Both the position numbers and the translations under genes were made by a program. DNA of 64,000 nt from Sclerodactyla briareus. Taxonomy: Eukaryota > Echinodermata > Holothuroidea > Dendrochirotida > Sclerodactylidae. Shown here in pieces: positions 1-64,000 of the stretch. Location: positions 110,001 to 174,000 of the forward strand of contig JAODTK010001166.1 in assembly GCA_026419785.1 (NCBI GenBank), given 5' to 3'. Under the pieces are notes generated by a model that was not told the DNA's origin, did no database searches, and worked only from the letters and a program-made list of their open reading frames with translations. The first letter of the stretch is position 1, and every line of letters begins with the position of its first letter.

Positions 1-430
1 TTTTCTTGCCTGACTTTGTTGAGGAGAGACATACACTCACTCACTTTGTTGTTGTGCTGTCCCTGGTTTGTCTGCCTGTTTTTCCCTCTGTTTTTCTTGT
101 ATGGTGGTTGCTATCTCCTGAAACCGTGTGGAGCCGTCATGTTGAAATTTGTGTGGAGGTGTACAGTGAAAGTAATCGTTGTGTATCCTCATTTGATCCC
201 AAATGACCATCTAATTTGTGGATGGAGGCTACCATTTTTCTTGAAAATTTCTGGGCCTACGTGTGTCAATTTGCATAATTTATATGTTAATTTTTGTAAC
301 TTCCATGGAATACAACAAACTTGGGTACATGAAGGGCTATCCTTTGTTCTTAGACCAAAATTAGGTTCGTATGCACTTTTAGAAACTTCTCCCCATATGA
401 AGTCTTGCAAGTTTTCTCACTCAGAAACAT
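1..430 (+). repeat. Dispersed repeat, copy 1 of 2 (partner at 8,446-8,845)
   Basis: This stretch is repeated in the same orientation about 8.4 kb downstream. Shared blocks occur in the same order, for example the words around TTTGTTGAGGAGAGACA, GAGCCGTCATGTTGAAAT, TCCTCATTTGAT and CCATGGAATAC. The copies differ by many small indels and substitutions, so the duplication is not recent. The left end is cut by the window edge. The open frames here are not shared between the copies, so I do not call a gene. Confidence 0.85.
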
Positions 431-439
431 AAGTGGATG

Positions 440-1950
440 TGACTATTCTATATTTGTTTAAAAAAATTAAAGGTAAGTTAGATTCACAATAATGTCAATT
501 TTTGGATTATAACACGAAGCGGACGTTCGTTGGCAAACGAGGCGGATGAGGAGTGGGAGTCAGACTCCTCCAACACATTATGGAAAAGTATAAAAGCAAG
601 TTTGCAGATCGAGTAGGAGGAAAGGAACAACCGCTTCACAAGAAATAGCACCTTCCGCATACAAACCTGCCAAAGTGGATAAATGGCCCACAAGTCAAGC
701 GTTTGCCGATTTTTTATTGTCGAAACCCCGGATGATTGAGCAAAAAATTGTCAATCGTGTCACGTTGGATGTTGTGATTTTATCGATGTTCAAGAAATTT
801 GCAATGACTTCGTCGGTTCGGTTCCTGATGGTTTTCAGACCGCTCAGACTGTAGACCACGGCCACGAATAGCTAAGAGATACCTGTGAAACATATTTTGA
901 CGTGCAATTTTGTTAAATTTCTGGTGGACCAATTTTACAAAATTGCTTCCTAGACATCGCATTTCTAACCAGCTGAAGCATCGATAGACGATGCCACTTC
1001 AATTGAACAATATATATATGGCCTCAATGTCACAAAAAAAGTCCGTTGGCCCATGATCCGAAACCAGACAGCAAACAATTGTGGGAGCGCGTCGAGATAT
1101 CCCTTAACATTGTAATGCGCTATTAGGAATGAATATGTTATGGTTAACAAAGCCCGGGCAAGAAATGTATTATTCTAGCAACAATGAGAAGCATTTTGTT
1201 TAAATCATAGACTAACCAGGAAACCGTGCGAAATTTTCACCCTTTTGACTTTTGTGTGTTTACCTTCATGAATGCAACAAATTCGAACAAACATTGTGAT
1301 ATTCTGTCAAAATTTCCGTCGAAAGAAACGGGTCCGGCCTACGAGGCAAAAAACGAACAATTCTAACTGGGTTCTCTAGAATGGGCTGAACCGGTCTGAC
1401 TTCCAGCCTTTCCCTAGACCCCAAATAGGTGGTGGTCCCATTGGAAGGAATAGGGGGGGATTCAGGCCAATAACCAAAAGAAGAGCATTAACTGTCCTCT
1501 TTCAAAGTTGGGTGACAGGTACGCGACAGCACATTGTCGCACAAAAAAATAAAATTTCAGAGCATGAACTTGTACCTAGAGCCAAGTTTTGTCAAAGGGA
1601 CGGGTGAACCCTGACTGCCTGAGACCCCTCTCAAGGGCCAACTAAGCCGTTAGCCATCGCGTAGTCCAGAAATGTCTTTACGTCATGCTGCGCAGAAGTG
1701 AAACATAAATCTAGACCTCAGTGACGGATTCTAAGTTTTACTTTCTTTCTGCACAGAAAAAATCACATGGCCACCTTACATATAATTTCACAGATGGCGA
1801 TAAATACCTTCACCCAACCACTAAATCAATTTGAGTACGCCCCTAGTATGACAGAGTAATAGCCGACATTTAGATGTTGTTCACATCATTAATTGTAAAT
1901 CCAAAAATGCTTGGACTCTGGCTCAGACTTACCAAATTGCGGAGCCCTTT
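440..1950. other. No gene or recognisable element seen
   Basis: Only short open frames with no protein-like composition occur here. I see no splice-bounded exon, no inverted ends and no tandem structure. It may be old, decayed repeat DNA. Confidence 0.5.
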
Positions 1951-1954
1951 GAAG

Positions 1955-3445
1955 GAGCGCAAAGTTATTCTGAGATTGAAAAATTCAGGGCAAAAATTGG
2001 ACAATGAATTCGGGGGAAGGAAAATCTGGACAGAAAAAGGGCAAAAAGTGAAGGGGGAGGAAATGCCCAAAATGTCTGCTGACTGGCCTTAAAATTTTCA
2101 ATTCAAACGCCCGAAAAACATGCAAATTTTTCGCACGCTCGCGCGGGGCTGTTTTATGATCGTTTAAGCAAACATTCTGCAAAAAAATCCAAAAGGGTTC
2201 CCCGTACGTACGGCCAGGTCATCACACTTTTTCTCCTCTCGATTTATATTCTGCAGTCGCCTCGAATGCATGAGGACCAAATTGTTCCACTGATGTGCTC
2301 AAACAAGCTGGCACTGGAATCACATTGGCTTTGCAGTCATAGTAAGGGGGAATTCTCCGGAGGAAAGTTGAGGTCCCAGGTGGTCAATAGTGAAAACACA
2401 TAGTATGGAGGACTTCCGAAAAGTTGGGGATCACGCCCCTACAAAGGACTGCGCCTTGGATTGGAAATAGTCCTAGCAGATACACCGTAATATTGTAATG
2501 ACAAACATATTCCATTCATTTTTTCAAACCCCAGTTAGGTGATATTGTAAATCTATTCCCAACAATATAGTAAGAGGTTAGTAAGAAGTATATCACGGAT
2601 GCGAACAGAATCAACTTAGCCAACAAATCAGTCATAATATCCGAGATGGGTCGGGCAGGGTTGCAGGATAATTTGAGAGTCGAAAAAACGAAAGAAAATA
2701 CCCAAATTCGGAGGATATGGACGAAATTGGGGCAAAAAGTAAAATGAAAAGTTTTCAATTAGGATTTGGTGGTGAAATTTTCTCGGCGATCAGTACTGAT
2801 ATAGTTATGCATATAAACTGCAATGAAATCCACCTATTTTAGTCTGGGAAATTGGCTACACCAATGTTACTGAACCTTGTGAACGCTGTACTGTGCACCT
2901 GGTCAATTTATTGTAGCGGGTGTGCGGGGGTTCACAGTGCTTAATTAATTTGATCATCGTCTAAACTGATTCAATGATTGTCTAACCAAAACAATAATCG
3001 GTTTGGAAATGGTCTAAGTACCCAATAATTCCAGGTGCGGCCCCAGATGAAGATCTGGACCCACTAGGGCTGAAGTCGCAGGATTACCCATGTTTTCTAC
3101 CGAGGATCGAATTTTGGATCGAATGGCCAAAAGTGCATAAAGTTTTTTTGTAATGGCGGTTTTCTTACCCGGAGTTGTCGAATATGCGATGTAATGTTCG
3201 AATCATTTTGTTCACTCGACTTGAATAATTTCAGGAGCCTTGGGGGGAGACTGCCCCCCCCCCCCCCCAATTTGTTGTGAGAGGAAGAATTCGGGCGGCG
3301 AAAATTCGTGGAAAATTTGGGAAGGAGAAAAGAAAGCAACCTGACTGAAAAAAATGCTGAAATTTTCTGCTGACTCTTTCGATAAAATGCCCGGAAAAAA
3401 CATGCAAAAAACTCCGTGCGCTTCGCGCGCACTGGTAGTCGTCGA
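1955..3445. repeat. Three diverged copies of one interspersed repeat, with a 15-base poly-C
   Basis: Related purine-rich blocks lie at about 1,960-2,170, 2,660-2,760 and 3,230-3,440. They share words such as GGGCAAAAAGT or GGCAAAAAGT (first two), AATTCGGG (first and third) and a CCCGAAAAACATGCAAA-like 3' part (first and third). The third copy contains a run of 15 C (3,254-3,268) and ends in a CGCTTCGCGCGCAC inverted repeat. The minus-strand open frames across it read low-complexity F/S-rich peptide and are not credible genes. Confidence 0.55.
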
Positions 3446-3449
3446 TAAC

Positions 3450-4585
3450 GGACTTGTAAAATTCGGCTAAATATTTAGTGCTCTCTAATTGGAATGGTCC
3501 CGTGACGCCTATGGCTTTTCCAGGACGTTGGGCAGCCCCTAGGATCCCACGCAAACGAACCAGGAGAATAAAAATACCATGTGTGATATGCGGTTAATCA
3601 CTCTTAGTATGCCAATGACAACTTTTTTGTCTGTCTCTACTCAAATCACACATGTGATGGGTGCTTGTTCGAGTTGGCAAGTGCCGTTTCCGTTGATCTG
3701 GAGGTTATGAAAAGCTTTAACATTTTTCTTTGTACGCTTCGGCCAACCAATGGTGGCGTCCGCTTAGATGGGAGGTGCCCTTCCATGTTTCCCCCCACTT
3801 TTCAAAGAGGTCGGACGCCATGATACCAATCATAGTGGCTATTAGTGTGTTCAGCCAAATCGAATTTCTCCAATAGGGAGGTAACGCTACATGCTGGAGG
3901 ATCGGCCATCTCCTTTAAGACCGCTTATCGCCGAGGTGACTCAGTTATTTTGTTCATATGTCGATACAACACAAGCATCTAGTATACGTTTCCGGTCTTA
4001 CACTTAAACTACCTGGAGCAATATCGCTAACAATGTTTCAGGGGTATTTTACCAATAAGAAAATCTACGGGTTTATAGCACGGCCACTTGACCTTGTTCA
4101 TTGGCCCCATGGCCACATAAAATGAGGTATATAGTGCAGGGTATTTCCAGGAGGTTCACCCACTTAATGCTTATCTTTGTTAGGTTCATGCTGCCGTTGC
4201 TCAGTGCACAGTGTTATGTTTAGTTAGTTTAGGTGTAGTTTAGGTGAATGAGGGGTCAGGAAGCCACAACATCCAGGAAAGAAAATGAACAACCTCGAAC
4301 TAAAAATCAGCCCGTGATTCCTGAAGAAAAATAAATCAAGACTGTTCTGAACGCATTCACACTCTTAGAGCAAATCAACATTTTCAGGAAGACAATTTCC
4401 ACTCATTGATCACTCTCGCGCGAAGAATATGATTCGAATGTCATCTGCAGCGCTTGCTCACGAAGCTGAGCAAGTGACCTCTATTTGCAGTAGTAACATT
4501 GGATTAAATTCAATAGAAGTAGTGGAAGGACAGGCCATCGAGTCCATGGACAATGTGAAAAACCTGACTCAAGTCAACCGAATTC
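3450..4585. other. No gene or recognisable element seen
   Basis: There is no exon-like frame and no clear repeat structure. The right part may be the 3' tail of the LINE that follows on the minus strand. Confidence 0.4.
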
Positions 4586-4589
4586 GCTC

Positions 4590-7400
4590 AGCTCCATGGT
4601 AGGGTTAGACCGAGACGCTTAATCTTTCTAGTAAGATAAATTTTAGGACAGTGAATCATTCTAGTTTGCCCCTACGCTGACGTTCTCAATTAACTGCTGC
4701 TGGCCTTTTTGCCATGGAGGATTCCACACTTGTACAGAATACTCTAGGTGCGGTCTTACCAGCTGCATTATAACAGCCCTGACAACAAATCCTATCAAGG
4801 ACTGACGTGACGTCTAATCATAGCCAAGTGATAAATTACCTTGTCTCACAGCTTCGGCACACTGCTTGGAAGGTTTCTAAGGTTTCGGAGAATCAAAAAA
4901 CAAACCCCAAGATCTAGTTTTTCTGAAATCCACCTCTTGGAATTAATTTCGGCATTCAGCTTGAAAGGAAGCGAGCCGATGTGAAAGCAAAACGTGGCAT
5001 AACTTTGCACTTGTCCGACATTGAAAAACATTGCCAGTCGAAGACCATTTGGAAATTATATCCAGATCCCTTCGATACAATTTGCAGCATCTAATTCGAA
5101 CGTGACCTCCGATAAAACTCAGTATCGTCAGCGAACTTCGTAACCCTTGAATGAACAGAACCTTCAAAATCGTTCAATATACGCCAGAAAAAGGAGCGGC
5201 ACAAGAAACCGAATCCATGGGGAAACACCACTAGTGATAACGAAACGATTCTTCCTTAAACCCATCTCAAATCAGACTATGCTCATTGAAATAATCAACC
5301 ATATGATCCGAATGATTGATTCCATCCGTGCAGACAACACTAGTAGACTGATGGCTCTGAATTAACAAGGAAGAGACCGTTTACCTTTCTTGTTCTGAAA
5401 ATAGAGAGAAAATTTGCTTCCTCAATCATCCGGAAACAATACCTTCTTGTAGAGTCTTATGAAAACAAGGAGCTAGTGGATACAGTACAAACTCGTCGGC
5501 AAAGGATTTTAGTAAGAAAGGATAAAACTCCGTCAGGACCACGGAGCTATCACTTTGGAGCTTCTGCAGTTTCTCCGTTACTAAACCAGACGAACACACC
5601 TATTACCCCAATACTATGTGGAGAAAGAAACCCCGACAACTAGGTCCCCAAAATTATCCAAGTTCACATGAGTAAAAAAGACGAGAAGTAAATGTAATTA
5701 TTAAGAACCTAGCATATCCTGGCAGCGCTGATTGTACTACCGGAGTTGGAATCGATCAAAGGTACCAATGCTTTGTGTCCTTGACTTTCTGCTCCCCCCA
5801 CACATAAGAGGGGGAAAAAAAAAGCACGAGGAGTCTCCCTGTGATATTAGAGGCAATCCTGCCTCTAGAAATCACGTTAGCCCAGAAGAAGAAACTAAAC
5901 GCTGACAAGCTTTGGTGAACTTTGAATGCTCTAGATCAGGACACGGCCCAAGAAGAACGATAAAGTCCGCCATAAATGTCGCTTAAGTTTGATGGCCAGA
6001 ACAAAACTTCCATTTTAATCCAAGAAGGCCTGTTGCTTGTTCTACTTGCATTCGTTTCCTCCAAGGAACGTGAACCTTCATAACCTCGTTACCTTTTCAA
6101 TGAAACCATTCCAAGATTCTAACAGCATTCGTAATTTCTAACAATTTATGACAATCTACATTGCTAAAAACATGGAAATGCCTATCCACATCGGCCTTCG
6201 CGAAACAAGGAACAAGCTCTAGACTCTGTGGGATATTGACAAGAACAGACACATGAAAGCTAAAAGATCTGTGATCACTGCACACCGAGCTACCAAAGGC
6301 CTCGACATTATCTACAGACTCTGGATCACTGCGCAAAACTAATATCCAAAAAAATATTATGCTCTGGAGGAAAACTGTACATGATGAAAAAGGAAATAAT
6401 CCGCGTGCATTGACAAACGCCAGGATCCATGACTGCCATTAGTACCATTAGACCAAGAATTATCTGGATAATTGAAATCAACCTTAATAATTGTACTCTT
6501 CCAGAAACTTCGAAAAGCTTGTCGAAAGAGAAGAGTTGTTGCTTCAGAGCTATTGGAGACGGTACACAACCCCAACTAATAAAGAACTGGACTACCTGAT
6601 GAGTTGTTAGACGATTCCACACCAACCGATTGACAAAATGACACCAATATCGGCCTTTTCAAAACTATTCAAGGTCTAGACCTCACATACAACAAAACTC
6701 CACCACCAATGCACGAAGAGATCTATACTTATCTTGGCCTATGAAACAACCAAAACCCAGGAGGTGGAACTTCGCTGGGGGAAATATCACTGTTCAACCA
6801 CGACTCCGGTAATACCAATGATGGTCAGGCTTGCGTTCCTGGACTAAAATATGCAACTCATCAAAACTTGTTCATGATACTTGAACACTAGCACAGAAAA
6901 AACGACAAGCTGGCAAATATCTATCGCTACTGTGACCTGCCAGACCTCCCATCTGGCGATGCTTACTAGTATTACAACCTGCCAGTAAGGCTACGGACAC
7001 CTGAAACCCTCCGCCCCAAATTTAGTTACAATCCTTCCACGCAGAAATTGACCAACTTGCCAAACAGTGAAGCCCCCGCAACATTAAGGTGAAGGAACAT
7101 ATTAGCGAAAAAGATCCATCCGACCAAGGAAACACGGAAATCACAAACTGAACGCCCTCCCCAGCACACGTCTAATTTAAACCACCTTAAGACCACCGCT
7201 ATCGTCTACCTCACGCGGCCGTCAAACCTAGGTAGAATGCCACCAATCGCGACTTCGACCCTAGTGGACTTTCGCCCGCAACAACAGTTCACGGAAAATC
7301 GGGGATCTTAGGGACGTCCTGACTGTCACCCCGGAGATGATTAGTTGCTATCTCGACAAACACCACCTCCTCATCCCCCACGATCCTGTTTACCCTAGCA
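4590..7400 (-). mobile_element. Decayed non-LTR retrotransposon (LINE, CR1/L2/Jockey-like)
   Basis: Read on the minus strand, protein fragments appear in the order expected for a LINE ORF2, broken by many indels and stops. First comes an endonuclease end with a CSDHRSFSF block (about 6,250), which is the SDH motif of the apurinic-type endonuclease. A reverse-transcriptase entry region follows at about 5,470-5,200, with a KKGK-like segment and an ESII-H-M-DYF-like segment. Next is LDIISKWSS followed by a MFFNVG-K-KVM-like segment (about 5,080-5,000). The thumb block VRPHLEYSVQVWNPP lies at about 4,760-4,700. This block order is typical of CR1/L2/Jockey-type LINEs. Frames switch every 50-150 bases, so the copy is inactive. 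The upstream limit (about 7.2-7.4 kb) is uncertain. A shorter relative lies at 42,520-42,745 on the plus strand. Confidence 0.85.
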
Positions 7401-8445
7401 CTAATATCCTCCACCCTAGCCCCAGGAAGACTCATTGTACATAGGTGTCAATTACAGGGAGAACATTTTGATAGCTTTGCGATTGTCTGAATATACTGCC
7501 GTATGGCCTAACACAGGGATTTTAAAAATAGTCTCATTGTTGAGGCAAGGATGCAGTGCATTTCCTACCTTACTATGGAGAGGTCATCGACGAAGTGGGT
7601 AAAGGTGAATACACCACTAAGGATTTAACAGTGAAGTCTTGAAGTATGTAAAGGCCAGGTCATGGAACATATTTGCTTAAACTAGCACAGGCGAAAAAAG
7701 GGTATTCAAAAACCCACACCCCGAAAGTTGGAAAGTTTCTAGCATGTTGCCTAGTTGGAATATATCTCAATTTAACTTGAGAAATTTGAGGAATTTAGGA
7801 CATCACGGGGGAAACGATGGCTCAGCCGCCCAATGGACCCTACACTGTAATGCTCTGCAGCGTTTGCGCCATGATAACAGAAAGGCAAAATATTGGTATT
7901 CATTAGAAATGATGAGGTTATTCTTTAATTATTCTGTGGACGATTTGTAGGCACTTTTTAAATTTTTTTCAGATCCTATCTATAGTTTGCTGGTACGTGA
8001 TTTTCAAAAGAACGTTTTACATTGACTTGTATCACTGGTGATCCTGCGGTTCCCCCGTGATGTCACCAAAGCAAAATTTTGAAATAGCTGGATGTTGCCT
8101 TAACGTACACTCGACTCGGCTGAAATTTTGTCTTGGGGTTCTGCTGACATAGTGTAATAAATAGGAGTACCAAAAGTCCAGTCAGATTTACAATGACATG
8201 GACTTGAACAAAAACTGTGCTGTGTAAAGTTGGTCTGTTTTGTGTAGTGTGTTATGCCTATTTGCCTGGTGTACTTTGTTCAATCCGTGGTTTTGCTGAA
8301 GGAAGTTCAAGAAGATGATCAGTGGTCAGTCTTGTTTGTGTGTCCTGTGTGCGTTTCGCATGTTATGTTGTAGCTCCCAACTTAACATACTTCCAAAAAT
8401 GTCACTGGGGGTCATTCTACCAATCAGGTCATTCCTGCTGGTTTT
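7400..8445. other. No gene seen
   Basis: I found no convincing coding segment. The right portion (about 8,200-8,445) may belong to the same dispersed repeat as 8,446-8,845, extending beyond what the truncated copy at the window edge can show. Confidence 0.35.
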
Positions 8446-8845
8446 TCTTGTCTGAACTTTGTTTGAGGAGAGACAGAGCACTCACTTTGTTGGTTGTGCT
8501 GTTGTGTGTGATGACCGGTTTGCCATCTGTTTTCGTGTAGTGTGGTTTGATATCTCCTGACCGGGGGAGCCGTCATGTTGAAATTTTGTGTGGGAGGGTA
8601 CAGGGAAGAGTCATCGTGTGATATCCTCATTTGATACCAAATGACCAGGCTAATTTGGTGGATGGAGGCTTACATTTTTCTTGAAAAATTAGGGCCACCG
8701 TGGGTCAAATTTGCAGAATTTATGGAATTTGGTATTCCATGGAATACCAACAAACTTGGGTACATGAGGGCTATCTTGGGTCTTGACCAAAATGTAGGTC
8801 TGTATGAAAACTGTAGAAAACTTCTCACCAATGATTGATCAGAAG
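8446..8845 (+). repeat. Dispersed repeat, copy 2 of 2
   Basis: Same orientation and block order as 1-430. Short frames cross it, but their peptides are not conserved between the copies, which argues against coding. Confidence 0.85.
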
Positions 8846-9635
8846 CGGAAATATACACATGGCTGATTCACCCGCCTACACATGGCTAGTTCAAGGTCAG
8901 AATCATTAAAGGGACATAATAACAATTCAGCTCATAGTAAACAAATGGAAAAGCCCATGTTTCAGGCCTTGAATAATCATGAGCTCGGAAGGTATGACAT
9001 CCTTCGAAGTTCCAACACGATGTTAAGGCTACTTCTGGTGACCACAAGGCCTAGTTCAAAGGCTTACTCGACGAATGGAAAACCCAATGAGCCAGTCTGT
9101 GACAATTCAAACTAGTCAAACCTGCCCAACTTGTTCAGCAATGAAGTCATAATAAACAAATCGGTGAGAAAATTATGGAATAAATCCTATGATGCTCTCG
9201 CAGAAATTAACATTGATGATTGGACGGTTGAGCTACAGACCATTGTTGCTCTAGTTATCCTAGTTTGGGGACCACAGACGCATCATGGGAGGGAAGGGAC
9301 ACTTCCAATGAGGGACCAGACAGGTGCGCCAAATGAGTATACATAGAGAAACCGCACTGCCGCGCGAAGCGAAGCGATCGCGAAAAGAAATGTTTTCATT
9401 CTTGGACATCCCATGGAAAAGTCAGGCAATCTTTGATATAAACTTATCCTCACCAGAATTTTGATGGTCTTTGTACGATTTGTGGCGATCCTTTGACGAA
9501 TATTCGATAAGCTATTCTATTGGCTTAGTATGTTGCATCAGCATGCCCACTCAACGTTCAGAAAGTGGGGTCTGTAAAGAATGCTAATACCCTAATATAT
9601 TTCAATTGCAATATACAGTGGAAGCACCATTTTCA
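8846..9635. other. No gene seen; CG-rich inverted motif near 9,360
   Basis: The stretch around 9,357-9,382 holds a GCGCGAAGCGAAGCGATCGCG-like inverted motif. It recurs in variant form at 3,418-3,432 and 14,770-14,783, so it looks like part of an interspersed repeat. No exon is visible. Confidence 0.4.
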
Positions 9636-9639
9636 TACT

Positions 9640-9880
9640 GGTGGGTGACACAAGGGGGCACATTACATTTGGGGGGGGGGGCACGAGAACACTATCTAAG
9701 CGGGATATGCGCCCCCCCCCCCCCCAGACGGCCGGAATGCCCTCTCCCGGGCGTTCTAGGCTACACGGAATAAGCTTCAAATTTGGGCATTCTGGAGACA
9801 AAAAAAAATTCTGTAATCGGCGGAAAATTGAAAACATTCTGTCAGACCTCGGTATAAAATCTCATCCCTTGTGTTGAAAA
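9640..9880 (+). repeat. Interspersed repeat with facing poly-G and poly-C runs (copy 1 of 3)
   Basis: An 11-base G run (9,671-9,681) and a 14-base C run (9,712-9,725) face each other across about 30 bases. The downstream sequence (AGCTTCAAAT, GTAATCGGCGGAAAAT, CAGACCTCGGTA) recurs at 12,395-12,640 and, more diverged, at 58,050-58,300. The repeat is therefore a family and not a local accident. Confidence 0.65.
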
Positions 9881-9899
9881 CAGTTATGATGTGTTTGGA

Positions 9900-10095
9900 C
9901 CATTATTTGAACCTAAAATTTCCTCTACTCTCCATTATCCTGCTCCAAGCCGGTAAGATTGCGAGGGGCATCCCCGGGATGATCACGAATACCACGCGGA
10001 CACGCGGAACAATCGCTACATGACCGATTCGAGGAAAACGCAACCGCCCACCCGCCCGCCCGCCCGCGTGCTTGGAAAACGGCTCCATTGAAAAA
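9900..10095 (-). mobile_element. Fragment of GC-rich-ended MITE
   Basis: On the minus strand this matches the left part of the element at 29,549-30,240. Shared features are the GGAGCCGTTTCCATGCACGC-like edge, the CGGGCGGGCGGG tract, GAATCGGTCATGTAGCGAT, CGTGGTATT and CAATCTTAC-GGCTTG. The partner end is missing, so it is a truncated copy. Confidence 0.7.
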
Positions 10096-10149
10096 CTAGA
10101 CAGTGATGTGATTGATTTGATTGCTAAGGGTTCGGAAGCCCATTGGACC

Positions 10150-10590
10150 ATCGTGGAACCCTAACCGATTTTTTGATCGTGGATGAGCACCGCGAAAACT
10201 CGCCTTCTCTTCTCGACTAGTGCTCAGAGATATCGAGCCAGGAGTGACACCAATCCCTGCTCCGGGACCGCAATTTTACGTCCCCATCCGACGGCGAGCA
10301 GGAACTCAGGACCGACACTTTCTCAGAACCTGGGGAGCGGAAGATGTTTGACGCAACTGCTCACAGCCGAAAGACGAGCCTATTGCAAGTGCCCCCGAAA
10401 CCAACCCACCTAATTACCAAGCCCACTGCGCACAGCCAGGACAGGAAACTAAGACCAGGAACCACGCCAGTCGAACTGCAATACAGCCACTTCTGGAAAA
10501 AACCGCCGGGCTGATCGGCTGAATTCGAACCCGGGACATGTTTGCATGCAAAAAGCGACATGATACCGCTCTACTATTCTCCGCCCACCA
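10150..10590 (-). mobile_element. tRNA-derived SINE, copy 1
   Basis: The minus strand starts (about 10,588) with a tRNA-like head. It has an A-box-like TAGTAGAGCGG and a B-box-like GGGTTCGAATTC, spaced as in RNA polymerase III promoters. A ~350-bp body follows. The body recurs at 30,790-31,200 and 49,395-49,745 with shared blocks (CTCGCCTTCTCTTCTC, CTCAGAACCTGG, ACTGCTCACAG on the plus strand), all in the same orientation. The head cannot fold as a full tRNA, so it is not a functional tRNA gene. Confidence 0.8.
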
Positions 10591-10594
10591 TGTG

Positions 10595-11130
10595 TAAGCG
10601 GGTAAAACGCCCACGGGTATATCCCCCCTTTTGAGCTTGATGCTTTTGAGCATCATTGGGAAGAAGTATCTAACACCCCTAAAGACCCCCATTTTGGTCA
10701 AAAACCAAGACAAACTCATCCACCACTTTTGTGTAATCATGGGTGTTATAGGCCATGAAGTATGCAAATTTGACACATGATGGATTTGAAATGACTTCTA
10801 ACTTTGTGAGGAACAATGTAGCCCCCATCCCCCAGTTTTCGTTCAAAAATCTGACAAAGTTTGAAAATTTCGCTTAAATTTTGCAAGTTTCATCACCTCC
10901 GATGACCTTGAAATACCTCCCCAATTTTTCGGATTCAACTAAGTTCGTTCCCCAAAACCAACTTTTCATTCCAAATCTGACAAGTTTAGAAAATCGCTAA
11001 ATTTCGCAATTTGACCTTTGATGACCTTGAAATTACCCTTCCACATTTTTCGGGATCAGTTATAATCCCTACCCACCAAGTTTTTTCGTTCAAATCCGAC
11101 TAACTTGGAAAATTTAGCGAAAATTATGCA
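10595..11130 (+). repeat. Tandem ~125-bp units (TGACCTTGAAAT family)
   Basis: Three to four diverged units carry the repeated order GATGACCTTGAAAT, CCC-CC-A-TTTTCGG, TTCAAATC-GAC, AACTTGGAAAATTT and ATGCAAATT. The first part (10,595-10,830, beginning near GCGGGTAAAACGCCCACG) is also found at 57,105-57,350. A related head in opposite orientation sits near 63,915-63,955. Confidence 0.75.
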
Positions 11131-12390
11131 AATTAGCGGCCCCCAATCATTGCAGCGATGCCCACTTACTTTTCCGAACTCCAGTTCAAGTGTCCAAGTT
11201 TTAGATCAATCGGAAAAGCATAAAAGAGTTATTGCGCCCGCCCGCGTGGCATGGAAACTCGGCTTGAGACAGTTTCACAGTCTCTGCTCGTGTTCCCTAA
11301 ACCTAATGCACGAAGGACGCGACTGGTTACGATTGATCATACGGGGCCGTCGTCGCGCCACGACATTCGTGGGATCGCCGCCCGATGTTCACACCCACTG
11401 ATTATTTTCCCTACGATTGCCAAGTGAGTAATATTCCTATCCAATCGTGTGGTCGATTTTTGGCAATTTTTGTCGCAATGCCTCTCCCGTTCCCGAATAA
11501 CGTGTTGGCCTATTGATTAAGGCCTGGCAACCCCTCGTGATCCGGCTGCTATGGGTTCGTTTTCACGTAACACCCTTAGGCAAAGTCGTGGCTAACGGAC
11601 GCCTTGGGTTTGGAATGGTACCTAATTAATCAGGTTTTTCTAATGATCAGGGATGTGCTCGTTGAACGCTCATTGAGCCTCCAGGGATACGCTATCAATG
11701 AGAAAGGGTATTGAAGATAATATAAGAACAGTACTAGCCTGCAATTTATTAAACCTATGACATGAGCTGCCGATTGCGAATAGCATAAATGACTCATATT
11801 CTTCACTATAACACAGTAGCTCATGAAGTCACACTTACATTGGTATATTGCCAGTCCGCTACTTCTTGGACGTCGTACGAGGTTTATCCCAAATTCAACG
11901 TCTGCGATCGGGTGAACAGACAAGACTGGGAATGTCGACACACACACCCCGCATCCTTAACGGCCTGCTTGAAAATCAAACGAACTTCCTGTAGTCAATC
12001 TTATCATGAGTGTGTTGTCAAGTTCGTGTTCACCTGGGCAGACATTATCATGCGTTCTCGGGCTGGACCTGCTGTTTAGTCGCAGACCGCGAAGTGGTTG
12101 ATATTAACGACAACCGATAAACCCTACTGGTCCAGAGGGCCATTAAGACGCGCCTCTAATTGACTTTTATCACAATTTGAAAGCTCCATTGCTTCGCCTT
12201 GGGTCTGAGAGTATGCCTATGATCAGTCCGCTGATTGGCCTATTTTCCTGTGACGTACTTCAGATGCTGTTCAAGCTGCCAAGAGTGGTATGTGTGTGGG
12301 TGTGAATGCCCGCTCTCAAGCGCATAGCATACGATTGGGTGAGAGCGGCTACAAAATTCCGACTAGAAAACAAAAATTCCAACTGAGCCA
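11131..12390. other. No gene seen; short GC-rich MITE end at ~11,235-11,275
   Basis: The segment GCGCCCGCCCGCGTGGCATG at about 11,235-11,255 matches the end of the GC-rich MITE family. I see no matching partner end nearby. The rest shows no exon-like frame. Confidence 0.45.
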
Positions 12391-12394
12391 GGTA

Positions 12395-12640
12395 GAATCT
12401 GGGTGGGGTGGTGGTGGGGGAACAGACAATGGACAGTAAGGGAGGGGGTGTACTATCTAAGCGAGGAGCGCGATCATCGGTTGGTTGTGCAAGTTCCCGG
12501 ATGACCGGAAATGACATTCCCCAGGCGTTTCAGGCGGCATGTGCCGCAGCTTCAAAACAGGGATATTTTATGATCACAAATTTTGTAATCGGTAGAAAAT
12601 TTCGTCGGACCTCGGTACTATCGCTGCCCTGACTTACGCT
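12395..12640 (+). repeat. Interspersed repeat, copy 2 of 3
   Basis: Shares CTATCTAAGCG, CAGCTTCAAA, TTTGTAATCGG--GAAAATT and CGGACCTCGGTA with 9,640-9,880. The poly-G/poly-C pair is reduced to shorter G-rich segments. Confidence 0.65.
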
Positions 12641-15600
12641 TTTTGGCCAGAAGATTGCTGCTCCATACTATACTGTCACTAGCATATGTACATGAATGAA
12701 GAGTTGCAGACAGTTTGGCGTCAACGCAGGACCTCCCAAGGGATAATCCATAAGATTTACGTGTGTACATTTTGCTTTTTTCGATAATGTCATCGAAAGA
12801 AAACAATTTGCACGTAAAAAATCGGGCACTCAACAGAAAGAATGGGTAATTGTTACTTTTGACATTTCCCAGCCCACATTTCCCTTTCATCTGTTGAATT
12901 TGTATCTGCCAGTCTGATCGTGCCAACGAAAAATCGCGAGGGGGGGGGGGGGCTGCCCTGCTAAAATGGTGTGTGTACTGTCAAGTTGTAGTTGCCGAAT
13001 ATTTGCGAGTTGATGAAGGCGGGCAGAAGGAAGCCTGCTGCCACGTGATTATAGCGAGACGTTAGTATATACGCCTCCGACACAATCCAAAAGCGGAGAG
13101 CCAACCCATAGCGCGAAGCGTGGAAAATTTGACAAAATTGTAGTCCTAAAACAGCAAAACTTACGCCTGTACGTACATGGAAATCCATTGGGATAGTCAT
13201 ATTATAATATTATTTTGGAGCCTAAGCGCAGAATTATACAAAATACAACGAATACCTACAGATATTCACTAAAAACCAGATTGGATTAAAACAGTCTTGA
13301 CACTGTATTTTTATCCAAATATTAGGAATTTAGGAAATTATTTGTCAGGAACATTAAAATAATTGAAATCTCTATCAACATTCTCGATTTGGGAAGGGAA
13401 AATTCGCAATCGATTATAACGTCCCCCAACGATTTAAAAAAAGCAAAGGAGTCACTCTTTCTAATGCAAGTTGCGACAATTTTAGTTGTGTTCTCAAGAA
13501 AAACTCCTGATTAATTTAAAACTTAGCACTCAGAGACCGTCCGGTCCCTGTGAAAAATTATAAATTGTGATTGGTTATTCCAGCTAAAGTTGGAAGTAGT
13601 CTAAATTCTAAGTACCAATAGCGTCGTCGAGAGCCTTGCACAATGCCAATCTTCGCAAAAACGATTCCAAACTAAAAAAAATCCGTTTATCCTACGGGTT
13701 TTTACAATATCAGAAATTGATTGTAATGAGAGTTCGCAGAACCTTCCGGCTCGAGCATAACGGAACTAACGCGCGTTGTGCTGTTAGCGAAACCAAACAG
13801 TAATTTCAGTGTGTAATTCCCTCTTTTTACGACACTAAATTATTCGTTAGAATTACAATAACTCTGGAACTCTGTAAGCTATCACTCCAGTTTATTCAAT
13901 AATGAAAGAGGATATTCACCTTCGTCCGGTCCCAATTCGAAGCGAATCTCTTCAGGAACCGACGGCGTTTTTCGACTGAAAAAAAAAAATATTTCGAATA
14001 AATTCTCAATGGAGAATCGGTAAATTTTTCCACAAATTTTTAGGCAAGTGTGGGGTGTACAAGAATTGCGATCATTGGAAACTCCGTAGTCTATGATCCA
14101 GTTTAAACGGTTCTTAGGAGAGCCCTTTGTGGTCTACTGCCTATGTACAACCTATTCTGATTGGACAATGGGAACAGACGGCGTTTTTAGGTCCAATCAA
14201 ACAATCGAATAGAAATCGCACGCAGAAATTTCCACGGCGTCCATGGCTGGGGTGCTAATGATATTTGTAATATTAATTCGGCAGCTATCGCCAGCAAAGA
14301 TTGATATTATTCCGAGAGTTATTAGCTATTTCATCATCATATATGTTTACTGTTCCAACATGTCATATTGTGTGCAAGTCATATTTATGTCAGTCGATTT
14401 AATTCCACAATCCGGAAGTAACTTGAAAATAGAGAGGCATTAATGGTGGCAAGTCAAATTGACCTGCGCGAGGCAAGCGAGCCTAGTTTTCAAAATAACA
14501 CGGAACGTTGTCAAATTAATGGCCAGTAATTGACGATACATGTGATTATTAGGAGGGATTATAGATTGTATTATAGATCATGTAATTATATTTCATATCC
14601 CGACGGTATTTTTGATCAATACAAACCTAAAAGGTGCTATATCCGGAGTTTTGTTTACCGTTAACGGCAATTTGTGTTAACTGTAGGAGCCCAATTGAAC
14701 TCAAAAGTACGTTGGCCATTGACATAGTTCCGTTATGGAGCTTCATACCGCGCATCAGCCTGGAATTTCGCGCTTCGCGCGTACAAACTTTTCGACTCTA
14801 ACACACGCACATACGATATCGACGCTGGATTGCACTGGGGCGGTTTCTTGTCATGTGGCGACGTTCATGCAAACGACGCCATCGCTCGTTTACCAGTTGC
14901 TAATAGACGACAATAGGCATACCCCTTCAACATTGTTCAATGTTGCAGTAATACTCAGGCAGAAATTGAAATCGGATCAGTGCATTCGACGATCACTTGC
15001 TCTACATATTTATTTGCAGGAACAGCAACATAAAATATATTTCTTTTCTTACCGTAAATTTAGGGCGATATCAATCATGCACAATCACACACTTCATGAA
15101 TACATTAAAGGATAATGGCAAGATTGATTTCATAATGCAAAGTGGAGTAGTAGACACTTTTGACTGCGATACCCCCCATACGAATGCCTTCTATATTGAC
15201 CACGCACCCTGACGTCACGCCCCCTTCTGGATATTTTTTGTTTTTCAAATGCTAAAGTATATCGACAACTGCCCACCCAACCCCCCCGGTCCCATCTTCG
15301 GGAAGGAAAAAAAAGGAAGAAAATAAAGGGACGTTAGATGCTATCTAAACACACTCCACACTAGTTCTTGCAGAGGCTAGGAAGGTGCTTCACAGTCGCT
15401 GCGAACACCCCCAGATATGCAAAATTACTACGAGTACTAACGCGGCACCACCGCATCCTATGGAATACTTCTCCAATAAAGCATTTCACAGACCAGGGCA
15501 ATATGCATGAACTGCTACAACCTGTACGACGGCCTCTGGAAGTCATCATAGGCTTCCAGTTTATTCCCTTCTGAAAATCACCCTGCTTTACAAAACTATT

Positions 15601-16100
15601 TTCATATCCAGGGGATATCACCTTGTGCAATGCGTGTCTACCTGTAGAATCCTAGCTTTAATGAGGCTACAAGGAAAAAATACAGCTGCTGGATACGTTT
15701 CCAGCCACTCGCTGCATGGCTAATATTGCGTAAGAAACCAACTATACAACATTTTAGCCACATAGTTAAGGGGAGCCGCGCCCCCAAATGATAATTAAGA
15801 GTGGCATCGGTGGTGAATTGGGAGGAGGTAGACGTATACGATAGGAGTGGAACGAGGAACAACCGTCATTTATTTGTTGAAAAACGATGGATGAAACGAA
15901 TTGCCCAGGTGGTTATTTGTACCCAACGTTTTACCAGGGTGTGTACAGGCAGACAGAAACCATTTACGTACAATCAGGACAGGGTTTTTATACAAGTAGA
16001 CTTAATGCATGCAGTCGAGGAGGATACATGTAGTACGGAATTACCATACTGCTGATATCTGCTTCAACTTACAATTATGACGTGATCAGTCAGCACTGGT
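12641..16100. other. No gene or classified element seen
   Basis: A 13-base G run lies at 12,940-12,952. A frame of 126 codons at 14,735-15,115 has no start context, splice sites or recognisable motif. The stretch is AT-rich and looks like old intergenic DNA. Confidence 0.45.
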
Positions 16101-16102
16101 CG

Positions 16103-16103
<1 letters not shown>

Positions 16104-16138
<35 letters not shown>
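16104..16138 (+). repeat. 35-base poly-C run
   Basis: An uninterrupted run of 35 C, the longest homopolymer in the window. The opposite strand is G35, which can form quadruplex-type structures. Its exact length is likely unreliable in any assembly. Confidence 0.95.
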
Positions 16139-16479
16139 ATAGGTATATCTACCGCATGTCGCAAGGCAAGCGAAAGTAGCTTGGATCGGAACTTCAACCC
16201 TCTACGACTTACCTTTGAAGACGAAGTAGCCTATATAATGCAAGTTTACGATTTAACACATGCGTTGATGTGTGTTGAACATTTATACCCATGTCCACGC
16301 CCGACCCAGCCTAGCTAATTCCACCAGCTGTCAAAGCTTTCCATGCTCCAAGCTACCAGGGCGCGGGCTGGATTCCTCCTAGTATGGCATCGTGAATTGA
16401 TCATCTGCCCCTTCAACAACCAAAAGAAACACTGTAGGGCTATATAGCTGACTACGTACCGTCTGCCTTTGTTTTGTTA

Positions 16480-18503
16480 TTACTCAGTTATGAAGACCCC
16501 CTCATCACCGAGGTCTCCACTAGTAGACTTAACAACCATTGCCTTCGTACTTTCACTCTATCACAAACCTTCCCTCCATCCATGCATACCGTCTTGAAAG
16601 TTGCTCAAGGCTTCCATTTGAGGCTTTTATGTCCCCTGCAATTTAAGAGGCGCATCGGTTTATGACGGCCCGAGGCGGCTGCGTCCATGATTCGACATGA
16701 AAAGTGGACTTTTCGTACGCTCTTGGAAGCTGGTATTTTCTTGGAAAGCCCAGATCGAAAATTATCGCCCGCTTGTTTCCTCACATGGGATGCGTCTCTG
16801 TCGGGTGGCAAGGCGTAAGGATTTTGGAAGTTCTGATCTGACTCGGGCAAATCTGATTTAGAAAAGGATCGGTTTTCAGCTCACTCCCCCCAGTTTCCAA
16901 ATCGCAACAACAGGCGCCAGTAGCACGTTGGATCCTCTGCTTTGCTAGTGACGCGATTACAGAACTTAGTTCTGCATCGTCTGTTGTGCTATTCTCTCCA
17001 TTTATTTTTGGCTTCTCTCTCATCCGCTCGTTTTTTCGCCACACCAGGTATCATAGTGAGTGTTTGCCCTTCTGATGATCACTTCCGATTGATTTATCAT
17101 TCTTCTCAGGATGTATTAAATGTTTCGCGTTTCTTCATTTTGACTTTCTTTTTCTTGAGGAGGGATCCGACAGTTGTGTCTTTTCGTGGATTGGCATCCC
17201 CTCTACTCATTGCAGTTTTTATTCTCTTCTTCTAACTTTTTCTTTCTCTCTAGTATCTCATTTTTCTCCGTGTCTGTGGTGTCTGACCTTCCTCTCCTCT
17301 CTTCCCAAGCAGCAACCCTTTCCTTGATTCAACCATTCTCTCATCTTTTCTGCTACTCCTTCTCTCCTCTGCCAGACGTTCTACTCGTCTTCTTCTTCCT
17401 TTTTTCTACTCGCTTCTGATGTCTAATAGCCTTCTTCTTTCTTTTCAACCACGAATTTAATCGCCGATGTCGGTAGTTCAGTTTATGAGCAGAGCTCCTG
17501 GACTCGTCTGCTTCTGGGTGATTCACGCGGATGACCCTTCTGTTATCCTTGTGTGTTCCTTCTCCGTTCTGTTGTTGGTGTCCTGATCGTTTTCCAGATT
17601 TACTTCTCACCCCAGATCTCCGACCTTTCCTCGTCTTCGTCAATTTTTTCCCTGTTCTCTGGGAATCACCACCACCATATTGCCCTGGTCTAGGACTCCC
17701 GAGAAGCTCCATCAGGACTTCATTTTCCAGGATGATATGCATTGGCACATTCCTGCCCTCGGCCTCACAGAATTGGTACCGTTCTGTTCTAGTGATGAAG
17801 CAACTCCGTACTCCACTTCGGTGGAACAATCGAGTGGTTCATGAAAGGTCACGTGCTTCTTGGATCTGTTACGCTGTTCTGAATGGGAATTCACCTCAAC
17901 AATATCTCCTGCCTCACTCTCTCTACATGTTTTCTCATAGAAAGATAAGCAGCAGTCTCAGCCACAATCTCCATCTCACCTTCTGCCACAAATCCTGGAG
18001 GCATAAATGCCATCCCTGTGAACTCATGCTTTCAGGGCTATCTCCGATAAACACCATCCAGAGAGGTTCCCCGACTCTGGCATACACCTTGCCGGCGGCA
18101 TGTAAAACCCCATTCTGAGATCCATTGAGGTTTCTCGACCGTTTCTCGGAGGATACTAACTGGTCGACATTTGACACTCTCGGGGTAGGCATAGTGCTAA
18201 ACGGCCTTGAAGTCCTTGGTGGTCGGTGGTCTTTCTGGGAACTATTGACAATAACCCCTTTTTTCTAATTCGTTTGAACTTTCTTGCTGCAGGCAACGTT
18301 TGCTGTGCCACAGATGAAAGGACGCCCTTCTCCAGATGTTGAAGGGCTAGCAGCCGCCCAAGCTCCTCGTATTTCTTTCTCAGTATATCTTTGGCATCTC
18401 CATCCTCAGAAAGTCTCAATTTTCTTTGATTTTCTCTAGGCGGCGATGTAGTGAGTTTCTTCAAGATCCTCCGTGCATCGAAATGAGCATGTTGCTGAGC
18501 CAT
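16480..18503 (-). CDS. Uncharacterised basic, low-complexity protein (frameshifted, apparently intronless)
   Basis: The minus strand opens at ATG 18,503 (GCCATGG context) with MAQQHAHFDARRILKKL and a charged segment containing KKYEELGRLLALQHLEKG. Protein-like sequence continues for about 2 kb if the frame is allowed to change at about 18,250, 18,015, 17,900, 17,755 and several more times between 17,350 and 16,550. A plausible TAA lies at 16,480-16,482. The middle part includes GKVYARVGEPLWMVFIGDSP and MAFMPPGFVAEGEMEIVAE. The C-terminal half is rich in K/R/S/E, suggesting a disordered, possibly nuclear, protein of about 670 residues. Just upstream, a good acceptor (CTCTCCTCAG then exon at 18,541) and a strong donor (GGAG|GTAAGG, intron from 18,609) suggest a 68-bp 5' UTR intron. 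I do not recognise the family. A retroelement ORF is possible, but I saw no retroelement motif. The frameshifts could be assembly errors or decay. Confidence 0.55.
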
Positions 18504-18639
18504 GGCATTACTGGACGATGAATCAACGTGTAAATGAGTGCCTGAGGAGAGGAAGAATCGAAATTAATTTGCTAGTATCCCATTGCCCTACACAAGAACC
18601 TTTCCTTACCTCCTTGAATAACTAGAAAGCCAAGAGGCT

Positions 18640-20010
18640 TATGATTTCTTGACTCACAGTCTCACATGAACACCTAACTCCAGCTCGATGGGACCGAGAG
18701 TTCTTGACTTGATATCGTGTCCACGCGGTTTGCAGACTGTGACATATGCTGACCTCAGATGACCTTTGACCTGACCACAAAACAATCGTAATCATGTTCT
18801 TATCATGGGGACCCACATATCAAGTATGATTGATTTTTGTTTGAAAGTGATCCCTGCTCTACAGGAAAACAATAGGGTTCTTGTACTCCCATGAGAAAGC
18901 AGCATGCCAGATTACTTATCGTGTCCACAAAAGGTTTTCAGACTGACTTCTGGTGAATAGATGGCATTTGACCTGACCCCAAAACAATAGGGATTATGTG
19001 CTCACCATGGGAAACCACACATACCGACTACCGAGTATGAGCTTGATTCATCAAGGTGGGGTCAAGTTATTGTGTCCACAAGCTAAAATTGGCTGAAATT
19101 TTCCATTTTCACAAATTTTCTTTTTTTGACCAAAATTCACTCCCGATCTAAACCAGACACAATAGGGTTCCTGCACTCCCCTAAGTAAGCTACATACCAA
19201 ATTTCAACCTGATCAGCACCAACCTTTCTGGACTTATCATGTTTTACAAGCATTTTCTGACTTTGACCTCTGTTAACCTCAGATGACCTTTGACCTGACC
19301 ACAAAACAATCGTAATCATGTTCTTATCATGGGGACCCACATATCAAGTATGATTGATTTTGTTTGAAAGTGATCCCTGCTCTACAGGAAAACAATAGGG
19401 TTCTTGTACTCCCATGAGAAAGCAGCATGCCAGATTACTTATCGTGTCCACAAAAGGTTTTCAGACTGACTTCTGGTGAATAGATGGCATTTGACCTGAC
19501 CCCAAAACAATAGCGTTCCACTCCCCATAAGAAACATATACACCAAATTTCAATATCATCAGACCCACCACTCTGGACATATCATGTTTACGAGCATTTC
19601 CAGACTTTGACCTCTGTTAACCTCAGATGACCTTTGACCTGAGCCAAGGAAAAAGGCGCATGTCATGGGGAACCCACATACCAAGAATGAGCTTCATCCA
19701 TCTACTGTATGTGGGGTCGAGTTATCAGTTACACGCCAAAATTGGGCAAAAATTTTGATTTTCCACAAATTTTCTTTTTTTGACCGAAATTCACTCCGAC
19801 CTAAACCAAATACTTTAAGGTTCCTGTACTCTCCATAAGGAAGAAAGCTACACACCAAATTCAAACCGGATCAGACCAACCATTCTGAACTTATTGTGTT
19901 TACAAAGATCTCGGACTTTGACCTCTGGTGACTGATGATTTCATTTGACCCTTGAACAATACGGATCATGTACTCATACACACACACAACATGACTGCAT
20001 AGAATCCTCT
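18640..20010 (+). repeat. Tandem array of ~300-bp units (AGGTCA-rich family), ending in CA tract and hairpin
   Basis: Landmarks recur at intervals: CCTCAGATGACCTTTGACCTGA (about 18,751, 19,270, 19,620), ACAATAGGGTTC, CATGGGGACCCACATA and GGTCGAGTTAT. A ~500-bp block is duplicated nearly exactly (18,750-18,990 against 19,270-19,510). The array ends with ACACACACA (19,979-19,988), CATGACTGCATAGAAT and a CTGAC-TTT-GTCAG inverted repeat. Two minus-strand frames starting MGPHDKNMITIV are simply the duplicated block and not genes. Confidence 0.85.
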
Positions 20011-20182
20011 GACTTTGTCAGGGAATAAAAAACAGCATTTCCTGCTTTTTCATTTGCAATTTGTGAAAGTGGAGGATATCTGTATTCTCCCTCTAGCTGC
20101 TGGCAGTGATATCACTCCCTGGCGTTGGTACCTTCAATTGCTACATCTTAAGCAGGAATTCCCAGCTATTTGGATACGGAGC

Positions 20183-20197
20183 GGGGGGGGGGGGGGG
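20183..20197 (+). repeat. 15-base poly-G
   Basis: Uninterrupted G run. Confidence 0.9.
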
Positions 20198-20220
20198 TGG
20201 TCGATTCTGGCATTTGTTTA

Positions 20221-20565
20221 AGAGGTCAAGCGGCTTATACTCCTACAAAATGAATGAGATGGTCATGAGAGTTGATCTGTAGGCCTAATAAGTATTATCA
20301 CTGACCAATGGTAGGCCTATATGTGCATAAGGGTGTTCATGAATTGAGGTCAAGGGTCATCTGGGAATAAATGTCGGCCGCTTTGTTTCATCGGCTACTA
20401 CTCCTACGAAAATGATCAGTCACCAATATTGAAATTCAGTAGTCATGCATGCCTTGAAGTTGAATGAATTTTGCTCAACCCATGAAAAATTCCGAAAAAG
20501 TCCAAGAAACCTAGCTGATGGATATCATTATCTCATCGGTCCCGAAGGGCCGATGAGATATTGTA
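20221..20565 (+). repeat. Short repeat unit ending in a perfect hairpin
   Basis: Two loosely similar halves (each with CGGC-T-TACTCCTAC) are followed at 20,530-20,559 by a 13-bp inverted repeat. The arms are ATCTCATCGGTCC and GGGCCGATGAGAT around a CGAA loop, with one G-T wobble. The position, at the end of a repeat unit, mirrors the hairpins at 20,000 and 40,650. Confidence 0.7.
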
Positions 20566-20735
20566 GTCATTTTGCCATTTCACCTATATTACTGTTGCTG
20601 GTTGTCATAGCAATGGTTGCTATGGTAACCACAGTGGTGGTTTGGAATTATCCGCTGAGGGAGTACCCATTGTGGGGTACCCATGGGTGCTGAGTGCTCC
20701 AGCAATGAGGTGCACTCGCAAAAGTGTCCGTTTGT

Positions 20736-20762
20736 GGGTGTGCGTGTGTGTGTGTGTGTGTG
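20736..20762 (+). repeat. (GT)n microsatellite
   Basis: About 13 GT units with one GC interruption. Confidence 0.9.
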
Positions 20763-22690
20763 GTTGTGTTTGCGTGTCCGTCAAATTTTGATGGTGTTTC
20801 GCAAATATCTCCATTTTGGAGTGGCTGAACAAAGTGAAATTTTGCACACGCTTGAATAGTCACTAAACACATAGTTGCTCTCAAAATTAGACAGAAACTA
20901 TCAAAATTAGGGGAATTTGGGAGGCAAAAGACAAATTTTGGGGTAATTTCTCATTTTTTTTTCACTATTTTTCAAGATGTTCCCTTATTCCAATGCCTGA
21001 ATGATTTCAAACTTTGTAGCAATGTGAAAAGACACAAATAACATCTTTTCCCATGCATTCAGCCCCAAATTACCAAAAATGCCAATTTTAGGGGGGAAAA
21101 TAGATTTTTGGCCAAATTTGAGAATCTCTGAGAATGTGTTCAGTTTTTGGTATATTTAGAGATTTGGAGGACTGAATCATTCTAAATTTCAGAAGGTACA
21201 AAGTATCAAAACAAAGGTTTCCCCAACATTTATGCTGTGAATTAACTGAAATTTCCAATGAATATGAATATTTTGCGGGGAAAAATGTTTTCAGACATAT
21301 TTTGATAAATTTTGTCCTTTGCAACTCGCGAAAAGGTAGCAAGTAGAAACAAATTAATAGTTCCACATTGCCGATGAGATCCTGCAACTCTGGGGATTGC
21401 CCTCTTGTTTAAATGAATTGTAAGTATCCCTTAAAGTTACAACAATCTAGCAGTTATAACCCAACAGGTGAGCTACTCAGCTCAGTACAGTGCAGTTGAC
21501 ACTAAAGTGAACCTGAGTGAGGTTAACCCCCTGCCTGGATGCGAATGCAAATGTTATATGCACAAAATCACTCTATAGACCACTATAAGAAGCTAATTAC
21601 TTTGTGGGCCTGCCTCCATGCCCCCCCCCCCTCCCCCGCTGGCAGCTTGGGCAAATAATTTCCGAAGACGGGTTACATGTAGATGAGGACCATGCCCCAG
21701 CTTGGCTTAACAGACTAGCCCACATACACGACTACAGTAACACTACAGTATTAGTTAAGGCCTTTGACTCGATCCCGAGAATGATCAAAATGACCATACC
21801 CAGGCAGCTCAGCCAGCTTTGAATGGAAATATCACCTGAAAGAGTCACGATGACAGGCAAAATGTAGGTCCAGGCCATTACGTGAAACAACAATTAATTA
21901 TCTCCTTGTTTGTTCGCATTCCTCACGCCAGATATCATTTGCTTCCTGCAATACATGAGTTCTCCATCGCGGTTTGTTTAGTCTTAGTATAGTGGGAACG
22001 TTGTATGTACTTCACCGCACAATTACAAGCACTGCCCTCGAGTTGTTTATAAAAACCTGTTACCAAGCAACGAGAAATATTTTTTCGCGGAACTGGTAGT
22101 GCTTGTGAAACTGTGATACGTAGTGAGCTCAGCTGCCGATCATATCACTACCAGTAAACTTCCTTGCGAACAAAGTACAGTAGGCCTATATCATGCGTCA
22201 GGACATTATCGAAGACGAGGGAAAAAAAATGCTTCAAGAAACCAGTCAACAGAGTTCAAGTCTACCAGTTTCGAAACTGCGGAACACTTCCTCGTTAACT
22301 TGTGAACTTCATAACGTGAACAAAATTATCCTTCACCCTTGGGAATGCGCAACTGGCACGTACACGGTATAGCCTAGTCCGTAACCAGGACTGTGAGTTC
22401 GTGCCTCAGACTATTGTTAGGTTTGTGAAGCGTACCGTACAAAGGATGACTGGGCAAGGACTAGTATAGCCTAATTAACATATTAACAAGTTACACTTCT
22501 GAGGTTCACAACGGGATACTGCTACATACCGTACATGTATCTTTGGAGTACATTTAGAGTCATAACAATGAAATAGCTTTTTGTGAATCAAGCTTTCTCA
22601 ATGATGCGTGGAGGCTTCCCTAGTGTATTTGACTTCCATGAATCCCCGTAACTGAGATCTAGTGACAGGTTACATCTCATGATACCTAGA
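20763..22690. other. No gene or classified element seen
   Basis: AT-rich. Loosely repeated words such as CAAATTTTGGGG occur at 20,930-21,115. No exon is bounded by convincing splice signals. Confidence 0.4.
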
Positions 22691-22935
22691 ACTAGGCTGA
22701 AAACATAAGGGGATCAAGCTTTCTCTGTTGTGGGTCCTACCCCTTGGAGCGTACGCCTTGCCGAAGTGTGTCAGGAGGTTTTCCTCCCTGGCTCAGTTCA
22801 AGTCCAGTCTCAAAACACTTCTTTTGAGTCGCTTATGCGTAACTTTGTTGGCAGCGCCATTGAATACCTTTTGAAGATTTTAGCGCTAAAGTTAATGTAA
22901 ATGTATTATTATTTATTATTTATTATTATACTAAT
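22690..22935 (+). mobile_element. LINE 3' end fragment (L2/CR1-like)
   Basis: Interrupted frames give a segment like SLAQFKSSLKTLLL (about 22,780-22,825), preceded by a LSLLWVLPLG-like piece. This is the usual C-terminus of L2/CR1-type ORF2 (a WN-LP block, then FKSKLKTHLF). It is followed by AGCGCTAAAGTTAATGTAAA and a TATTATTATTTATT tail, typical of a LINE 3' terminus. The 5' part is absent. Confidence 0.7.
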
Positions 22936-24510
22936 TATGATGCTACTCTCAGCAGGCATGTCATAGTCCACAAGCCCAATGATAGACCAGGGAGGTGGGA
23001 TTTCCTCGTAAAGCCCTGTTGCAGATTTGGGGAAAACATTGATGCCTCAGGCTCAACATTCTTGCAGGATAACAAGGAACAAAACCAGTTTTTGATATTA
23101 AATTATTAATCTGTCGAAAAATTGTGACTATGGTAGTTGTAGCGAGTGTGTCATTGTGGAACCACATGTCGTTGCCATGAAGAAGCCAAGACGTCCCCGT
23201 AACTCCTGGTTCGCAGGTACCTGAAGGAGCTAGGGAGGAGCCGAGGAGGGGTGATAGCTTAGGCCCTGGCCTGGAGCGAATCTGTCAGTAACTGGTATTT
23301 TGTTGAGAGTGAAATCAGGAAGCGGAAGGAGAAGCAAGTGGGTTCATGAACCGCTATCCCTTGCCTTTTCCATGATCCAGTGGTTGTTTTATTTGGCATT
23401 TTAGTTTTCAAATAAACTGATCTTACAGTTCGAAAGAGAGTGAATTGTCAGTTGGCATTAGTCCTTGAACAGGACTGTGTGTTACATCCGCTACACTCAC
23501 CTCCATATCACAGTCCTCGCCGGTGGGTACTAAAAAAATTGCACACAGTACAGATAGCCCATACATTACAGTGCAGTGCAACTGTGCCTACCAACCAAAA
23601 CATCATTTTGAGTCCGAATTTTTTGCTCTTTTTGACAGAGAAAAATACTCCACTGACAGATTGATACGAAGCTTCACATTATTGAAAGGTGGATTACAAA
23701 GTTTCATGTAAATATTCCTTGTTTTGTGTTCGTAGGAGGCCCAGGATGCTAGCGTCCTGGAACCTTGTACAGGCGTAGGATAGGGTAATGACTATAATAT
23801 GAGTTTGTGCAACTTTCTGTATTAGGGAATGATCGATGACTAAGTTGGCATATAGTTTGCCTGCCTGAGTGCAACACCTTTGAATAGCACTAATAGTGAC
23901 CGATTTCAAATTCATTAGAACTGACTGCAGCTTTTGTGGAAATGTGACTAAAATTGCATGAATTTCATAGACACGTTAGTGAATTCCAATGAGCAATTTC
24001 AAATATTTCAGTGCCAAGAGTGGACTGCAGTCATTACGTTTCATGGTAATCCAACAAACAAGTTGCCTGAATTATGAAAATGAAACACATTGAATGACCT
24101 CCAGTGTCCTGAATCTATGTCAGAAAACTTTAGAACTAAAGGAACCACACCGGTACCTCCTAAGTTTCATGAAAATCCACTCAACTTTGAGCTTCGCATA
24201 AATTCTTCAAATTACTGAAAATAGACACATTGAATGACCAAGGTGAACCACATATTCATCAAGTTTTGTACGAATCTGACAAACTTCTCATAGATTATGG
24301 AAATTAGATCATTCAATAGCATATTTTACACAGAAAATCAAACGAGTTGCTGTTCATTTCCCATTTTCCTTCACCATTCACTCACGTGATAATCCTGTAC
24401 AGGTACCTATGGTGTCAAAGAACCATGGAACCTACGTTACTACATACCTGTACCATCCATGATCTTGCTTACAAGCTCAAGCAATATGCTAAATATTCCA
24501 CTTAAATTAG
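22936..24510. other. No gene seen; weak ~120-bp tandem units from ~23,930
   Basis: From about 23,930 to 24,330 the words ATTATG-AAAT-GA, CACATTGAATGACC and AAGTTT-ATG-AAATCC recur at about 110-130 bp, a further member of the short tandem families seen elsewhere. A possible small exon at 23,177-23,215 (MKKPRRPRNSWF then GTACCT) is too weak to call. Confidence 0.4.
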
Positions 24511-24514
24511 TGCC

Positions 24515-24770
24515 CCAAATCTATAGCCCATGGGAGGCTTAATAAGTTTACAGACCTGGGTACTACACTACATGCATCATGCAGATGCCAGACAGTAACA
24601 TGATGATAATTGAACATAGGCCCATGGGAGGCCTATTAAGTTTTCAGACCGAAGTACTACACTATCATGCAGAAGTGTCACAGTAACATGATGTTTGATT
24701 GTATAGAAACCCGTGGAAGGTTTTATGAGGGTACACACTTCGGTTATTGCAAGCAGATGCCTAATCAGGC
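24515..24770 (+). repeat. Tandem ~117-bp units, about 2-3 copies
   Basis: The word order CCCATGGGAGGC, TAATAAGTTT or TATTAAGTTT, CAGACC, TACTACACTA, CATGCAGA and CAGTAACATGATG is repeated. A third, more diverged copy starts at CCCGTGGAAGG. Confidence 0.75.
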
Positions 24771-24971
24771 CACCAATAGGTCCATTGCATCATTGACAGG
24801 CCATGACACATGACTGACACAAAGTGTCATACAAGTTCCTTCAGGATTTCAGTCAATCAGTCTTCTTCCTTTTATCACCTCTCAGGAATACTGTATGCAT
24901 CAGTTGTTGTTGTATGTACAACGTAACAACCAACATGATTAAAAAATTCCCATACTTTTTCTATTTTGCAG

Positions 24972-25864
24972 AGTCTGGAGAACATCTGTAATGGTATGGC
25001 AGGGGCAACCTATTTCCCGAGGCGTTACTATGACGATACCCATATACCCATGACAGCCCATGAAAGGGACTTCCTCGATACCCCTCAGAGGACATATCAG
25101 ACGGCCTTCCGCCCAAGACCCCAGCAGAGTCGGGCTGGGAGGCCCATGCCTCCCTCGGCCTCCTCCATGGACATCAATCACCGCCTGAGGACACACCCAC
25201 GGGAAACACCCACACCAAATCCATCCATGCCTTTTCACCTGTGGATAGAGACCAGTCGTCGGTCTCGGCCTTCACCGCCAAGGTGGGACCCAGAATACAA
25301 CAGCAACGTCTGGCGCAATTTCAGTCATGGGAAAGGTTACACTATCGACTCCCCTGGACGGAAGATTACCGAGGCTATTGCTCTGAGTTACCCACTCAGG
25401 ATCCCGCCCCCCTCAGCGCTGGGTCCTAACACACTGACCAAATACATCTCCGAGTCTAACAAGGTCATTAAGACCCAAAGAGAAAGAACATGGTCCTGGC
25501 GAAGTCCAAGAGAGAGCTTAAGGAATTCAAGCTGCTCAAGCTCCGCAGCCAGATGAGAGTTCCTCCGATGGATGGAGATGGGAACATCCTGCCTCCAGAG
25601 GGCATGAAGTCCCACGACCACCCGGAGGTCAAGCTCCCGGAGACCAGGACGGTCTCTCTGAGGCTGCAGGAGGAGCACGAGAGGGACCTGGACCAGCACG
25701 TGATGGGTACCCATCGGACCACGCCCACACACCTCTGGAGGCTCTCCTTTAAGGACAATAACCCAGAGTACGAGCAGGTGATGAGAGGACAAGTTGCCCG
25801 AGGGAGTCCAGTCTCCATGAGAAGTTCCTTGAGCTTCAGGCCTTCTGAGATCTACTTCAAGTGA
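24972..25864 (+). CDS. Terminal coding exon of an unidentified protein, with one internal frameshift
   Basis: A polypyrimidine tract and TTTTGCAG precede an exon opening in frame with SLENICNGMAGATYFPRRYY. The frame continues with QRTYQTAFRPR, WDPEYNSNVWRNFSHG, ITEAIALSYPLRIPPP and LTKYISESNKVIKTQRE to about 25,487. It then slips by one base and continues as NMVLAKSKRELKEFK, DGDGNILPPEGMKSH and LWRLSFKDNNPEYE to TGA at 25,862. Codon use and composition are protein-like throughout, and longer than chance. The change equals one missing base near 25,480-25,490, and no slippery heptamer is present. A second slip near 25,800 is possible, because another frame reads SSLHEKFLELQAF and then a stop. 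Upstream exons were not found; ATG 24,996 is the first in-frame ATG. The Pro/Arg/Tyr-rich, motif-poor style recalls small ciliary or sperm microtubule inner proteins (SPMIP8/TEPP comes to mind), but that is a guess. Confidence 0.75.
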
Positions 25865-26211
25865 ATTCACTGATGAATCAGGATTTCCAAATGATGGAAA
25901 AGCCTGGTAATTAATGACCATTGGTGGGGACGTCCAGAGTCAAACCAGGCCCTGGTAAGAACTGTGAGCGTGGTACCTCCTCATCTGGGCCCCCACAACG
26001 GTGTGATACAGCCAGGCTCTCAAACCGGTCTGGGCCCAAGACATTCCTCTCCAAATTGAGTCAAATCTTAAGAAATGTTAACAGCATTAGAGATACTATT
26101 GTGGGTTTAGTGGGTGTGGCTGATGCCAGGAAGGTTCAACGCTGGCATGTGCAGAGAACTTGCCATGAAAAGAGATTCGGTTTCTGAGATCTGGTGAAAA
26201 CAGGCCTTTAT

Positions 26212-26250
26212 CCCCCCCCCCCCCCTCTACCCCCCCCCCCCCCCCCCCCC
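26212..26250 (+). repeat. Two poly-C runs (14 and 21 bases)
   Basis: C14 at 26,212-26,225 and C21 at 26,230-26,250, separated by TCTA. Confidence 0.95.
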
Positions 26251-26464
26251 GTTCTGGGCAAGAACATGCTTTTTGAGGCCTGGATTAACAATTATGGACA
26301 GTTTGAGCCTTGAATCACAACAAGAAAGCCACTGGCTTTGTAAATCTTTGCCTGGAGGACTGGATTGGGCCCTGTAGTAGTTGTTGGCACCCTCCACTGA
26401 TGTCGTCAAATTTGTTGAAAATCGGTCCTACGATTGTTGAAATATTGACATTTTTTATTTTGCT

Positions 26465-27640
26465 TCTAAGCCCCGTCCACTCATGAATATTAATCAGATT
26501 AGCACCAAAAACAATAGAGACCATCTCCTCACTATGGGGCATTCACCACTCAAGTATGGAAGCAATACCTCATTCTTTTTCCTCTCATCGTGTTCATTAG
26601 AATTTATTGGCACAACTACTGTAAGCCCTGCTTCTTATGAATAATAATGAGGACCAACAGTATTCCCAGGCTACTTCACTGATGTCACCAAAACAAGTTC
26701 AATGAAAATCCGACCCACAGTTGTCAAGATATTGAAATTTTAGGATTTTGCTTCTGAGCCCCGTCCACTCATGAATATTAATCAGATTGGCACCAAGAAC
26801 AATAGAGACCATCTACTCATTATGGAGCATTCACGACCCAAGTATGGGAGCAATACCTCATACTTTTTCCTCTCATCGTATTCATTAGAATTTATTGGCA
26901 CAACTACTGTAAGCCCTGCCCTTATGAATGATAATGAGGACCAACAGTATTCGCAGCAGACCTCACTGATGTCACCAAAACAAGTTCAATGAAAATCCGA
27001 CCCACAGTTGTCAAGATATTGAAATTTTAGGATTTTGCTTACGGGCACCACCCGCTCATGAAAATTAATTAGATAGGCACCAAAAATGTTAGAGACCATC
27101 CACTCACCATGGGCCGTCCACCATCCGAGTATGGGAGCACAACCTCCTTCCATCTTGTATTTATCGTGTTCACCACAATTTTTCTGCTAAACTCCTTTGA
27201 GCCCCGCCTCCCCCTCTTATTGGATATCTTGAGGAACAACAGTACAATACCAAAGTATCTGTTGGCCCACCTCACTGATGAAAACAGTATAATTGAGATA
27301 TCAACATTTATGATTCTGCTTCTAAGCCCCAACCCACTCATGAATATTAATTAGATTGGCATCAACAATAGGGACCACGTACTCCCAAGTATGAGAGCAA
27401 TAGCCCTTACTCTTCCACTTATCGTATTCACAAGAAATTTTGAGGTTTTGCTTCAAAGCTACGCCCACTAATGAATATCAATTAGATTGGCACTAAAAAT
27501 AATAGGGACCGTCCTTCTCAATATGGCACATCTACCAAAATCTACCAAAATCTAGTACCAAGTATGAGATCAGTCGACCTTGCGTCTTCCACCTATCACA
27601 TTCACAGGAAAGAGACACACACACACATGCATGACTACAT
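26465..27640 (+). repeat. Tandem array of ~285-bp units, ending in CA tract
   Basis: The unit landmark CCACTCATGAATATTAAT recurs at about 26,476, 26,764, 27,053, 27,332 and 27,467 (the last unit is shortened). Other shared words are ACAATAGAGACCATC, CAAGTATGG-AGCAATACC and TTCAATGAAAATCCGACCCA. The array ends with GAGACACACACACACATG, CATGACTACATAGATTCC and a degenerate inverted repeat. This is the same tail style as the unrelated ~300-bp family at 18.6-20.0 kb. Confidence 0.85.
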
Positions 27641-27739
27641 AGATTCCTTTCACCTTCAGCTAATTTTGAGTCACACCAGCTATGCTGGTCGAGCTATTAT
27701 GATCCGTCTGTCATTGTACATACCTACCTCTCTATCCAG

Positions 27740-28230
27740 TCTGTCGGCAATTGTTTGCCTTTTTGCCCCAGATTGTTTGGTTCGAATGGATGTTGACCAA
27801 ACTTGGACACAATGTTATTTGACTCCTGGATCTGGCTTGAAAGTCAAGGTGGAAGGTCATTAAAGGGGCATTAATGGATCATGAGATGGTTGCATCATCT
27901 ACATATAAGGGTGGAGTAACAAAGTTAATCAGTCAGTGTTATCAATGACTAGTGGTACCTATGAGGTGTTTAGGAATTCAAAGTCAAATGATATTGAAGG
28001 GGCCCAATGAGCTGTTATGTGACAAATTGCAAAATGCATCAGTCGCATATCAAGTTGGGTTATCAATTCATGACATTTGTTCAGCAATCACTGACTAGTG
28101 GTACCTATGTTTGAGCTATTATGTGAAAGATTGCAGATGTAAAGTACCCTTTCTACAGATTGAGCTGAATCATCAGTGTTTTCAAAGACTAGTGGTACCT
28201 ATGGAGTGTTCAGGGTCAGATTCACTGGTA
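27740..28230 (+). repeat. Tandem ~100-140-bp units with GACTAGTGGTACCTATG
   Basis: GACTAGTGGTACCTATG occurs at about 27,947, 28,092 and 28,188. Just upstream (27,780-27,890) is one GTTGACCAAACTTGGACACAATG-type unit, also found at 60,290-60,520 and 62,440-62,530. An inverted relative of the GGTACCTATG units lies at 33,380-33,800. Confidence 0.75.
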
Positions 28231-28239
28231 AATTACAAA

Positions 28240-29015
28240 CGATTATTACCAATGTTGCTTTGGTCTTTCATGGAATGTGATTACCGCTGAAAGAAGTACA
28301 TTTTTGCAGTTGAGCCTTCCCACCTTTAGTGATCTAGTTCACAAGAATAATCTCAGAACATACGGGGAGGGGTCACCCCTCCTCACTGCAGGTATGCCAC
28401 TGGCTCAAAGGTGGACATTCCCTTTCAGCATTCCAATAACCTCATTGATAATGAATAGATGACAATCACTCATGTTGCATTTTTTAATAATTATTCAATT
28501 TCCTCATCATAATATATCGCCATTTAAATTTTCTGTTATCCTTCAAGAAATACCAGAATAAAAAAGAAACATGGCCCTATTTAAATCTGTTCCCTGTTGG
28601 ACTCGTCAATGGATAACCCAGGCATGTCAAGGCTCCTTCGAAGTACTTTGTATCATGGGATGAACAAAATACTTAATGGTGCCCCCATAGTTGCTCGAGG
28701 CAGCTCCATTTTCACACAAATCATCTACCACTGTGAGGAGGGGGGAGGTGCTGGAGTATGCATTTGTCAAGGTTATAATATAGTCAATTCAAGTTTGTCC
28801 AATGTGTCTAATTCATACAAGAGGCTCACCTTGTTTTCATAGAGAGGGTATTCCCACCCCCGCCTACCACAGTCAGGATGGTGAAAAGTATCTACATAGA
28901 GTTTACGACCACCCAGCCACTAAAACTTGAAATCACCTGTATAAAACTTATAATAAGAGTGCAAAATTTATTAAATTGAGATCCTTACAAAAGCCGATAT
29001 TTCGCTTCATGGCGC
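28240..29015. other. No gene or classified element seen
   Basis: AT-rich. Short frames only. Confidence 0.4.
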
Positions 29016-29019
29016 ACGG

Positions 29020-29370
29020 GAGTACACAGAAAGACGCCTCTGCCATAGCCTACTTGCTTTGAATGTCCAGATGACAGGGCCAGTGCTGCCTGGACGGCAG
29101 TTTCCTCCCCCAGTGCGAACACACGTACTATTTACAGGGACCAGGGGCCGGAACGCACAGCAGCCAAAATTAAACTGGTGCGATGATTGGTAGCTGGTTT
29201 GTGCTCAACCAAACTTTTCCGATTACTCGGCTCCTTGCAGCCACATTTGATTCTTCCTGCCTAGAGAAGAAACCAACATGACTCCTTTGGGATCCAAACC
29301 CACAACCGTTGGGTTCCAAGCATTATTGCTGGACCATGTTGGCTTGACGAGTCAACGGCTAAAATTTTAT
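29020..29370 (-). mobile_element. tRNA-derived SINE, different family
   Basis: On the minus strand, from about 29,345, there is a tRNA-like head with CAACATGGTCCAGCAATA in the A-box position and GTTGTGGGTTTGGATCCCA (anticodon-arm side through B box). A body of about 300 bp follows with no match to the other SINE family in this window. The element is deduced from the Pol III boxes; its far end is uncertain. Confidence 0.55.
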
Positions 29371-29548
29371 ACTAACAGTCATTCACAAGGGCTGTAGTGA
29401 ACAACAGCCAATCACAATCCAGGATCCGCACCTGCGAGTTGCCAATAGCTTTCACAACTTGCACCCCAGCGGTGACGTGGCAGTAAGGGTGGATCACGCG
29501 GGCCGGCATCTGCTCTTTGCAACCCCCGCATGCTACAATGTGTAAAGC

Positions 29549-30240
29549 GGCGTTTCCATGCACGCGGGCGGGCGGGTAAAATCGCTAACCGTTATTTCCA
29601 ATTATTTCCAATGGAGCCGTTTCCATGCACGCGGGCGGGCTGGCGGGCGTTTTCTTGAATCGGTCATGTAGCGATTTTGCCCACGTGGTATTTCGTAATC
29701 GATTTCCGGGAATTTCCCTGCAATCTTACTGGCTTGTAGCCCGATAGTGCAGAGTAGAGAACAATGTTATGTTCAAATCTTTTTTCAAGCAACACTCCTG
29801 TTTCAACACTCGTAATGAGATCCTATACAATTCTCCCCATTTTTAACAGCCGGACACCTATTTGAACACATATTTGCATGTTTAAACCATTGACGTGTCA
29901 AGTATTATGCTAATTAAATCTCCAAAACCTGGCCATTGTGAAGTTTCATTTGTATTTTAGGCACTATCGTTGACATTGAGAAAAATTGTTCTAAAAAACT
30001 AAACACCGGTGTTTAGGTTTAAACACTAGTAGGCCTATGCGTCCGGTGTTTGATAAATAATAATAATGATAATAACAAAAATAATAATAATTGTAGTAGG
30101 CTACACGGTTCTTATATAGCGCATATACACACTAAAAGGTGAGAGGTGTGTGATTTCGAGAGAACGCCCGCCCGCGTGCATGGAAAAGGGTCACTCGCAT
30201 TGTCCGCGTGCCGGCCCGCCCACGTGCGTGGAACATGGCT
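29549..30240. mobile_element. MITE with GC-rich, two-part terminal inverted repeats
   Basis: The left end holds two copies of GTTTCCATGCACGCGGGCGG (about 29,551 and 29,622). The right end holds two inverted copies (about 30,162-30,188, CGCCCGCCCGCGTGCATGGAAAA, and a diverged one at 30,200-30,238). The interior is AT-rich and non-coding and includes an (AATAAT)n stretch followed by TTCTTATATAGCGCATATA. No transposase is visible, so it would be non-autonomous. Truncated relatives lie at 9,900-10,095 and about 11,235. Confidence 0.75.
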
Positions 30241-30789
30241 TCAGACTTCGAGTTTCACCCATCACATGTTATCTCGTGGGACACAAGGAGTGCAATGCGC
30301 GTAGGCAAAATTTCGGGAGCGCTGTTAATTGCACTGGTGTATCAAAATTGAGGAGCACTCCTTATAACGCGAGGTCTGGATATTTGACAAGCACTTGCTG
30401 AAACCAATGTCGAACAAGCAAAAGGTACAGACCTTGATATTGCACTGATTGTCAGATTGGATCCTTCTTGCTCTCTCTTTTAATTTGATTTTACAGGTTC
30501 ATGGAGCCAATCAAGGTTCAGGAAGCAACCCTGGCCAGGGTTGTAGCTAGATAATCTGAGTGCCGGCTTCTGCCTCTGATTCTGTGAAGATTAGTGGCTG
30601 ATAGTGTAACATGCGATGGGCAGCGGGTCAGAACCGGTGCCAGGTCCAAATGGAGGGCCATTTTGGCTATTTGTGACGTGATAATATACATTGGGTTTTC
30701 ACAGCCTGGACCGCTATATTTGTGCATTGCACAGTATATCCATTACTAAAAAAAAAAAAAATTTAGTGCTGGTGGCTTTGCCTGATTTC

Positions 30790-31200
30790 TGCTTGAGCGG
30801 CGTGCTCATCACACAAGTGCCGGGTGAGCACGGGCAATAACTTAACCAGTGCTCAGCTGATTCTGAGGACGGCAGTGCCATTTTACATCCCAATTCGAGA
30901 GGACGACTTGTAGAGTGAACTCCAGGATCCGACCCTTTCTCAGAACCTGGAGGAGCAGAAGCTCCATGTCCAACGTGGTGACTGCTCACAGCCGACCAAC
31001 AAGGCTCATCGCAAATATCCAAAACAAACCCTGGAAAAGCACAAGTCCACTGCATCATAGCATTATACCAAGGCCTCGCCCATCGCAACTGCCATACGGC
31101 CAGGTAGGGAAAACATTTGGTAAACGGTGGAACTCGAACTGGTAGCATTTGCTTGCTCAGCGTCACTGATACCAGTCTGCCCTACTGGCATGTACACTGG
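30790..31200 (-). mobile_element. tRNA-derived SINE, copy 2
   Basis: The minus-strand head at about 31,185 reads GGGCAGACTGGTATCAGTG (A-box side), then CAGTTCGAGTTCC (B-box side). The body shares GGATCCGACCCTTTCTCAGAACCTGG-type and ACTGCTCACAGCCGA words with the copies at 10,150-10,590 and 49,395-49,745. Confidence 0.8.
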
Positions 31201-31646
31201 TGACCATGGTAGAAAGGATTCATAAAAAAGTAATTCATAATTAGTTGGTCTATAGAAGATTTTAATTTCATACAACTGGTCTGACAAGGATATATTCCCT
31301 TCTACTGGCTATTGCTATGAGCCAGTGGTAGAAGTTTAGGCCAAGGGTGTCAATCCTAGAGGGGAGGGGGATGTGACCCCCCACATTTTGAGGATGTTCC
31401 CATTGACTTTCATTTTTCACACAGTATTTTTTTTGGCGGGGAGGTCATGTCCCTCCCCCCACTTTGGTCATGCCCCCCCCCACTTCTGAAATGGATTGAC
31501 GCCCGTGGTTTAGGCCCCTTTCCCAGCAGTGTTGTAGCTGATCATAGTAGATGATTGTCATAGCTCATCTTTGGCTAATGACCCAGCACAGTGGGTAGCA
31601 GTAACTGGCATCTCTGGTTTGGAGATAATGCGGTGTCTTTGTTAGG

Positions 31647-31749
31647 TCAGCAGGGTGCAACCTCCTCTCCCTTGGGTACTTCTGTGGGGTCTAGTCCCAA
31701 CTGTTTCATTTTGATGGCGGTCTCAAACAAATAGTCGTAGCTCTCACAC
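31647..31749 (-). CDS. APIP: APIP exon 8 (terminal)
   Basis: Acceptor CTTCCTCTTCCAG, then [33 protein letters not shown] and TGA at 31,649-31,647. This is the usual C-terminus of the family. No canonical AATAAA is close downstream; an ATTAAA lies near 31,260 on this strand. Confidence 0.93.
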
Positions 31750-34700
31750 CTGGAAGAGGAAGCGATAATAAGAGCTGTGACAGGGATCTTCAGAGGGCGC
31801 TATTTTAATGCAGTGCTGCCCGGGCACTTGGTAAACATCATCAGCTATGACCTTTTTAATCCCTCTACACCATGGTTTCCCAAACGTGGGGTTGTGACCT
31901 CAACTGGGGTCGTGTTTCAAATATATTTTTTTTAAATCTGAGGATGCCTTAAATTACCCGAATTTTGATCGTGTCACAGTCAAAATCCTACAAAATTTAC
32001 TCTGAAAACCTATATTTATTGTTTTATTAGCAGCCGTTCTAGCGCTTTTCCTGAGTGAATTTGATCTTTTTTGTTCAATTGTCGCTGGCCACCCTGCTTC
32101 TGTATATTCACTATATTGTTTTCACATACAACTAAAGTACTCTACTACAGGTAAGTGGATGCCTGCACAACTCCATTATTCTGGAGACACAACTTGGGGT
32201 CGCACTCGGATGGCGCTACATGAAATGGGGTCCCCGCGTTGAAAAGTTTGAGAACCACTGCCCCACACCCTAATGTGTAGCACTGGTCCCTGGTAATACC
32301 GAACCATGATCACCAAAATTGAACTGTAGAAGAAAAAGTCCACACGCACCAAGTTTTGTGCATATCGAGCAAGTTTTTTTGTTTTGGTTTTTTCTTTTCA
32401 CGTACAACTTGCAAAATAAAGAGCAGCAGTCATGGCACAAAGGGCAAGGAAATCTCAAAGAATGACCAAAGCTATGTAACCCTAGACTAGATCTGACTCA
32501 CAACTTCATGAACACCCAAAATGTCCCTTGTTAATTGTTGAATTGTGTGGACCAAGTTTCACATTGTCCAATCTAACAATACAACACGAGTAGCGATATA
32601 TTGAAGCAAGTTTGAACAGACAAATAGACACAATTAGGAACATAAAGACACAGAATACATGTACAAACACAAAAGCTCAATCAGCCATATAGCCGAAGTG
32701 AGCTGAAAACGATCGCTCATTGTGTGAATGGAAAGAGGAGAAGGGGGAAAAATGCGGTCATGGCCAAAATGTGGGGGGAGGGGGGCAAAATTATCAAGAG
32801 ATCACAAATTGTGCCTAGGCAATGGAACCATGGCAAAAAAAAGTGGGGGACGAATGCCCCTGCTGGGAATTTAGACTTCAGCCACAAATGACCTTTTCCA
32901 AATGATCTGAAACAATTGGTTGAGTAATAGGTCAGTTCTTGTGTTCACACAAAAGAATTGGCTAGAATATCACATTTCACAAATTACCTGTTCCCCACCC
33001 CCTAACAAAACCCTCCTGCTAAAAAAAATCTCTTGGTCCTCAACCACAAACAATAAGGAAGCTACACACCAATTTCAACTTGTTTGGGATAAGAAGTTCT
33101 AGAATAATTACGGTTATACGGTTTTCAGACTTTGAACTTTGTTGATCTCTGAACCTGACCACAACCAAATGTGCTGGCAAACTCATCATGGGGGCCACAT
33201 AAGCTTTATTCTCCAGGTCCTGCCAAGTTATGTGTTTACCCAACGCGGAGCAGATGGACAAACATAAACAAATCAAGCCAAATATCCAAATTTCACTAAT
33301 TCTTCATTTTAATCCAAAAATGACCCTCTACGGAAACCATAGAATTCTTGCATCCCTTTGACTCTATATGCCCTTTTAAAAACATTCAATTTTCAATCCC
33401 TGAACACCTGATATTGTACACCACTAGTCAATAATACAATGACTAGGTAACATGGTAATCCAATCTAATCTGTAGAGGAATTTGCCTTCAAATTTCTCTT
33501 GCAATAACCTATTGAGCCTGTACAATGATCTCTGACCCAAAATTCCTAGCTCAACGTGCCCCTCTAATGACATTTGACTGTACATTCATAAACACTCCAT
33601 AGGTACCACTAACCAACACTGATAACAATGACCAAGTATCATAATAATCCACCTAATCAGTTGGAGAAGGAACATTTTTCTGTTGCAATTTCCACATAAT
33701 AACTTATTGTCTTTCTCACCCCATAGGTACCAGTTTTCAATGAAAACAAAGACCCAAGTTTCAGTATGATCCCACCAAATCTTAAGAAGCATTTTGTAGG
33801 TTCTCAGAAAATGACCCATTGAGCTTGTGTCAAGAATTTTCTGCTTTTTAAAAGTCAAATTCTGATTTGTTCTGCTTTTTAGGGACCAAATTCCGCTTTA
33901 TATTTATATTTATTTTCCGCCTTCTTAAACGTCTAGGTTATTGAGCGTATGGCACACACTGACGTTGAGCTAAATCCCTGATGCACAATGTAGCCTACAG
34001 TAGAACTGTGCATTTCGCACGTGTTGTGTTCGGGAAGAATCTACAGTGATGCCACTCGTGCCCTTGCAATACACATGATGTGATTCGATTTAGTTAGAAA
34101 TGGACAGTAATAAATCAAACTTGATAACAAGTAACACGTACATAGAATGTTCTTGATCTCATGGCAGCAATCATCTGGCAGTGCGCAACAAACTTTCGGC
34201 CACATTTTTCGGCGATAGATGCAAAATTTGTACGTGAATAATGGCAAGCCCCCGGGTTAGAGTTCACTAGGCTACTACAACATGAGTACATGGCCGGATG
34301 CCGATGCTAAGTGCTTTCCCCACTTACGGCACTGCATAATTCACAACAGTGGCGTAGCTTTTTTTCGAGATTCCCGACTAATAAAAAAATGTTTTCGTTG
34401 AATTTTAACATGGACTTAATGGATTGGAAAGGTTTAGCAGCACGATTGCTCGCGTGATTGCCATTTTTAATTTATTGTGATTTTGTGATTTTTTCAAGGA
34501 ATTTCGCAAATTTTAAAGGTTTTTTTTTCTTTTCAAGCAGAATCATGCTTTCCGCCTTTAAAACTCAAATAATACAGAATTCCGCGATTTCCGCGGATTT
34601 TCCGCGAGGCGGAAAATTCTTGACACTACATTAAGCCCCTCGACCTTGAGGGGTCAAATATGTCCCATGGCCCAATGACATCTGTCAACAAACAAACGTT

Positions 34701-37700
34701 TCGCGTAAAAACAAGGCGATCACCCCAGTGTCTAGCCTGGTTGCGTGATCAGTGGTTTCCTCTATAGTCACCATGCAAACAATTACAAGGCATTCCATGT
34801 GTCGCTTGAAGATTCCGGATTCAGCATTAACAGAAAAATCTTACTAATCAGTGACCCATTTCACATTCGACAAGGACTCTTCAATTATGGCAAATGTAGG
34901 CAATTTACAAAGTTTCACGAAAATCTGGCAAACTTCAAAATTTACACATAAATGATCACTTAGACCATTGAATGAACTTCCAGTGACCCTGAATCCATTA
35001 TAATTTTTTTTGGAACCCATACCCACCAGGTTTCATGAAAATCCGCACAACTTGAAAGATTTTGCATGAACTATGCAATTAAGGTATTTGGAATGCCTCC
35101 GTTGACCCCCAAATCTGGTTGAAAAGTTTTCCGGATTGAAGGTAGACTATATTCACCAAGTTTCGTGGAAATCTGACAAACTTTCGAATTTCGCATGAAT
35201 TATGCAAATTAGACAACTTAATCACCATATTTCAAGATGAAAATCTAATCCGTTCATATACCTTATATGCCAAACCCCGTCACCATAGCACCTACGATTC
35301 ATCTGTAATCTTGCTAACGATCTTAAACAATAAATTACATGAAATAATGAATTTGTCAAATTGCAGCTTACCGTTCGAAAGATACCTGCTAACGAGAAAG
35401 TGTGACACTCCACACACATACACACAATGCACACACCACGGCATAGGACCACTAAGTCTCTGCCTGAATTCATTCATGGGAGACAAAAGTTACAGATGGA
35501 TGTACAGACAGACAGACTGATGAAGACCGGCTTACTTACTTAGCATTCCCTCCATGTATCCGCCCACACATAGATACCATGCCTCCTTACTATAACAGCA
35601 TTGGTGTCAGGATAGTCTTGAAGGGCCTTCTCCATGAGATGCTGGGATTAACCACAAAATCACTTATACCTTAATAACAATAACTAGTGCTTATATAGCG
35701 CTTTACAAATCACAACTACTTGAAGTATCTACAAAAAAGGTAGGTCTTATAAAAAAAAAAAGGTAGGACTTACATACAGTGAACATTAATGTTTAGGGCC
35801 ATTTAAGGTTTACTGAAGGTCATTATAGGACAAATTTTGATAGTATTGATTCTGATTTTTCTGGAGGGCCATATCTAACAAAATCCAGTCTTTTTGAGCA
35901 CACTGTAACCTATGCTATGCTAACTCCAGTTAATTTGCACGGCAAGCGAATTTGGTGCAAATCGCAGGTTCAGTGAATTTCATCTCTTCTTGGTAAAGCT
36001 TAACAATTCTTGGTTATCATTATTATCGCATGTTTGAATTGGAAATGATTTATGTTATTCCCTGTCATGTACCATACCTTTTCCATTGATTTTGCTGTTG
36101 TAGTAGTAATCCATTATAATAGGCTCAGAAACAGTGCATTCAGTGTGGGCGAATTTTTTTTTATGTAATTACTGAAAGAGAATGAACATATAGCAAAACG
36201 CTGATACAGAGCGACTCCCAGAAACTTACGTGGTTTTCGGGTCCACGAGCGACGACGACCTCCCATACATTTATCAATATTTCTCCTGATAGACAGTATA
36301 ACTTGAGGTGGAACAGTAACGTGTCCCCACCCCCCCACGATACTGTAGGTACTCACAATGATACGACTCTCGTCATGGAAGTTCTGTATGATGGGGACAA
36401 CAAGCTCACTATTCGTATCTGGAAAAGAAAATGACAATCATTTGTGCGGAATCCAAGGCGATCGCCCCGGTGTTTCTCTTGGTTGCGCATCGTGTTTACT
36501 TCTCCTAGTAGTTACCAGGCAAACAATTACAGGCATTCATGGTCGCTTAAGATTTCGGTATTAGCATTGTAACATGACCAGCCTACTAATAGAGACTAAT
36601 TTCAATTTCGAAAGGACAATTGACAATGTCTACTAAAGTAGTAAAAGTTTCGTGGAAAAGGGACTGAAATTGCCATTCAGGCGAGACAAAAAGCATAATT
36701 TCAACATTAGGTGGCATCTCTGAGGAATGCTATTTATGATGTTGAGGCTCTTAGTACTTGACTCATTTATTGCATTAAAGAGTGTCATGGATCAATATCT
36801 TTTCAGTGAAGCAAGTACAATAAAAGTAAACTACAGTTGACCCTGTCAGAGGCTCTTACTCTTCCTTTCCTAAAGGAGATTACGCTAACCACTACAACAA
36901 TTAGTATACTATACTTATTTGAAAGCCATGAAGTTGTCATGCCACTTGCTCTCTACACCTATACAGGGCCCACACCCACTACTCATACCACCCACCCACA
37001 CCTATACAGGGCCCACACCCACTACTCATACCACCCATCTGCTTTCTACACCTATACAGGGCCCACACCCACTACTCATACCACCCACCTGCCCTCTACA
37101 CCTATACAGGGCCCACACCCACTACCCATACCACCCCCCTGCCCTCTACACCTATACAGGGCCCACACCCACTACTCATACCACCCACCTGCCCTCTACA
37201 CCTACACCCCTCCCACATCCACTATTCATACCATCTACCTTCCCCCTATGCCTATACCCCTCCCACATGCCCTACCCATACCACTTACCTGCCCCCTATG
37301 CATATATACTTTTGTGAGTACCATGCTAGGCTGAGGACAAAGGCAAGAACGGTCCCCCTCCCCGCTCCATCACCACTCTCTCCAGACCTACACCCCTCCC
37401 TCCGAACATACCCCCCTCACCGCAGGACCTACCCCCTCCCCCAGAACTTACCTGCCTCCTACCCCTCTGATCATCTGTATGGGTGATGTGGAATTCATTA
37501 CCGGGGTAAAGCATGCTGACAAGGACAGATGACGGTGAATGTGTGTAAAAGACGGCCCCGGGAGCTGTGAAACAATGGAAGCATGGCATTTGATCAGGTT
37601 TTCAAAATTGTTCATAGATTCGAGGGCCTTCCCTTCCACAATTTCTTTGAGTTTTTCAAAGTTACCACCAATAGGGGTCATTGCCTGAAGCTTGTGGTAA

Positions 37701-40700
37701 AGGCTGTAGATTGGATATTCAGAAGTATATCATCTCGCAGAGAGTCTTAACGATGGAATAGAGCCTTCATGAGGATGCATTTCTGTCTAATAGTGTGATG
37801 CATTCAAGCAACCGTCTTGAATTTTTTTTTCAAGAATATGGGCGAATTCTTTAGGCATAGCCGTCAGTCCCCCGTCTAACCCATGCCAGCATGGAACATT
37901 GAGGATAAACTGTCTATGATGTTTATGATGATGTTTCCTCTCTTTTGGGATGGTGTGTGGTTCAGGTTTTCTCATGAGGATTTTGTCCTTCCTGACCCTT
38001 TTTCACTAAACTAAACTAAACTAAACTACCAATTAGCAATCTTCTCCAGCCTGTCCCGTGTCAATCGGGCCACTACACAAGGATTGCATACCCTCTTTTT
38101 AGGCCATAAGGACAGACCTGCTGTCCTTGTCCTGAAAAATCCATGAATGGAACAACTTCTCTAGACATACATCGATTCAGAATCAAACTGCTATCATTAG
38201 ACACTTGGATGTTCTATTCCTACAGGCCTGGTACCGATAAACTGTCATTGGCTGCCAAACCCATAATGGGTCCGCTTCTATACTACACCCTGCTGGAATG
38301 TTGACCGAATTCACTCAAGGTTCAAGGTCAGCTAGCAGTGTGAGCCCCTCCATGTGGCAAAGTGAGAGGTGGGGTGGGGGGAGGGGGTATGGATGGTTTT
38401 CAATCCAAAAACGTCAAAGTCATCGGAAGCACTACCAACAATAAAGCTAGAAGGCTTAGTGATCCTTGACTGTTTTCTGTCAACCCATAGCCAGACACAC
38501 GGACAAATGGGAGATAACCAGCTCATTATAGGCAACATACATCTGACAAATTCCTATCTTTACCAAGCAACGATAGGGTTCCTGTATCCTTGGTAGAGAG
38601 CTACACACTTAATTTCAAAAGTTTTTAGACTTTGAACTCTGGTAACCTGAGTGACCTCGCCCTGACCCCCAAAACCATAGGGCTCATGTACTCATCATGG
38701 GGAATAACCAAACCAAGTATGAGCCATCATTCACACCCCGCGCCTTTACCAAAACAATAGGGTTCATGTACTCCCCATAAGAAGATACCACACCTAATTT
38801 CAACCTGATCAACCAACCGTTTCTCGACTTATCGTGTTACAAGGTTTTTAACTTTGACCTCTGGTGACCTCTGACCTGACCCCAAAACAATAGGGTTCAA
38901 TGGCACTCATCATGCGGAACACACATACTAAGTATGACTTTCATCTCCCGGTGGGGTCGAGTTACGTGTTACAACCAAAAATTGCCAAAATATCAAATTT
39001 TCACTATTTTCTATTTTCGACCAAAAAATCACTCCCGACCGTGACACCAAAAACAATCGGGTTCCTGTAATTCCCCATAAGAAATCGACACAATACACCT
39101 AATTCCAACTTGATCAGACCAAACATTCTGACTTAACGTTTACAAGGTATGTCCAGACTTTTGACCTCTGGTGACCTCAGATGCCCTCTGACCCGGACCC
39201 CAAAACAATAGTTTTCATGTACCATCATGGGGAACACAACCTACCAAGTATGACTCATCCCTTGACCAGGTGGGGTTCGATTTAATCGTGGGTTTACCAA
39301 GGCCAAAATATCGATTTTTTTCACAAATTTTCCCTTTTTGACCAAAATTCATCCCCGCGTGAACCAAAAACAATAGGAGTTCCTGTACTCTCTCCCCATA
39401 AGAAAGCTATACCCTAATTTCAACTTGATCAGACCACCATTCCTGGACGTAACGTGTTGACAACGTTTTTCAGAACTTTTGACCTCTGCTGAACTCAAAT
39501 GACCTCTGACCCGACCCCAAAACAATAGGGTTCATGTATCCTCATGGGGAACACCATACCAAGTATGAGCTTCATCCATCCAGTGGGGTCGAGTTATGTG
39601 TTTACAAACCAAAATTGGCAAATTATCGAATTTTCAAGCCAAATTTGCTATTTTTGACCACAATCAACCGAACCTGAACCACAACAAGAGGGTCCTGTAC
39701 TACCCCATAAGAAGAAAGCATACACTATTTCAACTGATCAGACCCCCTTCTGGACTTAACGGTTTACAAGGTTGGTTTTCAGACTTGACCTCTGGTGACT
39801 CAGAAGACCTTGACCCGACCCCAAAACAATAGGGTTCATTACTCCTCTGGGGAACACACATACCAAGTATGGCTTCATCCATCCAGTGGGGTCGGTTATG
39901 GTTACAATCCAAAATTGGTCAAATATCGAATTTTTCACAAATTTTCCTATTTTTGACAAATTCAACCCGACCTGAACCAAAAACATAGGGTTCCTGTCTC
40001 CCCCTACGAAAGCTATACACCTAAGTTCAACTTAATCAGACCAAATATTCTGGACCTTATCATGTTTACAAGTTTCCAAACATGCCCTCTGGTGACCTCA
40101 ATGACCTCTACCTGACCCCAAAACCATAGGGTTATGAACTCATCATGGGGACCACACATACCAATATGAGCTTACCATCCTCCGGTGGGGTCGAGTTGAT
40201 CGTGTTTACAGCCATAATTTGGCCAAATATCGATTTTCACATTTTTCTAATTTTCACCCAAATTCACTCCCCGACCTGAACCAACAACAATAGGGTTCCT
40301 GTACTCCCCTAAGAAAGCTATACAACCTAATTTCACTTGAGCAGACAACCTTCTGGACTATCCTGTTTACACGGTTTCAGACTTTGAACTCTGGTGACCT
40401 CCGATTACCTCTGACCTGAACAAAAAACAATAAGGTTCATGTCTCATCATGGGGAACACACATACCAAGTATGAGCCCGGACGTGCCCAGACTGATTAAG
40501 GTTATCGTTGTTTACAAGCTGGGCGTCACACAAACCACACACACACACACCAACACACCACCCGCACACCACACACACACACACGCACCACATCCACACA
40601 CACACACACACACAACACACACACACACACACACACACCAGTGATGCATCAGATTCCTCTGACTTCGTCAAGAATCAAAAAGTGGGGAGCATATCCTCCC

Positions 40701-43700
40701 CAATCTCCCAATGAGATTCTAGAAGCCTGACATAGGATTTACACCCTTGAGATGTCCGCACATTACCACCAAGCAGACTTGTTAGTACTCGAGTACGTAC
40801 TCGTACTTGAGTCCGTACTTGAGTACATTTTATTGTAATCGTATCATGGGCTATGTACTCAGTAATCGAACTCAGCTCTAGGAAAATTGACCTTTACTTT
40901 ACTTTTCGTACTCATGGGTTGTCTAATGTACTAGTATTCCTAGTGATGTACTCGTACTCGGTTCAAAAATCCAAAAATCATAGATGTGTAGCATAATCAC
41001 TGTATTAGGCGATAAATATAGTACTTAGTCGAGTGCAGCTCGAATAATTTGTGGAGTCGTACTACATATGTATCCAAAGTGGTTAAGAAAGCGTGGCTGC
41101 TTTGCAGCGATGGCGGGCAAATGCTACCACCTTGCCCAGCCTTCAGAAAAGTTAGTCGCAGTACCAGAGCAGCGAAAGAAAACATGGCTGCTTACAACAT
41201 TGACTCGGCATCGCTGAGCACTAGTTGGAAATACGAGGCGAGTTATTGCTCTGGTGCTCATCCCCCCCCACATCAGCATGGGTGCTCAGGGTTTGGTCAG
41301 TTTGAGCCATTTGAGCCTGAACTCATAGTCTCAGATTATTATTTATTAACCATACTGTGCGCCGGAAAACTGGTAACTCTGGTAGTGTTTTGTGTACTAG
41401 TATCGTGTTGTACTCGACTCATCAGTCCGTACTCGTACTCAGCTTTCGGAAAACTGTGTACTCGTACTCATGGGCTTCAAAAAAAAATCAAGTAATATTC
41501 GGGACCCAACCTCAATTGCGCATTTTCAAACTGCGGTTGACCTGCCCACTAATTCAGACTTTTTTTTTTTATCAGGAAGTAATATAACAGGTACAAGAAC
41601 ATTACTCAATCTATACTGAAAACATGTGATTGGACTATAAAGAACAATTTTCGGAGTTAGGTACCAGCTTAGGCTACCAAATTAGTGTGGCCCTAGGTAT
41701 AGAACAGGTGCGAAATGAGGGGGTTGAGGATACTAATGTATCAGCTATACGTAACCATGAAAGGGCGAATTGTGTACTGGTGTAGGTATTAGTTAGTGAA
41801 TTAATATAAAATTCGAACGAATCACGATTTGTCGACAACATTGCCTATTCAATGAAACAGTAGTATCAAAATCTTTACCTCTGTGTTTGTAGGCCACCAT
41901 CATGAGGGGGGCACAGGAACTTCGTTTTCAGTTTTTGGCTTTTGGTGGCTCTTCAGAACCTCCTTCTCACATTGACAAAAAACAGTTCGTCTCAGGCTGC
42001 AGGCAACACCAAGATCGGAACTAACTATAGAGAGTGGAACTGGTAACTCCGTGCAAACTAGAGCACCAGGGGGACAGAGTTCAAACGAAGAATATTCTTT
42101 TCAGGAGCAATTCACTTCCATGGAACAAATGCAAAATAGGTACAACCTTTAACTGTGAATTCCTGAACAACCACTAGTTACAACTGATAAATGACAAGGT
42201 ACCCCTTGGTCTGATGATAGTAGTGTAGCCAGGATCTGACTTTTTAAGTCACCCAAAGATTATAGCTGCGGGTAAGCAGCTTTTCAAGTCATCATGTCTT
42301 CCCGTCCGTTCGTTCGTCCGTTAGGTTTGGTTGTTAGTTCGTTTCGTTCTGTTGTCGCGTTCATTCATAACATTTGAACCGTACATGCGATCAGATTGAA
42401 ACTTGGTGGGTGTATAAAGCATGCACTGGCTAGCTTAGTTTACATTTATGTTTGCATAGTGTGATTAGATTTTAATTAAATACAATTAATTACCCCAATT
42501 TGTCCACCCACAGCCCTTCCCACTGAACTCTCTTTGAGAGTGGTTTGTTTACATTATTCCCTCGAGCTGCAGGCCTGGCTGCTAGTATTGGAAAATCATT
42601 TGCTGACCAATGATTGGAGGAGAGCAAATGTTTCTTCTATTTCAAGGAAGGCAATCGGTCTCTTCCTTGTATTACAGGCCATGAGTCTTACTTGTGTTGT
42701 CTGCAAGGTGTTGGAATCCATTATTCGGGATCACATTGATTGATTTTGATGATGACTGACTACTACCAACCTTAACTTTCTCTTTCTCCACCCCAGAAGG
42801 TGTTACATAGATTCTCTCCCTGGAGAACAAAACAAACAGGAGTAGTGTTGACAAAGTTAAAAAATTTGGAAGAATCAATAGCATGTACTGGTGACAGACT
42901 ATAGATACACTAGCCTGTGAAAAACATGCTATACCTCTAGTCAGAATGATGGGGTAGCCAACCAAAATTTTTGTGTAATTGCCAGATGTTCGATAGTAAT
43001 ATGTGAAATAGATTGAGAAAATCATCAATTCATGGCAAATGCTAAAATCTGTGTACAGTGCGCTGTTAAATCCACTTTACACTTGCCCGCATTAGGGTCC
43101 CTGCATAGTTTGCGCATTTGTTCCTACTAGTTTGTGCCAATGCAGGAACTGGCAGCGTGCAGAAAATGTGGGCCATGGGTTCATTGCGTGACAAAATTTT
43201 CAAAATGTTCTAAATTTGGCCATGACGAAAATTTCGAGAATGTGTTGCAAACATTTCGTAAGCTGTATACAAACTATCGGCGAACTAGTCGTGGCAGCTT
43301 GTGCCATGCGTGCCTATCAAAACAGTAGTACATACTTCATGACTAGTTCACGACTAGTTCATGAATAGTTTACGACAAGTGGGGCAATCTTCCTGCATCA
43401 GCTGTGCATGGTTCCCACACAGGTTTCGATGGCGATAAGTTTTGAACTATGCATGCGCAATGATGATTGAGAGTGATAACCATTTTGTGACAGTGCATGT
43501 CCTGTTGATTACGCATACTGGCATGCACTGTCACGCCACAGTGGGGGTAATGCGGTACCCAAATTCGTGCAAGAGGGGACTTTAGGTGATTGCATTTTAT
43601 GCCTGAATCTGTGACCTCCTGGTTCAACCATATTCAAAATGTGGGCAATGGGCTGTTTTCCCTACACCATTTTCTTGGAAGTCTTGGTATGTCTGACCCA

Positions 43701-46700
43701 GGGATCAAACCCCTGACCTCCCACTGCTGGTCTGATACTTGGGACAATCGATCACACAGTTGGTTTTACGTAATAATATTCAGTATATTTTATCTGGTCA
43801 TATTACCAAGTGATTCACTGGTTTCAGTGCTGGTAATTAGAGACCGGGTACAACCCCCGAGACTAATCACTGCTATCCCAGAGATTGAGTTGCTGCTATC
43901 CCGCCTTCCGGAGATTGAGTCGGTGCTACACTCCTACACCAGAGATCGAGTTGCTGCTATCCCGGCGCTTGAGTTGCTGCTATCCCAGAGATTGAGTTGC
44001 TGCTATCCCAGAGATTGAGTTGCTGCTATCCCGCCTTCCGGAGATTGAGTTGCTGCTATCCCAGAGATTGAGTTGCTGCTTTCCCAGAGATTAAGATGCT
44101 GCTATCCCAGAGATTGAGTAGCTACTATCTTGAAGATTGAGTTGCTGCTATCTGGGAGATTGAGTTGCTGCTATCTGGGAGATTGAGTAGCTGCTATCCC
44201 AGAGATTGAGTAGCTACTATCTCAAAGATTGAGTAGCTACTATCTTGAAGATTGAGTTGCTACTATCCTGAGATGGAGTGGCTGCTGTCCTGGAAACAGG
44301 GTTGCTGCTATTCTGGAGATTGAGTTGCTGCTATCTGGGAGATTGAGTAGCTGCTATCCCAGAGATTGAGTTGCTACTATTCCGGAGATTGAGTTGCTGC
44401 TATCCCAGAGATTGAGTTGCTGCTATCTGGGAGATTGAGTAGCTGCTATCCCAGAGATTGAGTTGCTACTATTCCGGAGATTGAGTTGCTGCTATCCCAG
44501 AGATTGAGTTGCTGCTATCCCAGAGATTGAGTAGCTACTATCTCAAAGATTGAGTAGCTACTATCCTGAAGATTGAGTTGCTGCTATCCCAGAGATTGAG
44601 TTGCTACTATCCTGAAGATTGAGTTGCTACTATTCCGGAGATTGAGTTGCTGCTATCCCAGAGATTGAGTAGCTACTATCTCAAAGATTGAGTAGCTACT
44701 ATCCTGAAGATTGAGTAGCTACTATCTTGAAGATTGAGTTGCTGCTATCCCAGAGATTGAGTAGCTACTATCTTGAAGATTGAGTTGCTGCTATCCCAGA
44801 GATTGAGTTGCTACTATCCTGAAGATTGAGTAGCTACTATCTTGAAGATTGAGTTGCTACTATCCTGAAGATTGAGTAGCTACTATCCTGAAGATTGAGT
44901 AGCTACTATCTTGAAGATTGAGTTGCTACTATCCTGAAGATTGAGTAGCTACTATCCTGAAGATTGAGTTGCTGCTATCTGGGAGATTGAGTAGCTACTA
45001 TCCTGAAGATTGAGTAGCTACTATCTTGAAGATTGAGTTGCTACTATCCTGAAGATTGAGTAGCTACTATCTTGAAGATTGAGTTGCTACTATCCTGAAG
45101 ATTGAGTTGCTACTATTCCGGAGATTGAGTTGCTGCTATCTGGGAGATTGAGTAGCTACTATCTCAAAGATTGAGTAGCTACTATCCTGAAGATTGAGTT
45201 GCTGCTATCCCAGAGATTGAGTTGCTACTATCCTGAAGATTGAGTTGCTACTATCCTGAAGATTGAGTAGCTACTATCTTGAAGATTGAGTTGCTACTAT
45301 CCTGAAGATTGAGTAGCTACTATCTCAAAGATTGAGTAGCTACTATCTCAAAGATTGAGTAGCTACTATCCTGAAGATTGAGTTGCTACTATCCTGAAGA
45401 TTGAGTAGCTACTATCTCAAAGATTGAGTAGCTACTATCTCAAAGATTGAGTAGCTACTATCTCAAAGATTGAGTAGCTACTATCTCAAAGATTGAGTAG
45501 CTACTATCCTGAAGATTGAGTAGCTACTATCTCAAAGATTGAGTAGCTACTATCTTGAAGATTGAGTTGCTACTATCCTGAAGATTGAGTTGCTGCTATC
45601 CCAGAGATTGAGTTGCTACTATCCTGAAGATTGAGTTGCTACTATCCTGAAGATTGAGTAGCTACTATCTCAAAGATTGAGTAGCTACTATCCTGAAGAT
45701 TGAGTTGCTACTATCCTGAAGATTGAGTAGCTACTATCCTGAAGATTGAGTTGCTACTATCCTGAAGATTGAGTTGCTGCTATCCCAGAGATTGAGTAGC
45801 TACTATCCTGAAGATTGAGTAGCTACTATCCTGAAGATTGAGTAGCTACTATCTTGAAGATTGAGTTGCTGCTATCTGGGAGATTGAGTAGCTACTATCC
45901 TGAAGATTGAGTTGCTGCTATCCCGGAGATCGAGTAGCTACTATCTCAAAGATTGAGTAGCTACTATCCTGAAGATTGAGTTGCTACTATTCCGGAGATT
46001 GAGTTGCTGCTATCCCAGAGATTGAGTAGCTACTATCCTGAAGATTGAGTTGCTGCTATCCCAGAGATTGAGTAGCTACTATCCTGAAGATTGAGTAGCT
46101 ACTATCTCAAAGATTGAGTAGCTACTATCTCAAAGATTGAGTAGCTACTATCTTGAAGATTGAGTTGCTGCTATCCCGGAGATCGAGTAGCTACTATCTT
46201 GAAGATTGAGTTGCTGCTATCCCAGAGATTGAGTAGCTACTATCTTGAAGATTGAGTTGCTACTATCCTGAAGATTGAGTTGCTACTATCCTGAAGATTG
46301 AGTAGCTACTATCTCAAAGATTGAGTAGCTACTATCCTGAAGATTGAGTAGCTACTATCTCAAAGATTGAGTAGCTACTATCTCAAAGATTGAGTAGCTA
46401 CTATCCTGAAGATTGAGTAGCTACTATCTCAAAGATTGAGTAGCTACTATCCTGAAGATTGAGTTGCTGCTATCCCAGAGATTGAGTAGCTACTATCTCA
46501 AAGATTGAGTAGCTACTATCTCAAAGATTGAGTAGCTACTATCCAGTTGGGGTTATCATTTTTTAAAGCAAAATTTGTCAAAAGATTGTTAACTTTTGCA
46601 GTTCTCCATCAAAAATGAACCTCGGCCTACACCAAAAATATCAGGGTCTAATACTCCTCATAAGAAAACGACTCACCAAATTTCAAAACTTATTCAGAGG

Positions 46701-47685
46701 ACCATCATTCCAGTCTTATGTTCACAAGGTGTTTTGACTTTACATGGCCTTTGACCAAACCCCCACACGGAAAGGGTCCATGAGAGTACTTGTCATACCT
46801 ACTGAGTATGAGCCTTATATATACATAAGTTGAGGTCACAATTCACTCATTTTCCACCATAAGCCATGATTAGTATGTTTTCAAGTTTGGGGTTGGTTAT
46901 CCTTGGTGGTCCCTTTATCAGCTGCCTATTCTTGAGTAAGTGATTGAGTGAGTGAAATGAGTGGGGGAGTGATCTCACCCTTGTCTGATAGACAGTGATC
47001 CCCCAGACCCTGTCATCCAGCCAAGAGAGTAGAAGAGACGGCCCAGCTCTGGTAGCACAGTACGGGGGTGGTCCTGTAGAAGAAAAAAAAAACACAGTAT
47101 GGAATAAGTTAACAGACATTAGCCCTATCAACATGGATATCAAAGATCATAATAAGGCCAATACCAGATGGTAAACTTTTGTATTTCAGCCTTTTTGGAA
47201 TCGCTCACCGACTCCCTAGTGGCTGCATTCTTGGCTAATGCTTGACTCACAAATGGGATAAATCCAATCGAAATTTACCCTCAACCGAAATGTACCTCCC
47301 ATCAGGACTAAACTACCCTTGGGCTATAAACAAACGTCATTGGCAGTTTCGGCCAACACGATTTTGAATGATAATGGCCCTCTTTAAAAAGGTGAAATCG
47401 CTCAAATTATGCACTCCCCCCAGGATGGAAGAAAAGAATTTAAATTATTCAGACAGGAAAAAAAACAAAAGCATAGAGATGAGTGTTACCTTGATGCATT
47501 TATATTGCATAATTAGGAATAGCCTGACTGATAAATTGTACACATCTGGTCTTCTATCGACATATTTTTTTTTTTTTATCAAACATTACACACGTCAATG
47601 ACGTCTTCATGAAATGAAATAAATGAAAAAAATTAAATTCTATGTAGTGCCCTACCTTGTCATATGTTTCAACTTTACCAGCCAT
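31647..47685 (-). CDS. APIP: APIP/MtnB, methylthioribulose-1-phosphate dehydratase (8 exons, whole gene)
   Basis: Cytosolic zinc enzyme of methionine salvage. It dehydrates 5-methylthioribulose-1-phosphate to 2,3-diketo-5-methylthiopentyl-1-phosphate; the mammalian protein also binds APAF1. Eight exons in order on the minus strand are 47,685-47,656, 47,073-46,979, 42,819-42,771, 41,996-41,879, 37,564-37,452, 36,418-36,357, 35,641-35,540 and 31,749-31,647. Together they encode about 223 residues (human about 242). Family landmarks are [35 protein letters not shown], a SSCAPLM segment (substrate-loop Cys), a FYTHS segment at the metal site, [25 protein letters not shown] (third metal His) and [21 protein letters not shown]. 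Introns range from 582 to 4,314 bp and are full of repeats. Four exons contain single-base frameshifts. Compared with other animals, about 7 residues are missing between exons 5 and 6, and the Lys-Thr-Met-Cys junction before exon 8 lacks two residues. The first His of the HxH pair reads Tyr. Family assignment is firm; whether the copy is functional is uncertain. Confidence 0.93.
31860..33030. other. APIP intron 7, left part: no element recognised
   Basis: AT-rich intronic DNA. Some words (GTTTGAGAACCACTG near 32,247) recall decayed transposon ends, but I cannot pair them. Confidence 0.35.
33040..33245 (+). repeat. Single diverged unit of the ~300-bp AGGTCA-rich family
   Basis: Contains AAGCTACACACCAATTTCAACTTG, TTTTCAGACTTTGAACTTTG, CTGAACCTGACCACAA, CTCATCATGGGGGCC and AAGTTATGTGTTTACC in the same order as the arrays at 18.6 and 38.6 kb. 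Confidence 0.75.
33380..33800 (-). repeat. Inverted relative of the GGTACCTATG tandem units
   Basis: On the minus strand the words TAGTGGTACCTATGGAGTG and GTACCTATGGGG recur in the same way as at 27,930-28,230 on the plus strand. Confidence 0.65.
33828..34625. mobile_element. MITE with TGTCAAGAATTTTC inverted ends, in APIP intron 7
   Basis: The left end TGTCAAGAATTTTCTGC (33,828) and the inverted right end GCGGAAAATTCTTGACA (34,609-34,625) match at all but one base. The interior, about 800 bp in total, repeats CCGCGGA-type words near the right end and has no coding frame. No clear target-site duplication is visible. Confidence 0.75.
34640..35520. repeat. Short tandem AGTTTCATGAAAATC-type units with CA-rich tail
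   Basis: About 120-bp units (AAGTTTCACGAAAATCTGGCAA, GGTTTCATGAAAATCCGCACAA, AGTTTCGTGGAAATCTGACAAA) at about 34,909, 35,028 and 35,160. They end in CACACACATACACACAATGC (about 35,410) and a GTACAGACAGACAGAC tail. The block at 34,700-34,850 recurs at 36,450-36,570. Confidence 0.7.
35540..35641 (-). CDS. APIP: APIP exon 7 (one extra base)
   Basis: Acceptor GTTAATCCCAG, donor TAA|GTAAGT. Encodes [18 protein letters not shown], then [12 protein letters not shown], including the third zinc-binding His. The exon is 102 bp where the flanking phases require 101. An extra G in AGGGAA just after the Trp codon would restore a NAK-type ending; as written the frame meets TAA. Confidence 0.9.
36357..36418 (-). 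CDS. APIP: APIP exon 6
   Basis: Acceptor CATTTTCTTTTCCAG, 62 bp, donor ATT|GTGAGT. Encodes [18 protein letters not shown]. The first bases read RYE when joined to exon 5 in its second frame, then need one base removed to reach SELVV. Either a frameshift or an unseen tiny exon between exons 5 and 6 explains this. Confidence 0.88.
36948..37310 (+). repeat. ~50-bp minisatellite in APIP intron 5
   Basis: About five good units of 50 bp (the first is 43 bp), built around CACCTATACAGGGCCCACAC then CCACTACTCATACCAC. Two decayed units follow. The plus-strand frames crossing it (up to 165 codons, T/H/P-rich) are a consequence of the repeat. Confidence 0.92.
37452..37564 (-). CDS. APIP: APIP exon 5 (metal-site exon, frameshifted)
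   Basis: Acceptor CCATTGTTTCACAG, 113 bp, donor CAG|GTAAGT. Encodes [20 protein letters not shown], then [10 protein letters not shown]. The frame then slips to MIRGVGG. The slip lies at the codon expected to specify the catalytic Glu. The metal motif normally reads HTHS and here reads YTHS. Confidence 0.9.
37570..38005 (-). mobile_element. Possible repeat with CCATGC/GCATGG inverted motif (APIP intron 4)
   Basis: The minus strand reads ATCATCATAAACATCATAG, then GTTCCATGCTGGCATGGGTT, a short palindrome with an ATC-repeat lead-in. I associate this arrangement with a repeat common in molluscan genomes, from memory and unverified. Protein-like frames follow ([20 protein letters not shown] at about 37,680-37,620) but match no family I know. 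Confidence 0.35.
38006..38030 (+). repeat. (CTAAA)n pentanucleotide repeat
   Basis: About five tandem ACTAA/CTAAA units. Confidence 0.9.
38560..40524 (+). repeat. Array of ~305-bp units (seven copies) in APIP intron 4
   Basis: The landmark TTTGACCTCTGGTGACCTC (with variants) occurs at about 38,633, 38,851, 39,158, 39,479, 39,783, 40,082 and 40,383; spacing is 299-321 bp except for one short first interval. Each unit holds two versions of AACAATAGGGTTC, one followed by ATGTACTCATCATGGGG and one by CTGTACTCCCCATAAG, so the unit is itself an old two-part structure. Units differ mainly by single-base gaps. Confidence 0.93.
40525..40675 (+). repeat. (CA)n tract and inverted repeat closing the ~305-bp array
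   Basis: About 110 bases of CA-rich microsatellite are followed by GATGCATCAGATTCC and a CTGAC-TTC-GTCA inverted repeat, then AATCAAAAAG. This tail has the same order of parts as that at 19,979-20,030. Confidence 0.85.
40770..41480 (+). repeat. GTACTCG-rich element, possibly hAT-related
   Basis: Two clusters of GTACTC/GAGTAC words (40,785-40,960 and 41,390-41,475) flank a unique middle. Clusters of this sort are common at the ends of hAT-type elements, but I could not define matching terminal repeats. Confidence 0.45.
41879..41996 (-). CDS. APIP: APIP exon 4 (frameshifted)
   Basis: Acceptor GTTGCCTGCAG, donor AGAG|GTAAAG. The total length (118 bp) fits the flanking phases, but the reading frame changes inside at least twice. 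ELFFVN, EKEVLK, PPKAKK and [13 protein letters not shown] appear in different frames. The conserved Cys of the C-x-P-L motif is present. Confidence 0.85.
42520..42745 (+). mobile_element. LINE reverse-transcriptase fragment (CR1/L2/Jockey-like)
   Basis: The frame reads [13 protein letters not shown], then [20 protein letters not shown]. This is the reverse-transcriptase entry block (W-x-ANV-PI-KKG, then SLT-VVCKVLE-II-H) with one frame disturbance in between. It ends just beside APIP exon 3. Related to the longer copy at 4,590-7,400. Confidence 0.85.
42771..42819 (-). CDS. APIP: APIP exon 3
   Basis: Acceptor TTTGTTCTCCAG, 49 bp, donor AAG|GTTGGT. Encodes [17 protein letters not shown], the phosphate-binding region of the class II aldolase fold. 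The LINE fragment at 42,520-42,745 ends only about 25 bp downstream of this exon. Confidence 0.92.
43590..43775 (-). mobile_element. tRNA-derived SINE head
   Basis: The minus strand from about 43,765 reads AACTGTGTGATCGATTGTCC, then TCAGGGGTTTGATCCCTGGG, an A-box/B-box arrangement with an anticodon-loop-like spacer. The body end is unclear. Confidence 0.55.
43856..46543 (+). repeat. 23-bp minisatellite, about 115 units, in APIP intron 2
   Basis: Uninterrupted 23-bp units with core GATTGAGT(A/T)GCT(A/G)CTATC and a variable five-base lead (CTGAA, TCAAA, TTGAA, CCAGA, TGGGA, CCGGA types). The left 250 bp is degenerate with longer spacers; the right end is uniform and stops abruptly at CTACTATCCAGTTGGGG. 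Leads and cores are linked: TCAAA is almost always followed by the palindromic GTAGCTAC core, and CCAGA mostly by GTTGCTGC. Block patterns recur. There is no open frame across the array. Confidence 0.97.
46555..46830 (+). repeat. Single unit of the ~300-bp family beside the minisatellite
   Basis: Contains ACACCAAAAATATCAGGGTC, TACTCCTCATAAGAAAACG, CACCAAATTTCAAA and GGCCTTTGACC-A-CCC in the family order. The minisatellite therefore abuts, or grew inside, a copy of this repeat. Confidence 0.7.
46979..47073 (-). CDS. APIP: APIP exon 2
   Basis: Acceptor TTTTCTTCTACAG, 95 bp, donor AGG|GTGAGA. Encodes [20 protein letters not shown], then [11 protein letters not shown], the conserved N-terminal block of the family. 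Ends with two bases of a Gly codon that exon 3 completes. No frameshift. Confidence 0.92.
47656..47685 (-). CDS. APIP: APIP exon 1 (start)
   Basis: ATG in a strong context (TTCACCATGG) begins [10 protein letters not shown], then donor AAG|GTAGGG. An acceptor-like TTTTTCTGCAG lies about 35 bases upstream of the ATG, so the 5' UTR may be spliced. Joins exon 2 in phase 0. Confidence 0.85.
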
Positions 47686-47739
47686 GGTGAATCACTGGTT
47701 CCTTATTCCTGCAGAAAAACAAAACAAAGTGGTTGGAAT

Positions 47740-48370
47740 ACCTGATACGCCATACCTGATGCATTGACCATATCATACCTGACAACATTTAAAATACCTT
47801 ATGTACCTGACTGCATTCACCACGCCAACATGATCGTGCCATACCTGACCACATCTACCATGCCATAGCTGACCATTTCATACTTGACCACATTTACCAC
47901 ATCATACCTGACCACACCATACCTGACTGCACCATTCTTGACAACACTATACCTGACAACCCTACCTAGATGTAGCTCTACATTCATCATGCCATAACTG
48001 ACCATTTCATACTTGACTACATTGACCTTACCATACCTGACTGCACCATCCTTGACAACACTATACCTGACAACCCTACCTAGATGTAGCTCTACATTCA
48101 TCATGCCATACCTGACCACACCATACCTGATCGCGCCATACCTGACCACATCTACCATGCCATAACTGACCATTTCATACTTGACTACATTGACCTTACC
48201 ATACCTGACTGCACCATCCTTGACAACACTATACCTGACAACCCTACCTAGATGTAGCTCTACATTCATCATGCCATTATTGACTGTGCCATACCTGACA
48301 GCGGCTTACCTTATCATGGCATAACTGACCATGCCATACCTGACCACACTATACCTGACAGCGGCTTACC
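47740..48370 (+). repeat. Tandem repeat upstream of APIP, based on CATACCTGAC
   Basis: A short unit around CCATACCTGACCACA is organised into larger blocks. The block containing GACAACCCTACCTAGATGTAGC occurs three times (about 47,955, 48,075 and 48,237). On the minus strand the larger blocks keep one reading frame open for 151 codons. This probably reflects few stop codons in the unit and not a gene. Confidence 0.9.
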
Positions 48371-48808
48371 TGCCAGCCTCCATATATCATTGCAGTATGT
48401 TCATGAGTTACAGCATGCATTGGGACGAAGAGTGGCAGAGTTGTATCAGTTAAGCTTTTCAAACAAACAATCCAAGGTCCGGCATCTCTGTGAGTCATTG
48501 GAGCTAGGCACCTGGCAACAGAAACCTCACAGTGGCTTACAGGGCGATCGCAAGACTCAGTAACTGTTTCAGCCGCCTGAATGGCAGGTGATGGCAAAAT
48601 TTTATGAGGAATCCAATGTGAGGTTGCTGGGCTGGGTACGTTGAGGACTTGTACGAGACTGACACCCTAAGCTTGAAAATCCAAATGGATGGTGGTGCCG
48701 CATCCCTGGTGGCTGAACCACCTGTAGATTGTGACATGCCATTGCCTACTATCAAGAGAACTCAAGATGCGCATTGGGACAATAGAAGGGTAGGAACTAA
48801 AAAGGTCC

Positions 48809-49226
48809 TTAAAGGCAAAGTCCAGCCAAATAAATACTCTTTTTGGGTTTATTGTTAAAGGAATAAAATCATTCAATTATAACTTTGTTCCAGGTTTATA
48901 GCATGTACGGTTGGGAAGATATGGCTCCCTCAAATTTCATATAATTTGGTGATTTTGGCAACCTTTTATTATGTCATATCTACCAATTATAAGGGAAAAG
49001 TTAAGACATTTTTTCTTAACATTTTCTTCAGAATTGGTAGGTATGAAGTCATCAATATTGCCAATTTGCAAAATTGCCAACTACGCAGTGATAAATTAAT
49101 AATCTTTAAAAATGTGTAACTTTATAACCAAACATTGCTATGAACATGAACAAAATCTAATTGGCATGATTTCAATGCACAATCATGTGACTTTAAATAT
49201 CTTTGACTGGAATTGTCCTTTATTAA
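48809..49226. mobile_element. MITE with AAAGG-CAA-TCCAG-CAAA inverted ends
   Basis: The left end TTAAAGGCAAAGTCCAGCCA (48,809) and inverted right end TGACTGGAATTGTCCTTTA (49,204-49,222) match with few differences. TTAA occurs at both borders, which would fit a piggyBac/Kolobok-type target, though the borders are not fully symmetrical. The interior is AT-rich and non-coding. Confidence 0.7.
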
Positions 49227-49234
49227 AGGTCTGT

Positions 49235-49378
49235 GGCATTCCTCCAGAAATGCTCTGGGCTGGTCACTAGGCTGCCTGGTCTGCCTCAAATTGTTGTATG
49301 GTCTCTGCTGTTTGGAGCTCTGATCTCATCCTGCCCAACTGACTGGAAAAGTGGACTTATTATTCCTATTTGATTTTA
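49235..49378 (+). mobile_element. LINE reverse-transcriptase scrap
   Basis: Reads SLLFGALISSCPTDWKSGLI, then IPI and stop. This is the block before the first reverse-transcriptase motif (P-DWK-G-IIPI-K) of RTE-like or CR1-like LINEs. Cut off by the SINE that follows. Confidence 0.65.
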
Positions 49379-49394
49379 TCTGAATTGAATTCTA

Positions 49395-49745
49395 TGGGTG
49401 CAGGAAGCCGAGTAAGGCCGATCGAGGAACCCTGGCCATATTGATCTTTGATGAGCACTGGCGATAGCTCGCCTTCTCTTCTCAACTTGTGCTCATATGA
49501 TATCGAGGCAGAGGTGTAATCAATCCCAACCTGCTCCCAGGACCGCCATTTAGGTCTCACCTGAAAGGACGATCAATGAAATTCCAGGACCCGACCACTT
49601 CCTCAGATCCTGGAGGAGCGAAAGTTCAAGTCCAACGGGACTGCTCACAGTCGATCGACGAGACTTGACTGCATCACAGCTGAACTATGGGGTGAAGACA
49701 AAGACCTCGCCAGTTGACCCCAGTACAGCCACCTAGGAAAAACAA
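49395..49745 (-). mobile_element. tRNA-derived SINE, copy 3 (head missing)
   Basis: Shares GATGAGCACTGGCGATAGCT, CTCGCCTTCTCTTCTC, CCTCAGATCCTGGAGGAGCG and GACTGCTCACAG with the other two copies. It lacks the tRNA-like head on its right side, so it is 5'-truncated. Confidence 0.8.
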
Positions 49746-49787
49746 AAAACTTCAGTGAGTGTTGGTGAGCTTATGGGCTGCACAGAT

Positions 49788-50592
49788 TTGCAGTGTTGGA
49801 AGACTCGAGTCCAGTCTCGGTCTCGAGACCGGCTCGAGACCGATTTTTGAGACTCTATCTCGGCTCGGCTTTGATGATCAGACCTCGGGACTCGCCGTTG
49901 GGACTTGGGGACTCGGTCCGAGTCCTGGTTCAAGACCGCACAGGAAAAAATCCATGGGAAAATCCTGACACTTAGGTTGAATACTGTGGAAACCTTTACA
50001 TCAACAATGATAATCATAAATGCAATGTACTACTGTCTCGTTTGTCAAATTGCTATCAGCGTTCAGCAGGCAGCAATCTCATGACAGAGGAAATTGTGAG
50101 TTTCTTAAAATGCAATGAAAAAAGAAAGAAGAAAAGTGATAACTGCTTCCTTGAAAATGATTATGGTCCTTGAGTCTGCAACGGTGGGAGATGCAGGATC
50201 AGGTGGGGTCACATGGATTGTTTACAGTAGAGCATTCTTTTTATTAGTATTAGCACTGCTGTAATGCAATTTGCATTTACTTGGTTACTATTGTTATGAA
50301 CTTTCTCGATGATCTCTCAAACTCAAAAATAGATAAAGGGAAATTCCTCATTGAGTCAAATATGAAACACTACGATATACTCAGTTGTGAGGGCTGATGC
50401 AAGAACTTGCACTCTTGAACCTAATACCATATATTTCTGCCAAAATGCAAAGTTGTAATAGGGACTCAGGGACTCGGCCACAAGGACTCAGACTTGACTT
50501 GGACTCGGATGTGGAGGACTCGGTCTCGGACTCGGATGGTGATGACTCGGTCTTGACGCGGACTCGATTGGCTGACTCAGCTCGACACTGAA
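49788..50592. mobile_element. hAT-like non-autonomous element
   Basis: Ends are inverted CAGTGTTGGAAGACTCGAG and CTGACTCAGCTCGACACTG, both with the CAGTG start of hAT elements. Possible 8-bp target copies, CAGATTTG and AAGATATG, differ at two positions. Subterminal zones are crowded with GACTCG and ACTCGG words. No transposase frame is seen. Confidence 0.7.
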
Positions 50593-51135
50593 GATATGAA
50601 GGTACCTCAGGGAGTTGAGGGTTCAGTGGGTACAGGCATGATTGCTTGCCCAGAAGGTGATTGGAACTGGAAGCAGCAGTGAATGCAGCAGTGAATGCAG
50701 TTGGTGCCGCAAGGATGTGCTCCCTACTAAGTGGTCAAACACTGCTTGTTGAGTAGGCCTACTCTCTAATTACTGGCAAGTAGGCAGCATTACATTCCTA
50801 ATCAAAACACTAAGTGTTATGTGGGAGCATTGTGCCCTTTGGGGCCCGGAGGGGGTCAGCACTACCCCAAATTTTGTCGGAGGTGTCATGAAATTTTGTC
50901 ATCTGGATAAACTTGTAAATTTCAATTATTCATCTCATTCACTGTGCATATTCTCTTCAAATTTAGTATGTTGTCTCCGATAATTTTTTACATCTTCATC
51001 GTGAAAATTTTGACTAAAATCTGCTATTTTTCACCAGAAAAATCCATTTACACCGCTGAGTTTCCTATTTGGCCTTCCATAGATTGCCTACTTTGCCCCC
51101 TGAGCTAGACCAATGCGAGAGGCTATTTGCGAAAA
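50593..51135. other. No gene or classified element seen
   Basis: Short frames only. Confidence 0.4.
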
Positions 51136-51480
51136 GGCTAATGCTGCGTTCCATTTACCTCGTGAATTTCGTGATCACGACTTCCCCCACTCGTGAATTG
51201 CGTTCCAGTAACAAGTCGTGAACATGGGAATACAGATGGGCGGCCTAACATTAGCAAAACTGAAACACTCCGGATTGTACACTATTGCAATAAAGATGAT
51301 CTACTATTAGTGTTTTCATAAGTCCTAGAAAATTAATCAATATTAACAAGAATCGAAGGGTAATATTGGAATTTGAGCATTTACGGCAACATTTCGAAAA
51401 TCAGGCGTTAACGCTAACGTTACTGCACTGGGTATTGGTTGCGCGAAAAACACTCGATCGCAGACGTTCGGCGAACAGCC

Positions 51481-51728
51481 TGTTGTATTTTTACGGGTGT
51501 TGGTTTTAGGCTCTTGGCAATTGCCTAGTACATAACAATACAATGTGTGGTAATAGTAGTAGCTTGTAGTATCTGATAATACCAGCCTCGCACAACATGC
51601 AAGCAATTAGACTGGACCTTTAGTAGTCAATGTGGTGCAATAACGCTGGCTGCATAGCCCTATAAAACAATGTACTGATACGAAGGCACTAACCTGACGT
51701 CCTGCTCGGGTCTTGACTAAGTAGCCTC
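51481..51728 (-). repeat. LTR (3' copy in element orientation)
   Basis: Starts TGTTGTATTTTTACGGGTG and ends GTAGCCTCA. It is about 85-90 percent similar by eye to 54,585-54,833, with strings such as CTCGCACAACATGCAAGCAA and ATAAAACAATGTACTGATAC shared exactly. TG/CA ends fit an LTR. Confidence 0.8.
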
Positions 51729-51789
51729 ACTTTCGCACCGACAGGGACTACATGTAGGTTGCAACAATAAGATGGTGAAACAATGGACA

Positions 51790-52001
51790 GTACCTTGGAG
51801 ATGTTCCTCTGCAATGGACTGTAGATTCCAGGTCCTGTCCTGTTGTATTTCCTGTAGGGTAGGGTAGCCTGCCCAGTAGTGATGAAACTGTACCCCTGGT
51901 TTCTTGTGGATGATGGCGGTGGCCTTGAGGGTCGTTCTCTCCTGAGGGGATAACAATTGCCTCTGAGATGTGATTGCAGTGACAGTTTTCCACTCCCTGC
52001 T
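51790..52001 (-). CDS. Protein-like segment inside the LTR element, family unknown
   Basis: The minus strand runs from an acceptor-like ATACTCATACAG to a donor-like CAAG|GTACTG. It encodes REWKTVTAITSQRQLL, TTLKATAIIHKKPG, FHHYWAGYPTLQEIQQD and NLQSIAEEHL without a stop. A second segment upstream (about 52,380-52,080) reads MECTVCRGKILIRRRYTNF and GGRWVWDPEGFILFQPG. Composition is protein-like, but I recognise neither. They could be exons of a host gene captured by the element, or retroelement-specific sequence. Confidence 0.45.
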
Positions 52002-53039
52002 TCCTGTATGAGTATAAGAGTTGCAAACATGTTAGGGTTACATGCGGCATGCAGTAATGATCAATGAAGAAAGCATCAGCAGGGGGTCATAGGTAGGTGG
52101 GATTCCTGACAGCTCGGGAACCCCCTGGTTGAAACAAGATAAACCCCTCTGGGTCCCAGACCCAACGTCCTCCATACAGCTTCCTGCCACGGGAGGCTGC
52201 AACTGGCTCCTCTTGGTGGTTGTCCACGACACTCTCATTGAGCCGCTCTTCAAGCTGGGGGAGGATGAAGTTGGTGTATCGCCTTCGGATCAGGATCTTA
52301 CCACGACAAACGGTGCACTCCATCTTGTCTCTGGTGGCTGGGTCTTCCAGATTCTGGGTGGTTGATACAAGGGGATTTGAATTGACACCCTCGTTGGGTC
52401 AGCTTGCCAGTGACATCTCTGGTGTAATTCCCTTTATACCGACATCAGACTTTGGCAGTTGTCTGGTCGACTTGTTAGGCCCATGTTGGCTGGGATGGTG
52501 ATCGGCCCTCATTTCCATCCCTTTGGAGTTTTTCCACTTCCTCAGGCTCTGGGTTGTGATCTTTTGAAGGCCCCTGGGTTGCTGCACAGCATTTCTTGCT
52601 CTTCATTTCTGCCCTTAAGGCTTCACATCATTCCTTACCAACCCCACAGTCTCATTAGGCTGGCTACCTGCCTCGCAAGAAACGCAAGGCCTTCCTCCAG
52701 TGCAGTGACCCTCTGCGCTCCAGTGGCTGCCAGTCCTCGTCTTGGAGTTTCGGGAGGCGTGTGGTCATGGGGGGGTTGGCAATCTTCATGCCAGGCAGGT
52801 TCCTGTGCAGAGTCATCACTTAGGGGACTGGTCGGTACAGCTTGATGGTTTAGTTTGCCAGGCCCGGGCATTGGTCTCTGTGACCTCTTTGTTGGTAGCA
52901 AATGATGGTACCCCCGGCTAGCATGTGTCGCGGCAGTGAATGACTTGGGCATCTGCGTGCAGGCATTCCGTCCTGCTTCCTGGTCAGCAACACCCTAGGC
53001 AAAATCTTGCAACTGCTGGCCCGTTTTACCCAGGATTGA

Positions 53040-53546
53040 GTCACAGGAAGATTATGGAACGCCTTGTACGCCAGCGTATAAATCCTCTGAGCCCACTCCT
53101 GCAGGAATCCTCAGGTTGAGGGATGTATGAAAAGCTGTCGAAGAGTCTCAGTCCCTGGAGAGGCGTCCTCTCCAAATGTTTGCCCAACTCGGAGAGGATT
53201 TCATGTAGGGGATATCACGATAAACTTCCAACACCCGGTCGTAGCATTCCCTGGCCTTCCCTACTAGGCAGTACAGGAAATGCTTACGCTGCTCGGCAGT
53301 GAAGCTTGCGGCATCGCACACAACGGCGAGCTTACAAACGAACATGCTCCAGCCAGATTTCCCATCATAGCTCATTGGGGCTGTCGAGGTACTGGGTCTG
53401 TTCTGTGGAGACTGTCTGCAGTCAATGCTGTTGGGAGGATCTCTGTAGGCAGGGTGGATAAAATCTCCATACAGTGGGTGGCCTGGTACTACATCAGTAC
53501 CACTCGGACTTGGTCGGTGGTCTGCCTCTGTGTGCGGGCATAGCAA
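53040..53546 (-). pseudogene. Gag-like fragment of a Ty3/Gypsy-type LTR retrotransposon
   Basis: The minus-strand frame contains YDGKSGWSMFVCKL, FTAEQRKHFLYCLVGKARE and, in a shifted frame downstream, LRQLFIHP and FLQEWAQRIYTLAYKAF. This order (YDGK-W-F, then L-GKA-E-, then a C-terminal helix region) is that of retrotransposon Gag capsid domains. The frame is broken by at least one shift and one stop. I see no polymerase, protease or integrase motif, so the element would be non-autonomous. Confidence 0.7.
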
Positions 53547-54584
53547 TAGGGACTCGTTCTTGTGGCACTCTGCCCCTGCTGCCAGGATTGTTGATGTTGT
53601 TCTGTGGGGGAAGTACTGTTGTACCGATTCCTTCTGCTCCCCTCCTCCCTCAATTGATGTTTTGTGGGGGAAGTAGGCCTACTGTCATACCAATCCCTTC
53701 TGCTCCCCTCCTCTCTCCATTGATGTTGTGTTGTGGGGGAATTGTCCTACTGTCGTACCAATTCCCTTCGTTCCCCCTCCCTCTCCATTCATTTGACTTT
53801 CACTCTGCCCTGTACCGATGTTCACGAGAGAGCGGTTGTGACCCTGGGGTGACAAGGGTTACTTCGGGGGAGTAGCCATGGCCAAACCTATGCATCTGGG
53901 TGAATCCCGATAAGCGGGGTGCAAAGGGATGCCAAACCGGGAAGCATGGGTTGCCCTGAGTACTATCCACCCCCAACATTGGCATTATAATCTTCTTGAA
54001 AATAACTTGGCACCTGGGGTCGCTGATATGTTGGGGTACTTGCCCAATGTGCATGAGATTCACTGAAGGAGCCTCCCCTCTCCACTCATCTCGGAACTCG
54101 GTGCCCTTCTCATGACATCTCCATAGTGCAACATATAATTCAGAATAAAATTGGTGGATGACTTGATGACACAATACACTATCCACTGTCCTCAATCACA
54201 TATGGTACAACATGGGTTGACAAATGATGACGATAGAATTTGTATGGCTGATGAAAGATGACGATATAATATGAATGCAATTCGTGAAGGACGATTCAGA
54301 TGATGAATAGCATCTCAATAATGATTCTGATGATTGATGGTATACACAGCTCAATCCATGCAAATATTATAAGGCCCTCTATCAGTACAACTTGTAATAA
54401 ACCGCCAACGGTTAAAATGGTAATTATTTTCACAGCAACGTTTAAAAATAGCAATGCAAACTCTGTGAAAAATAATTGCCTGCACCACACCTGTAATTGA
54501 ATACACTACGATAATCTAAAAAAACACAACACTGAATGTTACAACGGGAGCTTCTGGCACGCTCCGAAATACCTCCGTCGCCAA

Positions 54585-54833
54585 TGTAGTATTTTTACTG
54601 GTGACGATTTGGGCTCTTGGCAAATGCCTAGTACACACGATACAGTGTGTTAAATGGTCCACAGGCTGAGTATCTTGATAACTATGAGCCTCGCACAACA
54701 TGCAAGCAATTAGACTGGAACCTGTAGTAGGCAGTGTGGTGCAATAACGATAGGCTGCATAGCCTTATAAAACAATGTACTGATACAAAGGCACTAACCT
54801 GACATCCTGCCCGGGTCTTGGACTAGTAGCCTA
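54585..54833 (-). repeat. LTR (5' copy in element orientation) with primer-binding-like site
   Basis: Direct repeat of 51,481-51,728. Reading the minus strand, the LTR ends ...AAATACTACA and is followed two bases later by TGGCGACGGAGGTA. This starts with the TGG expected of a tRNA primer-binding site and supports the minus-strand orientation. Confidence 0.8.
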
Positions 54834-54949
54834 AAAAAAAAATTTCCAACTTCACTACTGGTGATCACGACTTGTGTACAAATGGAACGGTCGAGAAGTC
54901 GTGTACACCGTGATCACGAGGTAAATGGAACCGACTCATAATGCTAACA

Positions 54950-55505
54950 AAACGTCCCCCTGAACGTATCCAGCAGCATAGAAAATAGGCTATCCCACAG
55001 TGCAAGCAAACATGCTATGTGAGAAAAGGTCTATAGAAACCAAAGGTCTAGCATGTAGCAGTGTGGTATTTCATTTACATGGTTAAACATTCAAGTATTC
55101 CTTTACCCTCTGCGATGATGATAAGTGAGAGTAGTTCATCTTCAAACTGAGAAATTTAGTTCACTTACTTCAGTTTCTGCTCAGTCAGGTATCACTATCA
55201 GCATCAGGCAAAAACTTGGACTGGCAGGAGCCATCACTGAACAACACACAACATAACAATATGATTAACTAGAACATATCCCCGAGACCTGTTCAGTCAA
55301 AAGCACTGTCCGTCACGGAAATCTGATCATGAGAAGACAAACCCACACATTATTTTGGCAAATATACTGATGCGTTGTCATTGAAAATTGAATTCAAAAT
55401 TTAAATGAAATGTTTTAATAGCAGTATTTAACAATTACTAATAAGTAACATTCCCATAAATATGTTCTAAATCATAATTCATTCTCGCCGCATTTGTTTT
55501 TTATA
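54950..55505. other. No gene or classified element seen
   Basis: AT-rich, no exon-like frame. Confidence 0.4.
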
Positions 55506-55510
55506 CGAAC

Positions 55511-55558
<48 letters not shown>

Positions 55559-55642
55559 GATAGATAGATAGATAGATAGATAGATAGTAGATAGATAGAT
55601 AGATAGATAGATGATAGATAGATAGATGATAGATAGATAGAT
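55511..55642 (+). repeat. (GATA)n microsatellite
   Basis: About 32 GATA units with four interruptions (TGATA, TAGTAG). The minus-strand frame through it (YLSI repeats) is an artefact. Confidence 0.97.
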
Positions 55643-55749
55643 AATTAATAAGGAAATTACAAGTCTGCAGTCAAATAATAAGACGGGAACTAACATTAGA
55701 GATTGGATCAGAGAGTCATCATGGTCATAGAGTGGCAGAGTGCAGAAGA

Positions 55750-55769
55750 GGGGGGGGGGGGGGGGGGGG
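55750..55769 (+). repeat. 20-base poly-G
   Basis: Uninterrupted G20. Confidence 0.95.
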
Positions 55770-56384
55770 TTTGGCGTGCCGCATCGAGCAGCTCACCTAG
55801 CTGTTAAAGCCAGACGATATGGTAGCTGCTAAAGAAGAAGATATGGAGAAGCCGTTCCTAAATAGAGAGGGCTATCGCTCTTTAGTATATATACCACATT
55901 CGAATATCACCAACGTATCGTCTGCAGGACTTCGTTTGACAAATACCAAAAAAATGAGATTTTGCTCATTACGATTCAGGTGACGTAGATGTCAGTCATC
56001 AGTAGCACACGGGGTTTGATATGGATGGGAACAATTCTGAATGGATTCCGGGGAAAATCGCCACATATTTAGGCAAATCACCGATTGGTTAAAGGGCCAC
56101 TCTGCACATTATGAGTGAATGGGGCTGATACGAGGTGAACAAAGTCAACGCCTGTTTCAACAGGCTATAGCTCACCCGTACCTCCAACCCATACACCAAG
56201 ACAAAATATGTGATCACTTTTCCCAGTCCGTTCCGTTTGTCCCCATTTGAGGTCGGGGGAATCGGACCCCTCGTCGGGGAAATCCTGGCGCCGCCTCTGA
56301 CACGGATTATAATAAGACTTCCATAACTTATAACAATACAGATACGGAATCAGACCAATCATTCCGGACTCGACTCCGATCGTG

Positions 56385-56924
56385 CTTAGAAGGATTTCGG
56401 ACTTTGACCTCTGCTGACCTCAGATGACCTCTGACCGGACCCCAGAAACAATAGGAATCACTTATTATGAAGAACATAAATACCATGTATCAAAGTCCAT
56501 CCACACAGGATGATTGCCTTACAGGTTTACAAACTAGAATTGCTCAAAATATTATTCTTCCACGAATCAGACCAATCATCAGTCGTGTTTATGAGGATTT
56601 CATCAACACAGACCTGATCGAGTTATCGTGTTCACAAGCCAAGCGTCACATACAGACATACATACATACTACATACATACATACATACATACATACATAC
56701 ATCCATACATACATACATTACATACATACATACCTACATACATACATACATACTACATACATACATACATACATACATACCTACATACATACATACTACA
56801 TACATACATACCTACATACATACATACATACATACATACATACTACATACATACATACATACATACCTACATACATACATACATCCATACATACAGACAT
56901 ACATACATACATTACATACATACA

Positions 56925-56955
<31 letters not shown>

Positions 56956-56996
56956 CTACATACATACATACATACCTACATACATGCATGCATGCA
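56385..56996 (+). repeat. Single ~300-bp family unit with a long (ACAT)n tail
   Basis: CGGACTTTGACCTCTGCTGA, CCTCAGATGACCTCTGACC, AACAATAGGAATCA and CGAGTTATCGTGTTCACAAG give the family order, followed by about 350 bases of ACAT with scattered ACATACT and ACATACCT breaks, ending CATGCATGCATGC. Here the tail is ACAT instead of CA. The 201-codon Y/I/H/T frame across it is an artefact. Confidence 0.9.
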
Positions 56997-57054
56997 TTTG
57001 ATGGAGAATTTGAAAGTTGAACAAATCAACGTTTTGTTCAACGTTTTGTTTGAT

Positions 57055-57067
57055 GGGGGGGGGGGGG
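57055..57067 (+). repeat. 13-base poly-G
   Basis: Uninterrupted G run directly before the next repeat. Confidence 0.9.
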
Positions 57068-57079
57068 TATAGGATATGA

Positions 57080-57360
57080 GGTGCACGGTCCAAGAGCTAG
57101 ACATGTGCAGGCGGGTAAACCGCCCACGTGTATATCACCGCTTTTGAGCAATCATTGAGAAAAGTATCTTAACACCCCCTAAAGACCTCCGTTTTTAGTT
57201 AGGAACTAAGATAGCCTTCATCCACCAAGTTTGGTTGTAATCCATGGAAGCACAAAACAGTCACATAAATTATGCAATTTTGATCCACGATGGCCTTGAA
57301 ATGACCTTCAACTTTGTCAGGAGCAATTGTAGTCCCCATCCCCCCTCATGGTTTCTCTCG
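57080..57360 (+). repeat. Copy of the 10,595-10,830 repeat, with head
   Basis: Begins GCACGGTCCAAGAGCTAGACA, then TGTGCAGGCGGGTAAA, CGCCCACGTGTATATC, AACACCCCCTAAAGACC and GGCCTTGAAATGACCTTCAA. The CTAGACATGTGCAGGCGGGTAA head reappears inverted at about 63,915-63,955. Confidence 0.8.
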
Positions 57361-58045
57361 CCCGCCTCCCCCCCCCCCAGTGGTGGCGCCTGGATTTCCC
57401 CGACGGGGGGGGTCCAGATTCCCGACGAGCCTCACCCTATCCCCTAGGTCGAAACCTGCATTTTTTTTTTTTTTACTTTTTTTTCTGAAAAAATTAAATG
57501 ATACGAAAAAAAAAATACACGTTGTGGAGGGCAATGTTTACTCTCAGTACATCCCACTCAATCAGGCGCTTAATAGTAGAATAGAGTCGGATGTTTCCCA
57601 TAACTGCACATGAGGAAATGCCTGGGCACTGGGAGTATTTGCATAGTGAGAGCACACCACTTAACACAGATACAAAAACAGTGGTAGACGGCAGCGAACG
57701 ATCATCCTCCTCAACAGCATTGTAACATTAATCTCTTTGCAGGGACATTTCGAAGATAAGGAATGTGTATCCTATATATTTCTGCCACTATTGTGTAGGA
57801 GGTAGGAGGATGGATACGTTCGATGGCGTTACCCACAGTGGCGTACTGAGATTGTCTAGAGAGGGGGAAGTGGCGGTGTGGTTGAGGTCGGGACCCAGAG
57901 AGAAGTGTGCCCTCATTAATAGCCTCAACCTCTTTATTGGCAAATAAAATGGTATATATGGGCCCATAGCCACATGTTTGTAACAATATCGATAAAAAAA
58001 AAACATTGTAAACGTCCGCAGTAAAAAAGGTGGATTTTGTATTTT
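57361..58045. other. No gene seen
   Basis: Contains poly-T and poly-A runs. CCTGGATTTCCCCGACGGGG at 57,390-57,409 has an inverted counterpart at about 56,270-56,290. This suggests scattered copies of one short repeat. Confidence 0.4.
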
Positions 58046-58049
58046 GTAA

Positions 58050-58300
58050 AAAGGGTTACGTCATGGAGGGGGGGGGCTGTTCATTTGTGCTGACCCCCAT
58101 ACAGACACAATAATACTATCTGAGTGGAGCGCCCACCTAGATTGCAGCGGAGCGGCAAGGAAGTTTGGTTGCGCAAAAAGCCCCTCCAGATGGCTAGAAA
58201 ATGACCTCTCCCGAACGTTTCAGGTTGCATTACCAAGCTTCAAATCTGCATTTTGTGGTCACTAATTCTCTAATCAGTGGAAAATGTACATGTTTTCAGA
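58050..58300 (+). repeat. Interspersed repeat, copy 3 of 3
   Basis: Poly-G, then ACTATCTGAGTGGAGCGC, CCAAGCTTCAAATCTGCATT and CTAATCAGTGGAAAAT in the order of 9,640-9,880 and 12,395-12,640. Confidence 0.5.
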
Positions 58301-60030
58301 ACATCGGTTTATTGCTCCCCGGTGTAGTGCAAGATTGTTCAATAATTTGTGCTCCACACTACTGTTCACCAGTGTGCGCGAAGTGCGCAATTTTTTGGGG
58401 TTTTTCCTGCACCTCTGGAAGAACAGGATCTCACCAAAAAAAATGGGACATTTAGCTATCTTTAGCCCTACTGTCCAACATTACATGACGTCAGTAGCAG
58501 TTACCTGATGGAGAAAACATGCGTTGAAAATTGAAGCGTCCGATAGCCTAGTGACTGCAGTCCAATCGCTGCGTGGTGAGGGAGGAGGAGGAGGAAACGG
58601 ACCGGAGGCTTCTAACGGTTTAGTAATCCAAAAGAAGTTGACTGTAGTTTCAAAGGGCGATGAAGAATGTTGTGTATAATTTCAGTTAGTATTTTCACCT
58701 CCAGAAGCCTATGTTGAGTTTTTTTTTTACTTTTCATCGCATTCGAGGCGAATTTGGCACAATTACTGCCTTTCTTGTGATATTTGTTGTCGTGTTTTGC
58801 CCAGATCTATTTCAAAATGGTAGCTCGATATGACTACAGGATATTTTTTTCCGAAAATCACAAATCTCATTTTTTTTTGGGGGGGGGCACAAGGTTTTCG
58901 AGGGGGCACGTGCTCCACCTGCCCCTCCCCCTTTGGCGACGCTACTGCCCGTCTGTGGCCTCTCCAACCACCACCCTTTCTCCCTCCCCATCGAGCAATT
59001 TCTGGGCGCCACTATGTACTATTTGTATATTTTATAGTCATTGTTTGATATGTCAGCCTCCGTTGGACTTTCCAACTTTACTCTTTTCGATAGTGCGGCC
59101 ACACTCACTGCTGCAAGTAAAACTTATCAACCAATCAAATTGGAGTATACACATTGCCCATAATTTTTTTCTCTAAGGCTTTGAGGCAATAACAGAATTG
59201 AAAATGTCGCTTTAAACAATCTGCTGAGTGAAAAATGGAAATGGAAATAAATATCACATGCTATCACTTCCGTCGATTCATGGACAAAAAAGATGAGGGC
59301 CTGATATAGCTGAACATATTCCGACTCGGACCCGTACAGACCACGACACATTAGCAAAATATAACTGACGTATGCCTTTATCTGTTTTGAGAGAAAATTC
59401 GCTAACAAGCTGTGTGTAGATTGTGTAGGTGATGGGAACATTAGCACAGGCGTGCACGCTGCAGTCAGTACGTGACAATATGCGCGCCGCGCACAGCACT
59501 ATACCAAGGCAATAAATTACACAAGAAAAATGGTCATTGCTCGCTTGGCTGCTGGAGTGTCGATACGTGTGTACGTGTGTCAGTAGTATAGTATAGTAAT
59601 AAAAGTGCAGTAATGTTCAGCAAGTCTCGAGTCGAACCAGGAGTCCTGTCCTAGCCTGCTGTCGGTGTCAACAGTTTGAGTTTAGTCGGGTTGGTTAGCG
59701 GCGAGTCGAGTATTGCATTTCTGTGCTGTTGCTGGTTTGGAGTATTACTCTGCGGAATTTAGCCAGGCTAAACTGTTCCCGTTCATATCAAATTGAGGTA
59801 ACATTTTTGTTTAATATATGGTAAACACACTCCATAATACCACCACTACCATGTCATGCCATGGTGTCACTGTCAGGAATTGGATTAAGTTAGCCCTTAA
59901 ACCAGTCCGTTACTTTATATTCCGTTACACTGCATACTACACCAGATAGTCCTAGCCACAGGAGCTCGGATTATTGACCTAGCCTACACTATATATAGTA
60001 TCAACTCAGCACACATGTTCGCCCTAGTGT
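58300..60030. other. No gene proven; possible 5' UTR exon ending near 59,797
   Basis: The segment 59,560-59,797 is less AT-rich than its surroundings and ends TTGAG|GTAACA, a fair donor. It could be a non-coding first exon spliced to the ATG exon at 62,712-62,803. There is no direct proof. Confidence 0.3.
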
Positions 60031-60039
60031 AATCTCGGC

Positions 60040-60540
60040 TGAGTTTGAAAGTTTGTTGGATTTACATGAAACTTGGTGGGGTGTAGACTTTGGGTGGTTC
60101 CGAAAAGCATGACAATGATTTCAAGGTCGCCAGGGGTGAAATTTGCAAAAAAAAGTTTGCAGAAAATTTACACGAAACTTGGTGGGTGGGGACTCTTTTC
60201 CTGAGAAACATGGCAATGATTTCAATGTCACTGGAGGTCAAATTTGCAAAATATTTACTTTTTTTACTTATTTGACTACTTTATTATTTTGTCCAAACTT
60301 GGACCCAATGTTCATTGACCTTTGGGACATCTTTGATGCTGTGAAGGTCAAAGGTCCTTGAAGGGGCATAATAGGCCATTGTGTGAATATGCTTTTTGGC
60401 CCCCAAACGGTATCCTTGATGGATTGAGGATCAAACCTGGACACAATGTTTATTGACCCATGAGACATGTTTTTGACCTTGTGAAGGTCAAGGTCAATGG
60501 TCATTGAGTCGGCACTATAGGCCAAAAATTTATCTTCTCT
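60040..60540 (+). repeat. Two short tandem families with AGGTCA half-sites
   Basis: Units near 60,060-60,250 share CATGAAACTTGGTGGG or CACGAAACTTGGTGGG, CATG-CAATGATTTCAA and GGTCAAATTTGCAAA. Units at 60,290-60,520 share AAC-TGGACACAATGTT, GAC-TTTGGGACAT-TTTGA and GTGAAGGTCAA-GTC. The second family recurs at 27,780-27,890 and 62,370-62,530. Confidence 0.8.
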
Positions 60541-62000
60541 TACAAAGTACTTCGATTTATCATTTTCTCGAAACTGTCATAATGTTCCTTTGGAGTGTTT
60601 TATCAGCTTGTTAACAAATCTTGGATGCAATGTCATATAGTGCTGACATTAGAGATAAAATAGTAACATCTGATTAAAAGAAGCATACAGACCCCAAAAC
60701 AGTCATTCTTTGATGCAGGGTAGGAAACATTTTTTTCATTTCAGGTGCTATTTTTAAAAAAAAATCGCACCCCTCAATCCCTTTTCGGGTGCTACTTTGG
60801 GGATTTGTTCGGTGCTATTGCTACCATTGAAAAGTGGTCCCAAATACATTGCTAAAGCCAGCGATTGGTTAGCTATCAATAACGCACACACTGTTCATGT
60901 TCAACAATGCATTCCAACATCTTTTCCACATATACTTTCTTTGCGCGTAGTGGATTTTTTCACAACCAAACGATCCATTTTGACTGCAGGGCATGTTATA
61001 AATTGGTGGAGAAGGTCGATACTACTCATTCCACATGGCCGAAAATGGTAAAGTCTGGACCACTGCAGTTTACTCAAACTGCCGCGCACACACTTGCAAG
61101 ATAGAGATGAATTGCCACCTCCCATTTCTCGGCTAGTTTAGCCAGTCTTTTCCAGTTTGTATTTCATTGCTGTCAGGTTTTACTGCTCCGATTCTCGCGA
61201 AATGATCAGAACCGTATCAGCGTATCTACCTCTGAATGGTGTTCAAATGATTATGCCAATATTGGATGTTACCGATTACTGATTATTTTTTCCATAATCG
61301 GTCTGATTCCGATGCCGATTATTCAAGTCAGCACATTACACGTTCACATTTCATTACATTACGTGAGGCAACTTCCCTGAGTTAATCCCATCAATAGACC
61401 TACAGGGGTAGTCATAATTCAGCTTTAGTTCAAGTCATTACTTATCAGATTCCGTCTTTTTATTGCATGCATATGTTTGGTTCCCGGTGAAGGTAAACCA
61501 AATAATATACAGCTTTCGAAATAGATTCGGAGGCTCCGATACTCTTGTGAATATCATAAAGTCGAAACGCGCGGCCAGCTGCACTAGAAGCCTGCAAATA
61601 CTTTCCGTGCATATACCGACACAAACAACAGCGTGTATGTGAGTACACAATTGTAGTGCGGTAACATCAACGTTCGATCATCTCTCCACACACACTTAAC
61701 GTCTATGGGGTTTTCCTATTGGCCCTGTGGTTAAGACCGAAACACTCGAGCGGTAGCAGTCGCTGATCCACTAAGATGTTGCTGTGGCCTGTGACTCGCG
61801 TACAGACTCTACGTTACTCAATGCCATGAATGAATGGGTTAATTCACCAATTTCTCGCTGGATACAACGATGATAATTATTAGTTTCCGCAATGATTTTA
61901 GCACATTCACAATCTTGTGTCTTGCTTCGGTAACCATTCCAAATCGAGACAATGGTTATGTGGTAGCACATGCCAATGCGTAGATTCGAGTACTGTGTCC
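60541..62000. other. No gene or classified element seen
   Basis: Short frames only. GATTACCGATTACTGATTAT near 61,270 recalls simple degenerate repeats. Confidence 0.4.
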
Positions 62001-62369
62001 CATGTCATAATGTGCTGTGTATCAAGCGCGATGCACAGCATATAACCTAGTTATGTTACGGCTGAATGAACGATCGTTTTGTGAGTTATATTTATCGGGG
62101 AGGGCGGGTTTCGGAGAGGGGGGATGTCCAGCGCTAGTGAAAATTGCAAGACATTTTTGCTTCAACCGGTGTGATATTTTGAATGTTGGTTCACGTACAT
62201 GGTGTTCCAATTTTATGGATGTTGGTGCGCGATATTTGCGGGTGGCGATTTTGCTCAATATGTCACTGAATTTTGCACCCCTCTATTCGATTTCGTGTGC
62301 TGTTTTGGACCTTTCGGTGCGGATCGCACGCCGCACCCCTGTTTTTTTTCCGAGGCTGCTTTGATGAAT

Positions 62370-62535
62370 GACTACATGAAGGTCAAGGTCAGAGGTCTTT
62401 AAAGGGGCACAATATTTCTCTCTCAATTGGTCATTCTTTGATGGATGTTGACCAAACTGAGTAACAATGTTCATTGACTGACACTGAGACATCTTTGACC
62501 ATATGAAGATCAAGGTCAAAGGTCATTTACAAGCC
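62370..62535 (+). repeat. Unit of the AAGGTCA family, with a direct-repeat-1 hormone-receptor-like site
   Basis: Contains GATGGATGTTGACCAAACT, AACAATGTTCATTGACTGAC and AAGGTCAAAGGTCATT. The last includes two AGGTCA half-sites separated by one base, the DR1 arrangement bound by RXR/HNF4-type receptors. Presence in a repeat does not show function. Confidence 0.75.
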
Positions 62536-62739
62536 ATCGTTTGAAACTGCCTGTTTGGCATGATGATCCTAAACATTTTAACACATAATTGTACATTCGT
62601 CTGGGTGCATTTGTTTGGTTTGAGCTACAGCCCCTTTGGTGCTTCCTATGTTGTTCTCTGCATAGTGTGACTGGGCTATTTCACTGTTAGTATTTACTTA
62701 AATATTTCCAGGTATATAGTCCTGTGGTCTAGTCAAGTC

Positions 62740-62803
62740 ATGGATCCAGAGGAACGGGAACGTCGTAGGGAGGAGAGGAGGCGTCAGAGAGAGGAAGCAG
62801 ACA
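62740..62803 (+). CDS. First coding exon of an unidentified gene continuing to the right
   Basis: An acceptor-like TAAATATTTCCAG (exon from about 62,712), then CAAGTCATGG and an open frame MDPEERERRREERRRQ followed by REEAD. It ends at GACAG|GTTAGA, a fair donor. The frame is dense in Arg and Glu codons with no such bias outside it. It resembles the charged N-termini of caldesmon-like or similar coiled-coil cytoskeletal proteins, but low-complexity sequence cannot identify a family. The next exon is not visible before the window ends. Confidence 0.5.
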
Positions 62804-63189
62804 GGTTAGAGCCAAGTTTTATTCGCATGGATTTTTGCTGTAAATCATTTCACACATGTTCTCCTTCTAACCCATTCATAATTTTTGTACTGCCTGAACA
62901 AGTTCAGGAAGATACTTCGCAATCACTTTGGTTTGTGTGTGCATGTGTTTGTGTGTGTGTGTCCATGTGTCCCACTCCCTCGCAATGGTGAGACCGGTTC
63001 GGATGAAATTTTGTGTGTGGGTAACTTGTTAACGAGGGTTGGGGTGAATACCATCTGATTAGATTTTGGGCACGAAGGTAACTAAATGAGTAGGGTACCA
63101 TTTACTTGTTACTCTATTTGGATGGTCATCAAATAAATGTTGTAGACTGATAGACTCCTTTTGCTACCTCTTCGACACAGTAGGTGGAA

Positions 63190-63310
63190 GTGGCAGCCGC
63201 ACTGACGAAGCTCTAGAAAGATCTGGGTCTGGGTGGGCAAAATTAAAGAAGATGCTGCCTGTCCTCACATGCAGGAGCCTGTCATTATATCCCGCAACAC
63301 TGTAAGAGTT
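63190..63310 (+). mobile_element. LINE reverse-transcriptase thumb scrap
   Basis: Reads SGSGWAKLKKMLPVLTCRSL and then SLYPATL. This matches the usual RSGW-KF-ELLPVLTSRSLSL block of RTE-type elements found before the LYGSETW motif, which is missing here. Confidence 0.6.
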
Positions 63311-63389
63311 CAGGGATATTATGGTGTTTGGTGTGTAGCCGCCGTCTCCGCCGCCGCTGGCAGAAACTTCAGGCGTTAGCGCAATAACT

Positions 63390-63960
63390 CTTTAATGCTT
63401 TATCCGATCGAATTGAAACTTGGTTACACTGTCCATCCTAGCAAAATCTTGGATGAATTCGAAAGTGGGCATCACTGCATGTTTGCTGCCGCCTATTTTG
63501 GCAGGTTTTCAATGAAAAAAAACAAGAAAAGTTGGTCCGATCTACATAAACTTGGTGGCTGGGGCACAAAAAATGGTCCCGAACAACATGACGCTGATTT
63601 CAAGGCACCGGAGGTCCACTTTGCCGTTTTTTGGGGGGAAAAATACGAGTTGTGTCTGATTTACATTAAACTTGGTGAGTGGGTACAAAAGTTGGTCCCT
63701 ATAAACATGCAGTAATTCCAAGGTCACCAGAGGTCAAATTTACATTTTTTTTTTTTTCGTCGGATTTGAATCGAATCTTGGAGAATTTTGAACTACCGTT
63801 TGGTCCTTGAACCCAGTAAGGGCAATCCAATTCAAAGGTCGAATGGACAGAAACCTCGATGTGCTTTCTTCAAACGGGTCACAAAGGCCATTTTGGCGAT
63901 ATACCATGTTGGGCCGGTGTTACCCGCCTGCACATGTCTAGTTAGTAACCGTGCCCTTCA
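63390..63960 (-). repeat. AACTTGGTG tandem units with inverted repeat head
   Basis: Units with AAACTTGGTGGCTGGG-ACAAAA, TGGTCCC, CATG and TTTCAAGG-C-CCGGAGGTC recur at about 125 bp (63,545, 63,668). The right end carries the inverted head TTACCCGCCTGCACATGTCT, AG-AACCGTGCCC, shared with 57,080-57,105. Confidence 0.75.
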
Positions 63961-64000
63961 TTTGGCACGGTTTGAATTTCTCATGCCAAGTGAGTGTTTT

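Follow-up and report, generated by a model that had tools for sequence, protein, structure and literature searches.

A probable non-processed pseudogene of the methionine-salvage gene APIP in the holothurian Sclerodactyla briareus

Eight exons of the APIP family

The stretch of DNA analysed here, called the window, spans 64,000 nucleotides of Sclerodactyla briareus (assembly GCA_026419785.1, contig JAODTK010001166.1, positions 110,001 to 174,000). On its minus strand, eight exon-like stretches follow one another in the order of the APIP protein, from an ATG through a stop codon. The coding part of exon 1 (47656..47685) holds the ATG and ends on a GT border, and the exon probably starts at 47708, where a CAG acceptor directly precedes it. 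It is followed by exon 2 (46979..47073; tblastn E 8e-9) and exon 3 (42771..42819; E 0.066), both with an intact frame. Exon 4 (41879..41996; E 0.003) contains either two in-frame TGA or, in a frame-tolerant alignment, four frame changes. A frame change was also observed in exon 5 (37452..37564, near 37478), in exon 6 (36357..36418, near 36411) and in exon 7 (35540..35641, near 35542-35545), exon 5 additionally encoding a Tyr where the H-x-H motif would begin with His. Finally, exon 8 (31647..31749; E 2.6e-8) has an intact frame and carries the stop codon. These coordinates had been proposed in a reading of the sequence alone (hereafter the sequence-only reading), and they were borne out together with the GT..AG borders, present at all seven introns, and with the sizes given for the two smallest exons, 30 bp for the coding part of exon 1 and 49 bp for exon 3.

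That reading had also suggested, as a check, a splice-aware alignment of a metazoan APIP to the minus strand. Human APIP, whose sequence was checked against residues 20-242 of PDB 4m6r, was aligned by dynamic programming that took splicing and frame changes into account and allowed any GT/AG borders and introns of at least 40 bases. The spliced chain was recovered with a score of 486, while ten shuffled proteins reached 81.8-99.1, the reversed protein 98.9 and the plus strand 71.9, and human APIP was collinear with the locus across the whole protein; of exon 1, only the last two codons entered the alignment. The seven acceptors proposed earlier were all found again, as were five of the seven proposed donors. 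The donors of exon 5 (37452 in the sequence-only reading, 37429 in the alignment) and of exon 7 (35540 in one alignment, 35536 in the frame-tolerant one) are uncertain. A two-codon exon that the aligner put into intron 7 was taken as spurious.

In parallel, tblastn with human APIP matched six of the eight exons with E values not above 0.07, namely exons 2, 5, 7 and 8 at about 1e-8, then exons 4 and 3. Exon 6 was weak (E 7.4) and the 10 codons of exon 1 were without a match. Identity to human APIP/MtnB (PDB 4m6r) was 50-57% in exons 2, 3, 7 and 8, and 38% in exon 4. In a phmmer search, the first 67 residues matched 4m6r with an E of 3e-18. The NCBIfam model TIGR03328, whose curated cut-off is 137 bits, could be applied to fragments only and gave 40.5, 17.8 and 32.8 bits in three of five pieces and nothing in the other two. 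Judged by its collinear similarity to APIP, the locus belongs by descent to the APIP/MtnB family, and the strand, exon order and gene family assigned earlier were right. No second copy of the APIP exons was found in the window beyond matches of at most 16 bases, and prokaryote genomes scanned with human APIP yielded no confirmed relative.

Surroundings of the locus

Three tandem repeats lie inside APIP introns, as had been claimed. Intron 2 holds a 23-bp array of about 113 copies (43943..46544), intron 4 an old, indel-rich 304-bp array with 76% matches (38751..40476) and intron 5, between exons 5 and 6, a repeat at 36942-37298 whose 50-bp array of six copies (36998..37298) served as a local control for indel errors. 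The window also contains, on the plus strand at 24939-25861, a DUF4532 (PF15046) gene made of two long open parts with a frame break near 25472-25500. Its parts score 31.8 and 42.5 bits (cut-off 27) and cover profile positions 12-148 and 138-187. Of 488 open stretches with 50 amino acids or more, 29 were compared with Pfam, and among these DUF4532 alone exceeded its cut-off. Rfam gave nothing in the window at gathering thresholds.

Protein-like stretches in several frames were observed at 17200-18600 on the minus strand, perhaps another broken gene, and three pieces of this stretch had no Pfam match. An unbroken run of 35 C occupies 16104-16138. In 4-kb bins, the CpG observed/expected ratio ranges from 0.73 to 1.01 over the first 16 kb and from 0.18 to 0.62 at 16-56 kb, and TpG/CpA is raised in most of the latter region, which is perhaps a germline-methylated domain.

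Breaks in the reading frame

The sequence-only reading had described a complete gene with exons of shared phase. Neither description holds, since the eight exons spliced accordingly (672 bases) contain in-frame stops, frame changes fall within exons 5, 6 and 7, and the locus carries either a pair of in-frame TGA or some eight frame changes and has lost a zinc-ligand His. From exon 5 onward the frame is lost. As assembled, the sequence thus offers no open frame over the whole protein and, unlike human APIP/MtnB, is broken in exons 4-7.

Read in its entry frame, exon 4 shows TGA at 41969 and 41930. With the frame penalty set to 10, the top-scoring alignment is free of stops and shifts frame eight times, at 41990, 41979, 41947 and 41928 in exon 4, at 37478 and 37459 in exon 5, at 36411 in exon 6 and at 35542 in exon 7. 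At this setting all frame changes fall in exons 4-7, leaving exons 1-3 and 8 without damage. A penalty of 7 gave nine frame changes, a penalty of 5 fifteen (one in exon 8) and a penalty of 14 two plus the two TGA, so that the figure of about eight breaks depends on the penalty. In our reading, the change at 37459 vanishes if the exon 5 donor at 37452 is the right one.

Exon 4 is more likely to be read as piecewise matches in several frames than as an exon with two TGA. This rests on the penalty, as the TGA are preferred at 14 and the several-frame matches at 10 or below, and the stops were accordingly not retained as point mutations. The use of TGA as a sense codon was set aside because exons 5-7 also change frame.

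Zinc site and catalytic residues

In the window copy, a Tyr occupies the first of the two His positions of the H-x-H zinc site, a position that is His in all five relatives aligned (four from prokaryotes, plus human APIP). Human APIP/MtnB and the window copy share the second zinc-binding His and an HG motif further along, and the third His was seen in exon 7; the three zinc-binding histidines of a functional APIP are consequently not all present. Simultaneous replacement of all three zinc histidines by alanine is reported to abolish the activity of human APIP, and a conserved glutamate is named for the enzyme (PMC3532061). In the window, the place of the conserved catalytic glutamate coincides with the frame break of exon 5.

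Since no splice choice that was tried opens a full-length frame and a ligand is missing, the locus as it stands is predicted to make no APIP enzyme, and its metal site would lack one ligand.

APIP elsewhere in the genome

The 319-Mb assembly of the host (3171 contigs) was searched for other copies. The DNA of exon 2 matched itself alone. Human APIP gave six matches, of which four were in the window and two on contig C981. The sensitivity of this search is limited because exons 3, 4 and 6 of the window were not reported by it, and within that limit no intact APIP was visible in the assembly. In the 80 of 187 kb of C981 that were examined, exons 4 and 7 alone were recognisable, both open in frame. 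Exon 4 of this second locus (C981:70060-70177) has the same length as in the window, 118 bp, and lies between ACAG and GTAGGT, and its exon 7, extending up to 74969, is homologous to that of the window. Between the two loci, exon 7 shows 27 differences in 75 bases, distributed as 7, 5 and 15 over the three codon positions. This third-position excess (P 0.014) indicates that both exon 7 lines were long under coding constraint.

Pseudogene or assembly error

In its assembled form, the locus does not amount to a complete working gene; it is either the relic of one or a region that contains assembly errors. Non-processed pseudogenes keep their introns and have a disrupted frame. The window locus likewise has introns and, as assembled, a disrupted frame, and we consider it probable that it is a non-processed pseudogene of APIP. 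It departs from such pseudogenes in general in that no stops remain once frame changes are allowed and in that the damage is concentrated in exons 4-7. According to this scenario, an intron-bearing methylthioribulose-1-phosphate dehydratase gene, once functional, would have lost its function. Introns and splice borders would have been kept while small insertions and deletions gathered in exons 4-7 and one zinc ligand was lost. The breaks would then be real mutations and active enzyme would presumably not be made. No paper on an APIP pseudogene was found in a literature search, which is no proof of absence.

The main competing view is that the APIP gene works and that the assembly consensus has insertion/deletion errors in its exons 4-7, an explanation that is possible but doubtful. 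It would account for the occurrence of frame changes alone, with no stop at penalty 10, for the intact splice borders, start and stop, and for the restriction of the breaks to exons 4-7, exons 1-3 and 8 being undamaged. The same features speak against a pseudogene, as such a pattern was uncommon in simulated neutral decay with eight frameshifts. The probability of escaping any nonsense, splice, start or stop damage depended on the indel:substitution ratio assumed, being 0.009 at a ratio of 0.1, 0.025 at 0.15, 0.087 at 0.25 and 0.27 at 0.5. With five frameshifts it was 0.04-0.46. Assembly errors would also fit the frame break in the otherwise open DUF4532 gene, which in turn weakens the case for a pseudogene, as well as the failure of the genome search to reveal an intact APIP elsewhere.

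However, the density of breaks far exceeds that of the DUF4532 gene. At the rate of the latter, taken as 1 in 870, at least eight breaks in 672 bases would have a P of 1.6e-6 and at least five a P of 0.001. Moreover, all 22 windows along the 50-bp array, which lies between exons 5 and 6, are in phase. If this array broke as often as exons 4-7 (395 bases), such an outcome would have a probability of 0.002 with eight breaks and 0.02 with five. Along the 23-bp array of intron 2, phase is kept in 252 windows out of 254. It is because of this break density and of the preserved phase of the 50-bp array that a pseudogene is favoured over assembly indels. In addition, the Tyr that replaces the zinc-binding His is a substitution and not an indel, and the only other genomic locus found by human APIP is recognisable in exons 4 and 7 alone.

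The repeats do not all point the same way. The 304-bp array of intron 4 is off phase in 109 of 139 windows, and phase shifts were also seen in repeats at 26442-27146, 18729-19513 and 53614-53789, which counts against a pseudogene. By unit length, the arrays of 114 bp (6 of 6 windows) and 168 bp (11 of 11) are in phase, and those of 287 bp (18 of 38), 524 bp (14 of 23) and 66 bp (4 of 8) show windows off phase. Single-base shifts between repeat copies, real or not, therefore occur in the window. Homopolymer statistics by region gave nothing useful.

It is very unlikely that the locus is a functional, divergent gene in which other splicing, through small extra introns or other borders, restores the frame. 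The two ambiguous donors leave some room for it, but no path open over the full length emerged from an alignment in which any GT/AG borders were allowed and introns could be as short as 40 bases, and the frame changes lie inside exons 4, 5, 6 and 7. Finally, several exons are very short, but a chance run of unrelated exon-like stretches is refuted by an alignment with cheaper frame changes, which scored 480 against a maximum of 92 among 60 shuffles, and by independent tblastn exon matches of about 1e-8, ordered and on one strand.

Methionine salvage and implications

The fate of the rest of the pathway was approached by searching the assembly for two other enzymes. The Pfam ARD profile (PF03079) and human ADI1 gave no match in the assembly, an empty result that is no proof of absence. 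Human MTAP gave two weak matches (E about 0.95, 30-34% identical), each with an internal stop, at C2940:154598-154909 and C2932:519493-519633, which may be other phosphorylases or chance. A loss of methionine salvage from MTA, with both APIP copies being relics and ADI1 and MTAP gone from the genome, would agree with the damaged or partial state of both APIP loci and with the lack of a clear ADI1 or MTAP match. It is nevertheless unlikely, as the empty ADI1/ARD search shows nothing and MRI1 and ENOPH1 lay outside a search that covered ADI1 and MTAP, and it is put forward as a lead only. If true, MTA would be disposed of otherwise, or salvage would be left to diet or symbionts.

For annotation, the consequence is that a complete gene model at this locus would not be correct for the sequence as assembled. 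Should the breaks be real, the locus marks that this lineage lost an enzyme of methionine recycling; should they not be, it marks a poor consensus stretch.
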